DNA from: Kineosphaera limosa NBRC 100340
GTDB taxonomy: Bacteria; Actinomycetota; Actinomycetes; Actinomycetales; Dermatophilaceae
Assembly (NCBI RefSeq): GCF_000298215.1
Contig: NZ_BAHD01000007.1
Span: 1-64,000, forward strand
DNA length: 64,000 nucleotides
Direction of reading: 5' to 3'
Part shown: one piece after another, positions 1 through 64,000 of the stretch
Layout: the number at the start of each line of letters is the position of its first letter
Position numbering within the stretch: the first letter of the stretch is position 1
Position numbers and translations under genes: made by a program
The notes under the pieces: model-generated
What the model was told of the DNA's origin: nothing
The model's database searches: none
What the model saw: the letters and a program-made list of their open reading frames with translations, nothing else

Positions 1-989
1 CCGCGAAGGTCGACGCCGCCACCACGCTCGCCACCGGCCGCCGCGCGCAGGTCGAGGCCGAGCGGGTCGAGCAGGCGGCCCTGCTGGCTACGGCCCGCGC
101 GCAGGTCGACGAGCTGGCTACCGAGCTGGGCCGGCTCACCGACACCGTGCACCGAGACGAGCTGGCGCGGGCGGAGCAGCGGCTGCGCATCGAGCAACTT
201 CAGCAGCGCGCCGTCGACGAGCTCGGCATCAGCCCCGACGACCTCGTCGACGAGTACGGGCCGCACCTGCTCATTCCGCCCGTGCCGGACCCCGACGTGC
301 CCGAACCGGGCGACCCGGTGCCGTTCGTGCGCGAGGAGCAGGAGAAACGGCGCAAGCGGGCCGAACGCAAGCTCAACCAGCTCGGCAAGATCAACCCGCT
401 GGCCCTGGAGGAGTTCGCGGCCCTCGAAGAGCGGCACAGCTTCCTGGTCAACCAGTTGGAGGACCTGCGAGCGAGCAAGCGCGACCTGCTGCAGATCGTC
501 GCTGAGGTCGACGAGCGGGTGCAGCAGGCGTTTGCGCAGGCCTATGCCGACACCGCGGTGCAGTTCGAGGGGGTCTTCGCGCGGCTGTTCCCCGGCGGCG
601 AGGGGCGGCTGACGCTCACCGATCCGAGCGACATGTTGACGACCGGCATCGAGGTGGAGGCTCGACCTCCGGGCAAGAAGATCAAGCGGCTTTCGCTGCT
701 CTCCGGTGGTGAGCGGTCGCTGACCGCGGTGGCCCTGCTCGTCGCGATCTTCAAGGCGCGGCCGAGCCCGTTCTACATCATGGACGAGGTGGAGGCGGCG
801 CTCGACGACACGAATCTGGGGCGCCTCATCACCCTTTTCGAGGAGTTGCGTGACTCCAGCCAGCTCATCGTCATCACCCACCAGAAACGCACGATGGAGG
901 TCGCCGACGCGCTCTACGGCGTGACGATGCGCGGCGACGGGGTCACCACCGTCGTCAGCCAGCGGATCCGCGAGGCGCAGCCCGCCTGA
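1..989 (+). CDS. smc: Chromosome segregation ATPase SMC, C-terminal part (5' truncated by window)
   Basis: The reading frame is open from base 3, so the gene starts left of the window. The visible part is the end of the second coiled-coil arm (Ala/Glu/Arg-rich, with segments such as [18 protein letters not shown]) followed by the C-terminal ATPase half. The ABC signature LSGGER lies near base 707 and the Walker B segment [13 protein letters not shown] near 773-811, followed by the switch region [13 protein letters not shown] dimers with ScpA/ScpB organise and segregate the chromosome in the cytoplasm. ftsY follows about 1.9 kb downstream, a common actinobacterial arrangement. Family assignment is secure; the N-terminal half and hinge cannot be judged here. 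Confidence 0.97.
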
Positions 990-1130
990 ATCCGGACCGG
1001 TGTCCAAAACTGCGGACCTGTGAATTCAGTGTGACGACAGGCCGACTCGGCGCTGTCGTTACCGATTTGTGACCCTAATTCTCGGGCTTGCCGGCTACGT
1101 CCGGGCGGGGCCGCTGCCGATTGAGAATAC

Positions 1131-1754
1131 GTGCTCGTCATGCTCGGCTTCGCCCTCGGATTGGGCCTCATCGGCGCCATCGTCATGGTCATCGTGACCA
1201 TCCCCGCCACCCGCGAGGGTCGCGGCCCCTGGACGTGGTGGGCGCGCAAGAAAGCCGACGCGGCCCTGCGCCGCGCGATGCGCCCGGTGGCCACCGCGGA
1301 GGAGCGCTTCGCCAAGGGCCTGAACTGGCGTCGCCTCGTCGGCGTGCTGCTGCACGCCATGCCGCGTCGGCGGCGCCGGAGCGCCCCGAGCTTTGTCACC
1401 CCCGGCGCCCACCTGCCCGGCGAGGCCAGCCCCGCCACCGCAGCGCCGGGAGCCGCCAGCGCTGCCGATCGAGCCGCCGCTGCCGATCGAGCCGCCGCCG
1501 ACCGCGGCCTCAACGGTCACGCGAACGGTCAAGCGAATGGGCACCTGAACGGCCAAGCGAACGGTGCCGAGCCGGAGCGCTCCCTGCGCGAGAAGGTCGA
1601 CGAGTACAGCTACGTCGCGCAGGTCGAGGCCCAGGCCGACCTGGCCAACGACATCGTGGTCATGGTCAAGAAGCGCATCCAGATGCCTGAGGTCATCGAG
1701 GCCGAGCCCATCGACGCCGTCATCGTCAACCCGCGCATCCTCTCCCGCTCGTAG
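1131..1754 (+). CDS. Hypothetical single-pass membrane protein with low-complexity linker
   Basis: This 207-residue protein starts at a GTG. One hydrophobic segment at about residues 1-22 is followed by a basic stretch containing RRRRR near residue 75. An Ala-rich region then repeats AADRAA, and an Asn/Gly/His run (about residues 127-145) repeats GHANGQANG-like units. The last 55 residues look folded and include LANDIVVMVKKRIQMPEV. It sits between smc and the convergent azlCD genes with no clear operon partner. I do not recognise the family; the layout suggests a membrane anchor, a flexible linker and a small cytoplasmic domain. Confidence 0.6.
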   Translation: MLVMLGFALGLGLIGAIVMVIVTIPATREGRGPWTWWARKKADAALRRAMRPVATAEERFAKGLNWRRLVGVLLHAMPRRRRRSAPSFVTPGAHLPGEASPATAAPGAASAADRAAAADRAAADRGLNGHANGQANGHLNGQANGAEPERSLREKVDEYSYVAQVEAQADLANDIVVMVKKRIQMPEVIEAEPIDAVIVNPRILSRS

Positions 1755-1782
1755 GCGGTTTCGTCCGAGTTCTTCGGCCGGC

Positions 1783-2100
1783 TCAGGTGATCGCGCGCAG
1801 CAACGCCGTCAGCGCGGTGGCCACGAGGGCGGCCCACAACAGCGGCAACCGCCACCGCCACATGAGCAGGCCCGCCACGGCGACGCCGATCGTGTGCGCC
1901 CCCACGGACCAGCGCGGACCGTCGCTGAACAAGGCGGTCACGACCAGAGCGCACATCAGCGGTGCCGCCAGCAGGGCGATCACGCGCAGGGCCGGCGCCG
2001 GCAGCGGGCGCCCGCCCAAGGCCACCGGCCCGGCAGCCTTGAGAGCGAACGTGATCGCGGCCAACCCCACGATCAGCAGCCAGCGGTCGGAGTCGGTCAT
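1783..2100 (-). CDS. azlD: AzlD family branched-chain amino acid exporter subunit
   Basis: A 105-residue, strongly hydrophobic protein with three to four membrane segments and a short linker GGRPLPAPALR typical of AzlD. In the AzlCD family the small AzlD subunit works with the larger AzlC to export branched-chain amino acids and analogues such as azaleucine. The azlC reading frame lies immediately upstream and overlaps it by 4 bp (2097-2100), so the two are translationally coupled. Substrate specificity cannot be read from the sequence. Confidence 0.85.
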   Translation of the reverse strand: MTDSDRWLLIVGLAAITFALKAAGPVALGGRPLPAPALRVIALLAAPLMCALVVTALFSDGPRWSVGAHTIGVAVAGLLMWRWRLPLLWAALVATALTALLRAIT

Positions 2101-2777
2101 CGTCCCCCCGGCCCCGCGTCGGCCCGCGGGGTGCGCAGCCCGATGAGTGCGGCCAGCGACGCGGCCAGCACCGGCACCCCGGGCGGGGTGACCGGCACGA
2201 GCGCCAGTGTGAGGGCCGCGGCGAGCCCGGCCGCGACGAGGCGACGCGGGTTGCGGAGCTCGATGAGCAACAGGCCGAGGAAGAACGTCGGGAAGATGGC
2301 GTCGAGCCCGAACCTGTCGGGGTCACCGAGTCCACCGCCGACGGCAGCCCCGAGCACGGTGCCCGCGACCCAGGCCACGTACTGGGGAGCGGTGGAGCCG
2401 AACACGATCCAGCGATCGAAGGTCCCGTCGCCGCGCCCGCCGAGAACCCACGAGGAGTCGACCACGGCCTGGCCCTGCAGGGCCCGCTGCAGCGGCCCGC
2501 CGGGTAGCGACGGCGCCAGCGCCATCCCCATCGCCAGAAAGCGGGAGTTCATCATCGCGCCGGCGGCGAGCGCCGCGGGGATGGAGCCGCCGACCGTCAC
2601 GATCGCCAGCGCCGCGAACTGCGCCGAACCGGCGAAGATGATCGCCGAGGCCACGATCGTCTGCAGCACCGAGAACCCGGCCTGCAGGGACAGGACCCCG
2701 AACGAGCCGCTCATGAGAAAGGCGACCGAGGCATAGGGCAGTCCCAGGCGCCAGCCGTCGCGGAAGGTGGGGTTCAC
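2097..2777 (-). CDS. azlC: AzlC family branched-chain amino acid exporter, large subunit
   Basis: A 226-residue integral membrane protein with about six hydrophobic segments. The N-terminus FRDGWRLGLPYASVAFLMSG and the motif IIFAGSAQFAALAI are characteristic of AzlC (branched-chain amino acid permease/exporter family). It is followed by azlD with a 4-bp overlap. The start at 2777 is the one given by the open frame; no strong Shine-Dalgarno sequence was seen, so it could move by a few codons. The pair is expected to act in the cytoplasmic membrane as an amino acid efflux system. Confidence 0.88.
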   Translation of the reverse strand: MNPTFRDGWRLGLPYASVAFLMSGSFGVLSLQAGFSVLQTIVASAIIFAGSAQFAALAIVTVGGSIPAALAAGAMMNSRFLAMGMALAPSLPGGPLQRALQGQAVVDSSWVLGGRGDGTFDRWIVFGSTAPQYVAWVAGTVLGAAVGGGLGDPDRFGLDAIFPTFFLGLLLIELRNPRRLVAAGLAAALTLALVPVTPPGVPVLAASLAALIGLRTPRADAGPGGR

Positions 2778-2863
2778 CCGGCCACGGTAGGGCAGAGCAG
2801 AGGGCCGCCGGATACCGACGCCGTAGCGCCGCGTCAGACCAGCGGATTTGCGAGACTGAGGGG

Positions 2864-4027
2864 GTGATGGACTCGGTGTTGGACTTCCTCTACAGCGTCT
2901 GGGGGATCGCCGTCGTCGTCGGCGTTCTCGTCGTCGGACTGATCGTCGGGCTCATGCGCCCGGGACGACGCCGCCCGCCGGCCCCGCCACCCGATGTCGA
3001 CGTGCGCGGGCCGGGTCCCGCCGACACCGCGGCGCCAGAAGCCCCGCCTCACGACGCGGCGGCGCAACCCAGCACCCCGCCCGCGCCGACCCTGGAGCGA
3101 CCCGAACGCGCCGGTCGGCGGATGCAGCGGCTGCGGGCCCGCCTGGCCCGCTCGAACACCGCGTTCGGTCGTTCCCTGCTGGCCCTGCTCGGCGGCGGCA
3201 AGCTCGACGAGGAGGCGTGGGAGGACGTCGAAGACACACTCATCGCCTCCGACCTGGGCGTGGAGGCCGCCACTCAGCTCGTCGACAAACTCAAGCAGCG
3301 GGTCAGTGCCGAGGGCACCACCGACGAAGAGACGATGCGCGGCTGGCTGCGTGAGGACCTCATCGAGCTCATCGACCCCAGCATGGATCGGCGGATCAGC
3401 TCTCGCCGTCTGGAGGATCGTCCCGCCGTGTTGCTCGTCGTGGGCGTCAACGGCACGGGCAAGACGACGACGGTCGGCAAGCTGGCCCGCGTCATGGTGG
3501 CCGAGGAGCGCAAGGTGCTGCTCGGCGCGGCCGACACGTTCCGCGCCGCGGCCGCCGACCAGCTGCAGACGTGGGGCGCCCGCGTCGGGGTCGACACGAT
3601 CCGCTCCGACAAGGAGGGCGCCGACCCGGCGGCCGTCGCGTTCGACGCGGTCAAGGCCGGGCAGGAGTCCGACGCCGACGTCGTCATCATCGACACGGCC
3701 GGGCGGCTGCACAACAAGGCGAACCTCATGGACGAGCTCGGCAAGATCAAGCGCGTCATCGAGAAGCGCAGCCCGATCGACGAGGTGCTGCTCGTGCTCG
3801 ACGCCACGACGGGTCAGAACGGCCTCAAGCAGGCCGAGGTCTTCGCCCAGGTCGTCAACGTGACCGGCATCGTGCTGACCAAGCTCGACGGCACCGCCAA
3901 GGGCGGCATCGTCGTCGGGGTCCAGCGTCAGCTCGGCGTGCCCGTCAAGCTCGTCGGCCTCGGCGAGGGCCCCGACGACCTGGCCCCCTTCGACCCCGCC
4001 ACCTTCGTCGACGCCCTGCTGGACTGA
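2864..4027 (+). CDS. ftsY: Signal recognition particle receptor FtsY
   Basis: 387 residues. An N-terminal hydrophobic segment (about residues 5-28) and a Pro/Ala-rich acidic linker precede the NG domain. GTPase motifs are clear: GVNGTGKTTTVGKLA (G1), DTFRAAAADQL (G2), DTAGRLHNK (G3), TKLDGTAKGG (G4) and the closing GLGEGPDDLAPF. FtsY docks SRP-ribosome complexes at the membrane and pairs with Ffh, also encoded in this window (19340-21025). The frame begins GTG-ATG at 2864/2867, and either codon could be used. The N-terminal membrane segment is typical of actinobacterial FtsY. Confidence 0.96.
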   Translation: MMDSVLDFLYSVWGIAVVVGVLVVGLIVGLMRPGRRRPPAPPPDVDVRGPGPADTAAPEAPPHDAAAQPSTPPAPTLERPERAGRRMQRLRARLARSNTAFGRSLLALLGGGKLDEEAWEDVEDTLIASDLGVEAATQLVDKLKQRVSAEGTTDEETMRGWLREDLIELIDPSMDRRISSRRLEDRPAVLLVVGVNGTGKTTTVGKLARVMVAEERKVLLGAADTFRAAAADQLQTWGARVGVDTIRSDKEGADPAAVAFDAVKAGQESDADVVIIDTAGRLHNKANLMDELGKIKRVIEKRSPIDEVLLVLDATTGQNGLKQAEVFAQVVNVTGIVLTKLDGTAKGGIVVGVQRQLGVPVKLVGLGEGPDDLAPFDPATFVDALLD

Positions 4028-4061
4028 CCCGACCACCCGTCCCCTTCGGGAGCCCCGTTCG

Positions 4062-6266
4062 TCAGGGCAGGTTCTCGATCGGAAGGCGGGGGATGTCGTC
4101 GGCGGGCTCGTAGCCCCACACCTGGGCGAGAAAGCTCGTCTGGGCCTGCCAGGAGGCGATCACGTTGGCGGGTTCGCGGAAGCCGTGGCCCTCGCCCTCG
4201 AAGAGCACGAGCGCCACCGGTAGGTCTTTGGCGCGGACGGCACCGGCCATGACGTGCGCCTGCTCGGGCGGCACCACTTTGTCCTGCGTGCCCTGCAGCA
4301 GCAGCAGCGGGCAGGCGAGGCGGTCGGCGTGGGCGATGGGGGAGCGCTGCCGGTACACCTCCTGCGCCTGCGGCCACGGGCCGACCAGGCCGTCGAGGTA
4401 GCGCGACTCGAACTTGTGCGTGTCGTGCGCCAGCGCGGTCAGGTCACCGACGCCGTAGAGGCTGATCCCAGCGCTGAACACCGACGATGCCGTGGGCGCA
4501 GTCAGCGCGGACAGCGTCGTGAAGCCGCCCGCCGAGCCGCCGCAGATCGCCATCCGGTCGCCGTCGACGACGCCCGAATCGGCCAGGTGCACGGCTCCGC
4601 GCACGCAGTCCTCGACATCCACGACACCCCACTGGCCGTCCAACCGCTGCCGATAGGCGCGCCCGAAACCCGTCGAACCCCCGTAGTTCACGTCGAGGAC
4701 CGCCAGCCCCCGGGAGGTGAAGTACGCGGTGCTCGCGGCGGCCACGGGCGCGGCCGCCGCCGTCGGTCCGCCGTGCGAGATCACGATGAGCGGAGGCCGT
4801 GCGTCGGCCGGGCCGGTGACCCGCGGGTTGGTGGGCCGGTAGAGAAAGCCGTGGGTCGGTGCGGCGCCGTGACCGGCCCAGGTCACCGGCTCCGGCGTCG
4901 GGGCGCAGCCCTGCGGTAGCTGCGGCCCTCGGGTCGCCACGACCGTCGGCTCGAGCGAATCGGTGCCGCTTTCGCACAGGTGGGCGCGCCAGCCGGGGGC
5001 GGGGCCGTGCACCGGCACGATCGTCACGCTGCGCGGCCGATCGGCGAAGCCCGCCTCGCACAACACGCCGCCGCGGCACGGGGCGAGCCGGCTCGCCGCC
5101 GTCAGGTCCAACGACAGGTCCCGCGCCACGCCGGGCTGACCGAGGGACTGGGCGTCGGGGGCCAGCAGACACAGCCGCGCCACCCCATCGACTGTGCGCA
5201 CGCCGACGAGGCCGCCGTTGTCGACGCGGGTCAGGCAGCGCTGCCGCAGCGTCCAGGCGGGCAGCCCGAACTCCGAGTGCGCGAACTCTGCGTCGACCAA
5301 CAGCCGGGCCGCGGCCCGCGATCCGCCCTCGGCTGCGGCCTGCGCCGGGCCGGCGAGGGTGTCGGGAGTCTCCTGGAGGTCGACTTGGAGGTCGACGAGG
5401 TAGGGCAGGCAGTAGCCCGTCGGGTCTTGCAGAAACGCCAGACGGTGTCCGTCGACCCACACGGGCTCGGTGGCGGCGACGCGAGGCGGCCCCTCCGCTG
5501 CCTCCCCTTCCGTAGCGGCTTCCGTAGCAGCGTGCCGCGGATCGCGACCGGCCACGACCCGGGTGCCGGTCACCGAGCCGTGCCGATCGAGGTCAGCGAC
5601 GACGATCTGGGTGTTGGTCCACGGCATCGCCGGATGCGACCACTGCACCCACGCCAGCCGGCGACCGCCGGGTGCCAAGACCGGATCGAGCACGAAGTCG
5701 GGAGCCTCGAGCGGCTCGCCGTCGCTCCGGCCGCGCGCGTCGAGCGCTCGCCGCCGGCCCGGGACGATGACGTCGCCCTCGTGCGGTCCGCCGGCCAGGG
5801 GGATGCGCACGATCTCGTTGACCGGCTCGCAGGTCGGGTCGCAGTGGTCTTCACGCACCGCGAACACCACCTGCCGCACGAGGTCGATCATCGGGGCGCC
5901 GTAGCGCACCTCGTGCCCCGGCCACGCCGGGGTCAACGGGGTCGTGGCGCCATTGGCCGCGACGCGCAGCAGGGAGCCCGACACATCGTCGACGACCGCG
6001 ACGATGCCGCCCCGCGCCGCGAATTCGCCTCCGCCGTACTCGTGCACGCGGGAGCGCACGCTGATCTGCGGGCCGGTCAACTCGACCGCTCGCGCATCCG
6101 GATCGCGGCGCATGAGCACGACGCGTGATCCTGATGTCGGCGTGGTGGCCAGCCAGTACACGTACTTGTCGTCCGCGACCGGATTGGCCGGCGGGCCGCT
6201 GCCCTGCACCACGAGGTCCAGCCCGACCGGGCTCGGCCAGGCGCCGTAGGGAAGGGCGTCAGTCAT
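4062..6266 (-). CDS. S9 family peptidase (prolyl oligopeptidase / acylaminoacyl peptidase-like)
   Basis: 734 residues starting at ATG 6266 ([10 protein letters not shown]). The frame stays open further upstream to 6923, but that extension is antisense to the urease genes and is not believable. The N-terminal half is a beta-propeller-like region and the C-terminal 250 residues are an alpha/beta hydrolase. The catalytic triad is visible: Ser in GGSAGGFTT, Asp in QGTQDKVVP and His in EGEGHGF. No signal peptide is seen, so it is probably cytosolic and cleaves short peptides or acyl-peptides. It diverges from the urease operon across a 165-bp gap. Confidence 0.9.
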
Positions 6267-6382
6267 GGCCCCATAGTTACGAGAATCACACGCGGTGTGC
6301 CAGTTACTCGCGAATCGCGTCTGGTTTGTCGGATTTCTCGCCGTGGCGCAGTGGGGCTGCACCCGAACCGTCTTGCCTGTTG

Positions 6383-6409
6383 GCAATCGTCGCGAAACGT
6401 CGTCGCAAC
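6383..6409 (+). promoter_or_regulatory. Possible GlnR half-site series upstream of urease
   Basis: Three blocks GCAAT, GAAAC and GCAAC are spaced exactly 11 bp apart (starts 6383, 6394, 6405), 22-49 bp before the ureAB start. Actinobacterial GlnR binds paired half-sites of the type GTNAC/GAAAC repeating with 6-bp spacers. The match is partial. Two further GTTAC words lie at 6276 and 6303. It is proposed only because urease is a known nitrogen-regulated target in relatives. Confidence 0.25.
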
Positions 6410-6431
6410 ATGGCCTTTCTACCGTCGGCGC

Positions 6432-7100
6432 ATGCATCTGAGTCCGGCTGACACCGAGAAACTGCTGCTGGCGGTCGCCGGCATGGTGGCGCGCGACCGG
6501 CTGGCCCGGGGGGTTGCGTTGAACCACCCGGAGGCGGTGGCGCTGCTGTCCACGTGGGTCATCGAGCGGGCACGGGAGGGCCGCGGCGTCGCCGACCTCA
6601 TGGCGGCCGGCCGGGGGGTGCTGACCCGTGATCAGGTGCTGCCGGGGGTCGCGGAGATGATCCACGACATCCAGGTCGAGGCGACCTTTCCCGACGGGCG
6701 CAAGCTCGTCACCCTCCACCACCCGATCGGTGAGCCCGAGGCGGGCGAGCCGGCGCCGCACGATGACGAGCTCTACGAGTTCACTCCCGAGTTCACCCCC
6801 GGGCAGGTGCGCACCGTCGCGGGCCACATCGACCTCAACGCCGACCGCGGCCCCGCGCAGCGGTGCACGCTGACGATCCTCAACACCGGCGATCGCCCCG
6901 TCCAACTCGGCTCGCACCTGCACCTACCCGACGCCAACAGCGCCCTGGAGTTCGACCGCGACGCCGCCGCCGGCTACCGCCTGGACATCCCCGCCGGCAC
7001 GAGCGTGCGCTTCGAACCAGGGGTCTCGGCCAGCGTCGACTGCGTCGCGCTACGCGGTCGCCGACACGTCGCCGGACTGCAACTGCGGGAAGGCAACTGA
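6432..7100 (+). CDS. ureAB: Urease gamma/beta subunit fusion (UreAB)
   Basis: 222 residues from ATG 6432 ([13 protein letters not shown]), the natural urease gamma N-terminus; the open frame further upstream has no support. Residues 1-100 are the gamma subunit ([15 protein letters not shown], ending [10 protein letters not shown]-like sequence at [17 protein letters not shown]). A short linker leads to the beta subunit (about 117-222; [34 protein letters not shown]). Separate UreA and UreB are the common form; fused versions are known in several bacteria. It is the first gene of the operon, with ureC starting one base after its stop. Confidence 0.95.
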
Positions 7101-7101
7101 C

Positions 7102-8799
7102 GTGGCGCGCATCGACCGGGCCAGCTACGCGGGCCTCTACGGCCCCAGCGTCGGCGACCAGGTGCGCCTGGGCGACACCGACCTGTGGATCCAGATCACG
7201 CAGGACCGCACCGCCGGCGGCGAGGAGGCGGTCTTCGGCGGCGGCAAGTCGATCCGCGAGTCGATGGCCCAAGGCACCGCGACCCGCGCCGACGGGGCGT
7301 TGGACACCGTCATCACCAACGTCATCGTGCTCGACCACTGGGGCGTCATCCGCGCCGACGTCGGCCTGCGCGACGGGCGCATCGTCGCGCTCGGGCGGGC
7401 CGGCAACCCCGACATCGCCGACGGCGTGCACCCCGACCTGCTCATCGGCCCGGGCACCGACGTCATCGCCGGTGAGGGCCGCATCCTGACCGCCGGCGGC
7501 ATCGACATGCACGTGCACTTTCTGTCGACCAGCCAGGTGCACGAGGCCCTGGCGACCGGCCTGACGACCCTCGGCGGCGGCGGCACCGGGCCCAGCGAAG
7601 GATCGAAGGCGACGACCGTGACGCCCGGCCCGTGGCATCTGGAGCAGGTGCTGCGAGGGCTCGACGCCGAGCCCATCAACCTGCTCCTCATGGGCAAGGG
7701 CAACACGGTCAGCGCGCAGGGCCTGGCCGAACAGGCCCTCGGTGGAGCCGCCGCCTACAAGTGCCACGAGGACTGGGGCTCCACACCCGCCGCCATCGAC
7801 GCCGCCCTGCGCGCCGCCGACGAGCACGGCCTGCAGGTGACCCTGCACTCCGACAGCCTCAACGAGTGCGGCTACGTCGACTCCACGTTGCGGGCCATCG
7901 GTGGCCGCTCGATCCACGCCTTTCACACCGAGGGCGCGGGCGGCGGGCACGCGCCCGACATCATGTCGATCGCCGCCCACCCCAACGTCCTTCCGGGGTC
8001 GACCAATCCGACGCTGCCGCACACCGTCAACACGGTCGCCGAGCACCTCGACATGCTCATCGTCTGCCACCACCTCAACCCGGCGGTGCCGCAGGATCTG
8101 GCGTTCGCCGAGTCCCGCATCCGCGCCACGACGATCGCCGCCGAAGACCTGCTGCACGACCTCGGGGCCCTGTCGATGACGAGTTCGGACGCCCAGGCGA
8201 TGGGCCGCATCGGCGAGGTCGTCACCCGCACCTGGCAGGTCGCGCACGTCATGAAGGCCCGCTACGGCGCCCTGTCCGGCAGCGAGCCCGCCGACAACGA
8301 GCGGGCCCGGCGGTACATCGCGAAGTACACGATCAACCCGGCCATCGCGCACGGCATCGACTCGGTCGTCGGCTCGATCGAGCCCGGCAAGCTCGCCGAC
8401 CTCGTGCTGTGGGACCCGCGGTTCTTCGCCGTCCGACCGGATGTCGTGCTCAAAGGCGGGTCGATCGTGTGGGCGGCCATCGGCGACCCGAACGCCTCCA
8501 TCCCGACACCCCAGCCGGTGCTCATGCGGCCCGCGCTCATCGCCGGCACGGCGCCCGGCTTCACGTTCACCTCACCGGCGGCGGTCGCCGACGGGCTGGG
8601 GGAGCGGCTCGGCCTGCGGCGCCCCCTGCACGCGGTCGCCCCGACCCGGGCGGTCGGCAAGGCCGACATGATCAACAACGGGGCCACCCCCGACATCCGC
8701 ATCGACCCCGAGACCTTCGCGATCGAGGTCGAGGGAGAACTCGTGACTCCCGCTCCCGTCGATCAGCTGCCGCTGGCCCAGCGCTATGCGCTCTTCTGA
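7102..8799 (+). CDS. ureC: Urease alpha (catalytic) subunit
   Basis: 565 residues, GTG start right after the ureAB stop. It hydrolyses urea to ammonia and carbamate at a dinuclear nickel centre. Metal and catalytic residues are visible: His137 and His139 (HVH), the carbamylated Lys220 with His222 in YKCHEDWG, His249 in HSDS, His275 in [13 protein letters not shown], and the flap Cys322-His323 in CHHLNP. An Asp ligand lies in [10 protein letters not shown]. Most ureases carry Leu, Ile or Val where this one has Cys221 between the bridging Lys and His. The downstream ureF starts inside the last 14 bases of ureC. Confidence 0.98.
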
Positions 8800-9523
8800 G
8801 GAGGTGAGCGGCCTGGTCGAGGCGCCGACGGTGCAGTACGCGCTCATGCTGCTGGCCGACGCGCGGCTGCCCTCGGGCGGCCACACGATGTCGGCGGGCC
8901 TGGAGCCGGCGCTGCTGGCCGGCCTGACGGCCGAGCAGGTGCCCGCCTTCCTGCGGGCCCGACTGGTGACCACGGTGCGGGTCGACGCGGCCACCGCCGT
9001 CGTGGCGCGGCACGCCTGCGCGACCGCGGCACCACCCGCGGCAGGCTCATTCGCGCCCTCGACGGAGTTGGCGGCGGTGGCGCAGGCGTGGGCGGCCCGC
9101 ACCCCCAGCGAGGTGCTGCGCGCGGCCGGTGAACTCGCCGGTCGCGGACTGTATCGGGTGCTCGCGCACGTGCATCCGGAGGTCGGTCGGGGCGTGGCAC
9201 CGCTGGTGCGCGAGCGCCGGGCGTGGCGGCCCGTCGTGCTCGGTGCTCTGGCGCATGCCCTGGCCCTCGACTCGGCGGCGACTGCGCTGCTGGCCGCCTA
9301 CGACGACATCCAGACCGTGACCTGCGCGGCCCTCAAGCTGCTGCCGCTGGACCCGCTGACGACGCTCGACTGGTCGCTGGCGGCCCGCGCCGACGTCACC
9401 ACCCTCGTGGCTCAGGTCGCCGGTCTCACCGACCCAGACGACATCCCGGCCTGCGCCGCCCCGCAACTCGAGGCGTGGCACCAGCGCCACGCCGCCGCTG
9501 ACAGGAGACTCTTCCGTGTTTGA
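8786..9523 (+). CDS. ureF: Urease accessory protein UreF
   Basis: 245 residues. The N-terminal motif [22 protein letters not shown] and the later segment [20 protein letters not shown] are typical of UreF. UreF works with UreD and UreG in the complex that delivers nickel and promotes carbamylation of apo-urease. The ATG at 8786 overlaps ureC by 14 bp; in-frame GTGs at 8804 and 8831 are alternative starts. It overlaps ureG by 8 bp, consistent with coupled translation. No ureE is present in the operon. Confidence 0.92.
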
Positions 9524-10271
9524 GCACCGATACGACGCGCACCCGCAGGGGCAGCCGCCCACGCACGCCCCCACCAGCGCCGGCAGACCGATCCGCCCCA
9601 TGCGGCTGGGGGTCGCGGGCCCGGTGGGCACCGGCAAGTCCTCGCTCATCGGCCTGCTGTGTCGCCAGCTGTCGCCGCAGCTGTCGCTGGGGGTCATCAC
9701 CAACGACATCTACACCGACGAGGACGCCCGCATGTTGCGCGCCGCGGGCGTGCTCGACCCCGAGCGCATCCGGGCCGTGGAGACGGGCGCCTGCCCGCAC
9801 ACGGCGATCCGCGACGACGTGACGATGAACCTGCTGGCCGTCGAGGACCTCGAGCGCGACTTCGAGCCGCTGGACCTCGTGCTCGTCGAGTCCGGCGGCG
9901 ACAACCTCACCGCGACCTTCAGCCCCGCGCTGGTCGACGCCCAGATCTTCGTGCTCGACGTGGCCGGTGGGGGAGACGTCGTGCGTAAGGGCGGCCCCGG
10001 CATCGCCCGCGCCGACCTGCTCGTCGTCAACAAGACCGACCTGGCCCCTTACGTCGGGGTGGATGCTCAGCTCATGGCCCGAGAGGGGCATCTCGTGCGC
10101 GACGGCCGCCCGGTCATCGGGCTCTCCCGGGACGACGCGACGTCGATCGCCCACCTGCGCGCCTGGGTGCTGCACTCCCTGGCGCACTACCGATCAGGGC
10201 GGCACGTGCCCGTCGACCCCGGCCCCATGGCCCCGCACGTGCACGCCGATGGTGTCGTCCACAGTCACTGA
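9516..10271 (+). CDS. ureG: Urease accessory GTPase UreG
   Basis: 251 residues with a GTG start preceded by a purine-rich GACAGGAGA. The P-loop [15 protein letters not shown] is followed by [16 protein letters not shown], the nickel-site segment [13 protein letters not shown] (Cys-Pro-His), the Walker B region [17 protein letters not shown], and [10 protein letters not shown]. UreG hydrolyses GTP to drive nickel insertion into urease. The N-terminus is His-poor (about 28 extra residues, Pro/Thr-rich). The C-terminal HVHADG could bind metal, but this is speculation. ureD begins 23 bp before its stop. Confidence 0.96.
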
Positions 10272-11073
10272 TCGCTGCCCGCCGGCCACCGAGGCCTCGC
10301 AGGAGTCGGTGACGCGGGTGCGGGTGCGGCGCGGAGCGGGCGGACGGGCCTGGGTGGACACCCGATCCGGGCTGCTCGTGCCGCGCATCGTGCCTGGCGA
10401 CCCCCCGTCGGGGGACACCACCTGCAGCGCACACGTCGTGCTGGTTGCGGCGGGTGCCCTGCTGCTGGCCGGCGACGACCTGGCGCTGGAGGTGGAGGTC
10501 GAGGCGGGGGTGCGGCTGCGGCTCACCGAGGTGGCAGCGACCGTGGCCTACGACGGTCGCGGCGAGCGGGCCTCGTGGCGGGCGCGGCTGAGGGTGGCCG
10601 CGGGTGCCGAACTGGTCTGGGATGGTGCGCCGTTCGTCGTCTCCGACGGCGCGGATGTCGACCGCGCGCTGCACGCCGACGTCGCCGCCGGGGGCCGCCT
10701 GACCCTGCGCGACACTCTCGTGCTGGGTCGCTACGGCGAGCGCGGCGGTGCCCTGCGGTCGCGGACCCGCCTCAGCTACGGCGGGGCTCCCGTGCTGGCC
10801 GAAGACCTGGACCTGGCGGAACGACCCGCCGAGCCGGACGACCTCGGCCCCTCGGCCGGGGCTCGAGCGAATCCCGGCGATCTACCGGGCATCCTTCGAG
10901 GCGTTCGCGTCATCGACCAGCGGGTCACGCTTGGCCCTGCCGTGGATCCTGTCGCGCCGCCCTCGGCCGCTGCCACGGGCGCGCTGAGCACCCCCCTGCT
11001 CGTGCCCGGAGGGCAGGGTCACCTCACCCGGTGGCTCGGCGCCCAGGCCCACGAGTCCGGGTTGAATTGCTGA
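10249..11073 (+). CDS. ureD: Urease accessory protein UreD/UreH
   Basis: 274 residues from ATG 10249, which overlaps ureG by 23 bp. The frame is open further upstream, but that sequence is an out-of-frame shadow of ureG. The UreD core is recognisable in [39 protein letters not shown] and [13 protein letters not shown]. UreD is the scaffold that binds apo-urease and recruits UreF and UreG. It is the last gene of the operon and is followed 10 bp later by a convergent gene. Confidence 0.9.
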
Positions 11074-11083
11074 CTGGTGCCGC

Positions 11084-11962
11084 TCAGAGGCGGGCTCGCC
11101 GCTGCCGCGCGACGGCCGGGTCGGACAGCGCCCAGCGGACCAGGCCCGCAGAGGCGATGCCGAGCGGTCGGCCGAGCGCGGGCCGAGCCCGCAACCCGAG
11201 TTCGGCGCGCGCCCAGTCGGGCAGGTCCGCGACGGCTCCGGCGGCCAGCATCGCGTACCCCGGCCGCGCCGACCACGGCAGCGGCGGCTCACGCAGCAGA
11301 AACGCGGCCGCCTCGCGGGCCGCGCAGGTGGCCTGTAGCTCCGGGCGGTACTGCGCCAAGGTCGCACGCAGTTCGGCGAGCGTCGTGGGCGGGTCGAGCA
11401 CGCCCAGGGCCGCGGCGCTCCGCCCCGACTGCTCCACATAGCGGTCGCACTCGGCGGCGGTGAGTCGCCCGGGCCCGTAGGCCTGGAAGCAGGAGAGAAA
11501 GCTGTCGGCCTCGGCGGCGTGCACCCAGGCCAGCAGGTGTGGATCGCTGGCCCGGTAGGTGCGCCCGTCCTGGGCGCGCCCGCGCACCCGCTCGTGCACC
11601 GCCCGCACGTGGGCGATGGCCGCTTCTGCGTTGCTGACCGTAGAAAACGTCGTCGTCGCGATGAAGCGACTGGTGCGCTGCAGCCGGCCCCACGGATCGG
11701 ACTTGTACCCGGAGTGCCCGGCCACCCCGGCCATCGCCAGCGGATGCAACGACTGCAGCAGCAACGCCCGGATGCCGCCGACGAACATCGAGGCGTCGGC
11801 GTGCACCCGCCACACCGGGTCGTCGGGGGTGAACCAGCGCGGCCCGCTGGCCCCCCAGATCTTGGCCGCCTCGGCATCCGCGTCGTCGCCGGCCACCCGC
11901 GAGCGCAGCGCGTGGGCGAGCCGCACCCGCACGGGTGCCAGAGCACTCGTCCTTCGAAACAC
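11084..11962 (-). CDS. Oxygenase MpaB/DUF2236 family protein
   Basis: 292 residues. The segment IRALLLQSLHPLAMAGVAGHS, followed by DPWGRLQRTSRFIATTTF and by WVHAAEADSFL, matches the DUF2236 family. This family includes the latex oxygenase RoxB/Lcp-type haem proteins and fungal MpaB. Conserved His residues in SLHPLA and GHS are candidate haem or metal ligands. The substrate of bacterial members like this one is not known. It is transcribed towards ureD and its start lies 87 bp from amtB in a divergent arrangement. Confidence 0.82.
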   Translation of the reverse strand: MFRRTSALAPVRVRLAHALRSRVAGDDADAEAAKIWGASGPRWFTPDDPVWRVHADASMFVGGIRALLLQSLHPLAMAGVAGHSGYKSDPWGRLQRTSRFIATTTFSTVSNAEAAIAHVRAVHERVRGRAQDGRTYRASDPHLLAWVHAAEADSFLSCFQAYGPGRLTAAECDRYVEQSGRSAAALGVLDPPTTLAELRATLAQYRPELQATCAAREAAAFLLREPPLPWSARPGYAMLAAGAVADLPDWARAELGLRARPALGRPLGIASAGLVRWALSDPAVARQRRARL

Positions 11963-11988
11963 ACCGTTTACAACGCGGGCCGACCCGT

Positions 11989-12026
11989 TGACGTGCCCGT
12001 AACGCGTGGAGTCAGGCGGCGAAACC
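11989..12026 (+). promoter_or_regulatory. Probable GlnR-type binding region upstream of amtB
   Basis: Four pentamers TTGAC (11989), GTAAC (12000), AGTCA (12011) and GAAAC (12022) sit exactly 11 bp apart, ending 22 bp before the amtB ATG. Two of the four fit the actinobacterial GlnR half-site consensus (GTNAC/GAAAC with 6-bp spacers) and TTGAC fits partly. amtB-glnK-glnD is the classical GlnR target, so context supports the call. The third block is poor. Confidence 0.4.
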
Positions 12027-12048
12027 TGGCGCGCGGACGCTAGCGGAC

Positions 12049-13745
<1,697 letters not shown>

Positions 13746-13880
13746 CGCCCCCGACGGCAGCCGCCGCGCTGCTGGAGCTCTCACCCCTCATCGCCCGGGG
13801 TGCTGGTTCGCCCTCGGCGAGCCGGCACCCCGGGCCCAAGCGCTCATCGGGCTGCGCAGACCAGGTGTTTCGCAGACCGG

Positions 13881-13928
13881 TGCCTCACCCAGTGCTTCGC
13901 CCAATGCCTCACCCAGAGCCTCACCCAG
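13881..13928 (+). repeat. Four 12-bp tandem repeats in the glnK-glnD gap
   Basis: Consecutive 12-bp units beginning at 13881, 13893, 13905 and 13917 share the pattern TGCCTCACCCAG with one to three changes. They end 29 bp before the glnD start. They lie in the 212-bp non-coding gap between glnK and glnD and may affect spacing or mRNA structure there. No other feature was seen in the gap. Confidence 0.75.
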
Positions 13929-13957
13929 CGCGCCAGCCGACGAAGGGACCACACGAC

Positions 13958-16336
13958 ATGAAAGCCCCCGACAGCGCACCGGCTCGACTTGTGGTTGGGC
14001 TCCCCGGGGGCCCTGGCGACCTGCGCAAGATGCGCACCGACGCCGCGAGCCTGCGCGCCTTCACCGAGTTGGGCGCCGGAGCGCGCCGGCGCGACGCGAT
14101 CGCCTCGGTCACCGGCTCCTGGCTGCAGCGGGCGTGGCTGGGGGCGCAGACGCCCCGCGATGGCGTCGCCCTGGCCGCTGTCGGCAGCCTGGCCCGCGCG
14201 GACAGCGGCCCCGCCTCCGATCTCGACCTCGTGCTGCTGCACGACGGACGCCGGTCGGCCGCCGAGCTCGCCCAGATCGCTGAGCAACACTGGTATCCGC
14301 TGTGGGACTCCGGGGTGCGCTTGGACCACAGCGTGCGCACCCTCGCCGAATGCCGCGCGGTCGCCGGAGCCGACCTGGTGGCCGCCGTCGGGCTGCTCGA
14401 CCTGAGGATGATCGCCGGTGACGCCGACCTGGTCGCCGGGGTTCGTTCGAGCGTCGCGTACGACTGGCGCGCCAACGCGCGCAAGCGTCTGCCCGAACTG
14501 CTGGAGGCCGTGCGGGAGCGACACGAGCGCTACGGCGAGTTGGCGCACCTCATCGAGCCCGACCTCAAGGAGGCCCGCGGGGGGCTACGCGACCTGACGA
14601 TCATCCGGGCGTTGGCGGCGGCCTGGCTCGCGGACCGTCCGCGCGGCCAGGTCGACGAGGCCTACCAGCGGCTGCTCGACGCGCGCGACGCGTTGCACCT
14701 GGTGACCGGCCGCGGCCGGGAGCGGCTCGTGCAGCAGGAGCACGATGCCGTCGCCGCGCTGCTGGGTTACCGCGACGCCGACCTCATGCTCAAGGATGTG
14801 GCCGACGCGGGACGCGCGATCGCGCACGCCCTGGACTCCACGACCCGGCGGGCCGGGCAGAGCCAACGGGCTCGCGCACTGCGGATCGGTCCGCGCAAAC
14901 CGGCACTGACCCCGTTGGGGCACGGGCTGTCCAGCCACGACGGGGAGGTCGTACTCGGCCCCCGCACCGACCCTGGCGCCGACCCGCTGCTCATTCTGCG
15001 GGCCGCCCGGGCGGCCGCGTCCGCGCAACTACCGATCGGGCCGACAACCCTGGAGAACCTCGTCGAGAACGTGCCGCATCTGCCCAAGCCGTGGCCGCCG
15101 AACGCCCGCGACCTGTTCGGCGAACTGCTCGCCTCCGGCGAGGGGCTCGTCGGGGTCTGGGAGAGCCTGACCCTGGCCGGGGTCATCGAGCAGTGGATTC
15201 CGGCGTGGTCGACGATCCGCAGCCTGCCGCAGCACAATCCGGTGCACCGACACACGGTCGACCGGCACAGCCTGGAGGCCGTGGTGCACGCCCGACGGCT
15301 GCTGGCCGATGTGCGGCGCCCCGACGTGCTGCTGCTCGCCTGCCTGCTGCACGACCTGGGCAAGGCCTTCGGCGCCGAAGACCACGCCGCGATCGGGGCG
15401 GAGCCGGCCGAGCAGGCGGTGCTCGCCCTGGGCTACGAACCGCAGCAGGCGAAACTGGTCGCACTGCTGGTGCGCCACCACCTCACGCTCGTCGACCTGG
15501 CGACCCGCCGCGACCCCGACGACCCGCGCACCCCGGAGCTGCTCTGCGCGGCCGTGGACAACGACCTGGACACCCTGGAGCTGCTGCGCGCCCTCACGGA
15601 GGCCGATGCGCGCGCGGCCGGGCCAGCGGCGTGGAGTTCGTGGCGGTCCCGGCTGGTCGACGATCTGGTGACGGCGGCGCGGGCCCGGTTGGCGCCGGGT
15701 GCTCCCGCGCTCGATTCGGCCGAATCGTCCGTCCAGATCCCCGGGCACGTGCGCGTCGCCGCTCAGCGGCTGGGGGTGCAGGTGCGGGTGGAAGACCACG
15801 GGGACGGCCAGCTGGTTGAGGTCGTGGCGCCCGACCGGGTCGGCCTGTTCGCCGACACCGCAGGGGTCCTGGCCGCCCACGGCCTGTCGGTTCGACGGGC
15901 CCGGCTGAGCACCGATGACGGAATCGCCATCGACCACTGGCACGTGGAGTCGCCCTCGGGGGCGCGCGCCGATCGGGAGGCGTTGGAGCGCGCGATGCTA
16001 CGGCTGCGTTCCGGCGACCGCCGCGGCCTGGCGCCGCTGAGCCGGCGGCCGGTGCCGGTGCCCGACGCACCCGTGACCCGGGCGTTGCTCGTGCCCGACG
16101 CCGCCGCCGACGCCACCGTGCTCGAGCTGCGGGCCACCGACCGCCCCGGCCTGCTGCACGACGTCGGGCGGTGCCTCGCGCAACTCACGGTGAGCGTCCG
16201 CAGCGCGCACGTGGCCACCTACTGCGGCCAGGCAGTCGACACCGTCTACCTCACCGAACCCGACGGCAGCCAACTGGCTCCCGCCCGGGTGGCCCAAGTG
16301 ATCCGCTCCCTCATCGACGCCGCCACCACCCCCTGA
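13958..16336 (+). CDS. glnD: PII nucleotidylyltransferase / nucleotidyl-removing enzyme GlnD
   Basis: 792 residues from ATG 13958, preceded by GAAGGGA; the longer open frame to 13865 reads through the 12-bp repeats and is unlikely. Domain order is classical. A nucleotidyltransferase domain near residues 75-100 has GSLARADSGPASDLDLVLL. A helical region leads to an HD domain near 460 (LLACLLHDLGKAFGAEDH). Two ACT domains begin near 616 (VVAPDRVGLFADTAGVL) and 720 (LRATDRPGLLHDVGRCL). It modifies GlnK Tyr51 when nitrogen is scarce and removes the group when glutamine is plentiful. It lacks the long N-terminal extension of enterobacterial GlnD. Confidence 0.95.
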   Translation: MKAPDSAPARLVVGLPGGPGDLRKMRTDAASLRAFTELGAGARRRDAIASVTGSWLQRAWLGAQTPRDGVALAAVGSLARADSGPASDLDLVLLHDGRRSAAELAQIAEQHWYPLWDSGVRLDHSVRTLAECRAVAGADLVAAVGLLDLRMIAGDADLVAGVRSSVAYDWRANARKRLPELLEAVRERHERYGELAHLIEPDLKEARGGLRDLTIIRALAAAWLADRPRGQVDEAYQRLLDARDALHLVTGRGRERLVQQEHDAVAALLGYRDADLMLKDVADAGRAIAHALDSTTRRAGQSQRARALRIGPRKPALTPLGHGLSSHDGEVVLGPRTDPGADPLLILRAARAAASAQLPIGPTTLENLVENVPHLPKPWPPNARDLFGELLASGEGLVGVWESLTLAGVIEQWIPAWSTIRSLPQHNPVHRHTVDRHSLEAVVHARRLLADVRRPDVLLLACLLHDLGKAFGAEDHAAIGAEPAEQAVLALGYEPQQAKLVALLVRHHLTLVDLATRRDPDDPRTPELLCAAVDNDLDTLELLRALTEADARAAGPAAWSSWRSRLVDDLVTAARARLAPGAPALDSAESSVQIPGHVRVAAQRLGVQVRVEDHGDGQLVEVVAPDRVGLFADTAGVLAAHGLSVRRARLSTDDGIAIDHWHVESPSGARADREALERAMLRLRSGDRRGLAPLSRRPVPVPDAPVTRALLVPDAAADATVLELRATDRPGLLHDVGRCLAQLTVSVRSAHVATYCGQAVDTVYLTEPDGSQLAPARVAQVIRSLIDAATTP

Positions 16337-16345
16337 CGCTCCGCC

Positions 16346-16381
16346 CCGGCCGATACCTGACCCACCCGACGGCTCGGCCGG
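16346..16381. terminator. Possible bidirectional terminator between glnD and ROK gene
   Basis: An 8-bp perfect inverted repeat CCGGCCGA/TCGGCCGG (16346-16353 and 16374-16381) spans the gap between two convergent genes. The loop is about 20 bases and there is no T-tract. GC-rich hairpins without T-tracts are common in actinobacteria, but this remains a position-based guess. Confidence 0.35.
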
Positions 16382-16391
16382 AGCGGGAGGC

Positions 16392-17762
16392 TCAGTCGGC
16401 GGTGGACTTGACCCAGCGGGCCGGGTTGGCGATGAGGGTCTGCAACTCGGCCAGGGCGGCGCCGTGCGCCCCGGCCACATCGGAGTCGGCAACGCCGCGG
16501 GCGATGACGATGCGCGGCGGGCTCCAGGCCGAGCCCAGCACGCGGGTGGCCAGGCGGGCGGTGAGGTCGTCCTTGATATACGCGCCGAGGGCGCCCAGAT
16601 GCCCGCCGAGGACGATCGTGGGGATGTCGACGACATTGACCACCCCGCCCAGGGCGACACTCAGCGCCCAGGAGGCCCGTTGCAACACGGCCTCCGCGCG
16701 CTCGTCACCGCTCTTGGCGCTGGCCACGAGGGCGGCGACGGCCTCCCGGGGAGTCCACGCCGTGGACCCCGGCGTGGACCCCGGCGTGGACCCCGGCGTG
16801 GACCCCGCGGTGGCGGGCGCCGGGCTGATCGCCTCGGCCTCGCGCCGCAGGGCATCCCCGCCGACGTACTGCTCCAGGCAGCCGGTGGACCCGCACCGGC
16901 ACGCCGGACCGTTCGGGTCCACGCACACGTGCCCGATCTCCCCGGCCAGGCCGCTGCGTCCCGCCGCCAGCGTGCCGTCGGTCACCAGCGCGCCACCGAC
17001 GCCGACCTCGCCGGCCAGGTAGACGAAGTCGGCCAGGTCCCCGCTGCGGCCGGGGCGGTTCTGGGCGACGGTGAGCGCGGCGAAGTCGGCTTCGTTGCCC
17101 ATCCGCACGCCCAGATGCACCGGCTGACCGCTCATGCCTTTGGCCGGCATCGGCAGCAGCAGCGGCCCCGCCTCGACCTGCGACCAGCCGAGGTTGGGCG
17201 CCCGCATGAGGCGCCCAGTGCCGGCCACGACGATGCCCGGCAGCGCCAACCCCGCGCCGACCACGCGGGTGCTGCGGGGGAGTTTGCCCAGGATCTGCCG
17301 GGCCAGATCGCCCAGATCGCCGAGGACCGCCAGCGGATTGGAACCGACGAACTGGCCGTTCTGCCGCCGCGTCGCCAGCACCTGCCCGGCGAGATCGACC
17401 GCTACCGCGGCGATGAACTCGGTGTTGACCTGAAGGCCGAGCGCCACGATCTTGCCGCGCGAGGGCACCAGGGGTGTGGCCGGCCGGCCGGGCCCGCTGC
17501 CGACCTGGGGGGCCAACTCGTTGACGAAGCCGGCGTGCACCAGGTCGTCGACCAGGCGGGAGACCGTCGATCGGGTCATCGACGTGGAGTGCGCGACCTG
17601 GGCGCGCGAGGGCGGCTCGTGGGCGGCGACGATCCGCTGGAGCACGAGGCGGAGGTTGTTGTCCCGCAGCGACGACTGGCGGGCGCCGGCGGGCCCGATC
17701 GTGGCCACGCGCTGCGGTGTCCGAGGACGGGGAAGCGACATTCGGTCACGATACTCGCGCAC
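16392..17762 (-). CDS. ROK family transcriptional regulator (NagC/XylR type)
   Basis: Up to 456 residues (GTG at 17762; ATG at 17741 gives MSLPRPRTPQ and is equally plausible). A winged helix at about residues 35-95 (SRAQVAHSTSMTRSTVSRLV) is followed by a ROK sugar-kinase-like domain with GAGLALPGIV, GGALVTDGTLAAGRSGLAGE and the zinc motif ACRCGSTGCLEQYV. About 30 residues before the ROK C-terminal helices carry four GSTP units encoded by a 12-bp tandem repeat. ROK regulators repress sugar uptake or catabolism genes and respond to sugars. No sugar operon lies beside it, so its target is not evident. Confidence 0.9.
   Translation of the reverse strand: MREYRDRMSLPRPRTPQRVATIGPAGARQSSLRDNNLRLVLQRIVAAHEPPSRAQVAHSTSMTRSTVSRLVDDLVHAGFVNELAPQVGSGPGRPATPLVPSRGKIVALGLQVNTEFIAAVAVDLAGQVLATRRQNGQFVGSNPLAVLGDLGDLARQILGKLPRSTRVVGAGLALPGIVVAGTGRLMRAPNLGWSQVEAGPLLLPMPAKGMSGQPVHLGVRMGNEADFAALTVAQNRPGRSGDLADFVYLAGEVGVGGALVTDGTLAAGRSGLAGEIGHVCVDPNGPACRCGSTGCLEQYVGGDALRREAEAISPAPATAGSTPGSTPGSTPGSTAWTPREAVAALVASAKSGDERAEAVLQRASWALSVALGGVVNVVDIPTIVLGGHLGALGAYIKDDLTARLATRVLGSAWSPPRIVIARGVADSDVAGAHGAALAELQTLIANPARWVKSTAD
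16762..16809. repeat. Four 12-bp tandem repeats inside the ROK gene
   Basis: The unit GTGGACCCCGGC occurs at 16762, 16774, 16786 and 16798 (last copy ends CG instead of GC). On the coding strand it gives Gly-Ser-Thr-Pro repeats, a flexible insertion in the ROK protein. Because the unit is a multiple of three, copy-number change would keep the frame. Confidence 0.85.
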
Positions 17763-17844
17763 GGTTCGATAATCGGGGCAAAATGTCGAACTGCAACAAA
17801 AGTCGCGCAGGTCGAGCGCCTACGCCGGGTGCCTACGCTGTCGT

Positions 17845-18240
17845 TCAGGTGTTCGATCCGTCGGTCCGATGCAGGCCGGTGCCGCCGGGCAGCGGGCCCA
17901 ACATCGCCTCCGCTGCATCGGCCAGAGCGGGCAGGTCTGCGCGGCGGGTGCGGATGGCCACCCCACGGTTGTCGCGGCGCAGCGTGGTGCCCTCCGCGCG
18001 CCAGTGCGCCACCGCCTCGTCCAGCAGGTGCACCGGCAGGGTGCCCGCCGCGTTCGTCACCCGCCACCAGGGCAGTTGCGCCGCACCGGGCTCCGGTCCG
18101 GCCGCCATGATCGCGCCGACCTGGCGCGGACCCACGCCCAGCAGCTCGGCGACGTCGCCGTAGGAGACCACGCGCCCCGGCGGCACCAGCGCCACCACGG
18201 CGGCCACCGCGCGCCTAAGCCACGCGGCGTCGGCCCTCAC
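17845..18240 (-). CDS. Alkyltransferase-like (ATL) DNA repair protein, MGMT fold
   Basis: 131 residues matching the C-terminal DNA-binding fold of O6-alkylguanine transferases: PPGRVVSYGDVAELLGVGPRQVGAIM followed by LPWWRVTNAAGTL. In active MGMT/Ogt the corresponding motif is PCHRV with a nucleophilic Cys. Here the Cys is Trp, as in alkyltransferase-like proteins, which bind bulky O6-alkylguanines and hand them to nucleotide excision repair. The His after it is also Trp. The stop of the upstream dehydrogenase overlaps its start by 4 bp, so the two are probably co-transcribed. Confidence 0.88.
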   Translation of the reverse strand: MRADAAWLRRAVAAVVALVPPGRVVSYGDVAELLGVGPRQVGAIMAAGPEPGAAQLPWWRVTNAAGTLPVHLLDEAVAHWRAEGTTLRRDNRGVAIRTRRADLPALADAAEAMLGPLPGGTGLHRTDGSNT

Positions 18241-19103
18241 TCCTGCGAGTAGTCATAGAAGCCCTTGCCGCTCTTGCGGCCCAGCTCACCGCGCTCGATG
18301 TAGCCGTCGAGCAATTCGATGGTGTTGGTGGGCAGTCCGGGCCGCTCATCCATGTAGTGCAGCTCGATGTCGCGTACGACATCCAGACCGACCTTGTCCA
18401 TGAGCTGGAACGGACCCCAGTCCATGCCGAAGTTGATCATCCACATCTGGTCGATGTCTTGGGGCGTGCTCACGCCGTCGGCGACGACCGAAAGGCATTC
18501 GCGCTTGATGGCCGCCCAGATGCGATTGAAGATGAAACCCGTCGACTTCTTGGCGGCGATAAAGCCGAAGACGCCGTGCTTGGCCAGCTCCTCTTTCAAG
18601 AAGGGTAGAATCGCCTCGTCCGTGTGCCCGCTGCTCATGAGGTCGGCGGCGGGCAACTCCGGCGGCTGGTAGAAGTGCACATTGCACACCCGCTCGGGGC
18701 GCTGCACCTGGCCGATGATCTCCTCGCTGGCATAAGAGGAGGAGTTGGTCGCCAGAATGGCGTCGTCGTCGGCGATCTTGTCCAGTTCGCCGAAGAGCGA
18801 GATCTTCAGGTCCTTCTTCTCCGGGACGGCCTCGACGACGAGCCAGGCGCCGGGTACCGCATCGGCGATGTCGTCGTACAGCTCGATGGTGCCTACGCTG
18901 CCGTCGTCGATCGTCTCGATGACGCTCGCTAGGTTCTCCTCGACGTAGGTCTTGGCGTCCTGCCGCACCTGCGGAATCTTGTCGACGATGCGGACCACCC
19001 CGCCGCGGTTGGCCATCATCAGGGCGATTTTGCGGCCCAAGGTGCCCCCGCCGATGACGGTGACGGGGCGGGACTCGGTGTTCGTCGGCATCGTGAACGA
19101 CAT
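18237..19103 (-). CDS. 3-hydroxyacyl-CoA dehydrogenase family protein
   Basis: 288 residues from ATG 19103, preceded by a good GGAAGG; the open frame upstream (to 19184) has no support. The NAD-binding Rossmann motif VIGGGTLGRKIALMM lies near residue 15, and LVVEAVPEKKDLKISLF and TNSSS mark the family. The C-terminal dimerisation domain (GFIFNRIWAAIKRE, ending LGRKSGKGFYDY) is complete. Family members oxidise 3-hydroxyacyl-CoA, for example 3-hydroxybutyryl-CoA, in fatty acid or butyrate metabolism. The residue before the usual catalytic His reads CNVHFYQPPEL rather than the common HFFNP, a modest deviation. Confidence 0.88.
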   Translation of the reverse strand: MSFTMPTNTESRPVTVIGGGTLGRKIALMMANRGGVVRIVDKIPQVRQDAKTYVEENLASVIETIDDGSVGTIELYDDIADAVPGAWLVVEAVPEKKDLKISLFGELDKIADDDAILATNSSSYASEEIIGQVQRPERVCNVHFYQPPELPAADLMSSGHTDEAILPFLKEELAKHGVFGFIAAKKSTGFIFNRIWAAIKRECLSVVADGVSTPQDIDQMWMINFGMDWGPFQLMDKVGLDVVRDIELHYMDERPGLPTNTIELLDGYIERGELGRKSGKGFYDYSQE

Positions 19104-19339
19104 GGTGGCTGACCTTCCGAAGCGTGCGTCAGGCCGGCAGGCGCGACGCGAGGTGGATCGACTGCCTCCAATAGTGGTGCGCACCCGGTGCTCCTCGCGG
19201 CCGATTGGGGAATCGACCAGCGGGCGACACCCCGAGCGAGGCTGTGCGTGAGGCCTCGAGCGGGGCTCTGAGCAGCGACTGCGGCGTCGCGACGGTGGGC
19301 ACGACGGGCCCCTGACGGCAGACCGGATAACCTGGGTCG

Positions 19340-21025
19340 GTGTTCAACAACCTGTCCGACCGTCTCACCCTGACGTTCAAGAACCTGCGCTCCAAGGGCC
19401 GGGTCACCGACAGCGACATCAACGCGACGATCCGCGACATCCGGGTCGCCCTGCTGGACGCCGACGTGTCCCTGCCGGTCGTGCGCGCGTTCACGTCGCG
19501 GGTGCGCGAGCGTGCCCTCGGTGCCGAAGTGCACGAGGCCCTCAACCCCGGTCAGCAGGTCGTCAAGATCGTCAACGACGAACTCGTCGAGATCCTCGGC
19601 GGGCAGACGCGGCCGATCCGGCTGGCCAAGCAGCCGCCCACGGTCATCATGCTCGCGGGTCTGCAGGGGTCGGGTAAGACGACGCTGGCCGGCAAGCTCG
19701 GTTACTGGCTCAAGCAGCAGGGGCACACCCCGATGCTCGTGGCCGCCGACCTGCAGCGCCCGAACGCGGTGACGCAGCTGGAGGTCGTGGGGGAGCGGGC
19801 CGGCGTGCCGGTCTTCGCGCCCGAGCGCGGCAACGTCGCCGGTTACGACGCCGCCGTCGAATACGGGTCGGGCACTCGCGGCTACGGCGACCCGATCACC
19901 GTGGCCCGCCAGGGTGTGGCGGAGGCCCAGCGCCAACAGCGCGACGTCGTCATCGTCGACACCGCCGGCCGCCTGGCGATCGACACCGAGCTGATGCAGC
20001 AAGCGGCTGACATCCGCTCCGCGATCGAGCCCGACGAGGTGCTGTTCGTCGTCGACGCGATGATCGGTCAGGCCGCTGTCGACACCGCGGTCGCCTTCTC
20101 CGACGGGGTCGACTTCACCGGCGTCGTGCTGTCCAAGCTCGACGGTGACGCCCGCGGTGGCGCTGCGCTGTCGATCGCGCACGTCACGGGTCGGCCGATC
20201 ATGTTCGCCTCCACGGGTGAGCAGACCAAGGACTTCGAGGTCTTCCACCCCGACCGCATGGCCAGCCGCATCCTCGACATGGGTGACGTGCTCACCCTCA
20301 TCGAGCAGGCCGAGCGGGCGTTCGACCGGCGCGAGCAGCAGGAGCTGACGCGCAAGTTCATGGAGGAGGAGGACTTCACGTTCGACGACTTCCTCCAGCA
20401 GATGTCGGCGATCAAGAAGATGGGGTCGCTCAAACAGCTGCTCGGCATGATGCCGGGGATGAACCAGATGCGCGAGCAGCTCGCCTCCCTCGACGAGCGC
20501 GAGTTCGACCGCGTCGAGGCGATGGTCCGCTCGATGACCCCGTTCGAGCGCAACCACCCCAAGCAGATCAACGGTTCACGTCGAGCCCGCATCGCCCGCG
20601 GCTCGGGCGTCACCGTCTCCGAGGTCAACCAGCTACTGGAGCGGTTCGGGCAGGCCCAGAAGATGATGCGCCAGCTGCGCCGTGGCGGCGGCATCCCGGG
20701 GATGCCCGGCATGCCCGGAGGCGGCGGCGGGGCGGCCAAGCGCAAGCCGCCGCCCAAGGTCAAGGGCAAGAGCGGTAACCCCGCCAAGCGCGCGCAGCAG
20801 GCGAAGGAGATCGAGGCAAAGCGCGCCCAGGCCCGCCAGAACGCCTACGGCGCCGCCTTTGAGCAGCCCGCCGCCGGACCCGCCGGGGGCGCGTTCGGAG
20901 CAGTCGGCCAGGCCGGTCAACCCGGCCAGGGCGCCGACCCCGCCCAGGCCGCGCAGGCCGCCGAACTCCTCAAGAACCTGGACCCGACGAAGCTGCCCAA
21001 GGGATTCGACAAGTTCCTCAAATAG
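19340..21025 (+). CDS. ffh: Signal recognition particle protein Ffh
   Basis: 561 residues, GTG start. N domain (FNNLSDRLTLTFKNLRSKG), then G domain with GLQGSGKTTLAGKLG, DLQRPNAVTQL, DTAGRLAID and SKLDGDARGGAAL. The M domain follows, with LQQMSAIKKMGSLKQLLGMM and the RNA-binding SRRARIARGSGV. The last 110 residues form a Gly/Pro/Lys/Ala-rich tail (GMPGMPGGGGG) longer than in E. coli Ffh, as in other actinobacteria. Ffh with 4.5S RNA binds nascent signal sequences and pairs with FtsY. Confidence 0.97.
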   Translation: MFNNLSDRLTLTFKNLRSKGRVTDSDINATIRDIRVALLDADVSLPVVRAFTSRVRERALGAEVHEALNPGQQVVKIVNDELVEILGGQTRPIRLAKQPPTVIMLAGLQGSGKTTLAGKLGYWLKQQGHTPMLVAADLQRPNAVTQLEVVGERAGVPVFAPERGNVAGYDAAVEYGSGTRGYGDPITVARQGVAEAQRQQRDVVIVDTAGRLAIDTELMQQAADIRSAIEPDEVLFVVDAMIGQAAVDTAVAFSDGVDFTGVVLSKLDGDARGGAALSIAHVTGRPIMFASTGEQTKDFEVFHPDRMASRILDMGDVLTLIEQAERAFDRREQQELTRKFMEEEDFTFDDFLQQMSAIKKMGSLKQLLGMMPGMNQMREQLASLDEREFDRVEAMVRSMTPFERNHPKQINGSRRARIARGSGVTVSEVNQLLERFGQAQKMMRQLRRGGGIPGMPGMPGGGGGAAKRKPPPKVKGKSGNPAKRAQQAKEIEAKRAQARQNAYGAAFEQPAAGPAGGAFGAVGQAGQPGQGADPAQAAQAAELLKNLDPTKLPKGFDKFLK

Positions 21026-21042
21026 GGCCCGCTTTCGTCATC

Positions 21043-21060
21043 CGGCGCCCTTGTGCGCCG
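21043..21060 (+). terminator. Possible terminator hairpin after ffh
   Basis: The inverted repeat CGGCGC/GCGCCG with a 6-base loop lies 18 bp after the ffh stop. A second GCGCCGG a few bases on could form an alternative stem. There is no T-tract, so confidence is limited. Confidence 0.3.
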
Positions 21061-21128
21061 CTGGTGCGCCGGGACAGACTGATCGCATCGACTCCTAGGG
21101 GGTAGGGGTCCGAAAGCGGGGGTTCGTC

Positions 21129-22625
21129 ATGGGCGAGAGCGTCGTTGTGGCTGCGCGTACTGAAGGAATTGCGAGTGGCGGGCTCAGTGCCCGCAGCGCG
21201 GAGGCATCGGGCGACGATGGCGGTCCACCGGCACCCACGGGGCGGCAGACGTGGCCGTGGTGGTCGGCGGCCGCAGCGTTCGTCGTGGGCGGTCTGCTGA
21301 CCGCTGCCGGCGGGGCGCTCCGCTGGTGGGGGCCGCTACGCCTCGATGATCGGGTCGCGCGGGAGAACGACGACGCGAACCCACTGCACATGGGCTGGAC
21401 CTTTCACGTGCATCCCGGCAGCGGAGAACTCGTCGCCCCTGGCCAACTGCTCGTGGCAGCTGGTTTGCTCCTGTTGTTGTTCTTGCCGTGGCGCGGTCGC
21501 GCTGCCAAGGCCGTGGCTTATCCCACGTTGCTGTTCAGCGCACTGGGCGTCGCGTTTCGCCCCGGCGTGTGGGTCGCTTGGTGGGGGCAGGGCAAGCCGG
21601 AGGCGCCGTTCCCGGGCTGGTACCCACAGCTGCCCGCCGGGGTCGAAGGACTCGTCACGTTCTCGATGGGGTTCTGGGCGCTGGGGCTCGGGGTGTTGCT
21701 GCTGCTGGTCGCCGTCGCGATCCCTCCTCGTACCGGGGCACACGCGCAGACGTGGCGACGCACGACGCCGGCAGCCGTCACCCTGCTGCTCACGGCCCCC
21801 GCCTTCGAGCTGATGATCTGCTCCGCCGTGTTCGGCGCCAGCCACGACGACCCGGTGGGCACGGACGTTCTCTCCGGGCTGGCCTGGGTGGTGGTGGGGC
21901 TGCTGCTCGCGCGGGCCGCGGCCGCGGGTCGGGGGGCTGCCGCCGGACGGGGCGTCGCCGCCGGCGACCCACGACCGGCGCGCGGCTGGGTGTGGTGGCG
22001 TTGGGCTGGGGCGTTCTTCGTGCTCGCCGGAGTTGTGGGGCTGGTGGCCACGTGGCTCTACCCGCCGGAGCAGCTGATGCTGCTCGACGAGCCGCCGGCG
22101 ACGCGAGTCCCGCTCGGTCGCGTCATGATGCTCGCCGAGCTGGCCGGCTTCGTGCTGTTCGTGGTCGGCCCGGTGCGCGGGGGACGACGACTGCTGGCCG
22201 CCGCCTTGGCACTGTTTGTGCTTGCCGCTGCCGTCTTGGCTATCGCGGAACAGCTCACTCGCACCTCGTCGGGGGCGATCTCGGAGGCGTTCGCGGGCGC
22301 GTCCATGGCCTTGACGATGCCGGCGCAGTTCGGCCTCCTGCCGTTGCTGGTCTCGGTGGTGGTCGCGTGGGAGTACAGCGTGACCCGCTCGATTCGCCCC
22401 GCCGGCCTTGGCCTCGTCGTGTTGGCCGGGGTGCTGTCGGTGCTCCTCGTGAACGCGGTGCGGTTCGTGGGCGGTCCCGAGGCGACCCAGAGCTTCCCGC
22501 CGATGCTGGAGACCCTGCTGTTGGGGCCGGCTCTGCTGATGGCCTCCCGGCCGCCAGCGCAGCGGCCGATCGCCGCGAAGGAGCCGATGCAACCGGCGGA
22601 TGCGCAGCCTCCGGCCGACCGGTAG
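21129..22625 (+). CDS. Polytopic membrane protein of unknown function
   Basis: 498 residues with a polar N-terminus of about 38 residues followed by roughly ten to twelve hydrophobic segments, for example PWWSAAAAFVVGGLLTAAGG-like and FVLAGVVGLVATWLY. An Ala/Gly/Arg stretch (about residues 262-285) separates two halves. Both halves end in similar membrane hairpins, but I could not establish a duplication. No catalytic motif or family signature was recognised. It stands alone between ffh and the convergent MCP gene. Confidence 0.65.
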   Translation: MGESVVVAARTEGIASGGLSARSAEASGDDGGPPAPTGRQTWPWWSAAAAFVVGGLLTAAGGALRWWGPLRLDDRVARENDDANPLHMGWTFHVHPGSGELVAPGQLLVAAGLLLLLFLPWRGRAAKAVAYPTLLFSALGVAFRPGVWVAWWGQGKPEAPFPGWYPQLPAGVEGLVTFSMGFWALGLGVLLLLVAVAIPPRTGAHAQTWRRTTPAAVTLLLTAPAFELMICSAVFGASHDDPVGTDVLSGLAWVVVGLLLARAAAAGRGAAAGRGVAAGDPRPARGWVWWRWAGAFFVLAGVVGLVATWLYPPEQLMLLDEPPATRVPLGRVMMLAELAGFVLFVVGPVRGGRRLLAAALALFVLAAAVLAIAEQLTRTSSGAISEAFAGASMALTMPAQFGLLPLLVSVVVAWEYSVTRSIRPAGLGLVVLAGVLSVLLVNAVRFVGGPEATQSFPPMLETLLLGPALLMASRPPAQRPIAAKEPMQPADAQPPADR

Positions 22626-22654
22626 CCGACGACCCTCGCAGGATCGGCCCGTCC

Positions 22655-23560
22655 TCAGCCGCTGCAGGCGATGATCTGGGTGCGCAGCTGCTGGGCGTGT
22701 TCGCTGAGTCCGCCTTCTCCGGAGACGGTCGTCGCGACCTCCGTGACGAGCGTGGAGATGCCGGTGATGGCCTCGCTGATCGCCGCGATCGTCTGCACGG
22801 AGGCCGCCAACGCCTCCTGCGTGGCGACGACTTGGCGGGCGATGTCGTCCGAGGACTTGCTCGTCTCGTTCGCCAGCTCCTTGACCTCGCCGGCGACGAC
22901 CGCGAAACCCTTGCCCAGGTCGCCGGCGCGGGCCGCCTCGATGGTCGCGTTGAGCGCGAGCAGCCGGGTCTGGCCGGCGACGCCGCTGATGATGGCGACG
23001 GCCTGCTGAATCTCGGCGCCCGCGGACTCCAGGGTGCGCACGGTCGAGATCGCGTCCGCGGCTCGAGCGACGGCGTCCTCGACCCCGGCGCTGAGATCGG
23101 CGCTGGTGCGTGCCAGGTGCACGGCGGTTTCGCTGACCTCGGCGGCAATGCCCATCGTCGTGGAGACGAGCTCGGAGCGGGTGGCCTCCTGGGCCGCCAT
23201 CTCCTGCCCGACTGCGAGCATCTTCAGCCGGGCGGTGTTGATGTCTTTTGCGCCTGCCTCGAAGCCGCCGGGCATCCCGCGGAGCAGGAACTGGCGGTGG
23301 CCCCGCCCGTCGGCGGCGGCGCTCAGGCAGGCTTGCGCCTCGCGCATGAACGCGTCGACGACGTCGAGCAGGCGGTTGAACGACTCGCCGGCGGCGTCGA
23401 GCTGCTCGTTGCCGGTCAGTACGTCGGCACGCACCTCCAGGTCGCCGTGCGCTGCGCTCTCGATGACCTGGGCGAGTCGAGCCAGCGCCTCGTCGGCCGC
23501 GACGTCGACGGGCGCCGGGGTGGGCAGCGCGGTGCGCTTGGGCATCAGGAGCGCCATCAC
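22655..23560 (-). CDS. Soluble methyl-accepting chemotaxis-type signalling protein
   Basis: 301 residues (GTG at 23560, ATG one codon later). No membrane segment is present. The N-terminal 120 residues have HAMP-like helical character ([20 protein letters not shown]). The signalling domain contains the conserved hairpin tip [20 protein letters not shown] followed by [19 protein letters not shown]. This region normally binds CheA and CheW. It overlaps the upstream PAS gene by 4 bp, so the PAS protein and this MCP are likely made together and may form a split aerotaxis-type receptor. No che or fla genes are in the window. Confidence 0.9.
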
Positions 23561-24111
23561 GCCACCTCTGCTCTGGACGCAGTGCTGGGGTCGATGAGGG
23601 ACCAGATGTACTGGTCGTAGGTCAGGTGCTGCTCGGTGAGCGTGTCGGCGAGCAACCGGGCCGAGGCGTCGGCCGCCTCACTGGCCTTACGGTGGCGCTT
23701 CTCCTCGTCGAGCATCCGCTGATACAGCGGCAGCACCCGCGTCATCGCCGCCGGCTCCGGCACGCGCCGATTCGAGTGGAAGCCGATGATCTTGCCGGCG
23801 CGATCGCGGGTCGGCGTGACGTGGGCGAGCACCCAATAGTGGTCGCCGTTCTTGGCCAGGTTGTTGATGAACGCGAAGATCTCTTCACCGCGCCCGATCG
23901 AGTCCCACAGCAGCCGGAACACACCGCGTGGCATCTGGGGGTGCCGGATGAGATTGTGCGGCTGGCCGATGATCTCCGGCAGCGTGTATCCGGAGACGCG
24001 GACGAAGACATCGTTCGCGTAGGTGATCCGGCCTTTCGGGTCGGTCTTGGAGACGAGTAGCTCACTGGGTTCGAAGCGTCGCTCTCGGCCCGTGGGCGCA
24101 ACGGCGGACAA
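23557..24111 (-). CDS. PAS domain protein, Aer-like redox/energy sensor
   Basis: 184 residues. The start is TTG 24111, chosen because GAGGAGG lies six bases upstream and no ATG or GTG fits as well. The single PAS domain (about residues 15-120) has the Aer signature: [39 protein letters not shown] and [16 protein letters not shown]. Aer-type PAS domains bind FAD and report redox state. The C-terminal 60 residues are helical and charged. It is coupled by a 4-bp overlap to the MCP downstream, which probably supplies the output domain missing here. Confidence 0.87.
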
Positions 24112-24228
24112 AGTGCCTCCTCGGCATAGTCATCCCCGGGCACCTTGTGAGAACCGACGGGATCGAATACACACTGTTATTCGGTGTTGGCGAGGCTGTT
24201 CTTAGTCGGTCGTCCTGCACCGCTCCTC

Positions 24229-27200
24229 TCATCCGGCCAGGTGCGCCCAGCTGCGCTCGAGCTCGGTCCAGGGGCCGACGGCGGCGACGCGGCCGTCGGC
24301 GACGACGACGACCCGATCGGCCTGGGCGAGCGCGGCGCGTTTGGACGTGGCGCCGATGACGGTCGCGTTGCGGTCGCGCAGGGCCCGCCACAGGTCCACC
24401 TCGGTGCGGGCGTCCAAGGCCGAGGAAACGTCGTCGGCCAGGAGCAGCTCGGCGTCGGCAGCCAGGGCTCGGGCCAGGGCCAGGCGCTGCACCTGGCCGC
24501 CGGACAGCCGCACGCCGCGGTGCCCGACCAACGCCTCGGGGCCACCGGCGCTCTCCACGTCGGCGCTCAGGCGCGCATCGGCGACCGGCGCGGTGAAGAG
24601 TCGCTCGTGGCCCAACCGAACGTTGTCCGCAAACGTGCCCGAGAGCACCCGCGGCACCTGGGCGACGTAAGCCACCTGACCGGGGCGCAGGAACAGTTCG
24701 GGGTCGCCGACCTCGGTGCCGTTCCAGCGCAGCGAGCCACGGTGGTCGACCAGCCCGGCCAACGCCCGCAGCAGGCTCGACTTGCCAGAGCCGATCTGCC
24801 CCAGCAGCAACACCAGTTCGCCGCGCTCGACGTCGAGGTCGACGTCCTCGATGCCGATCGTCCCGTCCTCGTGCATGGCCGTGAGGCCGCGCAGCGTGAG
24901 CTGCCGCAGGGGCGCGCGGGGCACTCGCGGCGGGTCGGGGGCCGCGCCGGTGAGCAGATCGACTCCGTCGGGCAGCTGCATGAGGTCGACCCCACCGGCC
25001 ATGCGGCCGGTCGCCGTCTGCCAGGAGCGGGTGCCGGGCGCCTCGGTGACGACGGCACCGGCGACTCGGCCGAACCAGTCGAAGCCGCTGACGGCGGTCG
25101 CGACGAGCAGCGCCGTCGCCAGGCCCCAGGCGTCGAGCAGCACGCCGAGCCAGGCCGCGACCACGCCGAGCTGCACCATGATCGTCGGCACTCCGTCGAG
25201 GGCCGACTGCACGCGGTGCTCGCGGACGGCCGCGCGCACCCGCCGCTCATCAACGGCCAACAAGTGTGTGCGTACCTGTGGCAGGCGCCCCGCGAGCTTG
25301 ACGGTGCGCGCGGCGTCGAGCACCGAGACGAGGGTGCGACCGAAACTGGCCCGCGCCGCGGAGGCAGCCGTCGCCGACTTGCCCGCGATGGGGCGGCCGA
25401 AGGCGGACGCCAGACCCGCGGCGACCATGACGCACAACAGCACCAGTCCGGCGAGCCATGAGCCCGCGGCCAGGCTGGTGAACCCTGCGATGAGCAGGCC
25501 GTTGAGCACATCGACCCAACGGTCGGCGTAGCGCGCGTACCGGTCGGAGTCCAGGGCGCGCGCCACGACCTCTCCGGCCGGAGACGGAGGTAGCCGACGC
25601 TGACCGCTCTGGCCGACGAGCACGGCCATCCGCACGCGGAGCAGCACCTCGACCCACCAGCGCGGGTAGCGCATGACCCCGGCCGCCAGCGCGACCGGCC
25701 CCAAGAGCGCGCTCACCACGACCAGCGCCACCCAACCCCACGGGCTCCCGCCGGTGCTCAGGGACTCGACGGCGTGGCCCCAGCCGTAGCCGGTCAAGGC
25801 GCCCATGGCGCCGGACAGTCCGTAGGCGAGGAACAGACCGACCGACAGGATCCCCCAACGCGGCCGCACGATGAACACGCGCCAGATGCCGCGGGCCAGG
25901 GACGGTCCGGAGCCCGCGTCGGCCCGCGGCACGACCTCGCCGCGGCGTCGGGAAGTGCCGACCGCTACCGGCTCGGCGGATCCGCCGGGACGGGTGCCGG
26001 CCGGCTCAGAGCTCGGCTCCGTCGATGGTGCCGTCGATGGTGCCGTGGATGGCGCCGTGGTGGTCGCCGCATCGGATGTCTGGGTGGCCTCGTGCGGGGC
26101 CCGATTCTCCTCGCTCAGGCCGGCGGCCTCGAGCAGGTCGCGGAAGGGTCCTTCGGCGCGCGCGAGCTCGACGCGGCTCCCGGCCTGGACGATCCGGCCG
26201 TCGGTCAGGACTGCGACCTGGTCGGCGCGGGCGATCGTGGACAGGCGGTGGGCGATGAGGATGCCAGTGCGGCCGCGCAGCAGCCGGTCGGCGGCGGCGA
26301 CGACGCGGGACTCGGTGAGCGGGTCCATCCGGGCGGTCGCTTCGTCGAGCACGACCACCTCGACGTCGCGGATGAGCAGCCGAGCGAAGGCCAGCAGCTG
26401 CTCCTCGCCGGCCGACAGCGTGGTGCCTCCGGCGCCCAGCGCGGTGTCCAGGCCCTCGTCCAGGCCGGCGACCCAATCGGTGAGCCCCAGCTCGGTGATG
26501 ACCTGCTCGATGCGGTCGCGCGGCAGGTCCGCGAACAGCGTGATGTTCTCGGCGAGGGTGCCCGCGACGATCTCGGTGCGCTGGGTGACGACCCCGACGG
26601 CGCGCCGCAGCTCCTGCAGGTCGACGTCGAGCACGTCGACTCCGCCGAGAAAGACCGTGCCGGCGGGAGGGTCGACCGCGCGGGAGACGAGCGCGGCCAG
26701 CGTCGATTTGCCGGAGCCGGTGCGGCCCACGAGCGCGAGCGTCTGCCCGGCCGGCACGCTCAGGTCGATGTCCCGCAGGGCGAAGGAGCCTTCCGGGTAG
26801 CCGAAGTGCAGGTCCTCGAAGCGCAGGTCCAGTGCGCCGGGCGGGAGGCTGCGCCCGCCGACGGGCTCCGGGGCAGAGGCGAGCATGAGGCGCAGCCGCA
26901 ACACGGCGCCCATCCCGGCCTGCAGGTCGGGCAACTGCTCGGCGACGTGGGCGGTGAGCCCGACGAACGTGCTCGTCACGAGGAACAGGGTCACGAGTTG
27001 GGCCACGCTCAGCCCGCCGCCCAGCGCCAACGCGGTGCCGACCACCGCTGTCGCGGCGAGCAGCGCGTGCAGGGTCAGGCCGGCGCGCAGCACGACCTTG
27101 CGCTCGAGCACCAGGACGTTCTCGAAGCGAGCGTGGACGATCGCCGACAGCCGAGCTAGGCGCTTGATGGCGAACGCCTGCCCCAGGCTCGTGCGCAGGT

Positions 27201-27855
27201 CGTCGCGGCCGGCGACACCCTCCTCGAGAGCGGCGGCGTGATCGGTCCACGCGGCCTCCTCGACGACCTTGCGCTCGGCGATGCCGGGCAGCAGGGGGCG
27301 CACGACGCGCAGCGTCAGCCATGTGACGAGGGGAAACACGATGGCCCCCGGCCACCAGGTGAGGGCCGCCACGACGAGCATCGGCACGCCGGTGAGCACG
27401 GCGCGCAGCATCATCCACACCTGCAGGCGCACGAGCGAGCCGACCTCGCGGGTGTCGTCGTCGACGCGGTCCAGCACCTCCCCGACGGCCTGCTCGGTGA
27501 GCACCGCCAGCGGCTGATTGAGCGCTGCGTCCAGCAGGTCCGCCCGAAGCCGACCCTCGGCCAGATCGGCGGCCCCCGCCCACAGCACCCGCCCAACGGT
27601 GTCGAGACACGCGCCGCCCACGACGCATAGGGCCAGCCAGCCCACGAGATCGAGGCGGACCCCCTCGGCCAGCCGGCCCGCGACGACCGTGCCGAGAGCG
27701 GTGCCGATCGAGCCGAGCAGCAGGGCCAGCAGCGCCACGGCACAGACGGGGGTCAGCAGCCGCCGCCAGGTGACCGTCGGGGGCGCCGGTGCGCGCCGAC
27801 CCGCGTCGGCACTGGTGCCGGCTGAGTCGAGGGAGCGGGCGAACAGAGTGGTCAC
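24229..27855 (-). CDS. Double ABC transporter (TMD-NBD-TMD-NBD), exporter type
   Basis: About 1208 residues if it starts at GTG 27855 (VTTLFARSLD); the frame is open to GTG 27915. Two complete exporter halves are fused. Half one has membrane segments, then an ATPase with GRTGSGKSTLAAL near residue 375, a signature LSAGEEQ and VVLDEATARMD. A Ser/Thr/Pro linker repeating TAPS follows near 590-615. Half two has GQIGSGKSSLLRAL near 1018, signature LSGGQVQ, and LLLADDVSSALD where the catalytic Glu after the Walker B Asp is replaced by Asp. Such fused pairs resemble heterodimeric CydDC/multidrug exporters. The substrate is unknown. Confidence 0.92.
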   Translation of the reverse strand: MTTLFARSLDSAGTSADAGRRAPAPPTVTWRRLLTPVCAVALLALLLGSIGTALGTVVAGRLAEGVRLDLVGWLALCVVGGACLDTVGRVLWAGAADLAEGRLRADLLDAALNQPLAVLTEQAVGEVLDRVDDDTREVGSLVRLQVWMMLRAVLTGVPMLVVAALTWWPGAIVFPLVTWLTLRVVRPLLPGIAERKVVEEAAWTDHAAALEEGVAGRDDLRTSLGQAFAIKRLARLSAIVHARFENVLVLERKVVLRAGLTLHALLAATAVVGTALALGGGLSVAQLVTLFLVTSTFVGLTAHVAEQLPDLQAGMGAVLRLRLMLASAPEPVGGRSLPPGALDLRFEDLHFGYPEGSFALRDIDLSVPAGQTLALVGRTGSGKSTLAALVSRAVDPPAGTVFLGGVDVLDVDLQELRRAVGVVTQRTEIVAGTLAENITLFADLPRDRIEQVITELGLTDWVAGLDEGLDTALGAGGTTLSAGEEQLLAFARLLIRDVEVVVLDEATARMDPLTESRVVAAADRLLRGRTGILIAHRLSTIARADQVAVLTDGRIVQAGSRVELARAEGPFRDLLEAAGLSEENRAPHEATQTSDAATTTAPSTAPSTAPSTEPSSEPAGTRPGGSAEPVAVGTSRRRGEVVPRADAGSGPSLARGIWRVFIVRPRWGILSVGLFLAYGLSGAMGALTGYGWGHAVESLSTGGSPWGWVALVVVSALLGPVALAAGVMRYPRWWVEVLLRVRMAVLVGQSGQRRLPPSPAGEVVARALDSDRYARYADRWVDVLNGLLIAGFTSLAAGSWLAGLVLLCVMVAAGLASAFGRPIAGKSATAASAARASFGRTLVSVLDAARTVKLAGRLPQVRTHLLAVDERRVRAAVREHRVQSALDGVPTIMVQLGVVAAWLGVLLDAWGLATALLVATAVSGFDWFGRVAGAVVTEAPGTRSWQTATGRMAGGVDLMQLPDGVDLLTGAAPDPPRVPRAPLRQLTLRGLTAMHEDGTIGIEDVDLDVERGELVLLLGQIGSGKSSLLRALAGLVDHRGSLRWNGTEVGDPELFLRPGQVAYVAQVPRVLSGTFADNVRLGHERLFTAPVADARLSADVESAGGPEALVGHRGVRLSGGQVQRLALARALAADAELLLADDVSSALDARTEVDLWRALRDRNATVIGATSKRAALAQADRVVVVADGRVAAVGPWTELERSWAHLAG

Positions 27856-27967
27856 GAGTACCGAAGCGTAATGAGTCAGCCCCGGCGAAGCACGTGAATT
27901 TCGCGCGAGCTCCACGCGTCGCCCCAGGTGGCGGCCCTGACCCCCCGATGCGGCCCGGTGCGCCGGC

Positions 27968-28000
27968 CTGGTGGCGGACTGGTGGCGGACTGGTGGCGGC
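27968..28000. repeat. Three 11-bp tandem repeats between ABC transporter and CbiX genes
   Basis: The unit CTGGTGGCGGA is present at 27968, 27979 and 27990 (last base of the third copy differs). It lies in the 162-bp gap upstream of the double ABC transporter and downstream of the CbiX-like gene. An 11-bp period would place successive copies on the same face of the helix. Confidence 0.75.
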
Positions 28001-28017
28001 GCGTTGCGGCGGTCCGG

Positions 28018-28800
28018 TCAGCCGGTCGCGCGGGTGACCTCGTCGAGGTGGGCGCGGGCGTCCGCGTACCGATGGGTGATGAGTTCGATGACCGCCGGGT
28101 GCTCGGCCAGCGGGTCGGTCACCAGGTCCGCGCCGGCCTCGCGGAGTCGGTCGTGGAAGAAGCCCTCGCCGATGAGGTACGACGCGACGACGGCACGGCC
28201 GGTGCGGCAGGCGCGCCAGGCGCGAGCCGCGGCGACGGCCGCCGGCACCGTGGGGGAGGCGCTGGCCCCGAAACCGACACCCACCCGACCCGGCCAGCGG
28301 CGCGCCAGGAGTGCGGCTACGGCCTTCGCGTCGGCAGCGGCCTGGGGGCGCGAGGAGCCGGCGGCCGCCAGCACGATCGCATCGCCCGGTTTCGCGCCGC
28401 CCTGAACGAGGCGCTCGATCAGGGCCTGGACCAGCAGCGGGTGCGGACCCAGGGCGCCGCTGGTCGCGGCCAGTGCGTGCGGTGCGACGGCGCCCAGCAC
28501 GTCGACCTGCACGTGGTAGCCCATGCTCAACAGCAGCGGAACGACGGCCACTCGTCGACCGGCCGCAGCGCGCGCCGCGACGACCTGCGCCACGCGTGGC
28601 TCCTGCACGTCGACATAGGCGAGCTCGACGTGCACGCCCGGGAGCTGAGCGGCTACGGCTTCGCGGATCCGATGGCTGGTCGCCGCGCCCGCCGCGTCGC
28701 GGGTGCCGTGGGCGACGAGCACCAGATCGGTGGGTGCACCCCGATCGAGGTGAGCGGATCGGTCGTGCCGCGGGGGCAGCAGGGTCGGGGCGGTGGTCAT
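28018..28800 (-). CDS. Sirohydrochlorin chelatase, CbiX/SirB family
   Basis: 260 residues with two tandem chelatase half-domains. The first carries the catalytic His in VLVAHGTRDAAG and VPLLLSMGYHVQVDV. The second has LAAAGSSRPQAAADA, where the expected His is Ala. In the siroheme pathway this enzyme inserts Fe2+ into sirohydrochlorin; siroheme is the cofactor of the NirB protein encoded upstream. The start overlaps the stop of the NnaR-like gene by 4 bp, so it closes the nitrite reductase operon. A cobalt-chelating role cannot be excluded. Confidence 0.85.
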   Translation of the reverse strand: MTTAPTLLPPRHDRSAHLDRGAPTDLVLVAHGTRDAAGAATSHRIREAVAAQLPGVHVELAYVDVQEPRVAQVVAARAAAGRRVAVVPLLLSMGYHVQVDVLGAVAPHALAATSGALGPHPLLVQALIERLVQGGAKPGDAIVLAAAGSSRPQAAADAKAVAALLARRWPGRVGVGFGASASPTVPAAVAAARAWRACRTGRAVVASYLIGEGFFHDRLREAGADLVTDPLAEHPAVIELITHRYADARAHLDEVTRATG

Positions 28801-30017
28801 GGGTGGGCTCCCTGTTCGGCGCGGGGCCGGCTCGGATCGAGCATCGGGTCGTTGCGCACTTCGTCGGGCAGCATGTTTGCGGTGCGTACGTTTTCGGGCG
28901 GTACGTCATCGGGCAACACATCGAGTCGGTAGCCGCGTTTGACCACGGTCTGCACGAGCGGGCGCAGGCCCGGGGCCTCGCGCAGCCGGGCCACCGCCAT
29001 CTCGGCCGTATGCGGATTAGTGCTGTCTCCCGGTAGTTCGGCCAGGATGGCGGCGCGGGTGACGACGGCACCCTGCGCCTGCGCCAGCAGCCGCAGTACC
29101 GCCAGCCCCGCCGGCGTGAGCGGCAGCGGCCGGCCCTCCAGGTGGGCGGCGCGAGTTCGCACCATCAGGGTCCCCGCGGGGGTGTGGACGCGCGCGGCAG
29201 CCCGCGGCGCCAACGCCTTGACGAGTTCGCGCACGAGCGCCCCGAGGCGGTAGCGATCCGGCACGATCGGCTCGATGCCTACCGCCTGCAGCGGGCCCGC
29301 CGTCACCGGACCCACGGCCGCGGCGAGGACGTCTCCCTGGGGATGGCAGGCAGCGACGACCTCCTCGAACCGGCCGTGGCTGCGGGCTCGGTCGAGAAAC
29401 TCGGCCGCCATCGGCGCGGAGGTGAAGACGACCGCGTCGACCTGTTTGTCGGCCACCAGGTCGATCCCGCGAGCCACCGCCGCCGGATCCGGGCTCGGCC
29501 CGACTCGATAGACGACCACCGGGGTGACCCGGGCGCCGGCATCGGCGAAGAGTGCGTCGAGGCCGTCGTCGCCGGATCCGTGGTGCTGCACGGCGACGTG
29601 GCGACCCTCGACTCCCTGCGCCAGCAGGTACTCGCCGACCTCAGCCGCCGTCTCCGACTCTGCGGTCCAGGCGGCGGAAAGCCCGGCCTGCAGAATCGCA
29701 CCCTTGGCCTTGGGGCCGCGGGCGACGATCTGCGTGTCGGCCAGCGCCGCGAGGAGGTCGGTGGCCAGGCCCGCCGCGTCGGCCGCCTCGACCCAGCCGC
29801 GCAGCCCGACTCCGGTCGTCACCACGAGGACGTCCGGAGGATCGGCGATGAGGTCGCGCGTTCGATCCGTCAGCTCGTCGTCGTCCGCGTGCGGGACGAT
29901 CGAGAGCACCGGTGCATCGACGATGGCGGCACCCCGCCGGGCCAGGGCCGCCCCCAACTCGGCAGCCCGGCGCTGGTTCGTCAGCAGCACCCGAAGTCCA
30001 CCAAGTTGCTCCTGCAT
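28797..30017 (-). CDS. nnaR: NnaR-like regulator: uroporphyrinogen-III synthase domain plus winged helix
   Basis: 406 residues. Residues 1-265 are a HemD-like uroporphyrinogen-III synthase fold (LRVLLTNQRRAAELGAALAR, VVTTGVGLRGW, VVFTSAPMAAEFL). Residues 290-375 are an OmpR-type winged helix (LPLTPAGLAVLRLLAQAQG, VVKRGYRL). This architecture matches NnaR of Streptomyces and Mycobacterium, a GlnR-associated activator of nitrate/nitrite assimilation genes. Its place directly after nirD and before a siroheme chelatase gene fits. It could also retain enzymatic HemD activity. It ends with a 4-bp overlap into the chelatase gene. Confidence 0.85.
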   Translation of the reverse strand: MQEQLGGLRVLLTNQRRAAELGAALARRGAAIVDAPVLSIVPHADDDELTDRTRDLIADPPDVLVVTTGVGLRGWVEAADAAGLATDLLAALADTQIVARGPKAKGAILQAGLSAAWTAESETAAEVGEYLLAQGVEGRHVAVQHHGSGDDGLDALFADAGARVTPVVVYRVGPSPDPAAVARGIDLVADKQVDAVVFTSAPMAAEFLDRARSHGRFEEVVAACHPQGDVLAAAVGPVTAGPLQAVGIEPIVPDRYRLGALVRELVKALAPRAAARVHTPAGTLMVRTRAAHLEGRPLPLTPAGLAVLRLLAQAQGAVVTRAAILAELPGDSTNPHTAEMAVARLREAPGLRPLVQTVVKRGYRLDVLPDDVPPENVRTANMLPDEVRNDPMLDPSRPRAEQGAHP

Positions 30018-30026
30018 GGTCTTTCC

Positions 30027-30500
30027 TTATCCCGCTTCCGTGACGGCCGTTGCGCTCGACGTGGACGCGTCGAGCGATGCTCCGGCGTGCGGAGCCCGGG
30101 CTACGCATACCCGACCCTCGCAGACCTGCACCGGCCAGGTGGCCAGCGCCACGGCCGGATCGGTGAGGCAGACGCCGGTGCGCACGTCGAAGGCCTGCTT
30201 GTACATCGGCGACTGCAGCGTCGGCACCTGCTCCCCGTCGACGATCGCCGAGCCCACGATGCCACGGGACATGACGTTGGCCCCGCTGAACGGATCGTGC
30301 TGCGCCACAGCGTAAACCGAGTCGTCGAGCAGGCGGACCAGCGCCACCTGTGCGCCGCCGACCCACGCCGCGGCGGCCCGCTCGGGCAGCAGTTCGGTCA
30401 GTGCGCAGACATCCTCATAGGCGGTCTCGACGGACAACGAATCCTCCACAGTAACGTGTGTGATTGTCGGACGGGTGGGGGCTGTTCGGGCCGTGGTCAC
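30027..30500 (-). CDS. nirD: Assimilatory nitrite reductase small subunit NirD
   Basis: 157 residues with a Rieske-like fold: CALTELLPERAAAAWVGGAQVALVRLLDD, followed by HDPFSGANVMSRGIVG and LQSPMYKQAFDVRTG. As usual for NirD the Cys/His ligands of a Rieske cluster are absent. It pairs with NirB to reduce nitrite to ammonium. It overlaps nirB by 4 bp and is followed 9 bp later by the NnaR-like gene. The N-terminal 28 residues are a variable Thr-rich extension. Confidence 0.93.
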   Translation of the reverse strand: MTTARTAPTRPTITHVTVEDSLSVETAYEDVCALTELLPERAAAAWVGGAQVALVRLLDDSVYAVAQHDPFSGANVMSRGIVGSAIVDGEQVPTLQSPMYKQAFDVRTGVCLTDPAVALATWPVQVCEGRVCVARAPHAGASLDASTSSATAVTEAG

Positions 30501-33178
30501 GAGCGCACCTCGATCCGCGCTCCGAGCGAAACGGGCGTGTCCGCACCGCTGCCCTCGTCGGCGTGTGTCACTGCGACGTCACCGGGGAAGCCGGTGGTGA
30601 CGTCGCGCTCATCCGCCGCGGCCGGTCGCTTCTGGCCGCGCTCGGGCACGTAGGCCAGGTCGGGATCAGCCATGGCCGGCGCGTTGACGAACGATCGGAA
30701 GCGAGCGAGCTTCTCCGGGTCCTCCAGCACGTCGCGCCACTCGTCGGAGTAGCCCGCGACGTGTGCATCCATCGCCGCGTCGAGGTCCGCGCAGATGCCC
30801 AGGGCGTCATCGAGGATGATCTCGCGCAACCGGTCGATGCCGCCGTCCAGGTCGGCCATCCACGGGGCGGTTCGCTGCAGCCGGTCGGCGGTCCGGATGT
30901 AGTACATGAAGAACCGGTCGATCGCCCGGATCAGGGTGTCGTCGTCGAGGTCTTCGGCGAGCACCACGGCGTGCCGCGGCGTGAACCCGCCGTTGCCGCC
31001 GACATAGAGGTTCCACCCCTGCTCCGTCGCGATGACGCCGACGTCCTTGCCGCGGGCCTCCGCGCACTCGCGGGCGCAACCGCTGACCCCGACCTTGAGC
31101 TTGTGCGGCGCGCGCAGCCCCCGGTAACGCAACTCGAGCCGGATCGCCATGCCGACGCTGTCCTGCACGCCGTAGCGGCACCACGTCGAGCCCACACACG
31201 ACTTCACGGTGCGCAGGGACTTGCCGTAGGCGTGGCCGGACTCGAAGCCCGCGTCGACCAGACGCTGCCACACGAGCGGCAACTGCTCGATCCGCGCGCC
31301 GAACATGTCGATGCGCTGACCACCGGTGATCTTGGTGTAGAGCCCGAAGTCGCGGGCGATCTCGCCGATGACGATGAGTCCCTCCGGGGTGATCTCGCCG
31401 CCGGGGATGCGCGGGACGACCGAGTACGTGCCGTCTTTTTGGATGTTGGCCAGCACGTGGTCGTTGGTGTCCTGCAGCGTGGCCTGCTCGCCTGCCAGGA
31501 TGTGCCCGGAGCCCAGGCTGGCCAGGATGGAGGCAACTGTCGGCTTGCAGATGTCGCAGCCGCGACCGCGGCCGTGCCGGGCGATGATCTGGCTGAACGA
31601 CCGCTCGCCGGTGACTCGGACGATGTCGAACAGCTCGGCGCGCGGCATGTCGAAGTGCTCGCACAGCGCACGGCTGACGCTCAGGCCCGACTTCACCATC
31701 TCCGCGGCGAACAACTTCTTGACCAGCGGCAGGCAGGAGCCGCAGCTCGTGCCGGCCCTGGTGCACGCCTTGACCTCGCCGAGGTCCGTACAGCCGCCCT
31801 CGCAGACGGCCGAACGGATGGCGCCCGCGTCGACGTTGTTGCAGGAGCAGACGGTGGCGTCGTCGGGCAGCTCCCCGCCAGGGGCACCGCCGGCCGCTCC
31901 CTCGGGCAGCAGATAGGCGGCCGGATCGCCACCGAGTTCGCGGCCCAACAGAGGCCGCAGCGAGGCGTAGGCGGAGGCGTCGCCGACGAGGATTCCGCCG
32001 CGCAGCGTGCGCGCGTCGTCGCAGAGCACGAGTTTCTTGTAGACGCCGGCGACAGGGTCGGCGTAGACGATCTCCAGGCTCCCGGGCTGAGTCGCGAACG
32101 CGTCGCCGAAGCTGGCGACGTCGACGCCGAGCAGCTTGAGCTTGGTCGCGGTGTCGGCACCGGGGAAGCTCGCCGCCCCTCCCAGGAGCCGGTCGGCGAC
32201 GATCTCGGCCATCGAGTAGCCGGGCGCGACCAGCCCCCACACGCGACCCTGGATGCACGCGACTTCACCGATCGCGGACACCGCGGGGTCCTGCGTCAGG
32301 CAGACGTCGTCGACGATGACACCGCCGCGCTCGCCCACCGGCAGGTCGGTCGCGCGGGCGAGCTCGTCGCGGGGGCGCACGCCGGTGGCCAGCACGACGA
32401 CGTCGACGTCGATGCGCCGATCGTCGCTGAACGTCATGGAGGACACCTGGCCGCGAGTGGCGCCGATCCGCTTGGTCGCGGTACCCGTGAGCACGGTGAC
32501 ACCCAGGTTGCCGATGAGGCGCGACAGGGCCTGCCCGCCGCCCTCGTCGACCTGGATCGGCATGAGTCGCGGTGCGAACTCCACGACGGTGGAGTCGACG
32601 CCCATCGCCTGCAGCGCGCCGGCGGCCTCCAGGCCGAGCAGGCCACCACCGATGACCGCACCCTTGAGTGGCCGCGCCAGGTCGCGGCCCCGCTGCTGCA
32701 CGTACCCCTTGAGCTCGGCGACGTCGTCGATCGTGCGGTAGACGTAGACGCCGCTGTGCTCGTTGCCCTCGATGGGTGGCACCGCGGCGTTGGAGCCGGT
32801 GGCCAGGACGAGGTGGTCGTAGGCGATGGGCTCGCCGCGGGTGACGGCGACGGTTTGGGCCGCGCGGTCGATGCCGGTGACGGCCACGCCGCGCCGCAGC
32901 GTGACCAGCGGATCGCGCCATAGCTGCGGATCGCCCAACTCCAGTTCGGTCGCGCTCTTGCCGCTGAAATAGCTCGTCAGAGCGACCCGGTCGTAGGGGG
33001 CACGAGGCTCCTGAGCGAGCACGGTGATCCGCCAGGTGCCCTCGGTGTCGCGGGATCGCAACGCCTCGACGAGACGGTGGGCGACCATGCCGCCGCCGAC
33101 TACGACGCAGTGCCGGGTGCCGGACGGGTCGCCGATGGGCACCTGCGGCGGCTCGGCCTGAAAAGGGGTCGAGGTCAT
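30497..33178 (-). CDS. nirB: Assimilatory nitrite reductase large subunit NirB
   Basis: 893 residues. An FAD/NADH pyridine-nucleotide oxidoreductase domain (CVVVGGGMVAHRLVEAL; VIGGGLLGLEAAGAL) is followed by a BFD-like [2Fe-2S] domain (TVCSCNNVDAGAIRSAV, CTRAGTSCGSCLP). The sirohaem/[4Fe-4S] catalytic domain has Cys residues in CVGSTWCRYG and CARECAEARG. It reduces nitrite to ammonium with six electrons from NADH. It is the first gene of nirB-nirD-nnaR-cbiX, all joined by short overlaps. A 161-bp gap with GlnR-like half-sites separates it from nasB. Confidence 0.97.
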   Translation of the reverse strand: MTSTPFQAEPPQVPIGDPSGTRHCVVVGGGMVAHRLVEALRSRDTEGTWRITVLAQEPRAPYDRVALTSYFSGKSATELELGDPQLWRDPLVTLRRGVAVTGIDRAAQTVAVTRGEPIAYDHLVLATGSNAAVPPIEGNEHSGVYVYRTIDDVAELKGYVQQRGRDLARPLKGAVIGGGLLGLEAAGALQAMGVDSTVVEFAPRLMPIQVDEGGGQALSRLIGNLGVTVLTGTATKRIGATRGQVSSMTFSDDRRIDVDVVVLATGVRPRDELARATDLPVGERGGVIVDDVCLTQDPAVSAIGEVACIQGRVWGLVAPGYSMAEIVADRLLGGAASFPGADTATKLKLLGVDVASFGDAFATQPGSLEIVYADPVAGVYKKLVLCDDARTLRGGILVGDASAYASLRPLLGRELGGDPAAYLLPEGAAGGAPGGELPDDATVCSCNNVDAGAIRSAVCEGGCTDLGEVKACTRAGTSCGSCLPLVKKLFAAEMVKSGLSVSRALCEHFDMPRAELFDIVRVTGERSFSQIIARHGRGRGCDICKPTVASILASLGSGHILAGEQATLQDTNDHVLANIQKDGTYSVVPRIPGGEITPEGLIVIGEIARDFGLYTKITGGQRIDMFGARIEQLPLVWQRLVDAGFESGHAYGKSLRTVKSCVGSTWCRYGVQDSVGMAIRLELRYRGLRAPHKLKVGVSGCARECAEARGKDVGVIATEQGWNLYVGGNGGFTPRHAVVLAEDLDDDTLIRAIDRFFMYYIRTADRLQRTAPWMADLDGGIDRLREIILDDALGICADLDAAMDAHVAGYSDEWRDVLEDPEKLARFRSFVNAPAMADPDLAYVPERGQKRPAAADERDVTTGFPGDVAVTHADEGSGADTPVSLGARIEVRS

Positions 33179-33294
33179 AGCGGTGTCCTCTTTCGTGTGC
33201 GGTGCGGGAAAGTCGGCGACGGCGCCGGGAATTGCGAGAATTCGCGATGAAAGGACGGGAGAAGCTCGCGATAAATCGACGGTAAGTAGCCCGT

Positions 33295-33321
33295 GTTACG
33301 CGGGAATCGGCGTTGTGTTTC
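33295..33321 (-). promoter_or_regulatory. Possible GlnR half-sites upstream of nirB
   Basis: Read on the minus strand, GAAAC (33321-33317) and GTAAC (33299-33295) lie 22 bp apart, two helical turns, about 120-140 bp before the nirB start. The same two words at the same 22-bp distance occur upstream of amtB in the reverse order. The intermediate 11-bp block is not conserved, so this is tentative. Confidence 0.25.
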
Positions 33322-33339
33322 GCCCGTGCAAACTGGGAT

Positions 33340-35079
33340 TCACGCGCTCGGCGTCTCCGTCGTGAGCAGCCGGCCGCCGACCGCCGGCGCGGTGGGCTGC
33401 GCCGGGTCGGCCTCGAGCAGCCACGCGAGGATGCCCTGACAGGCGTCCTTGCAGCCGCCGCAGCCGGTGCCGGCGCGGGTGGCCGCCGACAAGGCGGGCA
33501 TCGTGCGTTCCCCGGCCTCGAAGGCCTCGACGAGCGCGGCTTTGCTGACTCCGTTGCAGCGGCAGATCGTCGCCGAGCCGGGGATATTGGCGGGGGTGGA
33601 GACGGCGCCCAGGCCGCCGCCGCGCCGCCCGGTCATCGGCACCAGCAGGTCAGCGGGATCCAGAGGTAGGGGGGAGTCTCGTTCGTAGGCCACGACGAGA
33701 TCTGCGCCGAGCGCACCGGCTCCGACGAGGATGCCGGCGGCCAGCCGCCCGTCCCGCACGAGCAGCCGCAGACTGCGGCGGCCCGCCGGATCGTGCAGCG
33801 ACAGCACCCGCGGCCTGGTCGAGGGCGCCGCGTCGTTCGCGGGAGGAGCCTCGTTCCACGCGGTGAGCTCGTCGGGGTCGACCGGCGTCGACTCCTCCGG
33901 TGTTGCCTCGTCGGGGAAGCGACCGAAGGCCACGACATCCAGGTCGGCTGCCTTGAGCCGCACGACCTCCTTGGGTTCGACCTCCTGCCCCCCTGCGCCG
34001 AACGGCGCCCTCTCGGCGGAGGCATCTGGGCAGAAGTCGGGCTCGCGGCCGAAGGTCGTACCTGCGGCGCGACGTGGGGCAGGGGTCGACGCGGCGGAGC
34101 GGATGGCGCGGGCGAGGCGCTCGGCTTGCTGCCAGCCGGGGGCCAGCAGGCCCGGGCAGCCGCCCTCGGCCGTCTGGGAGCAGTCACCGATGGCGGCGAT
34201 CCGCGGGTCGGCGGGGGAGCGCAGGTCTGGGCCCACGAGAATCCCTTGCTCGCACGGCAGGCCTGCCGTCGCGGCGAGCTCGATGCGGGGGGCCACGCCC
34301 GCGGTGAGTAGCAGCGCGTCGCAGGCCAGCCGACGTCCGTCGGACAGCTCGACGCCGACGAGGGTGCCGTCCGCACCGCGCCGCAGACCCGCGGCGCGGA
34401 CCCCGCGCACAACCGTGACCCCCAGGTCGCCCAGGGAGGCAGCCAGCACCGCACCGCGCTCGGCGTCGAGCTGCCGGTCCAACACGTGTGATCCGCTGTG
34501 CACCACGGCGACCCTGGCCCCCCGGCCCGCCAAGGCACGGGCCGCCTCGAGCCCGAGGAGGCCGCCGCCGAGCACGACCACGCGCGGGGGGTCGGCCGGC
34601 CGGGGCGATCTGCCGGCCAGCGCGAGCAGCTCGCGGCAGTCGTCGACGGTGCGTAACGCCCGAACTCCGGGCGGCAGGTCGTCGGGATCGCAGCGGTCGG
34701 GCAGCCCAGCCAGCGGTGGCACGCGCGGCGCTGCTCCCGTGGCGAGCACGAGCGTGTCGTAGGGGTGCTCGAAGCCCAAGTGATCGACCACGATCCGGCG
34801 CACGCGGTCGAGGGAGGCGACCGAGTGCCCCGCCAACACCCGCACGCCCTGCGGAGCGGTAGGCAGGGTGATGCCGCCGAGGTCGGCGCGCCCGGCGAGC
34901 ACCTCGCTGAGCAGGATCCGGTTGTACGGCTCGTAGGGCTCGGCGCCGAGCACGGTGATCGACAGCCGCTCGGGTTGCAGATCGGCGGCGTTGCGGGCCA
35001 ACTCGGCCACGAATCGATGGCCGACCAGGCCGTGTCCGACGACCAGCACCCGGTGGTGATCGGTAGTGGATGCGCTCAC
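33340..35079 (-). CDS. nasB: Nitrate reductase electron-transfer subunit (FAD, NAD(P)H, BFD-type [2Fe-2S])
   Basis: 579 residues resembling the first half of NirB. An FAD-binding motif VLVVGHGLVGHRFVAELAR and an NAD(P) motif VVLGGGLLGLEAARALA are followed by a C-terminal BFD-like cluster domain with CRCNGVSKAALVEAF and TRAGTGCGGCKDACQ. This matches the NasB electron-transfer subunit of assimilatory nitrate reductases, which passes NADH electrons to the molybdenum subunit. It starts inside the last 4 bp of nasC. The middle contains an unusual acidic Pro/Glu insertion (DEATPEESTPVDPDE). Confidence 0.88.
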   Translation of the reverse strand: MSASTTDHHRVLVVGHGLVGHRFVAELARNAADLQPERLSITVLGAEPYEPYNRILLSEVLAGRADLGGITLPTAPQGVRVLAGHSVASLDRVRRIVVDHLGFEHPYDTLVLATGAAPRVPPLAGLPDRCDPDDLPPGVRALRTVDDCRELLALAGRSPRPADPPRVVVLGGGLLGLEAARALAGRGARVAVVHSGSHVLDRQLDAERGAVLAASLGDLGVTVVRGVRAAGLRRGADGTLVGVELSDGRRLACDALLLTAGVAPRIELAATAGLPCEQGILVGPDLRSPADPRIAAIGDCSQTAEGGCPGLLAPGWQQAERLARAIRSAASTPAPRRAAGTTFGREPDFCPDASAERAPFGAGGQEVEPKEVVRLKAADLDVVAFGRFPDEATPEESTPVDPDELTAWNEAPPANDAAPSTRPRVLSLHDPAGRRSLRLLVRDGRLAAGILVGAGALGADLVVAYERDSPLPLDPADLLVPMTGRRGGGLGAVSTPANIPGSATICRCNGVSKAALVEAFEAGERTMPALSAATRAGTGCGGCKDACQGILAWLLEADPAQPTAPAVGGRLLTTETPSA

Positions 35080-37232
35080 GCGCGGGCCTCCTCACTCAGC
35101 AGCGCGAGCCGCGCCGCCGGCGTGTCTGCGGAGGCGACGTCGACGGCGCACACCTTGAACTCGGGCATCCCGCTGATGGGGTCGGTGGTGGGATTGGTCA
35201 GCAGGTTCGCCCGCTGGCGCCCCGCGAAATGGAACGGCATGAAGACGACATCGGGTCGGATGCCGGTGGAGAAGACCGCGGTGGCGACGGCCACTGCGCG
35301 CTGCGAGGTCAGCCGCACGGGCGTGCCCTCCTCGATGCCCAGCCGGTCCGCCGTCACCGGATGCATCGTCACGGTGGCCTGCCGCTGCGCCCGCGCGAGC
35401 TGGGGCACCCGTCGGGTTTGCGCCCCCGACTGGTAGTGCTCGAGCACCCGCCCGGTCACCAGGTAGAGCGGCGCCTCCGGGCGCAGGTCGTCGGCGACGG
35501 GCGCGGCACTGACCGGCAGCATGCGGGCGCGCCCGTCGGGGGTGGCGAAGCGGTCGAGGAAGACCCGCGGCGTCCCCGGATGCTCGGCGCTCGGGCACGG
35601 CCAGTACAGCGCTTCGCGCGTCGCGCGCTCCATGGTGACGCCGCCGTAGTCCGCGATGCCGCCGGCGCTGGCGCGGGCCAGCTCGGCCAACACCTCGTGG
35701 GGGTCGTCGCTGAACGGCGCGGGCGCCGCCAGCCGCGCGGCCAGCTCACGCCACACCCACAGCTCGTCGCGCACGCCCGGCGGCGGTTCGATCGCTTTGT
35801 GCCGAGCCAGGATCCGCCCCTCGAGCGAGGTCATCGTGCCGGACTCCTCGGCCCACTGGGTGATCGGCAGCACCACGTCGGCCAGCTGTGCGGTCTCGGA
35901 GGGCACGAGGTCGGCCACGACGAGTAGGTCGAGGCGGCGCAACCGAGCCTCCAACGCTCCGGCATCCGGCGCCGAGACCACGGGGTTGGCGCCGTGCACG
36001 AACAGAGCCCTGATGCCGCCCTCGGCGGCGGGCCGGCCGACCTTCTTGAAGAGTTCGACGGCGGGGACCCCCGGCCCCGGCAGCAGCTCCGGATCGACGC
36101 CCCACACCTGCGCGACGTGCGCCCGCGCCGCGGGATCGCCGATCGAGCGGTAGCCCGGCAGTTGATCGGCCTTCTGGCCGTGTTCGCGGCCGCCCTGCCC
36201 GTTGCCCTGCCCGGTCAAGCAGCCGTAGCCGGAGCCGGGCACCCCCGGCAGGCCGAGCGCGAGCGCGAGACCGATCGCGGCGGTGACCGTGTCGGTGCCA
36301 TGCGCGTGCTGCTCCGCGCCGCGGCCAGTCAGCACGTAGGCGCCCGCACCGCCGCGCCCGGGGGCGGCGGCGGCCAGCAGGTGGGCGGCGCGGCGCAGCA
36401 GATCGGCCGGCACCCCCGTCTCCCGCTCGACCCGTTCGGGCCACCACTGCGCCACCTCGCGGCGCACCGCGCCCACGCCGTCGACCCGCCGCCGCAGGTA
36501 GTCGGTGTCGGCCAGACCCTCGGCGAAGACCACGTGGGTCAGCCCGAGCAGGAGCTGCAGGTCGGTGCCCGGCAACGGTTGCAGATGCAGGCCGGCCTCG
36601 TCGTCGGTCAGCGCCGCCGTGGCGGTGCGGCGCGGGTCGACGACGAGCAGACCGCCCCGCTCGCGGGCCCCGCTCAGGTGTCGCAGTGCCGGCGGCATCG
36701 TCTCGGCGACATTGCTGCCGAGCAGCAGGATGGCGTCGGCTCCGGCGAGATCGGTCAGCGGGAACGGCAGCCCCCGGTCGAGCCCGAAGGCCCTGTTGCC
36801 GGCCGCGGCGGCGCTGCTCATGCAGAACCGACCGTTGTAGTCGATGAACGGCGTGCGCAGCGCCACGCGCGCGAACTTGCCCAGCGTGTACGCCTTCTCG
36901 TTGGTCAGGCCACCGCCCCCGAAGACCCCCACCGCGGACCGGCCGTGCGCCGCCCAGATATCGCGCAGACCCCCGGTGATCGCGCTCAGGGCGTCCTCCC
37001 AACTGGCCGGATGCAGAGCACCGTCCGGCCCGCGCAGCAGCGGGGTGGTGAGCCGGTCGGGCACGTCGAGCACCTGGGCGCTGGTCCACCCCTTGGCGCA
37101 CAGGCCGCCGGCGTTCGTGGGAAAGTCGCGCGGGGTCACCTCCAGGCTCGAGGCTCGGTCGGACGTCTGCGCTGGGACGGTCAGCCGCATCCCGCACTGC
37201 AGGGAGCAGTAGGGGCAGTGCGTGTCGGTCAT
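35076..37232 (-). CDS. nasC: Assimilatory nitrate reductase catalytic subunit (molybdopterin)
   Basis: 718 residues of the DMSO-reductase family. The N-terminal [4Fe-4S] site uses Cys6, Cys9, Cys13 (CPYCSLQCGM) and Cys45 (GGLCAKGW). The molybdenum-ligating Cys lies in NGRFCMSSAAAAGNRAFG. Later come bis-MGD binding segments such as LLLGSNVAETMPP and GYGCLTGQGNGQGGREHGQ, and the C-terminal cap domain LVTGRVLEHYQSGAQTRR. There is no Tat signal, so it is cytoplasmic and assimilatory. It reduces nitrate to nitrite, with nasB supplying electrons. narK lies 7 bp upstream. Confidence 0.93.
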   Translation of the reverse strand: MTDTHCPYCSLQCGMRLTVPAQTSDRASSLEVTPRDFPTNAGGLCAKGWTSAQVLDVPDRLTTPLLRGPDGALHPASWEDALSAITGGLRDIWAAHGRSAVGVFGGGGLTNEKAYTLGKFARVALRTPFIDYNGRFCMSSAAAAGNRAFGLDRGLPFPLTDLAGADAILLLGSNVAETMPPALRHLSGARERGGLLVVDPRRTATAALTDDEAGLHLQPLPGTDLQLLLGLTHVVFAEGLADTDYLRRRVDGVGAVRREVAQWWPERVERETGVPADLLRRAAHLLAAAAPGRGGAGAYVLTGRGAEQHAHGTDTVTAAIGLALALGLPGVPGSGYGCLTGQGNGQGGREHGQKADQLPGYRSIGDPAARAHVAQVWGVDPELLPGPGVPAVELFKKVGRPAAEGGIRALFVHGANPVVSAPDAGALEARLRRLDLLVVADLVPSETAQLADVVLPITQWAEESGTMTSLEGRILARHKAIEPPPGVRDELWVWRELAARLAAPAPFSDDPHEVLAELARASAGGIADYGGVTMERATREALYWPCPSAEHPGTPRVFLDRFATPDGRARMLPVSAAPVADDLRPEAPLYLVTGRVLEHYQSGAQTRRVPQLARAQRQATVTMHPVTADRLGIEEGTPVRLTSQRAVAVATAVFSTGIRPDVVFMPFHFAGRQRANLLTNPTTDPISGMPEFKVCAVDVASADTPAARLALLSEEARA

Positions 37233-37239
37233 CGCGGCC

Positions 37240-38646
37240 TCAGATGCGTGCGGCGTCCGCGGCGCGGCCGCGCACGTAGACCACGTAGGTCGTCACCGCC
37301 ATCGCCGCGTAGGCGCCGATGAACACCCACAGCGCCGCGGTCAGCGAACCGGTCATCGAGTTGCTCAGGGCGAACCCGCGCGGGATGAGGAAGCCACCCA
37401 CTGCGCCGACGGCGCCGGCGATGCCGATGCACCCGGCCGCGGCCTTCTTGGCCCGCAGCACCCCCGCCGCCTCGGTGCCCGCGTCGCGGCGGAAGACCGC
37501 CGGGATCATTCGGTAGACCGAGCCGTTACCGACCCCGGTGAACACGAACAGCAGCAGGAACGACCCAAAGAACAGTGTGAAGTTCTGCCCGGTGATCCCG
37601 AAGATCGCCCCGACGGTTCCCAGCGACATCGCCGCGAAGCTGAGGATCGTGATCGGTGCCCCGCCGAAGCGATCGGCGAACATGCCGCCCAGCGGCCGCG
37701 ACAACGACCCGACGAGCGCGCCCAGGAAGGCGATCGACAAGGACATGTCCGGAAACTGGCTCTTGAGCAGCGTCGGGAACGCCCCCGAGAACCCGATGAA
37801 CGAGCCGAACGTGCCGATGTAGATGAACGAGATGATCCAGGTGTGTCGCATGCCGGCGGCGCGACCGAAGCTGCGCAGGTCCGAGGTCGTGCCGTCGAGG
37901 TTGTCCATGTGCCGCCAGGCCAGCCAGGCGGCCAGCAGGATGAGCGGTAGGAAGATGAGACCGGCCCGCTCGAGGGCCAGCCCGACGCCGGTGACGATGA
38001 CCAGTGGCACCGCGAACTGCACCGCGGCGGTGCCCATGTTGCCGCCGGCGGCGTTGAGCCCCAGCGCCTTGCCCTTCTGCGCCTCGGGATAGAAGAACGA
38101 GATGTTGGCCATCGAGCTGGCGAAGTTGCCGCCGCCGAGCCCGGCCAGCGCCGCGACGAAGAGCAGCACCCCGAACGGGGTCGCCGGATTCTGCACGACG
38201 TAGACCAGCGCGAGCGTGGGAATGAGGAGGAGCAGCGCGGAGACGATGGTCCAGTTGCGCCCGCCGAACAGCGGCACGGCGAAGGTATAGGGCAGGCGTA
38301 GCGCCGCTCCCACGAGGGCCGGCACGGAAACGAGCCAGAACATCTGGTCGACGGTGAGGCTGAAACCCGCGGAGTTGAGCTGGGGCACGACGATGCTCCA
38401 CAGCGCCCAGACCGCGAAGCCGAGGAACTCGGCGAAGACGGAGATGGCCAGGTTGCGGCGCGCGATCGCCGATCCGCCGCGGCCCCACTGGCCCGGGTCC
38501 TCCGGGTCCCAGTGCACGAGCCAACGTCCCGGGCGCTGGGTCAGGGCGACCCGTGGCTGCGGCAGGGTGGCGCCTGCGGTTGTCGCGCCTGCGGTGGCCG
38601 TGGTCACCGCGGGGGCGCCTGGCGTGTGCGAGGTGCTCGAGGTCAC
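37240..38646 (-). CDS. narK: Nitrate/nitrite transporter NarK (MFS)
   Basis: 468 residues with about twelve membrane segments. The nitrate signature is clear in ALAGLGGGNFASSMANISFFYPEAQKG-type sequence (GGGNFASSMANISFF) and the second GNGSVYRMIPAVFRRDAG. It imports nitrate, by proton symport or nitrite exchange, for the NasC enzyme encoded 7 bp downstream. The GTG start at 38646 is preceded by GAAGGA. The N-terminal 55 residues are cytoplasmic and Thr/Ala-rich. It leads the narK-nasC-nasB operon, and its leader carries a notable palindrome (38669-38692). Confidence 0.95.
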   Translation of the reverse strand: MTSSTSHTPGAPAVTTATAGATTAGATLPQPRVALTQRPGRWLVHWDPEDPGQWGRGGSAIARRNLAISVFAEFLGFAVWALWSIVVPQLNSAGFSLTVDQMFWLVSVPALVGAALRLPYTFAVPLFGGRNWTIVSALLLLIPTLALVYVVQNPATPFGVLLFVAALAGLGGGNFASSMANISFFYPEAQKGKALGLNAAGGNMGTAAVQFAVPLVIVTGVGLALERAGLIFLPLILLAAWLAWRHMDNLDGTTSDLRSFGRAAGMRHTWIISFIYIGTFGSFIGFSGAFPTLLKSQFPDMSLSIAFLGALVGSLSRPLGGMFADRFGGAPITILSFAAMSLGTVGAIFGITGQNFTLFFGSFLLLFVFTGVGNGSVYRMIPAVFRRDAGTEAAGVLRAKKAAAGCIGIAGAVGAVGGFLIPRGFALSNSMTGSLTAALWVFIGAYAAMAVTTYVVYVRGRAADAARI

Positions 38647-38668
38647 GATGATCGTCCTTCGTGCCGGG

Positions 38669-38692
38669 GCTCACCCTGGTGGTGAGCTCACC
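38669..38692 (-). promoter_or_regulatory. Nested palindromes in the narK leader
   Basis: GCTCACC (38669-38675), five bases, then GGTGAGCTCACC (38681-38692), which is itself a perfect 12-bp palindrome. The first 7 bases and the next inverted copy can form a hairpin; the second palindrome is a good dimer operator. It lies 23-46 bp before the narK start. Candidate binders are NnaR or another nitrate-responsive regulator; this is inference. Confidence 0.4.
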
Positions 38693-38836
38693 TCATCGAC
38701 GGTAGGAACGCCCTGCGCCCGGGCGATTGCGTCGGTGTTGCCGAACGGTCAACTGGTTCTCACGGTCGGTGACTTGCGGGTGTGAGGTGGTGGCGTCAGC
38801 CGGTGAAATTGCCGTGGCGTCGCTACGGTTGGGGGC

Positions 38837-39919
38837 ATGGCTGCGGTGCTGCATGTGCGTGGATCGGTGCTGGTCGGGGCGCACGACGTGCGCGATGAGG
38901 TGTGGGTGGTCGGCGGGCGGATCACGTTCGAGCCGCCCGGCGGCGGCGAGGTCGAGTCGGTCAGCGGATTCGTGTTGCCCGGGTTGGTCGACGCCCATTG
39001 CCACGTGGGCCTGGACAGCCGGGGAGCCGTCGACGAGCAGACGGCGCTCGAGCAGGCCGGTACCGAGCGCGACGCCGGCGCGTTGCTGTTGCGGGACGCA
39101 GGGTCCCCGGTGGACACCCGGTTTCTGCAGGAGCGCGACGACGTGCCTCAGATCATCCGCGCGGGCCGGCACATCGCCCGCCACCGCCGTTACATTCCAG
39201 GCGTCGGGGTCGAGGTGGAGCCCGACGAGCTCGTCGCGCAGGTGCGCGAGCAGGCCCGCCGCGGCGACGGCTGGGTCAAGTTGGTCGGCGACTGGATCGA
39301 CCGCGACGCCGGCGATCTGCGTCCCTGTTGGCCGCGCGAGGCGCTCACGCAGGCCATCGCCGCCGCCCACGAGGAGGGCGCCCGAGTCACCGCGCACTGC
39401 TTCGGCGAGGAGTCGCTGCACGACTTCGCCGCCGCCGGCACCGACTGCATCGAACACGCCAGCGGCCTGAGCACCGACTCCATCGAGGCGTTCGCCGCCG
39501 CGGGCATCGCCATCGTGCCGACCCTGGTCAACATTGAGAACTTTCCCGCCTTCGCCGACGCCGGCCGCAAGAAGTTCCCCACCTACGCCGACCACATGAT
39601 CGACCTGTGGGAGCGGCGCTACGAGACGATCGGCGCCGCGCACGAGGCCGGTGTGCCGATCTACGCCGGCACCGACGCCGGCGGTCAGGTCGCGCACGGA
39701 CTGGTCGCCCAGGAGGTCGCTCAACTCGTGCGGGCCGGAATGTCGAACCTGGAGGCGATCAGCGCCGCAACGTGGGGCGCGCGGGAGTGGCTCGGTCGCC
39801 CCGGCCTGACCGAAGGCGCCCCCGCCGACCTCGTGGTCTACGACGCGGACCCCCGCACCGATGTCGCCGCGCTCGGCCGCCCGGCCCACATCGTGCTCCG
39901 CGGCCACCTTGTCCGCTGA
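38837..39919 (+). CDS. Amidohydrolase family protein (imidazolonepropionase/prolidase-like)
   Basis: 360 residues with a complete TIM-barrel metal site: HCH in LPGLVDAHCHVGLD, a likely carboxylated Lys in DGWVKLVGDWID, His in RVTAHCFGEES, His in DCIEHASGLS and Asp in PIYAGTDAGGQ. The short N- and C-terminal beta domains (FVLPG; GAPADLVVYDADPRTD) are present. It hydrolyses an amide, peptide or cyclic amide bond; relatives include Xaa-Pro dipeptidases and organophosphate-acting amidohydrolases, so the substrate is open. It diverges from narK and overlaps the following GNAT gene slightly. Confidence 0.88.
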   Translation: MAAVLHVRGSVLVGAHDVRDEVWVVGGRITFEPPGGGEVESVSGFVLPGLVDAHCHVGLDSRGAVDEQTALEQAGTERDAGALLLRDAGSPVDTRFLQERDDVPQIIRAGRHIARHRRYIPGVGVEVEPDELVAQVREQARRGDGWVKLVGDWIDRDAGDLRPCWPREALTQAIAAAHEEGARVTAHCFGEESLHDFAAAGTDCIEHASGLSTDSIEAFAAAGIAIVPTLVNIENFPAFADAGRKKFPTYADHMIDLWERRYETIGAAHEAGVPIYAGTDAGGQVAHGLVAQEVAQLVRAGMSNLEAISAATWGAREWLGRPGLTEGAPADLVVYDADPRTDVAALGRPAHIVLRGHLVR

Positions 39920-40853
39920 TCGCGGGGCGCCGCCCACGCTCGCCCGGCACGGGGAGCGGGTCCGCATCCACGTGCCCAGTCAGGCCGACGTACCGCCCTA
40001 CCGCCGCGCCGTCCTGGCCAGTCAGGAGCGGCTGCGACCGTGGAACCCGGTCAACCCCGGCGACCTGGCCTACCACCTGCGCATGCAGTCCGAGGTCCAC
40101 CGCACCTTCCTGATCCGGGCGCTCGAGTCGACCGGCAACCACGACATCGTCGGCAAGGTCAACGTCACCAACATCGTGCGGGGGCGGGCGCTGGCGGCGA
40201 CCCTGGGCTACGACTCCTACGACCCGTACGCCGGCACCGGGCTCTTCACCGAAGGGCTGCGGCTGGTCGTCGACCTGGCCTTCGACGCCCCGCCGTGGGG
40301 GATGGGGCTGCACCGCATCGAGGCCAGCACCCAACCCGGCAACACGCGCAGCGCCGGTGTGCTGCGCGCCCTGGGGTTTCTGCCGCGCGGCGACTGGCCG
40401 GGCTTTCTGTGGCTCGGCGACGCCACGGGCCGGGACGCCTGGCGCGACCACATCACCTACGGGGTGATGCGCGAGCAGTGGCCGGCGCCGCCGTATGCAG
40501 CCCGGGTGCCCGCCCGACCCGCGTTGCTGCTGCTCGTACCCACAGCGCAGCAGGTACAGGTGCCGCGACCCCTGGCGCTGGCCCGCGCCGCGGCCGTCGA
40601 ACTCGGCGTCAGCGTCGTGCGCGACGACGAGGAGAGCGACCCCTCCGGCTCGCAGCTGCAACGGTGCCTGGGCGACGCGGTGAGCGGAGTGGTCGTGCTC
40701 TCGGCGCGCGAGCCGCAGCGGCTGCTCGACCGAGTCTTCGACGCCGGCTTCAGCTCCCCGGTCGTGGCGGCGCTCGCGAGCATCGCCGGCGCCGCCGACA
40801 TCGTGCGGCTGGCGCTGCAGGCCCGCGCCGGCGCCGGCGTCAGCGACCCGTGA
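39909..40853 (+). CDS. GNAT acetyltransferase (RimJ-like) with C-terminal extension
   Basis: About 314 residues from TTG 39909; ATG 39861 is the alternative but overlaps the amidohydrolase by 59 bp. Residues 15-200 are a RimJ/RimL-like acetyltransferase: LRPWNPVNPGDLAYHL, YAGTGLFTEGLRLVVDLAF, MGLHRIEASTQPGNTRSAGVL and LGFLPRGDW. The remaining 105 residues (ALLLLVPTAQQVQVPRPLAL onwards) are alpha/beta in character, not part of the GNAT fold and not recognised. RimJ-like enzymes acetylate ribosomal protein N-termini, and rpsP follows about 200 bp downstream. Start choice is uncertain. Confidence 0.75.
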   Translation: MSADRGAPPTLARHGERVRIHVPSQADVPPYRRAVLASQERLRPWNPVNPGDLAYHLRMQSEVHRTFLIRALESTGNHDIVGKVNVTNIVRGRALAATLGYDSYDPYAGTGLFTEGLRLVVDLAFDAPPWGMGLHRIEASTQPGNTRSAGVLRALGFLPRGDWPGFLWLGDATGRDAWRDHITYGVMREQWPAPPYAARVPARPALLLLVPTAQQVQVPRPLALARAAAVELGVSVVRDDEESDPSGSQLQRCLGDAVSGVVVLSAREPQRLLDRVFDAGFSSPVVAALASIAGAADIVRLALQARAGAGVSDP

Positions 40854-40887
40854 CCTGCGGGTGTGCGGGAGTCCGTCCGGCGTCTGG

Positions 40888-40893
40888 CACAAT
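40888..40893 (+). promoter_or_regulatory. Possible -10 element of the rpsP promoter
   Basis: The sequence TCTGGCACAATG contains CACAAT with an extended TGG in front. A closely similar TGGCAGACTGG occurs upstream of rplS near 44837-44847. Paired TGGCANANTG-type elements before ribosomal protein genes suggest a shared housekeeping sigma promoter. A matching -35 is not obvious. Confidence 0.3.
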
Positions 40894-40976
40894 GTCACTC
40901 GTACCCGTCTGCCGTAGTCCCCTCTCGACCGCGGCCGGGCGCCTACACACCGAGCTACGGTTCCCCACGACATCCC

Positions 40977-41023
40977 CACAGTGGTCTTTCCATACACAGT
41001 GGTCTTTCCATAGTGGTCTTGCC
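40977..41023 (+). repeat. 18-bp tandem repeat in the rpsP leader
   Basis: CACAGTGGTCTTTCCATA occurs twice with no mismatch (40977-40994 and 40995-41012) and is followed by a partial third copy GTGGTCTTGCC (41013-41023). It lies 36-82 bp before the rpsP start, inside the presumed 5' untranslated region and just before the AGGAG ribosome binding site. Confidence 0.9.
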
Positions 41024-41058
41024 GTGCTCACGATCAAGAAACAGGAGAAACGACCCAC

Positions 41059-41568
41059 GTGGCCGTCAAGATTCGTCTGAAGCGAATGGGTGCCATTCGC
41101 AGCCCGTTCTACCGTGTCGTCGTCATGGACTCGCGCACCAAGCGCGATGGCCGTGCCATCGAGGAGATCGGGCTTTACCACCCGACGCGTGAGCCCTCGG
41201 TCATCGACATCAACTCCGAGCGCGCGCAGTACTGGCTCGGCGTCGGCGCCCAGCCAACCGACCAGGTGCTCAGCCTGCTCAAGGTGACCGGCGACTGGCA
41301 GAAGTTCAAGGGTGAGCCGGGCGCCGAGGGCACCCTCAAGCCGCAGCCCACCAAGCCCAGCAAGCGGGAGCTCTACGAGGCCGCCATGGCCGCCGCCGGC
41401 AAGGCCGACGACGACTTCGCGAAGAGCGGACCGACGCGCAAGAAGGCCGCCAAGGCCGAGGCGCCGGCCGAGGCCGCTGCTCCTGCGGCCGCCGAGACCG
41501 CTGAGGCCGCTGAGGTCCCGGCGGCCGAGGCTGCCGAGGCGGGCGCGGACTCCACCACCGAGGCCTGA
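41059..41568 (+). CDS. rpsP: 30S ribosomal protein S16
   Basis: 169 residues, GTG start with AGGAGA 11-16 bases upstream. Residues 1-85 are S16 ([34 protein letters not shown]). Residues 100-169 are an Ala/Glu-rich tail ([20 protein letters not shown]) seen in many high-GC actinobacteria and likely disordered. It opens the S16-KhpA-RimM-TrmD-L19 block. khpA starts 2 bp after its stop. Confidence 0.97.
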
Positions 41569-41570
41569 TC

Positions 41571-41813
41571 GTGCTCGAGGAGGCCCTCGAACACCTCGTC
41601 AAGGGCATCGTCGACAACGAGGACGAGGTCGTGGTGCGCCGCAAGGAGCTGCGTCGTGGCGAGGTTCTCGAGGTGCGGGTGCACCCGGACGATCTCGGTC
41701 GCGTCATCGGCCGTTCGGGTCGCACCGCCAGCGCACTGCGCACCGTGGTCGGAGCGCTGGCCGGAGGCAGGCCGGTACGGGTCGACATCGTCGACACCGA
41801 CCGGGTGCGCTGA
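41571..41813 (+). CDS. khpA: KH domain RNA-binding protein KhpA
   Basis: 80 residues comprising one KH domain: VRVHPDDLGRVIGRSGRTAS contains the GxxG loop as GRSG. The N-terminus MLEEALEHLVKGIVDN is the family hallmark. KhpA, with KhpB, binds RNA and affects cell size and division in Gram-positives. Its position between rpsP and rimM is conserved. Start is GTG 41571, 2 bp after rpsP. Confidence 0.93.
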   Translation: MLEEALEHLVKGIVDNEDEVVVRRKELRRGEVLEVRVHPDDLGRVIGRSGRTASALRTVVGALAGGRPVRVDIVDTDRVR

Positions 41814-41902
41814 GCCGGAGCCCGACGTACTTCCCGGACGGTTCGCACCGCGTCTTCCCGCGTCTGAACGCAGCTGAAGCGGACGAATCAGCCGAAACGC
41901 AC

Positions 41903-41937
41903 CGACAGGGGCGTGCCTCCTGGGCACGCCCCTGTCG
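41903..41937 (+). terminator. Strong 15-bp stem-loop between khpA and rimM
   Basis: The arms CGACAGGGGCGTGCC (41903-41917) and GGCACGCCCCTGTCG (41923-41937) pair without mismatch around a TCCTG loop. It starts 90 bp after khpA and ends 63 bp before rimM. There is no T-tract, so it may be a partial terminator or a processing site lowering rimM-trmD expression relative to rpsP. Confidence 0.7.
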
Positions 41938-42000
41938 CGCATACACCGAACTTCTCCAGGTAGAACCACCGTCTTTTCGACCACCGGAGGTGCCAGGTAG

Positions 42001-42528
42001 ATGGCCAAGGAGGCGCTCGTCGCCCGGATCGGCAAGCCGCACGGCCTTCGCGGGGAGGTGACGGTGCAGGCGCACACCGACGTCCCGGCGGAGCGGTTCG
42101 TGCCGGGAACCGTGTTCGCGACACAACCCGAGCGCGGCGCGCTGACGCTGCGGTCCGCCCGGCTGCACCAGGGCATCTGGCTGCTGGGCTTCGAGGAGGC
42201 CGCCGACCGCACCGCGGCCGAGGCACTGCGCCGCACCCGCCTCGTGGCCCACGTGGACCTCGACGATCCCGACGATGACGACGACGCCTGGTACGCCGAA
42301 GAACTGGTCGGTCTGCCCGTGCGCGATGTCGACGGTGCGGTGATCGGTGAGGTGACCGATCTGGTCACCCGGCCCGCCCAAGATCTGCTGCAGGTGCGCC
42401 TGCGCGACGGTCGCACCGGGCTCGTGCCGTTCGTCGAGGCGCTGGTGCCCAGCGTCCAGGCCGGCGCCGGGGCCGAGGACCCGCACGTCGTGCTCGACGC
42501 CCCCGACGGTCTCTTCGACCTCGGCTGA
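42001..42528 (+). CDS. rimM: Ribosome maturation factor RimM
   Basis: 175 residues. N-terminal RimM barrel (VARIGKPHGLRGEVTVQAHT) and C-terminal PRC-barrel (WYAEELVGLPVRDVDGAVIGEV, LVPFVEALVP). It assists assembly of the 30S head near S19. An acidic linker DLDDPDDDDDA separates the domains. ATG start at 42001 follows GGAGGTGCCAGGTAG. trmD begins 18 bp after its stop. Confidence 0.95.
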   Translation: MAKEALVARIGKPHGLRGEVTVQAHTDVPAERFVPGTVFATQPERGALTLRSARLHQGIWLLGFEEAADRTAAEALRRTRLVAHVDLDDPDDDDDAWYAEELVGLPVRDVDGAVIGEVTDLVTRPAQDLLQVRLRDGRTGLVPFVEALVPSVQAGAGAEDPHVVLDAPDGLFDLG

Positions 42529-42546
42529 CGGGGGAGGCCCGACATC

Positions 42547-43794
42547 GTGCGCATCGACGTCCTGACGATCTTCCCGCAATACCTCGCGCCGCTGGAGCTC
42601 TCCCTTATCGGCAAGGCTCAGCGCGACGGGCTGCTCGACGTGCGGGTGCACGACTTGCGCGAGTTCGCCCACGACCGCCACCGCACCGTCGACGACACCC
42701 CGTACGGCGGGGGAGCCGGGATGGTGATGAAGCCCGAACCGTGGGCGGCGGCGCTCGATGCGCTCGTGGCACCGGCCAAGGGATCGGCAGTGGCAGTGGC
42801 ATCGGCATCGGCATCGGCCACACCGCTACTCATCGTGCCCGGCCCCGCCGGGCGCCCGTTCACGCAGGCGTTCGCCGCCGAGCTGGCGACCCGGCCGTGG
42901 CTGGCGTTCGCGTGCGGCCGCTACGAAGGCATCGACGAGCGGGTCTACGAGTACGCGGCCGACGACCTCGGGTTGCGGGTCGAGGTCGTCTCGCTCGGCG
43001 ACTACGTGCTCAACGGCGGGGAGGTCGCGGTGCTGGCGATGGTCGAGGCCATCGCCCGACTAGTGCCGGGCGTTGTCGGCAACGCCGAGTCGCTCGTCGA
43101 GGAGTCGCACAGCGACGGGCTGTTGGAGTATCCCGTGTACACCAAGCCGGCGAGCTGGCGCGGCCGCGACGTGCCCCCGGTGCTGCTGGGCGGTGATCAC
43201 GGCAGGATCGCCGCCTGGCGCCGCGAACGCAGCATCGAACGCACGGTCGCGCGCCGCCCGGACCTGCTCCCCGCGGCGGCCCTCACGGGACTCCCGAGCG
43301 ACGATGTCGAGGGCGGCGCCCTACGGATCACCACCGCGGTGCCCGCCGACGCCGCGGAGCTGCTCGTGCTGCAGCGGTGCTGCTGGCTGGCGGAGGTGCG
43401 CGACAACGGCGACTGGGACATTCCGCCGGTCACCGAGGAGCTCGACGACGTGCGCCGCGACCTCTCCCAGTGGTCGCAGTGGGTGGTGCGCGACCCCTCC
43501 GGGCGGCTTGTCGGTGGGGTCCGCGCCCGCCTGCACGGCAACGGCTGGGAGATCGGCCGGCTCATGCTCGCCCCCGATGTGCGCGGGCGCGGGCTGGGCA
43601 AGGCGCTGCTGGAGCACGCGGAGGCCGCGGCCCCCGCCTCCGCCGACATCGCCTATCTCATCACCGGCCAGGCGAGCGCGGCCAACCTGCGCCGCTACAA
43701 ACGCGCCGGATACCGGCCCGCCCGCCCGGGCGAGACGGGCTCCGACCCGTTCCGCGGGACCGTCGAACTCGTCAAGCCGCTGCGACGCGCGTAG
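42547..43794 (+). CDS. trmD: tRNA (guanine37-N1)-methyltransferase TrmD fused to a GNAT acetyltransferase domain
   Basis: 415 residues, GTG start. Residues 1-255 are Trm[33 protein letters not shown], the knot region [11 protein letters not shown] and [14 protein letters not shown] low-complexity AVASASASA insertion near residues 79-91 is encoded by GCATCG repeats. Residues 258-415 form a GNAT domain ([20 protein letters not shown], acetyl-CoA loop [39 protein letters not shown]). TrmD alone is about 240-270 residues. There is no stop or frameshift between the parts, so a single fused polypeptide is expected. The role of the GNAT part is unknown. Confidence 0.95.
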
Positions 43795-44692
43795 CCACCT
43801 GCCGGCGCCGCGACCACCAGACCAGCGCTGCTGCGCTCACGCCGATGACGGCGATCTGGACGAGCATGAACGGGCCGCCGACGCCGGCGCTGCGGTCGAA
43901 CATCTGGGTGACATCCGTGGTGTAGGAGGCGACCGCCCCCGCCACGACGTTGTTCACGACGTGGATCGCGATCGCCGCCTCCAGGCCCCCGGTCAGTTGC
44001 GTCGCGATCGACAGGGCTACCCCGAAGGCGAGGTAGTAGAGGTTGAGCCACGGGTCGGTCGCCAGGTGAGCCGAGGCGAACAACACGGCCGAGACCGTGG
44101 TGCCGCCGATGAGCGCGGCCCGCTGCCCGCTGAACCACGAGCCGGCGGCGCGCTGCACGTAGCCGCGGAAGAAGATCTCCTCCGCCGCCGCCTGCAGGGG
44201 CATCAGCAGCACCCCGATGAGCAGGAACGTGAGCCACTGGGGGCTGCGGCCGCCGCCGCCCTGGTCGGCGAACAGCGGCGTGAACACGATCATGTAGGCC
44301 AAGAACAGGACGAGCAGCAGCGGTACCGGCGTCAGGATCAGCTGCCAGCGCAGGCGCTGCTGCACCGAGGAGTTCCACCCCCACGACTGCCGGTGGATGA
44401 CCCGCACCAGAAACCAGGTGATGGGGATGAGCGCGACGAGGCCCAACAGGCTCCCGGCATAGACCATCGGGGTCATGGCGGTGAAGTCGAAGGGTCGCCC
44501 GAAAACGGAGGCGTCGATCGCCATCGCCCCCAGGGACGCCGCGAAGCTCGCGACGAGCATGAGGATCATGCCGAGCGGGATGCCGACGGCCGGCTTCCAC
44601 CAGCGGGCTTTCGTCGTGCGCAGGGTGCTTGAGTACGGCAGGCCGGGTGTCGGTGCCCCCGGTGGGACAAGGTCGGCGTTGAGGTGACTCAT
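43772..44692 (-). CDS. CPBP family intramembrane metalloprotease
   Basis: 306 residues from ATG 44692 (MSHLNADL); ATG 44710 would add six residues. About eight membrane segments. The CPBP/Abi motifs are present: [11 protein letters not shown] (the EExxxR motif), [10 protein letters not shown] (FxxxH) and [10 protein letters not shown] (HxxxN). These residues form the glutamic-type intramembrane protease site as in Rce1. In bacteria members process prenylated-like or bacteriocin-related peptides, but most substrates are unknown. Its 3' end overlaps the trmD 3' end by 23 bp on the opposite strand. Confidence 0.9.
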
Positions 44693-44940
44693 GTCTCCAC
44701 CATCACCCATCGGGTGGGTGCGTGCGGCGGACGGCTGTCATCGGAGCCCATGACGAAGGCAGGCTGCTGCGATGACATTGTCACGGGGTACTCGCGCGCC
44801 GGCAGGCGCGACGATTTCGGCCGACCGAGCTCGTTGTGGCAGACTGGATTCTCGCGTCCGCTCCGCGTTCGTGCCCCTGCCACAGGGGGGTGAGCACTCC
44901 GGGATTCCCGGTCGCCGCGGACCAAACCCAACACTTGTCG

Positions 44941-44963
44941 GCACTCGGTGTGACACCGAGCGC
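44941..44963 (+). promoter_or_regulatory. Hairpin in the rplS leader
   Basis: CTCGGTGT and ACACCGAG face each other across one base (44944-44960); as RNA this folds as a 6-bp stem with a GTGAC loop, extended by GC/GC pairs at the base. It ends about 50 bases before the rplS start. The 300-bp region 44693-45011 holds no gene; besides this hairpin only the TGGCAGACTGG promoter-like element near 44837 was noticed. Confidence 0.35.
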
Positions 44964-45011
44964 CCCCGAATCCGTGGGTGACCTGTGGCACCGCGAGAAA
45001 GCGACTTGGCC

Positions 45012-45353
45012 ATGCACAAGCTCGACGTTGTCGATGCTCCCAGCCTCCGCGACGACATCCCGGCGTTCCGCGCCGGTGACACCGTCAAGGTGCACGTCAA
45101 GGTCATCGAGGGCACGCGCTCCCGAGTGCAGATCTTCCAGGGCGTCGTCATCCGCCGCCACGGCCGCGGCATCGGCGAGACCTACACCGTGCGCAAGGTC
45201 AGCTTCGGCGTCGGGGTCGAGCGCACCTTCCCGGTGCACTCCCCGGTCGTGGAGAAGATCGAGGTCGTTACCCGCGGCGACGTGCGCCGCGCCAAGCTGT
45301 ACTACCTGCGCAACCTGCGCGGCAAGGCCGCCAAGATCCGCGAAAAGCGCTGA
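45012..45353 (+). CDS. rplS: 50S ribosomal protein L19
   Basis: 113 residues from ATG 45012 ([19 protein letters not shown]), which matches the usual L19 N-terminus; GTG 44985 would add nine residues. Typical core: [39 protein letters not shown] and [12 protein letters not shown], ending [20 protein letters not shown]. It sits at the 30S-50S interface. The signal peptidase gene follows 125 bp downstream. Confidence 0.97.
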
Positions 45354-45478
45354 CACACGCGGGGATTCGCCCCGCCTTCGCAGTTGCGACACGGCCTGGG
45401 TCGGTCACGGCCCGGCTGCGTCGCCTGCTCAGCTTCGGCAGGTAGCGTGCCGCACGTGCGAGACGACAGGACGGCCAG

Positions 45479-46450
45479 ATGAGCGACGGTTCTCAGCGGG
45501 ACCCAGCGGATGCCGCGAAACCCTCGGACTCCACCTCAGAGGCGTCGGGGACAGGAGCAGGTGACGACGGCAGGCAGGAGAGCCGGAGCGCCACCCGTAC
45601 CCAGGAGCGCGCCGGTGGCCCCTCGCAGGGCAACAGCATCGGGCGCAGCCTGCTGATGTTCCTCAAAGAGGTCGTCATCGTCGTCGTCCTGGCGGTCGTC
45701 CTCTCCCTCGTGCTCAAGACGTGGTTCGTGCAGTCCTTCTGGATTCCGTCGGGCTCGATGAACAACACGCTCGTCAAGGACGACCGGGTCAGTGTCTCCA
45801 AACTGACCCCTCGGTTCTTCGACCTCAAGCGGGGCGACATCGTCGTCTTCGCGGACCCGGGCGAATGGCTCACCGACGTCGTCCCGCCGCAGCAGGGTCC
45901 CGTCGCCGAGCGGATCAACTCGGTGCTCTCGTGGGTCGGTCTGCTGCCCAACGACGAGGGCAATCACCTCATCAAACGGATCATCGGCCTGCCCGGTGAC
46001 AAGGTGCAGTGCTGCACGGCCGACGGACGGCTGCTGGTCAACAACGCTCCCATCACCGAGCCGTACGTCTACCCCGGTGACCGGCCCAGCGACATCACGT
46101 TCGACATCACGGTGCCGGCCGATCACCTGTGGGTCATGGGCGACCACCGCTCCAACTCCAAGGACTCCCGGTACAACGACGCGCCCGCGGACAACGGGAG
46201 CCTCGGCTCCGTGCCGATCGACAATGTGGTCGGCCGAGCCTTCGCCGTCGTGTGGCCACTGAGCAAGCTGAGCTGGCTGAGCACCCCCGAGAGCACGTTC
46301 GCGCGGGTGCCCGATCCCGGCGCAGCGCCGGCGGACCCAACGCCCGGTGAGCCGGGGCAGACCAGCCCCGCGCCGCCCGCGACGGAGCCGACCCCGGCCC
46401 CCACACCGTCTCCGAGCCCCACGGCGGCCACCCCCGCCGGGACGCCGTGA
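45479..46450 (+). CDS. lepB: Signal peptidase I
   Basis: 323 residues. A polar 55-residue N-terminus, one membrane anchor (about 63-83; VVIVVVLAVVLSLVLKTWFV), then the protease. The catalytic Ser is in FWIPSGSMNNTL near residue 93 and the general-base Lys in HLIKRIIGLPGDKV near 166. MGDHRSNSKDSR is the conserved box D/E. The last 45 residues are Pro/Thr/Ala-rich and probably disordered. It cleaves signal peptides on the outer face of the membrane. The stop overlaps the GTG of rnhB by 4 bp. Confidence 0.97.
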   Translation: MSDGSQRDPADAAKPSDSTSEASGTGAGDDGRQESRSATRTQERAGGPSQGNSIGRSLLMFLKEVVIVVVLAVVLSLVLKTWFVQSFWIPSGSMNNTLVKDDRVSVSKLTPRFFDLKRGDIVVFADPGEWLTDVVPPQQGPVAERINSVLSWVGLLPNDEGNHLIKRIIGLPGDKVQCCTADGRLLVNNAPITEPYVYPGDRPSDITFDITVPADHLWVMGDHRSNSKDSRYNDAPADNGSLGSVPIDNVVGRAFAVVWPLSKLSWLSTPESTFARVPDPGAAPADPTPGEPGQTSPAPPATEPTPAPTPSPSPTAATPAGTP

Positions 46451-47433
46451 GCGGCAGGCCCCCCACTGGTAGCGAGGTCGGAGCGCGAACCCCGGCGGTT
46501 CGGCGGGCTCGTCGACCCACGTGGTCGAGCAAGCCGTCGCTGCGGGTCGAGCGCGACCTGCAGCGCCAGGGGTACCGGCTCGTGGCCGGCATGGACGAGG
46601 TCGGCCGCGGAGCGTTGGCCGGGCCCGTCAGCGTCGGGGTCGTCGTGATCGACGAGGGCTGCCGATCCGCGCCGACCGGTTTGAAGGACTCCAAACTGCT
46701 GCCCGCGCGCCGCCGCGAGGAGCTCGTGGCCCCCGTGCGGCGCTGGGCTCTGGCCTTCGGGGTCGGGCACGCCAGCGCCGCCGAGATCGACGCCGTCGGG
46801 ATCATGGCGGCCCTGCGGTTGGCGGGCCGGCGCGCTCTGGCCGCGGCCGGGGTGCGACCCGATGTCATCGTGCTCGACGGCAACCACGACTGGCTGACCG
46901 ATCCGCGGCGCGAGGGACTGCTGGGATTCACCGAGCCCGAGCCGGCCGCCCTCGCCGGTCACCCGGCCACCGAGGTCGCCGATGCCAGCGAGGCCAGCGA
47001 GTCGCTGTCCGGCGAGGTGCCGCTCGTGCGCACCCTCATCAAGGGCGACATGCGCTGCTCCTCGGTGGCGGGCGCCTCCGTGCTGGCCAAGGTCGAGCGC
47101 GACGCGATGATGGTGTCGCTGGCCGCGCAGTACCCCGAGTACGGCTGGGTCGGCAACAAGGGCTACGCGGCGACCGAGCACCGCGCCGCCCTGCTGCGCT
47201 TGGGGGCCTGTGAGCTGCACCGACGGTCGTGGAACCTGCTGGCTGCCCCCACCGCGAGCGATCCCGAAGGCGACGAGCCGAAGTGTGCCGACGACGGGCC
47301 GGAGAAGCGGGGTTGTGACACCGCCGGCGACTCGGCCGCCCGGGGGCTTCGCGGTAGCGCGGGCATGAGTGATGATGGGCTGGCGTCCCCGGCGGGGGCG
47401 CAACTGCTGGACGTGGAGGTGAGCCGGGCGTGA
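46447..47433 (+). CDS. rnhB: Ribonuclease HII
   Basis: 328 residues, GTG start within the lepB stop. The active-site motif GMDEVGRGALAGP and later Asp residues in VIVLDGNHDWL and SVLAKVERDAMM are present. The catalytic core is interrupted by about 45 extra residues (GFTEPEPAALAGHPATEVAD and following) before IKGDMRCSSVAGA, and the C-terminus carries an acidic 80-residue extension. It removes RNA from RNA-DNA hybrids and misincorporated ribonucleotides. The next gene overlaps by 4 bp. Confidence 0.94.
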   Translation: MSGRPPTGSEVGARTPAVRRARRPTWSSKPSLRVERDLQRQGYRLVAGMDEVGRGALAGPVSVGVVVIDEGCRSAPTGLKDSKLLPARRREELVAPVRRWALAFGVGHASAAEIDAVGIMAALRLAGRRALAAAGVRPDVIVLDGNHDWLTDPRREGLLGFTEPEPAALAGHPATEVADASEASESLSGEVPLVRTLIKGDMRCSSVAGASVLAKVERDAMMVSLAAQYPEYGWVGNKGYAATEHRAALLRLGACELHRRSWNLLAAPTASDPEGDEPKCADDGPEKRGCDTAGDSAARGLRGSAGMSDDGLASPAGAQLLDVEVSRA

Positions 47434-47753
47434 GTTCTGAAGACCTGGAGAAGTACGAGACCGAGATGGAGCTGCAGCTCTATCGGGAGTACCGCGACGT
47501 GGTCGGACTGTTCTCGCACGTCGTCGAGACCGAGCGCCGGTTCTACCTGTGCAACTCCGTCGACGTGAAGGTGCGCGGCGACGCCGGCGAGGTGTACTTC
47601 GACGTCTCGATGTCGGACGCCTGGGTGTGGGACGTCTACCGCCCAGCGCGGTTCGTCAAGAACGTGCGCGTGGTGACATTCAAGGACGTCAACATCGAAG
47701 AGCTCGCCAAGTCCGACCTCGAGTTGCCCGACGACGATAAGTTCTCTTCCTGA
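47430..47753 (+). CDS. DUF2469 family conserved actinobacterial protein
   Basis: 107 residues: SSEDLEKYETEMELQLYREY, then VVETERRFYLCNSVDVKVR and YFDVSMSDAWVWDVYRPARF, ending in an acidic tail. This family is conserved next to rnhB across actinobacteria and has no assigned function. It overlaps rnhB by 4 bp, so expression is coupled. Short, soluble and acidic, with no obvious active site. Confidence 0.93.
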   Translation: MSSEDLEKYETEMELQLYREYRDVVGLFSHVVETERRFYLCNSVDVKVRGDAGEVYFDVSMSDAWVWDVYRPARFVKNVRVVTFKDVNIEELAKSDLELPDDDKFSS

Positions 47754-47871
47754 TCCACAAGCCTCCAGCGCCGGTGGGGCCCATCCACAGGTAGGCGTCG
47801 CTGCGTCTGCGCGCAGGGGTCTGTTCGCGGTAGGTCTGCTGCCCAATCGAGGAGTGAAGGGGCAGCGGATC

Positions 47872-48231
47872 ATGGGCGGACGTAATCGCGCGGTGGGCGC
47901 CTACGGTGAGCGGGTGGCCGCGCGTCGGCTCCTCGAGTTGGGCTACGAGATCTTGGCGACCAACTGGCGCTGCCGGGAGGGGGAGGTCGACATCATCGCC
48001 CTCGACGGCACCTGCCTGGTCGTCGTCGAGGTCAAGACCCGCACGAGCGACCGCTTCGGCTCCCCGATCGAGGCCATCACGCCGCGTAAGGCCGCGCGGC
48101 TGCGCCGATTGGCGGGCACCTGGCTGGCGCAGCACCCGCACGTGGCCAGCCGCCGCGTGCGCATCGACATCGTCGGCGTCCGGCAGCCGCCGCGCGGTGC
48201 CGCTGAGGTGACCCACCTGATGGGCGTCTGA
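47872..48231 (+). CDS. YraN family (UPF0102) nuclease-like protein
   Basis: 119 residues from ATG 47872, preceded by AAGGGGCAG; an upstream GTG at 47854 would add six residues. The endonuclease-like core is GAYGERVAARRLLELGYEIL, then the metal-site pattern REGEVDIIALDGTCLVVVEV followed by KTR. The family shares the restriction-endonuclease/Holliday-resolvase fold, but a physiological role is not settled. It normally stands before comM, as here. Confidence 0.92.
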   Translation: MGGRNRAVGAYGERVAARRLLELGYEILATNWRCREGEVDIIALDGTCLVVVEVKTRTSDRFGSPIEAITPRKAARLRRLAGTWLAQHPHVASRRVRIDIVGVRQPPRGAAEVTHLMGV

Positions 48232-48358
48232 GCGGAGCCTGTTGGGGGCTTCTCCGCACGAATCGCCGTCCACAGGGGGCATCGGGTCCCGGGGTGCATC
48301 CACAGGCGACTAGGCCGAATTCTGCGGGCCGAGGCACTCCTTGCCTAATGTCCGGGCC

Positions 48359-48514
48359 GTGACCGACAACCTCTTTCTCCACCAACTCCACCAACTCCAC
48401 CAGCTCGACCAGAGCGCCGCCGCCTGGGGCGTGCCAATGCCGCTCAGCGCCGCTGGCGCCGCCCCGGTCCGCCGCGCCGCCGAGCCCGCGAACCGATCGG
48501 GGCACCGGCCATGA
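48359..48514 (+). CDS. Possible 51-residue protein coupled to comM
   Basis: A GTG-initiated frame encodes MTDNLFLHQL followed by further HQL units, then an Ala/Pro/Arg-rich tail ending GHRP. Its stop overlaps the comM ATG in an ATGA. Four 9-bp repeats (CTCCACCAA type, 48377-48412) encode the HQL units. No convincing ribosome binding site is visible, so it may be only leader sequence. Confidence 0.3.
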   Translation: MTDNLFLHQLHQLHQLDQSAAAWGVPMPLSAAGAAPVRRAAEPANRSGHRP

Positions 48515-49440
48515 CGATGGGGTTGACACGCTGTGTCGCGCTCGACGGCATCGCGGGAGCGGTCGTCGACGTCGAGGCCGACATCGTCAAGGGGCTGCCG
48601 GCATTCGCGATCTCCGGGCTGCCCGATGCAGCGTGCCGACAGAGCGCCGACCGGGTCAAGGCGGCCGCCGCCAACCTCGGGCGCTCGCTGGCGCAGGACC
48701 GGATCACCGTCAACCTCTCCCCGGCGTGGCTGCCGAAGGTCGGCTCGACCTTCGACCTGGGCATCGCGGTCGCGGTGCTCGCCGCGACGGGAGCGCTGCA
48801 GCAGCGGTATATCGCCGACGTCGTGCACATCGGTGAGGTGGGCCTCGACGGCACGATCCGGCCGGTGCGCGGCGTGCTGCCGCTGGTCCTGGCCGCGGTG
48901 CAGGCGGGGCATCGGGAGGTCGTGGTGCCCGCCGCCAATGCCGCGGAGGCGGCGCTCGTCTCCGGGGCACGAGTCGTGCCGGTGACGACCCTGGCCGAGG
49001 TGATCGCCCGCTACGAGGCGCTCGCTGACGGCCGCCCCGTCGCCGAGGTGTCGGTACCGGCAGGCGAGGCTTCTCGACCCGGGCCGATGCGGGACCTTGG
49101 TGAGATCGCTGGGCAGACGGAGGCCCGCTTCGCCCTCGAGGTTGCGGCCGCAGGCGGGCACCACCTCTTCCTGCTCGGGCCGCCGGGCGCCGGCAAGACG
49201 ATGCTCGCCGAGTGCATGCCTGGGGTGCTACCGCGGCTGGGTGAGCAGGACGCGATGCAGGTCACAGCGATCCACTCGCTGCTGGGGCAGTTGGAAGACG
49301 GCTCGATGATGCGGCGGGCGCCGTTCGTCGCGCCGCACCACGACGCCTCGTTGGCCGCGCTGGTCGGCGGCGGCAGCGCGGCGGTGCGCCCGGGGCTCAT
49401 CTCCCAGGCGCACGCGGGGGTGCTGTTTCTCGACGAGTCG
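48511..49440 (+). pseudogene. comM: ComM/YifB Mg-chelatase-like ATPase, truncated at a recombination junction
   Basis: The N-terminal Lon-like domain (TRCVALDGIAGAVVDVEADI, ITVNLSPAWLPKVGSTFDLG) and the start of the AAA domain (HLFLLGPPGAGKTMLAECMP) are intact. After the Walker B segment VLFLDES the sequence stops resembling ComM: the remaining 45 codons to a stop at 49575 are antisense to an AraC-type gene. Normal ComM is about 500 residues, so the sensor and lid parts are missing. ComM aids branch migration during natural transformation; this copy should be inactive. Expected downstream neighbours such as dprA are absent. Confidence 0.88.
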
Positions 49441-50082
49441 ACCGAGTGTCCAGTCCTCGGCCGGTGCATTGCGAAGCAGGTCGAGCGCTTCGCGAGCCTC
49501 GGCCCGCAGGGGCGCGAACCGCCGGTAACGTGGTGTGCCAGGACGACCCGTCCTCTTCTGGGTCGTGGTTCGTGATACGGGCGAGGTCTTCACATACGGG
49601 CTCACGACATCGAGCACGGCAAAGAGCAGGGCCTGCGTCCGGTAGAACCTCTTGGTGCACGGTCCGTCAACACTGAGCGCGACCAGCTCGTCCAGGAGTG
49701 GCGTGAACATCCGAGTGCGGTTCTCTCCGAGGCGGAGTATCTGGGCCGACTCGGAGTAGATCTCGTCGGCGAAGTCATGGGCATCGAGCCGGTCTGCAAG
49801 CAGCTCGGCATGCTGCCAGAAGACCTGGTCGACGACGTAGTCTCGGTCCAGGTAGAGCGTGGTGACGGTGACAAGATCTTCGGGTTCGCCACCACACAGG
49901 GTGTTGGCACCCAGGGCCACGACGTCACCGGCGCAGACGGGCTTCTCACCAAACTCGCTGAGCACGATCGCAGATCCTGCGCGGACGAAGATCAGCTTGA
50001 CGCAGTCATGCGCCACGGGCGCGATAGGCACACGGATGCTGCAAGTGCGAGCAATGATTGGTTGAAGGCGCGCCGAAGGCAT
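49429..50082 (-). pseudogene. AraC family regulator, truncated at its DNA-binding domain
   Basis: From ATG 50082 about 218 residues of a cupin-type ligand-binding domain can be read: DCVKLIFVRAGSAIVLSEFG, DVVALGANTLCGGEPEDLV, LYLDRDYVVDQVFWQHAELL, and then the usual linker LRAEAREALDLLRNAPAEDW. The AraC helix-turn-helix pair should follow WTLGRLV, but from there the frame runs antisense into comM. The pattern resembles AraC-like regulators found on actinobacterial mobile elements; this link is from memory and should be checked. It is not expected to bind DNA. Confidence 0.75.
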
Positions 50083-50686
50083 ACATGCCTGCTACGGCCG
50101 ACCCGCACCAGGCGTGGGCCGGGTCATGGCGCGCAGCCTCTCATTGCGGTCGCTGGTGGGGCGCCACGAGGTCTAGGAACCAGAGACGTCACGGGGCTGA
50201 CCCCCAGAGGGGGGGTCGGGCAGCCCTACCCCAGCGCGTCGCGGCGAGCAGCCCACTGGCCGACCGGTCGCGCCATGGTGAAGTCGGGGTGGTCATAGTC
50301 GGCGTTCTTGGTCCTCTCCTCCGGCAGCAATGGTGCTTGGATCCCCGCCCAAGGGCCTGCCACGGCTTCTGCCGCGTGTGTGGTCTCCCACCGGGCATCA
50401 CGGTAAAAAATGTAGCAGATAGTACAATTGACCGCCTGTGGCTGAGTTCGCGGTCGCCGCGTCGGTGTCGAGTCGCGGGCGAAGGGGGTGAGACGTGTCG
50501 TAGCTCCCGAGCGGGAGATGTCACCGTCATGCGCGGGAGACTTAGCGCACTATAGAACGAGTTCTACCTCAGTCTTGGACCTAACTAGGGCATCGCAGGC
50601 TGCGAGATTCCCAACCCATACTCACGCCATTGGTATCAAAGATCGTACTTGACGGTACATAAATGGCTCTGGCATCGTGATGTGCT
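50083..50686. other. 604-bp non-coding region upstream of the RraA-like operon
   Basis: No convincing gene on either strand. Notable parts are a GACCCCC/GGGGGTC inverted repeat at 50199-50217, an AT-rich stretch near 50402-50430 (TAAAAAATGTAGCAGATAGT), and a perfect 14-bp palindrome at 50553-50566. Base composition is clearly less GC-rich than the first 49 kb. A TTGACGGTAC near 50648 may belong to the promoter of the downstream operon. Confidence 0.6.
50553..50566. promoter_or_regulatory. Perfect palindrome TAGAAC-GA-GTTCTA, TetR-type operator
   Basis: Both 6-bp arms match perfectly around a 2-bp centre. It also fits the published consensus of the mycobacterial steroid regulator KstR (TNNAACNNGTTNNA), a TetR-family site. 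It lies 121 bp before the RraA-like gene of an operon that itself encodes a TetR regulator, the most likely binder. Confidence 0.5.
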
Positions 50687-51385
50687 GTGAGTGGAGATCC
50701 TCGTGTGGCCAACGGTTGGGGTGCCGAGCATCGGCGTGCCCAGGCCGAGCAGATCAGTTGTGCCGACGTGGTCGATGCGCTGGGTCGTCGTCACCGCCAC
50801 CGTGCGCACATCCTGGGGCTGGAGAGTCCCACCCCCGGCAGGGTCCTCTTCGGACCAGTCGTGACTATCGCCTTCTTCCCCAGTTGCGCTGCCAGCGTCG
50901 ACCCCGCTGTACACGATTTCCGATCGCTGATCCGTGAGGCGGTTGGCGACGACGCCGAGGGAAAGGTCCTCGTGCTCGCGACCAACGGCCATCCAGGCGT
51001 CTCGGTCGGTGGTGGAACGAAGCTTGGCCGCGTTCACCACTACGGGCTCGACGGGGTGCTGACAGATGGCCGGCTCCGGGACTACGCCGAGCTTCGAACG
51101 TACGGGTTCACCGCGTACTGCGCCGGGGAAGCGGTCGAGGCTGGCGGTGCGCTGATCACTCCACACCAGGCGAACGTTCCCGTGGTGCTGGATGGTGTCG
51201 GCATCATGCCGGGCGACTACGTTCTCGCCGACGGATCGGGGGCGGTCATCATCCCCGGCGCGGAGATCGACGAGGTCCTACTCGGTGCGACAGCGGTGAA
51301 ACAGGAGGACGCGCGCTTCCGTGAGCAAATCGCGCAGGAACGCGCCAGTGCCGGGGAGAGCGCCCGGGGAGAGCGAGAGCGATGA
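50687..51385 (+). CDS. RraA family protein (aldolase/RNase E regulator-like)
   Basis: 232 residues (GTG 50687; GTG 50705 possible). The family core is visible: ISCADVVDALGRRHRH, VTIAFFPSCAASVD, GGGTKLGRVHHYGLDGVLTD with GRLRDYAEL, and VVLDGVGIMPGDYVLADGSG. Members include 4-hydroxy-4-methyl-2-oxoglutarate/oxaloacetate aldolases and the RNase E inhibitor RraA. The Arg-Asp pair (RLRD) used for metal and substrate binding is present. The next gene starts inside its stop (ATGA), marking an operon. Confidence 0.85.
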   Translation: MSGDPRVANGWGAEHRRAQAEQISCADVVDALGRRHRHRAHILGLESPTPGRVLFGPVVTIAFFPSCAASVDPAVHDFRSLIREAVGDDAEGKVLVLATNGHPGVSVGGGTKLGRVHHYGLDGVLTDGRLRDYAELRTYGFTAYCAGEAVEAGGALITPHQANVPVVLDGVGIMPGDYVLADGSGAVIIPGAEIDEVLLGATAVKQEDARFREQIAQERASAGESARGERER

Positions 51386-52005
51386 CCGAGCCGGGACGCG
51401 ACGAGCGGACAGAACCATCACCAGACGCTGGAACGGGAGATAGCCCTGGCTCCCGCAGCGCTTCTCGACACCACGCCGAGCCGGAGGCGGGCGACCACTC
51501 CAACGACAGCGTTGGCCGCGAGATGTTCGCTTGCCCGCACTGCGGGCACCAACTCAGCATGTTCAGAGAAGCGCGGTCGAGCCCCGGAGACAAGGCCGCT
51601 GCCTGGGTGGCGAGCGTCGCGGGCTCATGGCCGTTCCTGCTAATCCTGGTGGTGGCGATTCTCGCGTGGTTTGTCGTGAACACTATCCTGCCGCTCTTTT
51701 ATCCCCACCCGACGGCCATGCTGGACTATCTAGGAACGGCTCTGGCGATCGTCGCGGCTCTGCAGGGACCGCTGATTCTGCTCACTCAGCGACGGGAGTC
51801 GGACCGGGACCGTGCGCGAGACATCGAGACGTTCCACATCTCTCAGAACACCGAAGCCGATCTGCACTCGATCAGTCATGCCATCAACTCGGTTCTTGAG
51901 CAGTGGGAACGCGACCGGTCGTCAGGTGCCGTTGACGTACCGGGAGGTGGCGGTACGGCTGAGAAACCGCGGACGGGAGCCACTCGATCGCAGGACTCAT
52001 CGTGA
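51382..52005 (+). CDS. DUF1003 family membrane protein with zinc-ribbon-like motif
   Basis: 207 residues. A polar N-terminus contains FACPHCGHQL, a single CxxC pair. Two membrane segments follow (about 82-102, FLLILVVAILAWFVVNTIL, and 115-135), with the DUF1003 pattern YLGTALAIVAALQGPLILLT and then QRRESDRDRARDIETFHIS. The family is widespread in bacteria and has no established function. It overlaps the RraA-like gene by 4 bp, and TetR follows 39 bp on. Confidence 0.82.
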   Translation: MTEPGRDERTEPSPDAGTGDSPGSRSASRHHAEPEAGDHSNDSVGREMFACPHCGHQLSMFREARSSPGDKAAAWVASVAGSWPFLLILVVAILAWFVVNTILPLFYPHPTAMLDYLGTALAIVAALQGPLILLTQRRESDRDRARDIETFHISQNTEADLHSISHAINSVLEQWERDRSSGAVDVPGGGGTAEKPRTGATRSQDSS

Positions 52006-52044
52006 CCTCCGAGGCTGGCGGGTTCAGTCCAGATCGGGAGCACG

Positions 52045-52668
52045 GTGAGTGAGAAGAAGCCGCGACGGCTGACCGCCAAGGGCGAGGCCACTCGCCTGCG
52101 TATCGTCGCGGCAGCCGCCGATCTCATGTACTCGCAGGGCGTCGAGGCCACCAGCGTTGACGATGTCATAGAGGCCAGTGGAACGGGCAAGTCTCAGGTT
52201 TACCACTACTTCTCGGACAAGACCGAGTTGGTTGAGGCAGTCGTGAGGGCCCAGATTGAGCGGGTGCTTGGCGAGCAGGCACCATTCCTCGACGACCTGC
52301 GCACGATGCGCGGCTTCGAGCGTTGGCGGGATGCGATCGTGGTAGGAGTGCGTGGTTGGCGAGGTGCTCACGGCTGTCCGATGGGGTCGCTGGCGAGCGA
52401 AATCGCTGGCCGGTCTGAGACTGCGCGTGAGAATCTCCAGCGAGGATTCAGCGTCTGGCAGCACTGGTTCCGTCTCGGACTGGAGCGCATGCAGGACTCA
52501 GGCGAGCTACGGCCGGACGCAGATGCTGAGGAACTCGCCGTCGGTCTGATGGCGGCTGTCCAAGGCGGGTACCTCCTCGTCAAGACCACACGGGACGAGC
52601 GCAGCATGGCAATCGCGCTCGACATGGCTCTCGACTCCATCCGCGTCGCGCTGAGCGCCGCAGAGTGA
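52045..52668 (+). CDS. TetR family transcriptional regulator
   Basis: 207 residues, GTG start. The DNA-binding domain is intact: RLRIVAAAADLMYSQGVEAT, then SVDDVIEASGTGKSQVYHYF followed by SDKTELVEAV. The ligand domain ends LAVGLMAAVQGGYLLVKTTRD. The protein is clearly similar to the frameshifted TetR at 60014-60656 (shared ELAVGLMAAVQGGYLL/ALATGLLAALQGGYLL, CPMGSLASEIA/CPLGALANEIA). It probably controls its own operon; the ligand is unknown. Confidence 0.92.
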   Translation: MSEKKPRRLTAKGEATRLRIVAAAADLMYSQGVEATSVDDVIEASGTGKSQVYHYFSDKTELVEAVVRAQIERVLGEQAPFLDDLRTMRGFERWRDAIVVGVRGWRGAHGCPMGSLASEIAGRSETARENLQRGFSVWQHWFRLGLERMQDSGELRPDADAEELAVGLMAAVQGGYLLVKTTRDERSMAIALDMALDSIRVALSAAE

Positions 52669-52685
52669 ACTGCGGAGGAGAGCAC

Positions 52686-53078
52686 ATGCCTTCTGAGGCA
52701 CGAGTCCCAGAGCCCGCGGACGATTCCACGAGCCATGCCGTGAGGAGGAGTTCTGCCCCGGCCTTTCACAGTTCGAGCTCTCTCCACTCGATGCCTCCCG
52801 AGCATGATGGTGCGAGTCAGGCCACGGCCAGCTTGCGGGCAATGGTCGACCGGGTTCCTGAAGGCTGGACCGTCGTCGCATACGAAGGTCGCTCATACGG
52901 ATTGACCCGGACCACGCGAGTGCAGGGCCAGAGCATCAGCATCTCGGCCGAAGAGCTAGGAGGCGAAGACCTGATCAGCGCCAACGTGTACCGCACTCGC
53001 AAAGCAGAGCACCTACGGCCCTGTGAGGTATCCGAAGCCAAGGTGCTGGCATTCCTGCGCGGGTGGACGCCCGCATGA
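52686..53078 (+). CDS. Hypothetical protein upstream of mshC
   Basis: 130 residues from ATG 52686, chosen because GGAGGAG lies just upstream. The first 50 residues are Ser/Pro-rich and look disordered. The rest looks like a small folded alpha/beta domain: [40 protein letters not shown] and [15 protein letters not shown] do not recognise the family with certainty. It lies between tetR and mshC in the same orientation, so it is probably co-transcribed. Confidence 0.65.
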
Positions 53079-53160
53079 CCCCTCGCGACACTCTGTCAGC
53101 AGGATCAGGAATCCACGCCGAATCCTCTGGTGTGGCTTCATCGACTACGAGGACCACGAC

Positions 53161-54399
53161 ATGTTGGCATGGCCCCGTTTAGAGATTCCACGCCTGGATG
53201 TGCACGGGCCCGCAGTCTCGGTCTATGACACTGAGAAGCGATCGTTGGTGACGTTGCGGCCGGACGACGCCGCGCGGATGTACGTCTGTGGTATCACACC
53301 GTACGACTCCACTCATCTCGGCCATGCGGCCACCTACGTCGGCTTCGATCTGCTTAACCGCGCCCTTCGAAACGCTGGGCGCGATGTCATCTATGTCCAG
53401 AACGTGACCGACGTCGATGACCCGCTGCTGGAACGCGCCCACGCGCGAGGCATTCCCTGGAGTGATCTCGCACAACGCGAGATCGAGCGATTCCGGCAGG
53501 ACATGACAGCCTTACGCGTGCTGCCACCCGCGCATTACATCGGGGTTGCCGAGACCGTCACCAAGATCATCTCTCGCATCGAGATGTTGAAAGAACGCGG
53601 CTCCATCTACCGAGTGGGGATCGACCTCTACTTCGAGGTGTCTGCCGACCCATCCTTCGGCCGTATATCGTCACTCGACCGCGACGTGATGCTGAAGGAC
53701 TTCGCCGAGCGTGGTGGTGACCCCGACCGGAAAGGCAAGCGCGATCCGCTCGACTGTCTGGTTTGGCGCGGCGAGCGGCCAGGGGAGCCGTTCTGGCCCA
53801 GTCCGTGGGGGCCGGGACGACCCGGATGGCACATCGGATGCACCACAATCGCCCAGGAATATCTGGGACCATCCTTCGACGTACAGGGTGGAGGACGAGA
53901 CCTGGCATTCCCGCACCACGAGATGTCCGCAGGACTCGGTCATGTCATTCATCCACAGCATCGGTTCGCGCAGACCTTCGTCCATGCCGGGATGGTTGCC
54001 TACGACGGCCAGAAGATGTCGAAGTCGCGCGGAAACCTGGTCTTCGTCTCCTCTCTGCGAAAGCAAGGAGTGGACCCTGTGGCCATCCGCCTCGCCCTCA
54101 TGCGGCACCACTACCGATCAAGCTGGCAGTGGACAGACGCCGAACTCCCTGCCGCACTCGTCACGTTGAAGCAGTGGCGGCGTGCCCTGGCGCTCGGTAG
54201 CGGGGCGCCGGCAGCACCGGTCGTGCAGGCCGTGCTATCGGCACTAGCCGCCGACCTGGACGCTCCGGCCGCGGTTACCATTGTGCAGGCGTGGGTTGAC
54301 GCCTCGCTTGGTACCGACACTGTGGCGGACAAGCGAGACAGCTCTGCCTCTATGACGGTTCGACGTCTGGCGGACGCTTCACTCGGTCTCCTGCTCTGA
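53161..54399 (+). CDS. mshC: L-cysteine:1D-myo-inosityl 2-amino-2-deoxy-glucopyranoside ligase MshC
   Basis: 412 residues from ATG 53161 ([17 protein letters not shown]), preceded by GAGGA; the frame is open further up but the N-terminus is typical here. MshC is a class I cysteinyl-tRNA synthetase relative without the tRNA-binding part. [19 protein letters not shown] gives the zinc Cys and the HLGH motif, [14 protein letters not shown] follows, with GWHIGC, FPHHEMS and the KMSKS loop QKMSKSRGN. It joins cysteine to glucosaminyl-inositol in mycothiol synthesis. Its usual place is a housekeeping locus, so its presence in this accessory block may mean a second copy. Confidence 0.93.
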
Positions 54400-54446
54400 T
54401 CGGATCACCCCGGACTGGGAATATTCGGCCATCGTGCACGAGCTGG

Positions 54447-55844
54447 CTACGCCTGCGTCCAGGTGGTGCCGGAGGTGTGGTCCTGGATGGCGATCCCAGC
54501 ACTAGCCAGTTCGTTCCGGATGCGGTCGGCTGTGGAGAAGTCTCCTGCGTCTCGCGCATGAGAGCGATTCGCGAGCAGGACCTCGACGAGGGTAGAGATC
54601 GTGCTGCTCTGCACGTCGGCTCGCGGGGCGGTCGTGAAGCCGCCGGGCTCGGCTCCTAACACTTCGGTCATCGCGAGCACCGATTCGTACGCGGACATGA
54701 CGGCAGCTGCATCGCCGTTATCCAGAGCGATGTTGCCCGCGCGCACGTGGTCGTGTAATACCGCGAGCGCCGCTGGAACATTCAGATCGTCGTCGAGCGC
54801 GGCCGCAAAGGCAATGGGCGGCTTCGGGACGTCGGATGCTGTGTTCGCGAGCTGTGTTCGTGCGCGGCGCTGGAAGGTCGCGATTCTCGTGACCGCAGCT
54901 TCGGTGTGCGCGAGGGCTTCCTGGTGATAGTCCAAGGCGCTGCGGTAGTGCGCGCTGAGCAGGTAGTAACGCAGGGTCGCCGGGCCGACGCGGCGGAGGA
55001 GTTCGTCGGCATACAGAGAGTTGTCTAGCGACTTGGCCATCTTCTGACCGCCGACGGTGACGAGGCCGTTGTGCACCCAGTACTTGGCGAACTCCTCGCC
55101 TGCTGCGGTGGACTGGGCAAGCTCGTTCTCATGGTGCGGGAACCGCAGGTCGAGGCCACCTCCGTGGATGTCGAATGCACGGCCGAGGTAGTGCCTGGAC
55201 ATCGCCGAGCACTGTATGTGCCATCCCGGCCTGCCGGTTCCCCATGGTGAGCGCCAACGAGCGGATGCTGGGTCGCTGGGCTTGGCTCCCTTCCAAAGCG
55301 CGAAGTCGCGGGGATCGGTCTTTGCCCCGCCAGGCCCTTCGTCAGGGTCCACCACGGCGTCGGGGGTCTGCCGGGTGAGCGTGCCGTATGCCTGCCAGCT
55401 GCTGACATCGAAGTAGACGTCGCCGGAGCCGTCGCCGGCGACGTAGGCGTGTCCGCGGCGAAGGAGTCGTTCGATCAGGGTCAGTGCTTGCGGGATGTGA
55501 CCGGAGGTTCGGGGTTCATGGGTTGGCGGGAGAACACCCAACGCGGTGTACGAGCGCGCGAACTCCGTCTCGACACGGTAGGCGCGTGCCCACCATGGTT
55601 CAGTCTCGGTTGCTAGGTCCAGAACCTTGTCGTCGACGTCGGTGACGTTGCGAACGAGGGTGACCGCGTAGCCGCGGTGGGTGAGCCAGCGTCGCCAGAG
55701 ATCGTAGACGAGGGCGCTACGAAGGTGCCCGATGTGCGGCGCGGACTGCACGGTCGGCCCGCACACATAGATGGAGACTCGTCCTGGGGTCAGCGGGACG
55801 AAGCTACGTAGCTCCCGGACAGCACTGTCGTAGATGCGAAGCAT
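54447..55844 (-). CDS. cysS: Cysteinyl-tRNA synthetase with KMAKS motif
   Basis: 465 residues. Catalytic features: [20 protein letters not shown] (zinc Cys and HIGH), [20 protein letters not shown], the zinc pair FPHHENE, and [12 protein letters not shown], where the usual KMSKS is KMAKS. The C-terminal helical tRNA-binding region is present ([37 protein letters not shown]). It converges with mshC, a paralogue using the same cysteinyl-adenylate chemistry. It is the last gene of a minus-strand operon with redox genes. It may be a second, stress-related CysRS; the chromosomal copy is not in view. Confidence 0.93.
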
Positions 55845-55896
55845 CAGTCCGCAGCCTCCTGCCTGGTAGAAGCCGCGATCGCGACGAGCGGACCAG

Positions 55897-56154
55897 TCAT
55901 AGGCGGGGCACCCTGATGTAGTCCAGGCCCGAGAGGTTCACTAGCGTCTCTCGGAAACCGCGGACGATGACGCCCAGGACCGCCTGACAATGGCCGCATC
56001 GCATGACTGCACCCATGGCCGTGATGAAGACATGCGCGCAGGCGAGGTTGAAAGAGCTGCCGCAGCCCCGGCACCTGCCGACCGTCACAGTGATCTCGAT
56101 ACCGAGAGCAGTCGCGAACGCACCCGCGAGGGCGTTTCCGTCGACGTGAGTCAT
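55897..56154 (-). CDS. DUF6510 family small zinc-ribbon-like protein
   Basis: 85 residues from ATG 56154, overlapping the upstream reductase by 4 bp. It begins MTHVDGNALAGAFATALGIE and has two CxxC pairs, GRCRGCGSSF and MRCGHCQAVL, typical of a zinc ribbon, then LVNLSGLDYIRVPRL. As I recall, such proteins sit beside sulfite-oxidase-like and flavin reductase genes in actinobacteria. The function is unknown; a scaffold or electron-transfer partner role is a guess. Confidence 0.8.
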   Translation of the reverse strand: MTHVDGNALAGAFATALGIEITVTVGRCRGCGSSFNLACAHVFITAMGAVMRCGHCQAVLGVIVRGFRETLVNLSGLDYIRVPRL

Positions 56155-56885
56155 CGACTGCCTCCAAATCGTTCCGTACGAATCTGCGTGGGGTCGTGGC
56201 CCAGTTCGACAAGCCAACCGGCGACGGCCTCAACGAACGATGTCGGTCCGCAGACGAAGATGCGTGGCGACAGCGACGCGGGAAAGGTCGACGCTGCGAG
56301 CGCCTCACGCGTCAGCCGTCCAGGTGGCCGGCCCGCTCCAGGTGCTGACTCGCGCGTGTAGACAATCTCGACGACGGTTCGTGAGAGCTCTGCCAGTTCG
56401 TCAGCGAAGAACTCATCGCGCGGACTGCGGACCGAGTACAGCAGCCGAAACTCAGCACCTTTCAACTCACGTTCACGCGCCGAGGCCATCGAGAACAAGG
56501 GCACAACCCCTGAGCCGCCCGCGATGAGCTGAACCGGTGACTGCTCGGGCTCAGCGGGGATCCAGACGAAGAAGCGTCCGAGCGGTCCTTGTACCTCGAC
56601 TTCTTCACCTTCCGCGAGCTGACGCACAAGAAACGGCGACACCTCGCCCCCGGGTAGCTCCTGGACCACCAGCACGACCCGTGTCGACTCACCCGAAGAC
56701 GCCAGCGAGTAAGACCGGGACGCCTGGTACCCGCCCGGTGCCGTGAGCCGGATGTCGAGATGAGCTCCGGCGTCGTTTCCAGGCCAGGTCGGCACAGCCA
56801 GTTCAAGACGCACGGCCGAGCCGGTCTCAAACTGCCGACTGATCACCCGCCCGAGGTGCCACCGGACTCGGTTAGAGGTGATCAC
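56151..56885 (-). CDS. Ferredoxin-NADP reductase-like flavoprotein
   Basis: 244 residues from GTG 56885, which sits in a GTGA overlap with the upstream molybdoenzyme gene; the longer open frame is antisense noise. FAD domain with SRSYSLASSGEST (RxYS motif) and GGEVSPFLVRQLAEGEEVEV, then an NAD(P) domain with LIAGGSGVVPLFSM and FVCGPTSFVEAVAGWL. It lacks a [2Fe-2S] domain. Most likely it passes NAD(P)H electrons to the molybdopterin protein encoded immediately before it. Confidence 0.87.
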   Translation of the reverse strand: MITSNRVRWHLGRVISRQFETGSAVRLELAVPTWPGNDAGAHLDIRLTAPGGYQASRSYSLASSGESTRVVLVVQELPGGEVSPFLVRQLAEGEEVEVQGPLGRFFVWIPAEPEQSPVQLIAGGSGVVPLFSMASARERELKGAEFRLLYSVRSPRDEFFADELAELSRTVVEIVYTRESAPGAGRPPGRLTREALAASTFPASLSPRIFVCGPTSFVEAVAGWLVELGHDPTQIRTERFGGSR

Positions 56886-57475
56886 CAGTAGCGCTCCTCC
56901 CGCCACGGGTCGCCACGGAGGTGATAGCCGTTCTGTTCCCAGAACCCCGGGTCGTCCGAGGGCATCATCTCCATCCCGCGAACCCACTTCGCGCTCTTCC
57001 AGAAGTAGAGGTGAGGCACGAGAAGTCGAGCAGGACCTCCGTGCTCGGGCCTGAGAGGCTCGCCCTCCGCTTCGGTGGCTACCCATGCCTGACCATCGAG
57101 CAGATCCTCGAGAGGGAGGTTGGTGGTGTATCCGCCGTAACTACGGACCATCACATAGTCGTAACTGGTCTCGACATCCTCGAACAGCCGGTCTATGGGC
57201 ACGCCACGCCAAGCCATGTCCAGCTTCGACCAGTGGGTGACGCAGTGGATATCGGTGACGATGTCTTCGACGCCCACCTCCTGAAGCTCACTCCAGTTCC
57301 ATCGGTGCGCGACCTGGTCCTCGGTCGTGATCGTGAAGCTCCATCGGCTCTCGTCGACATTGGGCGTGGGTCCCGTCGAGAGCACCGGCCAGTCGTAGAC
57401 GTGGGTCTGCCCAGGAGGCAGTCGCGGGTCACTGGAGCCACCTCGTCCTCCGAAACCGCTGTTGATCACTGTCAT
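56882..57475 (-). CDS. Sulfite-oxidase-like molybdopterin oxidoreductase (MsrP/YedY-like fold, cytosolic)
   Basis: 197 residues. The Moco-binding domain is recognised by the molybdenum-ligating Cys in DIHCVTHWSKLDMAWRGVPI, then VMVRSYGGYTTNLPLEDLL, LRPEHGGPARLLVPHLYFWK and SAKWVRGMEMM. There is no Tat signal, no haem domain and no dimerisation domain, so it is a minimal cytosolic member. E. coli MsrP of this fold reduces methionine sulfoxide. Here a dedicated flavin reductase (4-bp overlap) and nearby msrA/msrB suggest a reductive role, but substrate is unproven. Confidence 0.9.
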   Translation of the reverse strand: MTVINSGFGGRGGSSDPRLPPGQTHVYDWPVLSTGPTPNVDESRWSFTITTEDQVAHRWNWSELQEVGVEDIVTDIHCVTHWSKLDMAWRGVPIDRLFEDVETSYDYVMVRSYGGYTTNLPLEDLLDGQAWVATEAEGEPLRPEHGGPARLLVPHLYFWKSAKWVRGMEMMPSDDPGFWEQNGYHLRGDPWREERYW

Positions 57476-57500
57476 GGCTACCCCTTCCTCCGGGAACTCT

Positions 57501-58064
57501 CTACTGTGGCCCGCGCGAACGGTCGGCGTCGCTCACGAGGGAGCGATGTTGGGTAGGTGTTCCGGACGACGCCAGGCTCGGAGTGGCACCCTGAGCCAGC
57601 TTTAGGCGGGTCCACACGTTCATGTTGATGACGACCGCGGCGATCTCGGCGACTTCGCGCTCCGTGAAGTGGAGCCGCAGTTCTTTGTGCAGGGCCGGAA
57701 TCTCCTCGTGACGGAACAAGGTGAGACCTTCGCAGTAGGCGAGCGCGACTCTCTGCCCGGGCGAGTACATGGCGCTCTCGCGCCACGACGCCAGGTGTGC
57801 GGTCTGCTCGGACCGGATCCCGATCCTGGCCGCCACCTCGGCGTGGAGAATCAGGCAGTAGGAGCAGGGGTTGAGCTGTGCGACGCGCAGACGAAGGAGT
57901 TGTAGCAGGACACGGTCCGCCGACAGCTCTGCGGCGTACCCGAACTGTGCGGCCATGTCCTTGGCAAGTTCGTGGAACGGGGTGATGTCTGGGTCGAAGC
58001 GAGTGTTCTCGAACCGGAGACTCCCGAGTACCGGTTTCGGGTCTTCGGTGCCGGGCTCAGGCAT
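57501..58064 (-). CDS. AhpD-like carboxymuconolactone decarboxylase family protein
   Basis: 187 residues. The CxxC redox pair lies in QLNPCSYCLILHAEVAARIG with the downstream His, the pattern of AhpD-type alkylhydroperoxidases. LASWRESAMYSPGQRVALAY and FTEREVAEIAAVVINMNVW complete the fold. Such proteins reduce peroxides or act as thiol adaptors. It overlaps the upstream GNAT gene by 8 bp and precedes the molybdoenzyme by 25 bp. The C-terminal 25 residues are Ser/Thr-rich and variable. Confidence 0.9.
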   Translation of the reverse strand: MPEPGTEDPKPVLGSLRFENTRFDPDITPFHELAKDMAAQFGYAAELSADRVLLQLLRLRVAQLNPCSYCLILHAEVAARIGIRSEQTAHLASWRESAMYSPGQRVALAYCEGLTLFRHEEIPALHKELRLHFTEREVAEIAAVVINMNVWTRLKLAQGATPSLASSGTPTQHRSLVSDADRSRGPQ

Positions 58065-58509
58065 CGTCGCGACCGTCCCGTCCAGTGCCCGGAATGTCCA
58101 CCATGGCGGCGTACTCGGGGTTGCGCTCGATGAAGGACCGGAACACGGGGCACCTCACGGTCGCGCTCTTGCCCTCCGCGCGGATGCTGTCCAGCACCCT
58201 GCGGGTGAGTTCGGTCGCCAAGCCCTGTCCTCGGTAGTCCGGCAGGATCGAGGTCGCCAACAGCGTCACTCTGCCGTTCTTGTCCGCGAACGGGACGGCT
58301 CCGAATTCGACGCCATCCTTGGTTGCGACGAAGGCGCTGGCCTGAGCATCCACTGCGATCGAGAACGACGTGCCGTCCTCGAGGTTCGTCGACCTGGCAT
58401 CGGGCTCGTCATGCCGTGCGCCTGTGTCCGTGAAGGCGCCACCAGCCTGATTCTGGTCCTGTGGGTCCATACTTCCTGTCACCTGACCCAGGTCCTCGGG
58501 TTCGTTCAT
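58057..58509 (-). CDS. GNAT family N-acetyltransferase, YjdJ-like small type
   Basis: 150 residues. A polar N-terminus of about 45 residues is followed by a compact acetyltransferase: SAFVATKDGVEFGAVPFADK, then ILPDYRGQGLATELTRRVLD (acetyl-CoA loop RGQGLA) and VRCPVFRSFIERNPEYAAMV. It is the first gene of the minus-strand redox operon that runs to cysS and diverges from msrB. The substrate is unknown. Confidence 0.85.
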   Translation of the reverse strand: MNEPEDLGQVTGSMDPQDQNQAGGAFTDTGARHDEPDARSTNLEDGTSFSIAVDAQASAFVATKDGVEFGAVPFADKNGRVTLLATSILPDYRGQGLATELTRRVLDSIRAEGKSATVRCPVFRSFIERNPEYAAMVDIPGTGRDGRDDA

Positions 58510-58679
58510 GCCGTTTCCTCTCCAACCTCTGTCGCCGGACCTGCATCGCCGAGGAGTCTTGGTTTGACCCTAGCAGCCGCGTGACATCGGTCTTGTCGGT
58601 CGTCGCGAGACCAGCCGCCCCGCCTCGGGGGCGACGCATCGTCTGGCCTCGACTCTAACGCAGGACATGTGGAATAGTT

Positions 58680-58693
58680 GGACCGCCCGGTCC
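58680..58693. promoter_or_regulatory. Perfect palindrome GGACCG-CC-CGGTCC in the msrB/GNAT divergent promoter
   Basis: Two perfect 6-bp arms around CC, located 52 bp before msrB and about 170 bp before the divergent GNAT-AhpD-molybdoenzyme operon. The form is typical of TetR-family operators. Two TetR genes are in the island, one of them frameshifted. Shared control of both operons is plausible. Confidence 0.45.
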
Positions 58694-58744
58694 GTTACAG
58701 CACGTGATGGCGCGGCCGCGCGTCACCTGCTAGGAGGAGCCAAA

Positions 58745-59224
58745 GTGACCACCAACGACTACCGCAGGACCCCTGAGTTGCTCAGCCGCCTGAGCGACGA
58801 GCAGCATCGGGTGACGCAGCAGGACGGCACAGAGCCGGCCTATCGGAACGAGTACTGGGACAATCACGAGCCTGGCATCTACGTCGACATCGTCTCGGGT
58901 CAGCCGCTGTTCTCGTCCACCGACAAGTACGACAGCGGCACGGGATGGCCGAGCTTCACGGCGCCCATCGCCGCCGACGCTGTCACGACCAAGGCGGACC
59001 GGACGCACGGCATGATCCGCACCGAGGTGCGCTCGGCGGGCGCCGACAGCCATCTCGGGCACCTATTCCACGACGGACCCGCCGCCGCCGGGGGCCAGAG
59101 GTACTGCATGAACTCGGCCGCGATGCGCTTCGTTCCTGCCTCCAAGCTCGTCGAGGAGGGCTACGGCCAGTTCAGTGCACTGTTCGACACCGACCAGGAC
59201 TCTACGAAGGGAGCCACCGCATGA
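58745..59224 (+). CDS. msrB: Peptide-methionine (R)-S-oxide reductase MsrB
   Basis: 159 residues from GTG 58745, preceded by TAGGAGGAG; the open frame further upstream lacks support. It has [51 protein letters not shown] and the catalytic Cys in [13 protein letters not shown]. The two CxxC zinc pairs of many MsrBs are absent, giving a zinc-free form with no obvious resolving Cys, so reduction may rely on thioredoxin or mycothiol. It overlaps msrA by 4 bp. Confidence 0.95.
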
Positions 59225-59781
59225 CCAGCGGGACCAACGACAGCGGAGCGATCGCGCAGGTCTCGGGAGCGGAGACAGCCGTTCTGGCTGGCGGGTGCTT
59301 CTGGGGCATGCAGGACCTAATCCGTCGCCAGCCGGGCATCTTAGGAACCCGCGTCGGGTACACGGGTGGGCAGAACGAACACCCGACGTACCGCGACCAC
59401 CCAGGCCATGCGGAGGCGATCGAGGTCGTCTTCGACCCTTCGAAGACGAGCTATCGGGACATCCTGGCGCTGTTCTTCCAGATCCACGATCCCTCGACGC
59501 TGAACCGTCAGGGGAACGACCGAGGGACGAGTTACCGCTCCGCGATCTTCCCGGTGACGCCGGAGCAGGAGCGGATCGCCCGCGACACGATCGCGGATGT
59601 GAACGCATCGGGTCTGTGGCCGGGTAAGGCAGTTACCAGTATCGAGCCGGTCGGTCCGTTCTGGGAGGCGGAGCCCGAGCACCAGGACTACCTGGAGAAG
59701 TATCCGAACGGCTACACGTGCCACTTCCCCCGCGACGGCTGGGTACTACCGGAGCGGAGTTCGCCCAGCGTGGCAACATAG
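59221..59781 (+). CDS. msrA: Peptide-methionine (S)-S-oxide reductase MsrA
   Basis: 186 residues, ATG in the ATGA overlap with msrB. Catalytic Cys in [14 protein letters not shown], then [36 protein letters not shown] and [12 protein letters not shown]. The C-terminus [18 protein letters not shown] supplies a second Cys likely to act as resolving residue. Together MsrA and MsrB repair both sulfoxide isomers of methionine. The unit is transcribed away from the GNAT-cysS operon. Confidence 0.96.
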
Positions 59782-60013
59782 CAAGGTTCTGAGGTTTGGG
59801 CCCGGGCATCTGGGGTCGAGATCCGCCTCGCCGCCCCCGAAGGGTCCGGTGACGGTTGACGACTGCACAGCCATGCCCAACCGCGAGGGCCCCGATCCTG
59901 AAGTACGACATGAGGCTCTCGTCGGCTGCTCGCAAGGGTGGTCCACGCCGATGGTCGTTGGCACCTGAGTGCGGGCGAGAGACCGCCCAACCCGAGGCGA
60001 TTAGCCTTGGGGT

Positions 60014-60656
60014 ATGACTGACAGCGCCAGCGGCCCCCGCCCGCGCCGCTTGACGGCGCGCGGCGCCGCAACGAAGGCACGGATTATCGAGGCAGCCGAT
60101 CAGTTGATGTACGAGCGCGGCGTTGCCTCGACGACTCTGGCCGACGTCCGTGCATCGAGTGGGACGTCGAAGTCGCAAGCTCTATCAGCACTTCGCTGAG
60201 AAGGACGCACTGGTGAAAGAAGTCATTGAGGCACGTGCAGAGGCACTGCTGTCACAGCAGCGCCGTCGCCTTGCGAGGGTCGAGTCGCTGCGCGGACTCG
60301 AACTCTGGCGCGATGAGCTAGTTGAACGCAATGCGCTCCGAAACGGCGCCTATGGGTGCCCACTAGGAGCGCTGGCGAATGAGATCGCTGATCATGACGA
60401 AGACACACGGAAAGTCATTGCTGCTCATTTTGACGCCTGGCTCCAACTCTTGACTGATGCGATTGAAGAGCTGAAGAAGCGCGGCGTGCTAATCCCGAGC
60501 GCCGAGGCGCACGCGTTGGCCACTGGGCTGTTGGCTGCTCTCCAAGGAGGTTACCTACTCGCTAAGACGGCCCGAGACGTCCGTCCCATGCGGGTGGTCC
60601 TCGACATGGCCATCGCACAGGTGCGGGCGTACTCGACGGAGAGCAACTCTGCGTGA
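60014..60656 (+). pseudogene. TetR family regulator with a +1 frameshift
   Basis: The DNA-binding half (RRLTARGAATKARIIEAADQ, VASTTLADVRASSGTSKSQ) is in one frame and the rest (LYQHFAEKDALVKEVIEARA, GCPLGALANEIADHDEDTRK, LATGLLAALQGGYLLAKTAR) is in another. Removing one A at 60177/60178 restores SKSQLYQHFAEKD, the normal TetR recognition-helix region. As written, translation from 60014 stops after 61 residues. It is related to the intact TetR at 52045. It could be a real mutation or a sequencing error. Thioredoxin lies downstream in the same direction. Confidence 0.85.
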
Positions 60657-60889
60657 CTGCGCCCCACCCCGCTCGGCCAGCGCAGCGACCCTGAGATTCG
60701 CCCGGCTCCTAGAATCTGTGGACTTGAGGGTCCAGAACACGTTCAAGTCGAACGCGTAGGGAAGGCGCTGCGCTCTCCCGGCAGCCCTTTGGCTTAAGGC
60801 CCATGGCGCTTGCGCCGCTCGCGAAGATCGGCAATCATGAGAGTGGACCCTGGGGTCCATTGTTAGCTCACCGAGCGATTGGACGGAAG

Positions 60890-61258
60890 ATGGCAACGGT
60901 TGATGTGACAGACAAGAACTTCCGCGAAGTGACCGAGCGGGAAGGGATCGTCATCCTTGACTTCTGGGCTACCTGGTGCGGTGCATGCAAGGCGTTTGCG
61001 CCGGTGTACGAGGCAGCATCTGAGAGCCACATGGATATCCTCTTTGGCAAGGTCGACACGGAGGCGGCGCAGCAGTTGTCTGAGTCACTCGCAATCCGCG
61101 CGCTACCAACAATCGCGGTCTACCGCGACTCGATCAGGGTGTTCTTCCAGGCCGGTGCGCTCCCGAGGCCCGCGCTTGACGACCTGATCACACAGGTACG
61201 GGCGCTCGACATGGCGCAAGTGCGAGCCGAGATCGAGAGCCATGCCCACGTCCACTAG
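60890..61258 (+). CDS. Thioredoxin-like protein with WCGAC active site
   Basis: 122 residues from ATG 60890 (MATVDVTDKNFREVTEREGI). The fold is standard: VILDFWATWCGACKAFAPVY with CGAC in place of the usual CGPC, FGKVDTEAAQQLSESLAIRA, the cis-Pro in LPTIAVYRDSIRV, and LDDLITQVRALD. The Ala after Gly should shift redox potential. It is a candidate electron donor for MsrA/MsrB or AhpD. A 232-bp gap separates it from the frameshifted TetR; nothing else was seen there. Confidence 0.92.
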   Translation: MATVDVTDKNFREVTEREGIVILDFWATWCGACKAFAPVYEAASESHMDILFGKVDTEAAQQLSESLAIRALPTIAVYRDSIRVFFQAGALPRPALDDLITQVRALDMAQVRAEIESHAHVH

Positions 61259-61336
61259 TAGTTGCCGTGGTCAGGAGGACGATGTCCCGGACATGCGTCG
61301 GGCTGCGTGAGGCGTCTCCCTGATTGGATCGGGTCG

Positions 61337-62208
61337 TCAGGAGTTGATGTTGTCGAGTTCGGCGAGGTCCTGTTCTGTGAGGGACAAACTGGCGCCGGTG
61401 ATGTTCTCGCGCAGGTGCGCGACCTTCGAGGTCCCAGGGATGAGGAGGATGTTCTCCGAGCGCTGCAGCAGCCAAGCAAGGGCGACAGCCATCTGGGTTG
61501 TCTCCAGACGGGTTGCCACGGCGGTGAGCGCATCGGCCTGGAGCGGGGAGAACCCACCGAGGGGGAAGAAGGGGACGTAGGCGATGTTGTCGGCGGCGAG
61601 GCTGTCGATCAGATGGTCGTCCCACCGGTTGGCGAGGTTGTACATGTTCTGCACGCAGACGATCGGTGTCACCGCGCGGGCTTCGGCAACCTGCTCAGCG
61701 GTGACGTTACTGACTCCGAGCTGGCCGATCAATTCCTCTTGCTGGAGGCCGGCGAGGGTCTCCATGGCTTCGGCGATCGAGCCTGGCTGGGGGCCGTTGG
61801 CATCTCCCATGCGCATGTTCACCAGGTCGAGGCGCTCGGCCCCCAGGGATTCAAGGTTGTCCCGGAACTGCTGGCGCAGCTCCTCGGGAGTGCGCGCGGT
61901 TGGCCAGCCGCCCTCGGCGTCGCGGTTCGCGCCGACCTTGGTGGCGATCAGTACCGACTCCGGATACGGATGCAGCGCCTCACGAATCAACTCGTTGGCG
62001 ACCCGCGGGCCGTAGGCGTCGCTGGTGTCGATGTGCGTGACGCCCTGCGCGACCGCCTCGCGTAGCACCGCGATCGCGCCGTCATGGTCAGCCGGTGGCC
62101 CCATCACCCAGGGTCCCGCGAGCTGCATGGCCCCGTAGCCGAAGCGGGTGACACTCCGTTCGCCAAGGTTCCAGGTGCCGCCGGGAGCGTGATTGACGCT
62201 GTGGTCAT
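61337..62208 (-). pseudogene. Aldo/keto reductase, probable frameshift near its start
   Basis: The body is intact: VTRFGYGAMQLAGPWVMGPP, the catalytic Tyr and Asp in THIDTSDAYGPRVANELI, TKVGANRDAEGG, QLGVSNVTAEQVAEA and LLIPGTSKVAHLREN. In its frame no ATG or GTG exists upstream. The best start, ATG 62208 with AAGGAAGG nine bases before it, reads MTTASIT and is one base out of frame; adding one base near 62190 would join it to APGGTWNLGERSV. TTG 62278 is a poorer in-frame alternative. It reduces carbonyls with NADPH by family. It diverges from hxlR. Confidence 0.8.
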
Positions 62209-62294
62209 CGTGTCGTGCCTTCCTTGTTCGGATCAGGGGTGGTGCTCCGCACCGTCTTGTATCAGTGTTGGAGAGCAACTCTCTTCTGGGAAGT

Positions 62295-62312
62295 ACGCAC
62301 TTCGGAGTGCGT
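62295..62312. promoter_or_regulatory. HxlR operator candidate: ACGCACT-TCGG-AGTGCGT
   Basis: A perfect inverted repeat with 7-bp arms and a 4-bp centre in the 126-bp gap between the divergent aldo/keto reductase and hxlR genes, 23 bp before hxlR. A second, shorter inverted repeat GAGAG-CAA-CTCTC lies at 62271-62283. HxlR-family regulators commonly repress a divergent oxidoreductase gene from such a site. Confidence 0.6.
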
Positions 62313-62334
62313 TACCTCCTGTGGAAAGGCGGAC

Positions 62335-62763
62335 ATGATGGCGACGACGACCGCGGCCGAGAAGCGCGAGCGGGCCAAGAGCGCGTACAACGCGTTCCTC
62401 GCGGTGTGCCCGAGCCGTCAGCTCCTCGACCGGCTCGCCGACAAATGGGTCGTGCTCATCCTCTGTGCTCTCGGCGGCGACGGCACCGGCAGCGTCGGCG
62501 AGCCGGCGTCTATGCGGTACTCCGAACTCTCCCGCCTCATCGCCGGTGTCAGCCAGAAGATGCTCACCCAAACCCTTCGATCCCTGGAACGAGACGGCCT
62601 CATCACCCGCACGGTCACCCCGACTGTCCCCGCCACCGTCGACTACGCGCTCACAGACCTCGGTCTCTCGCTCCACCGGACCACCCGGCAGCTCAGGGTC
62701 TGGGCGCAAGACCACATGGACACTGTCCAGACCCATCGCGACCACTACGACACCCAGCACTGA
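62335..62763 (+). CDS. HxlR family winged-helix regulator
   Basis: 142 residues from ATG 62335, preceded by GGAAAGGCGG. The family core is clear: [40 protein letters not shown], then [20 protein letters not shown] and [12 protein letters not shown]. The single Cys before the DNA-binding helices is conserved in redox- or electrophile-sensing members such as YodB and HypR. It likely senses reactive electrophiles through that Cys and controls the adjacent aldo/keto reductase. Confidence 0.92.
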
Positions 62764-62821
62764 CACCGTGCGACATCCGGGTACGCTGACCGAGCGCTTC
62801 GCTCCCAGGCTTGACATTGAG

Positions 62822-63058
62822 GCAGGGGAAGCCACCGCAGAGGATGTCCATCGGTTCGACGGCGCTCCAGTCGATGCTGGTGACGTCACCGAGGTTCAGC
62901 GCGTCGGGCCAGTGGCGGGCGACGGGTTCGTTGATCTCGAAGAACCAGATCGTCTCGGCGTCGAAGACATACTTGACAGCCAGATCGAGTCCGCCGTATC
63001 GAGACAACAGCGACCCGACCCGCAGACGACGCTCACCAGACGGGGTGTGGTCGTGCAT
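62822..63058 (-). pseudogene. DNA (cytosine-5) methyltransferase, N-terminal remnant
   Basis: About 79 residues from ATG 63058 match phage-type C5 methyltransferases: RVGSLLSRYGGLDLAVKYVF (SAM motif I), IWFFEINEPVARHWPDALNL, then VEPMDILCGGFPC with the catalytic Pro-Cys. Right after the catalytic Cys the expected Gln-Asp continuation is replaced by LNVKPGSE and unrelated sequence. Target-recognition and C-terminal motifs are missing, so it is non-functional. The flanking 62764-62821 and 63059-63350 hold no recognisable gene. It is a trace of a prophage or other mobile element. Confidence 0.72.
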
Positions 63059-63359
63059 GAAGGCTCCGGCAGTTCGGTGACCCCGAACCCGAGCCCCTCA
63101 CGGCGCCCTGTCGCCGGGCTGATCACCTGCCAGGTGCACGATCCCGCCTGGTCGCCCGCGGAACCCCGCCGATAACCCGACGGAGCGCGTCCGCTCTCGA
63201 CCGGCAGCCCGACGCCGATCCGTCTCCCCGCTCAGCCCTCTCTGAGCTGCCACGCGTCTTGCAGGTCGAGGGAGGGTGCCCCCTTCGTCGTGCGCCTCGG
63301 ACCCCCGCCTCGTCGCCGACTACGGCTCGGAGCTGTCGGTGACGGATAACGTGAGTACC

Positions 63360-64000
63360 ATGCTCAACTTGCTGGTTGACACCTCGACGTGGCTAGACCT
63401 GTCCAAACGACGTGACGGTCAGCGATGGATCGTTGCCCTCCGCGTCCTTGTTCATCAGGGTGAGGTCGAGTTGATCGTGCCGTCGCTCGTCATCGAGGAG
63501 TATGAGCGCAATCGAGAGCGTGTCGAGGCGTCGATGACCGCTAGTGTCGCTCAGCGCTTCAAACTGATCCGACAGGATCTTGATGACTTCGGCGGCACCG
63601 ACACCGAGCAGGCGCTCAGGACCGTTGAAGACCTTGCACGCCACGCACCACTGATTGGCGCGATGACGACCCGCAACTTCGATGAAGTCCTCGATCTGCT
63701 CCGTGGTGGCCGCGCAGTGGAGGCCACGGACTCGGAACGCCACGCGGCGGTCGAACGAGGTCTCTCGAAGCGAGCACCTTTTCACCGCTCGCGCAACAGT
63801 GTCGCCGACGCGTTGCTGCTCGAGTTGTACGCAACCGCGATTGCAACTGTCGATCTTGCGCAACACCCCCATGCGTTCGTTACGTCCAACAGCGAGGACT
63901 TCTCATTACCCAATGGGGACAAGCGGCTGCCGCATCCAGACATCTCGGCAGCCTTCGCATCGGAGCATTCCACTTACGCACTGGGAGTCGACGGATTGAA
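63360..64000 (+). CDS. PIN-like domain protein, 3' truncated by window edge
   Basis: An open frame from ATG 63360 (or GTG 63351) runs uninterrupted to the window end, at least 213 residues. The N-terminal Asp in LLVDTSTWLDLSK, the acidic helix VPSLVIEEYERNRERV, the Asp in NSVADALLLELYA and the segment AFVTSNSEDFSLPNGDK form the four-acidic PIN-nuclease pattern, close to the DUF4935-type proteins. Such proteins cleave RNA and occur in toxin or defence contexts. No antitoxin gene is visible upstream. The C-terminus is unknown. Confidence 0.75.
   Translation, partial: MLNLLVDTSTWLDLSKRRDGQRWIVALRVLVHQGEVELIVPSLVIEEYERNRERVEASMTASVAQRFKLIRQDLDDFGGTDTEQALRTVEDLARHAPLIGAMTTRNFDEVLDLLRGGRAVEATDSERHAAVERGLSKRAPFHRSRNSVADALLLELYATAIATVDLAQHPHAFVTSNSEDFSLPNGDKRLPHPDISAAFASEHSTYALGVDGL

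Follow-up and report, generated by a model that had tools for sequence, protein, structure and literature searches.

A comM-inserted ICE in Kineosphaera limosa that appears to have lost its integrase arm at the recombination core

Large islands that interrupt comM, as the element described here does, are familiar from the AbaR islands of Acinetobacter; unlike ours, these are transposon-borne and are not known to have serine-integrase attachment sites. Serine integrases that target the gene for a magnesium chelatase/ATP-dependent protease form a major published class, and the elements concerned (PMC10083194) share the kind of target gene and the class of enzyme with ours, but our copy is without an integrase and a left arm. 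The sr1WO prophages of Wolbachia (PMC9203015) have a serine recombinase and an insertion in a magnesium chelatase gene, i.e., the same kind of gene as in our case, but they are prophages of endosymbionts and not ICEs. No integrase-less comM ICE with a joint such as that described below was returned by a literature search that mostly stopped short of full texts. The comM insertion is of a known kind, and the unusual part, seen in one assembly, is the apparent loss of the integrase arm exactly at the core.

The interrupted comM gene and its insert

The locus lies on a contig of 85,083 bp (C160, which contains no N) in a draft genome of 4.85 Mb and 166 contigs; the window, i.e., the whole stretch of 64,000 nucleotides that was analyzed, is C160:1-64000. 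The comM 5' part (48511..49437, plus strand; Pfam Mg_chelatase and ChlI in its 310 amino acids) comprises 309 codons through the Walker B residues LDE, and in its frame, which starts at 48511, homology to ComM ends directly behind VLFLDE, where the earlier note had placed the loss. The same note took comM to have been stripped of its 3' half, but this is refuted: the 3' part is found 33 kb downstream on the same contig and strand (C160:82676-83296, outside the window), and the joining of 48511-49428 to 82676 onward restores a single uninterrupted ComM (VLFLDEAPEFRRTVLQALRQPLESG...) in frame. The ComM 3' half of a genome of the same genus (G001) matches C160:82691-83293 on the same strand with 73% identity. 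Presence of the 3' half on the same contig rules out its deletion, and dprA, which the earlier note had also listed as missing, was likewise located beyond the window on this contig (C160:83293; Pfam DNA_processg_A). The start of dprA (C160:83296-83533, equivalent to L016:15296-15533) carries a 15-bp unit repeated ∼16 times in frame, giving SGNGP repeats at the protein N terminus.

The insert in comM is 33,247 bp long and has CTCGACGAG at both ends as a 9-bp repeat (left copy, 49429..49437; right copy, C160:82676-82684), which represents an attachment-site remnant. The insertion point of our element falls at the comM codons for Walker B and is marked by a short core repeat. The suggestion that a core block meets a less GC-rich accessory region here agrees with the G+C contents, which are 71.8% to the left of the join and 64.5% within the element; to the right of the element the content is 72.6%. 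The part of the remaining element that lies in the window (49438..64000) is its left part, and the element extends past the window to C160:82684. When the stretch 49438-64000 was used in a plasmid search, no record among the matches listed (40 records) covered >9% of the query.

Redox and regulatory cargo genes lie between araC and the relaxase gene. In Pfam searches, the cargo block (50687..62763) encodes RraA-like, DUF1003, two TetR-type, DUF6510, FAD/NAD oxidoreductase, molybdopterin oxidoreductase, CMD, GNAT, MsrB, MsrA, thioredoxin, aldo/keto reductase, and HxlR proteins and two CysS-like synthetases, one of which lacks the DALR and C-terminal domains. The gene for the other of the two TetR-type regulators, the second one, seems to be divided between two frames (60014-60199 and 60123-60656), the N-terminal part being recognized by eye in the first ORF and the second matching only TetR C-terminal Pfam models. 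A short ORF (62693..63058, minus strand) matches just the N-terminal part of a C-5 cytosine DNA methylase in Pfam, and the DNA of 62821-63141 is found again next to the relaxase gene of an Actinotalea genome (G176). It is followed by the gene for a PIN-domain protein (63276..64000, plus strand), whose ORF ends outside the window at C160:64355. A TrwC relaxase gene is present in the element (C160:66637-70284). A PADLOC scan of ten proteins from C160:64484-82152 gave matches for six at an E value of 1e-4 (ThsB-like TIR, PDC-S28, PD-Lambda-3_B, PDC-S19, PDC-M36A, and RmrT) and none for four; the PDC names are taken by us to denote candidate systems. An inserted segment at C160:78114-79382 encodes an rve-domain (IS3-like) transposase and has an apparent 3-bp target repeat, AAC, and the gene that it splits in two is a single 514-amino-acid ORF in the Knoellia element described below.

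Related elements and their integrase

The right 3.3 kb of the insert is 97.3% identical, up to the core, to the right end of a comM ICE of Knoellia remsis (G290, contig NZ_PVTI01000002.1). Knoellia is placed in Intrasporangiaceae by NCBI, and this genome is among the family-level relatives. Beyond the core, comM of the two genomes shares a single 67-bp nucleotide match at an E value of 1e-5 and is ∼54% identical as protein, and nucleotide identity that stops at the core is the mark left by a transfer with its end there. The right attachment arm, AGGTGTACTTTCCA, adjoins the core in our element and is common to the elements of K. remsis, Actinotalea (G176), and a third genome (G075); an exact search for the right-arm pattern among 394 genomes of the class matched our genome alone. 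The relaxase region is ∼88% identical to that of K. remsis. By its content, including a TrwC-type relaxase homologous to ours, the K. remsis element is an ICE. It has the same comM insertion point and a homologous araC but, unlike ours, retains an integrase (563 amino acids, at the left end), both attachment arms, and an intact araC, and it also encodes a TraG/TraD-type coupling protein, an M23 peptidase, ParB, and ArdC. Pfam matches were obtained for 4 of 10 tested proteins of its left arm, with no other mating-pair proteins named. The araC homologue encodes 304 amino acids with HTH_18 and HTH_AraC domains (the first from residue 207) and lies 20 kb inside the element.

The elements of K. remsis, Actinotalea, and G075 share a design in which the left core and an arm, TGGAAAGTGCACCT, are followed at once by a 563-amino-acid ORF; the right arm is the inverted partner of this left arm. 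The three copies of the ORF are 84 to 87% identical, and the K. remsis copy, which was the one tested, has the Resolvase, Recombinase, and Zn-ribbon domains of a large serine integrase. When the three integrases were used as queries (two short peptide patterns) against one genome per species, 24 loci were recovered, of which 17 have the comM 5' half directly upstream. The query genomes account for three of the latter (L042, L051, and L060), leaving 14 further loci. The comM alignment ends at residues 309 to 315 in 15 of the 17 (at 340 and 390 in L047 and L053), the integrase match is partial in two loci (L061 and L064), and an arm of the form TGGAAAG..CACC follows GA[CT]GAG in 16 (all except L059). 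The loci come from records named Knoellia, Actinotalea, Metallococcus, Arthrobacter, Brevibacterium, Leucobacter, Microbacterium, and Lacisediminihabitans and from several MAGs (one labelled Acidobacteria). Among the loci not in comM, two (L043 and L046) occupy another site, two (L048 and L049) are at contig ends where the visible stub is not comM, and the remainder are two fragments (L062 and L063) and one match of 23% identity in a Pseudobutyrivibrio MAG (L065), which is no close relative. Of 396 genomes of the order, three have a full-length integrase, in comM in every case, and a fourth (G254) has a fragment (E value of 1e-60). From these positions, the 563-amino-acid integrase family is one that prefers comM. 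In L042 to L064 and in K. remsis the integrase ORF begins within or just after the left arm, downstream of and codirectional with the comM 5' half; on this ORF position, integrase expression after integration is predicted to depend, possibly, on comM transcription.

In our element the left attachment arm (TGGAAAG..CACCT) is absent from beside the core, no integrase is found beside the left core among the element's picked ORFs, and of the coupling-protein and other transfer genes of the K. remsis arm none is matched, the sole match to that arm being araC. A close copy of the comM integrase was sought in the rest of the assembly without success; the integrase-like stretches matched there have identities of 28% (residues 66 to 295), 36% (residues 127 to 213), and 28% (on contig C149). 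This search can miss weak relatives (the recombinases of contigs C89 and C149 were not listed at first), but a copy as close as those recovered from other genomes should not escape it. Other ICE pieces do occur in the assembly. C89 has a counterpart of the K. remsis conjugation module (∼70 to 80% nucleotide identity) beside its own, different serine integrase, with non-ICE ORFs beyond that integrase, and it ends in an IS-like ORF (recognized by eye) beside ardC, ∼1 kb short of the place of araC in Knoellia. C148 has part of a coupling-protein gene beside another serine integrase, and C149 has another relaxase gene, frame-broken near its 3' end, and a serine recombinase identified by similarity only. 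On sequence comparison, several related ICE pieces are present in the genome, each at most a candidate for the lost arm. C89 was rejected as the missing left arm given its different integrase, the other ORFs beyond it, and the second relaxase gene on C149.

The comM/araC joint and the origin of the left end

The earlier note had comM and an AraC-type gene meeting at one breakpoint, and this was borne out at 49429-49437, where the two frames run on opposite strands. The AraC frame (minus strand, from 50082) departs from AraC homology within WTLGRLVE and continues open into comM antisense, to 49228. As the note had proposed, the regulator is a remnant without its helix-turn-helix domain (49429..50082, minus strand): its 215 amino acids have no Pfam match, and its DNA matches the full-length Knoellia homologue at ∼73 to 74%. 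The AraC N-terminal part gave one match at an E value of 1e-15 in a genome-wide search. For the missing C-terminal part, which the note had suggested looking for, the best match in the genome stretches examined had an E value of 0.037 and lay at the joint itself.

The extent of the overlap, put at ∼12 bases by the note, holds in part: up to 12 bp fits both sides, but the certain overlap is just 3 bp. The joint of 12 bp (CTCGACGAGTCG, 49429..49440) fits both the AraC frame and comM followed by a canonical attL, as in the copies from Actinotalea, Brevibacterium HMSC07C04, and Metallococcus, and the left arm of several related elements begins with the TCG that follows CTCGACGAG here. CTCGACGAG translates as LDE in comM and as LVE in the AraC frame, in which homologues have LAE (G006), LAA (G412), or LAV (K. 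remsis). Homology with araC can be followed with confidence as far as the L of LVE, which leaves 3 bp (GAG in plus-strand orientation) in common with comM. Homology of araC through the whole 9 bp is plausible from this alignment, but the V and E could be comM derived, and the original overlap may have been <12 bp. The Knoellia araC lacks the 9-bp core, and the core match is therefore either specific to the araC of this lineage or shorter than 9 bp. Arm symmetry and the attL variants suggest that the crossover dinucleotide is the GA of GAG.

We regard it as highly probable that an ICE was inserted site-specifically in comM and that its left part was later lost at the core/araC joint. A large serine integrase would have inserted the ICE into the Walker B codons of comM, and the left part (attL arm, integrase, and conjugation module; ∼20 kb in the Knoellia relative) would then have been lost when the comM core became joined to the araC of the element itself at a short stretch that matches it. 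The 33 kb left over has the canonical right arm, several defense-like genes, and a TrwC-type relaxase but neither an integrase nor a normal left site. The integrase-mediated insertion is supported by the comparisons above, and the order of events, as well as an ancestor carrying the same integrase, is what we infer from them. What the note missed is that the island derives from a serine-integrase ICE of the comM-inserting family, so its right end was made by site-specific integration, and its left end appears to have been remade. Lacking both an integrase and a left attachment site, the element should not be able to excise, with comM locked in its broken state, and it is probably stranded there. 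A simple transposon was rejected as the inserted element, since the ends are not inverted repeats by eye and the repeat coincides with the serine-integrase core. Completion of araC by the right end in a circular form was also rejected, the frame across the joined ends having no helix-turn-helix-like sequence by eye.

The choice of agent for the loss of the left arm, the integrase or an ordinary deletion, is near even. Short-homology or illegitimate deletion without the integrase, for which 3 to 12 bp in common suffice by themselves and no special site is needed, may well be the cause, with a chance a little under one-half, and it is consistent with the retained araC arm being unlike an attachment arm. 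It has to explain a breakpoint exactly on the core, for which a random start in a 20-kb arm has a probability of ∼1/1,000 by rough estimate. That one breakpoint sits on the recombinase core speaks for the integrase, which, through a look-alike site in araC, may have trapped the ICE by excising its own gene together with the conjugation module; we advance this tentatively, as a serious reading that still falls below an even chance. A second copy would integrate at the araC site, and the new attR would then recombine with the comM attL in an excision step. Integration and excision are both normal reactions of this integrase class, and the exact half-sites observed would result, with the crossover dinucleotide alone needing to be shared. 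The araC side bears no resemblance to the element's own (P') arm, 17% of windows scoring as high, and a weak one to the comM-side (B') arm, ranking in the top 0.75% of the 1,466 windows that follow a GAG and in the top 1.3% of all windows in a post hoc test with eight comM sequences (2.9% and 3.5%, respectively, when just two training sites were used). The certain 3-bp overlap bears on both agents, and it therefore leaves their relative standing unchanged.

The joint itself rests on one assembly, and the note had offered for it either the end of an island or an assembly chimera. The former stands, this end being an atypical joint where the two sides have a short sequence in common. The latter, a fusion of comM and araC by the assembler, is unsupported because both comM halves flank one insert in frame and the other end, with its canonical right arm, is an independently recognizable attachment site. 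A draft of 166 contigs with other related ICE pieces (C89, C148, and C149), one of which carries a conjugation module and stops close to the place of araC, invites such an explanation, but the features on which C89 was rejected count against it, as do the failure to find a close copy of the comM integrase in the assembly and the gap-free contig. An overlap of 12 bp is also too short for usual assembly k-mers, and we consider a chimera very improbable. Integration into comM of an integrase-less minicircle (attP × araC site), with integrase supplied in trans, would make the crippled form itself mobile. It fits the order of half-sites (comM arm, core, and araC on the left; element arm, core, and comM on the right) and the retention of the relaxase, but the joint is confined to our genome among 186 of the family (≤3 mismatches allowed) and has no exact match in viral contigs, and this reading is unlikely.

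With loss of the left part from an ICE already in comM as the preferred account, what looked like a suspicious gene fusion becomes a readable history, in which an ICE family has entered several actinobacterial genera via one comM site and one copy appears to have been caught after loss of its own integrase at the recombination core. If the integrase was the agent, the decay of such ICEs into fixed, defense-rich islands may be partly site specific, and self-trapping would be a site-specific way for a mobile ICE to end as a fixed defense island. If the integrase was not responsible, the locus is an ordinary decayed island.

Other insertions in comM

In a search of the 396 genomes of the order, at least 386 had a comM match, and 32 (31 plus G014) were examined more closely; those left out of the closer look include the two-hit genomes G082, G123, G137, G150, G164, G192, and G216 and some with single weak matches. 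The gene is split near residue 310 in at least 8 of the 396 genomes, with left pieces ending at residues 308 to 319 and right pieces starting at residues 292 to 308. The split gene lies on a single contig in our genome, K. remsis, G352, G362, G404, and G154 (in G154 the last part of comM being on another contig) and across two contigs each in Actinotalea (G176) and G075. The insert of G352 carries a different large serine recombinase; by eye, that of G404 looks to be of the tyrosine type, and those of G154 and G362 look phage-like.

A second recurrent insertion point occurs near residues 77 to 85, after TTCGACCTGTCAA, in G014 (L017), G026 (L018), G237 (L035), and G378 (L033). The inserts at this point are ∼9 to 12 kb in the first three genomes, and G378 shows the 5' piece alone. 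In G334 (L034), on a single contig, just the comM 5' part (residues 1 to 317) was found, and ∼4 kb past it, at position 6405, lies an attachment-arm-like sequence, GGTGTACTTTCCATTCC, which may mark another decayed member of the family.
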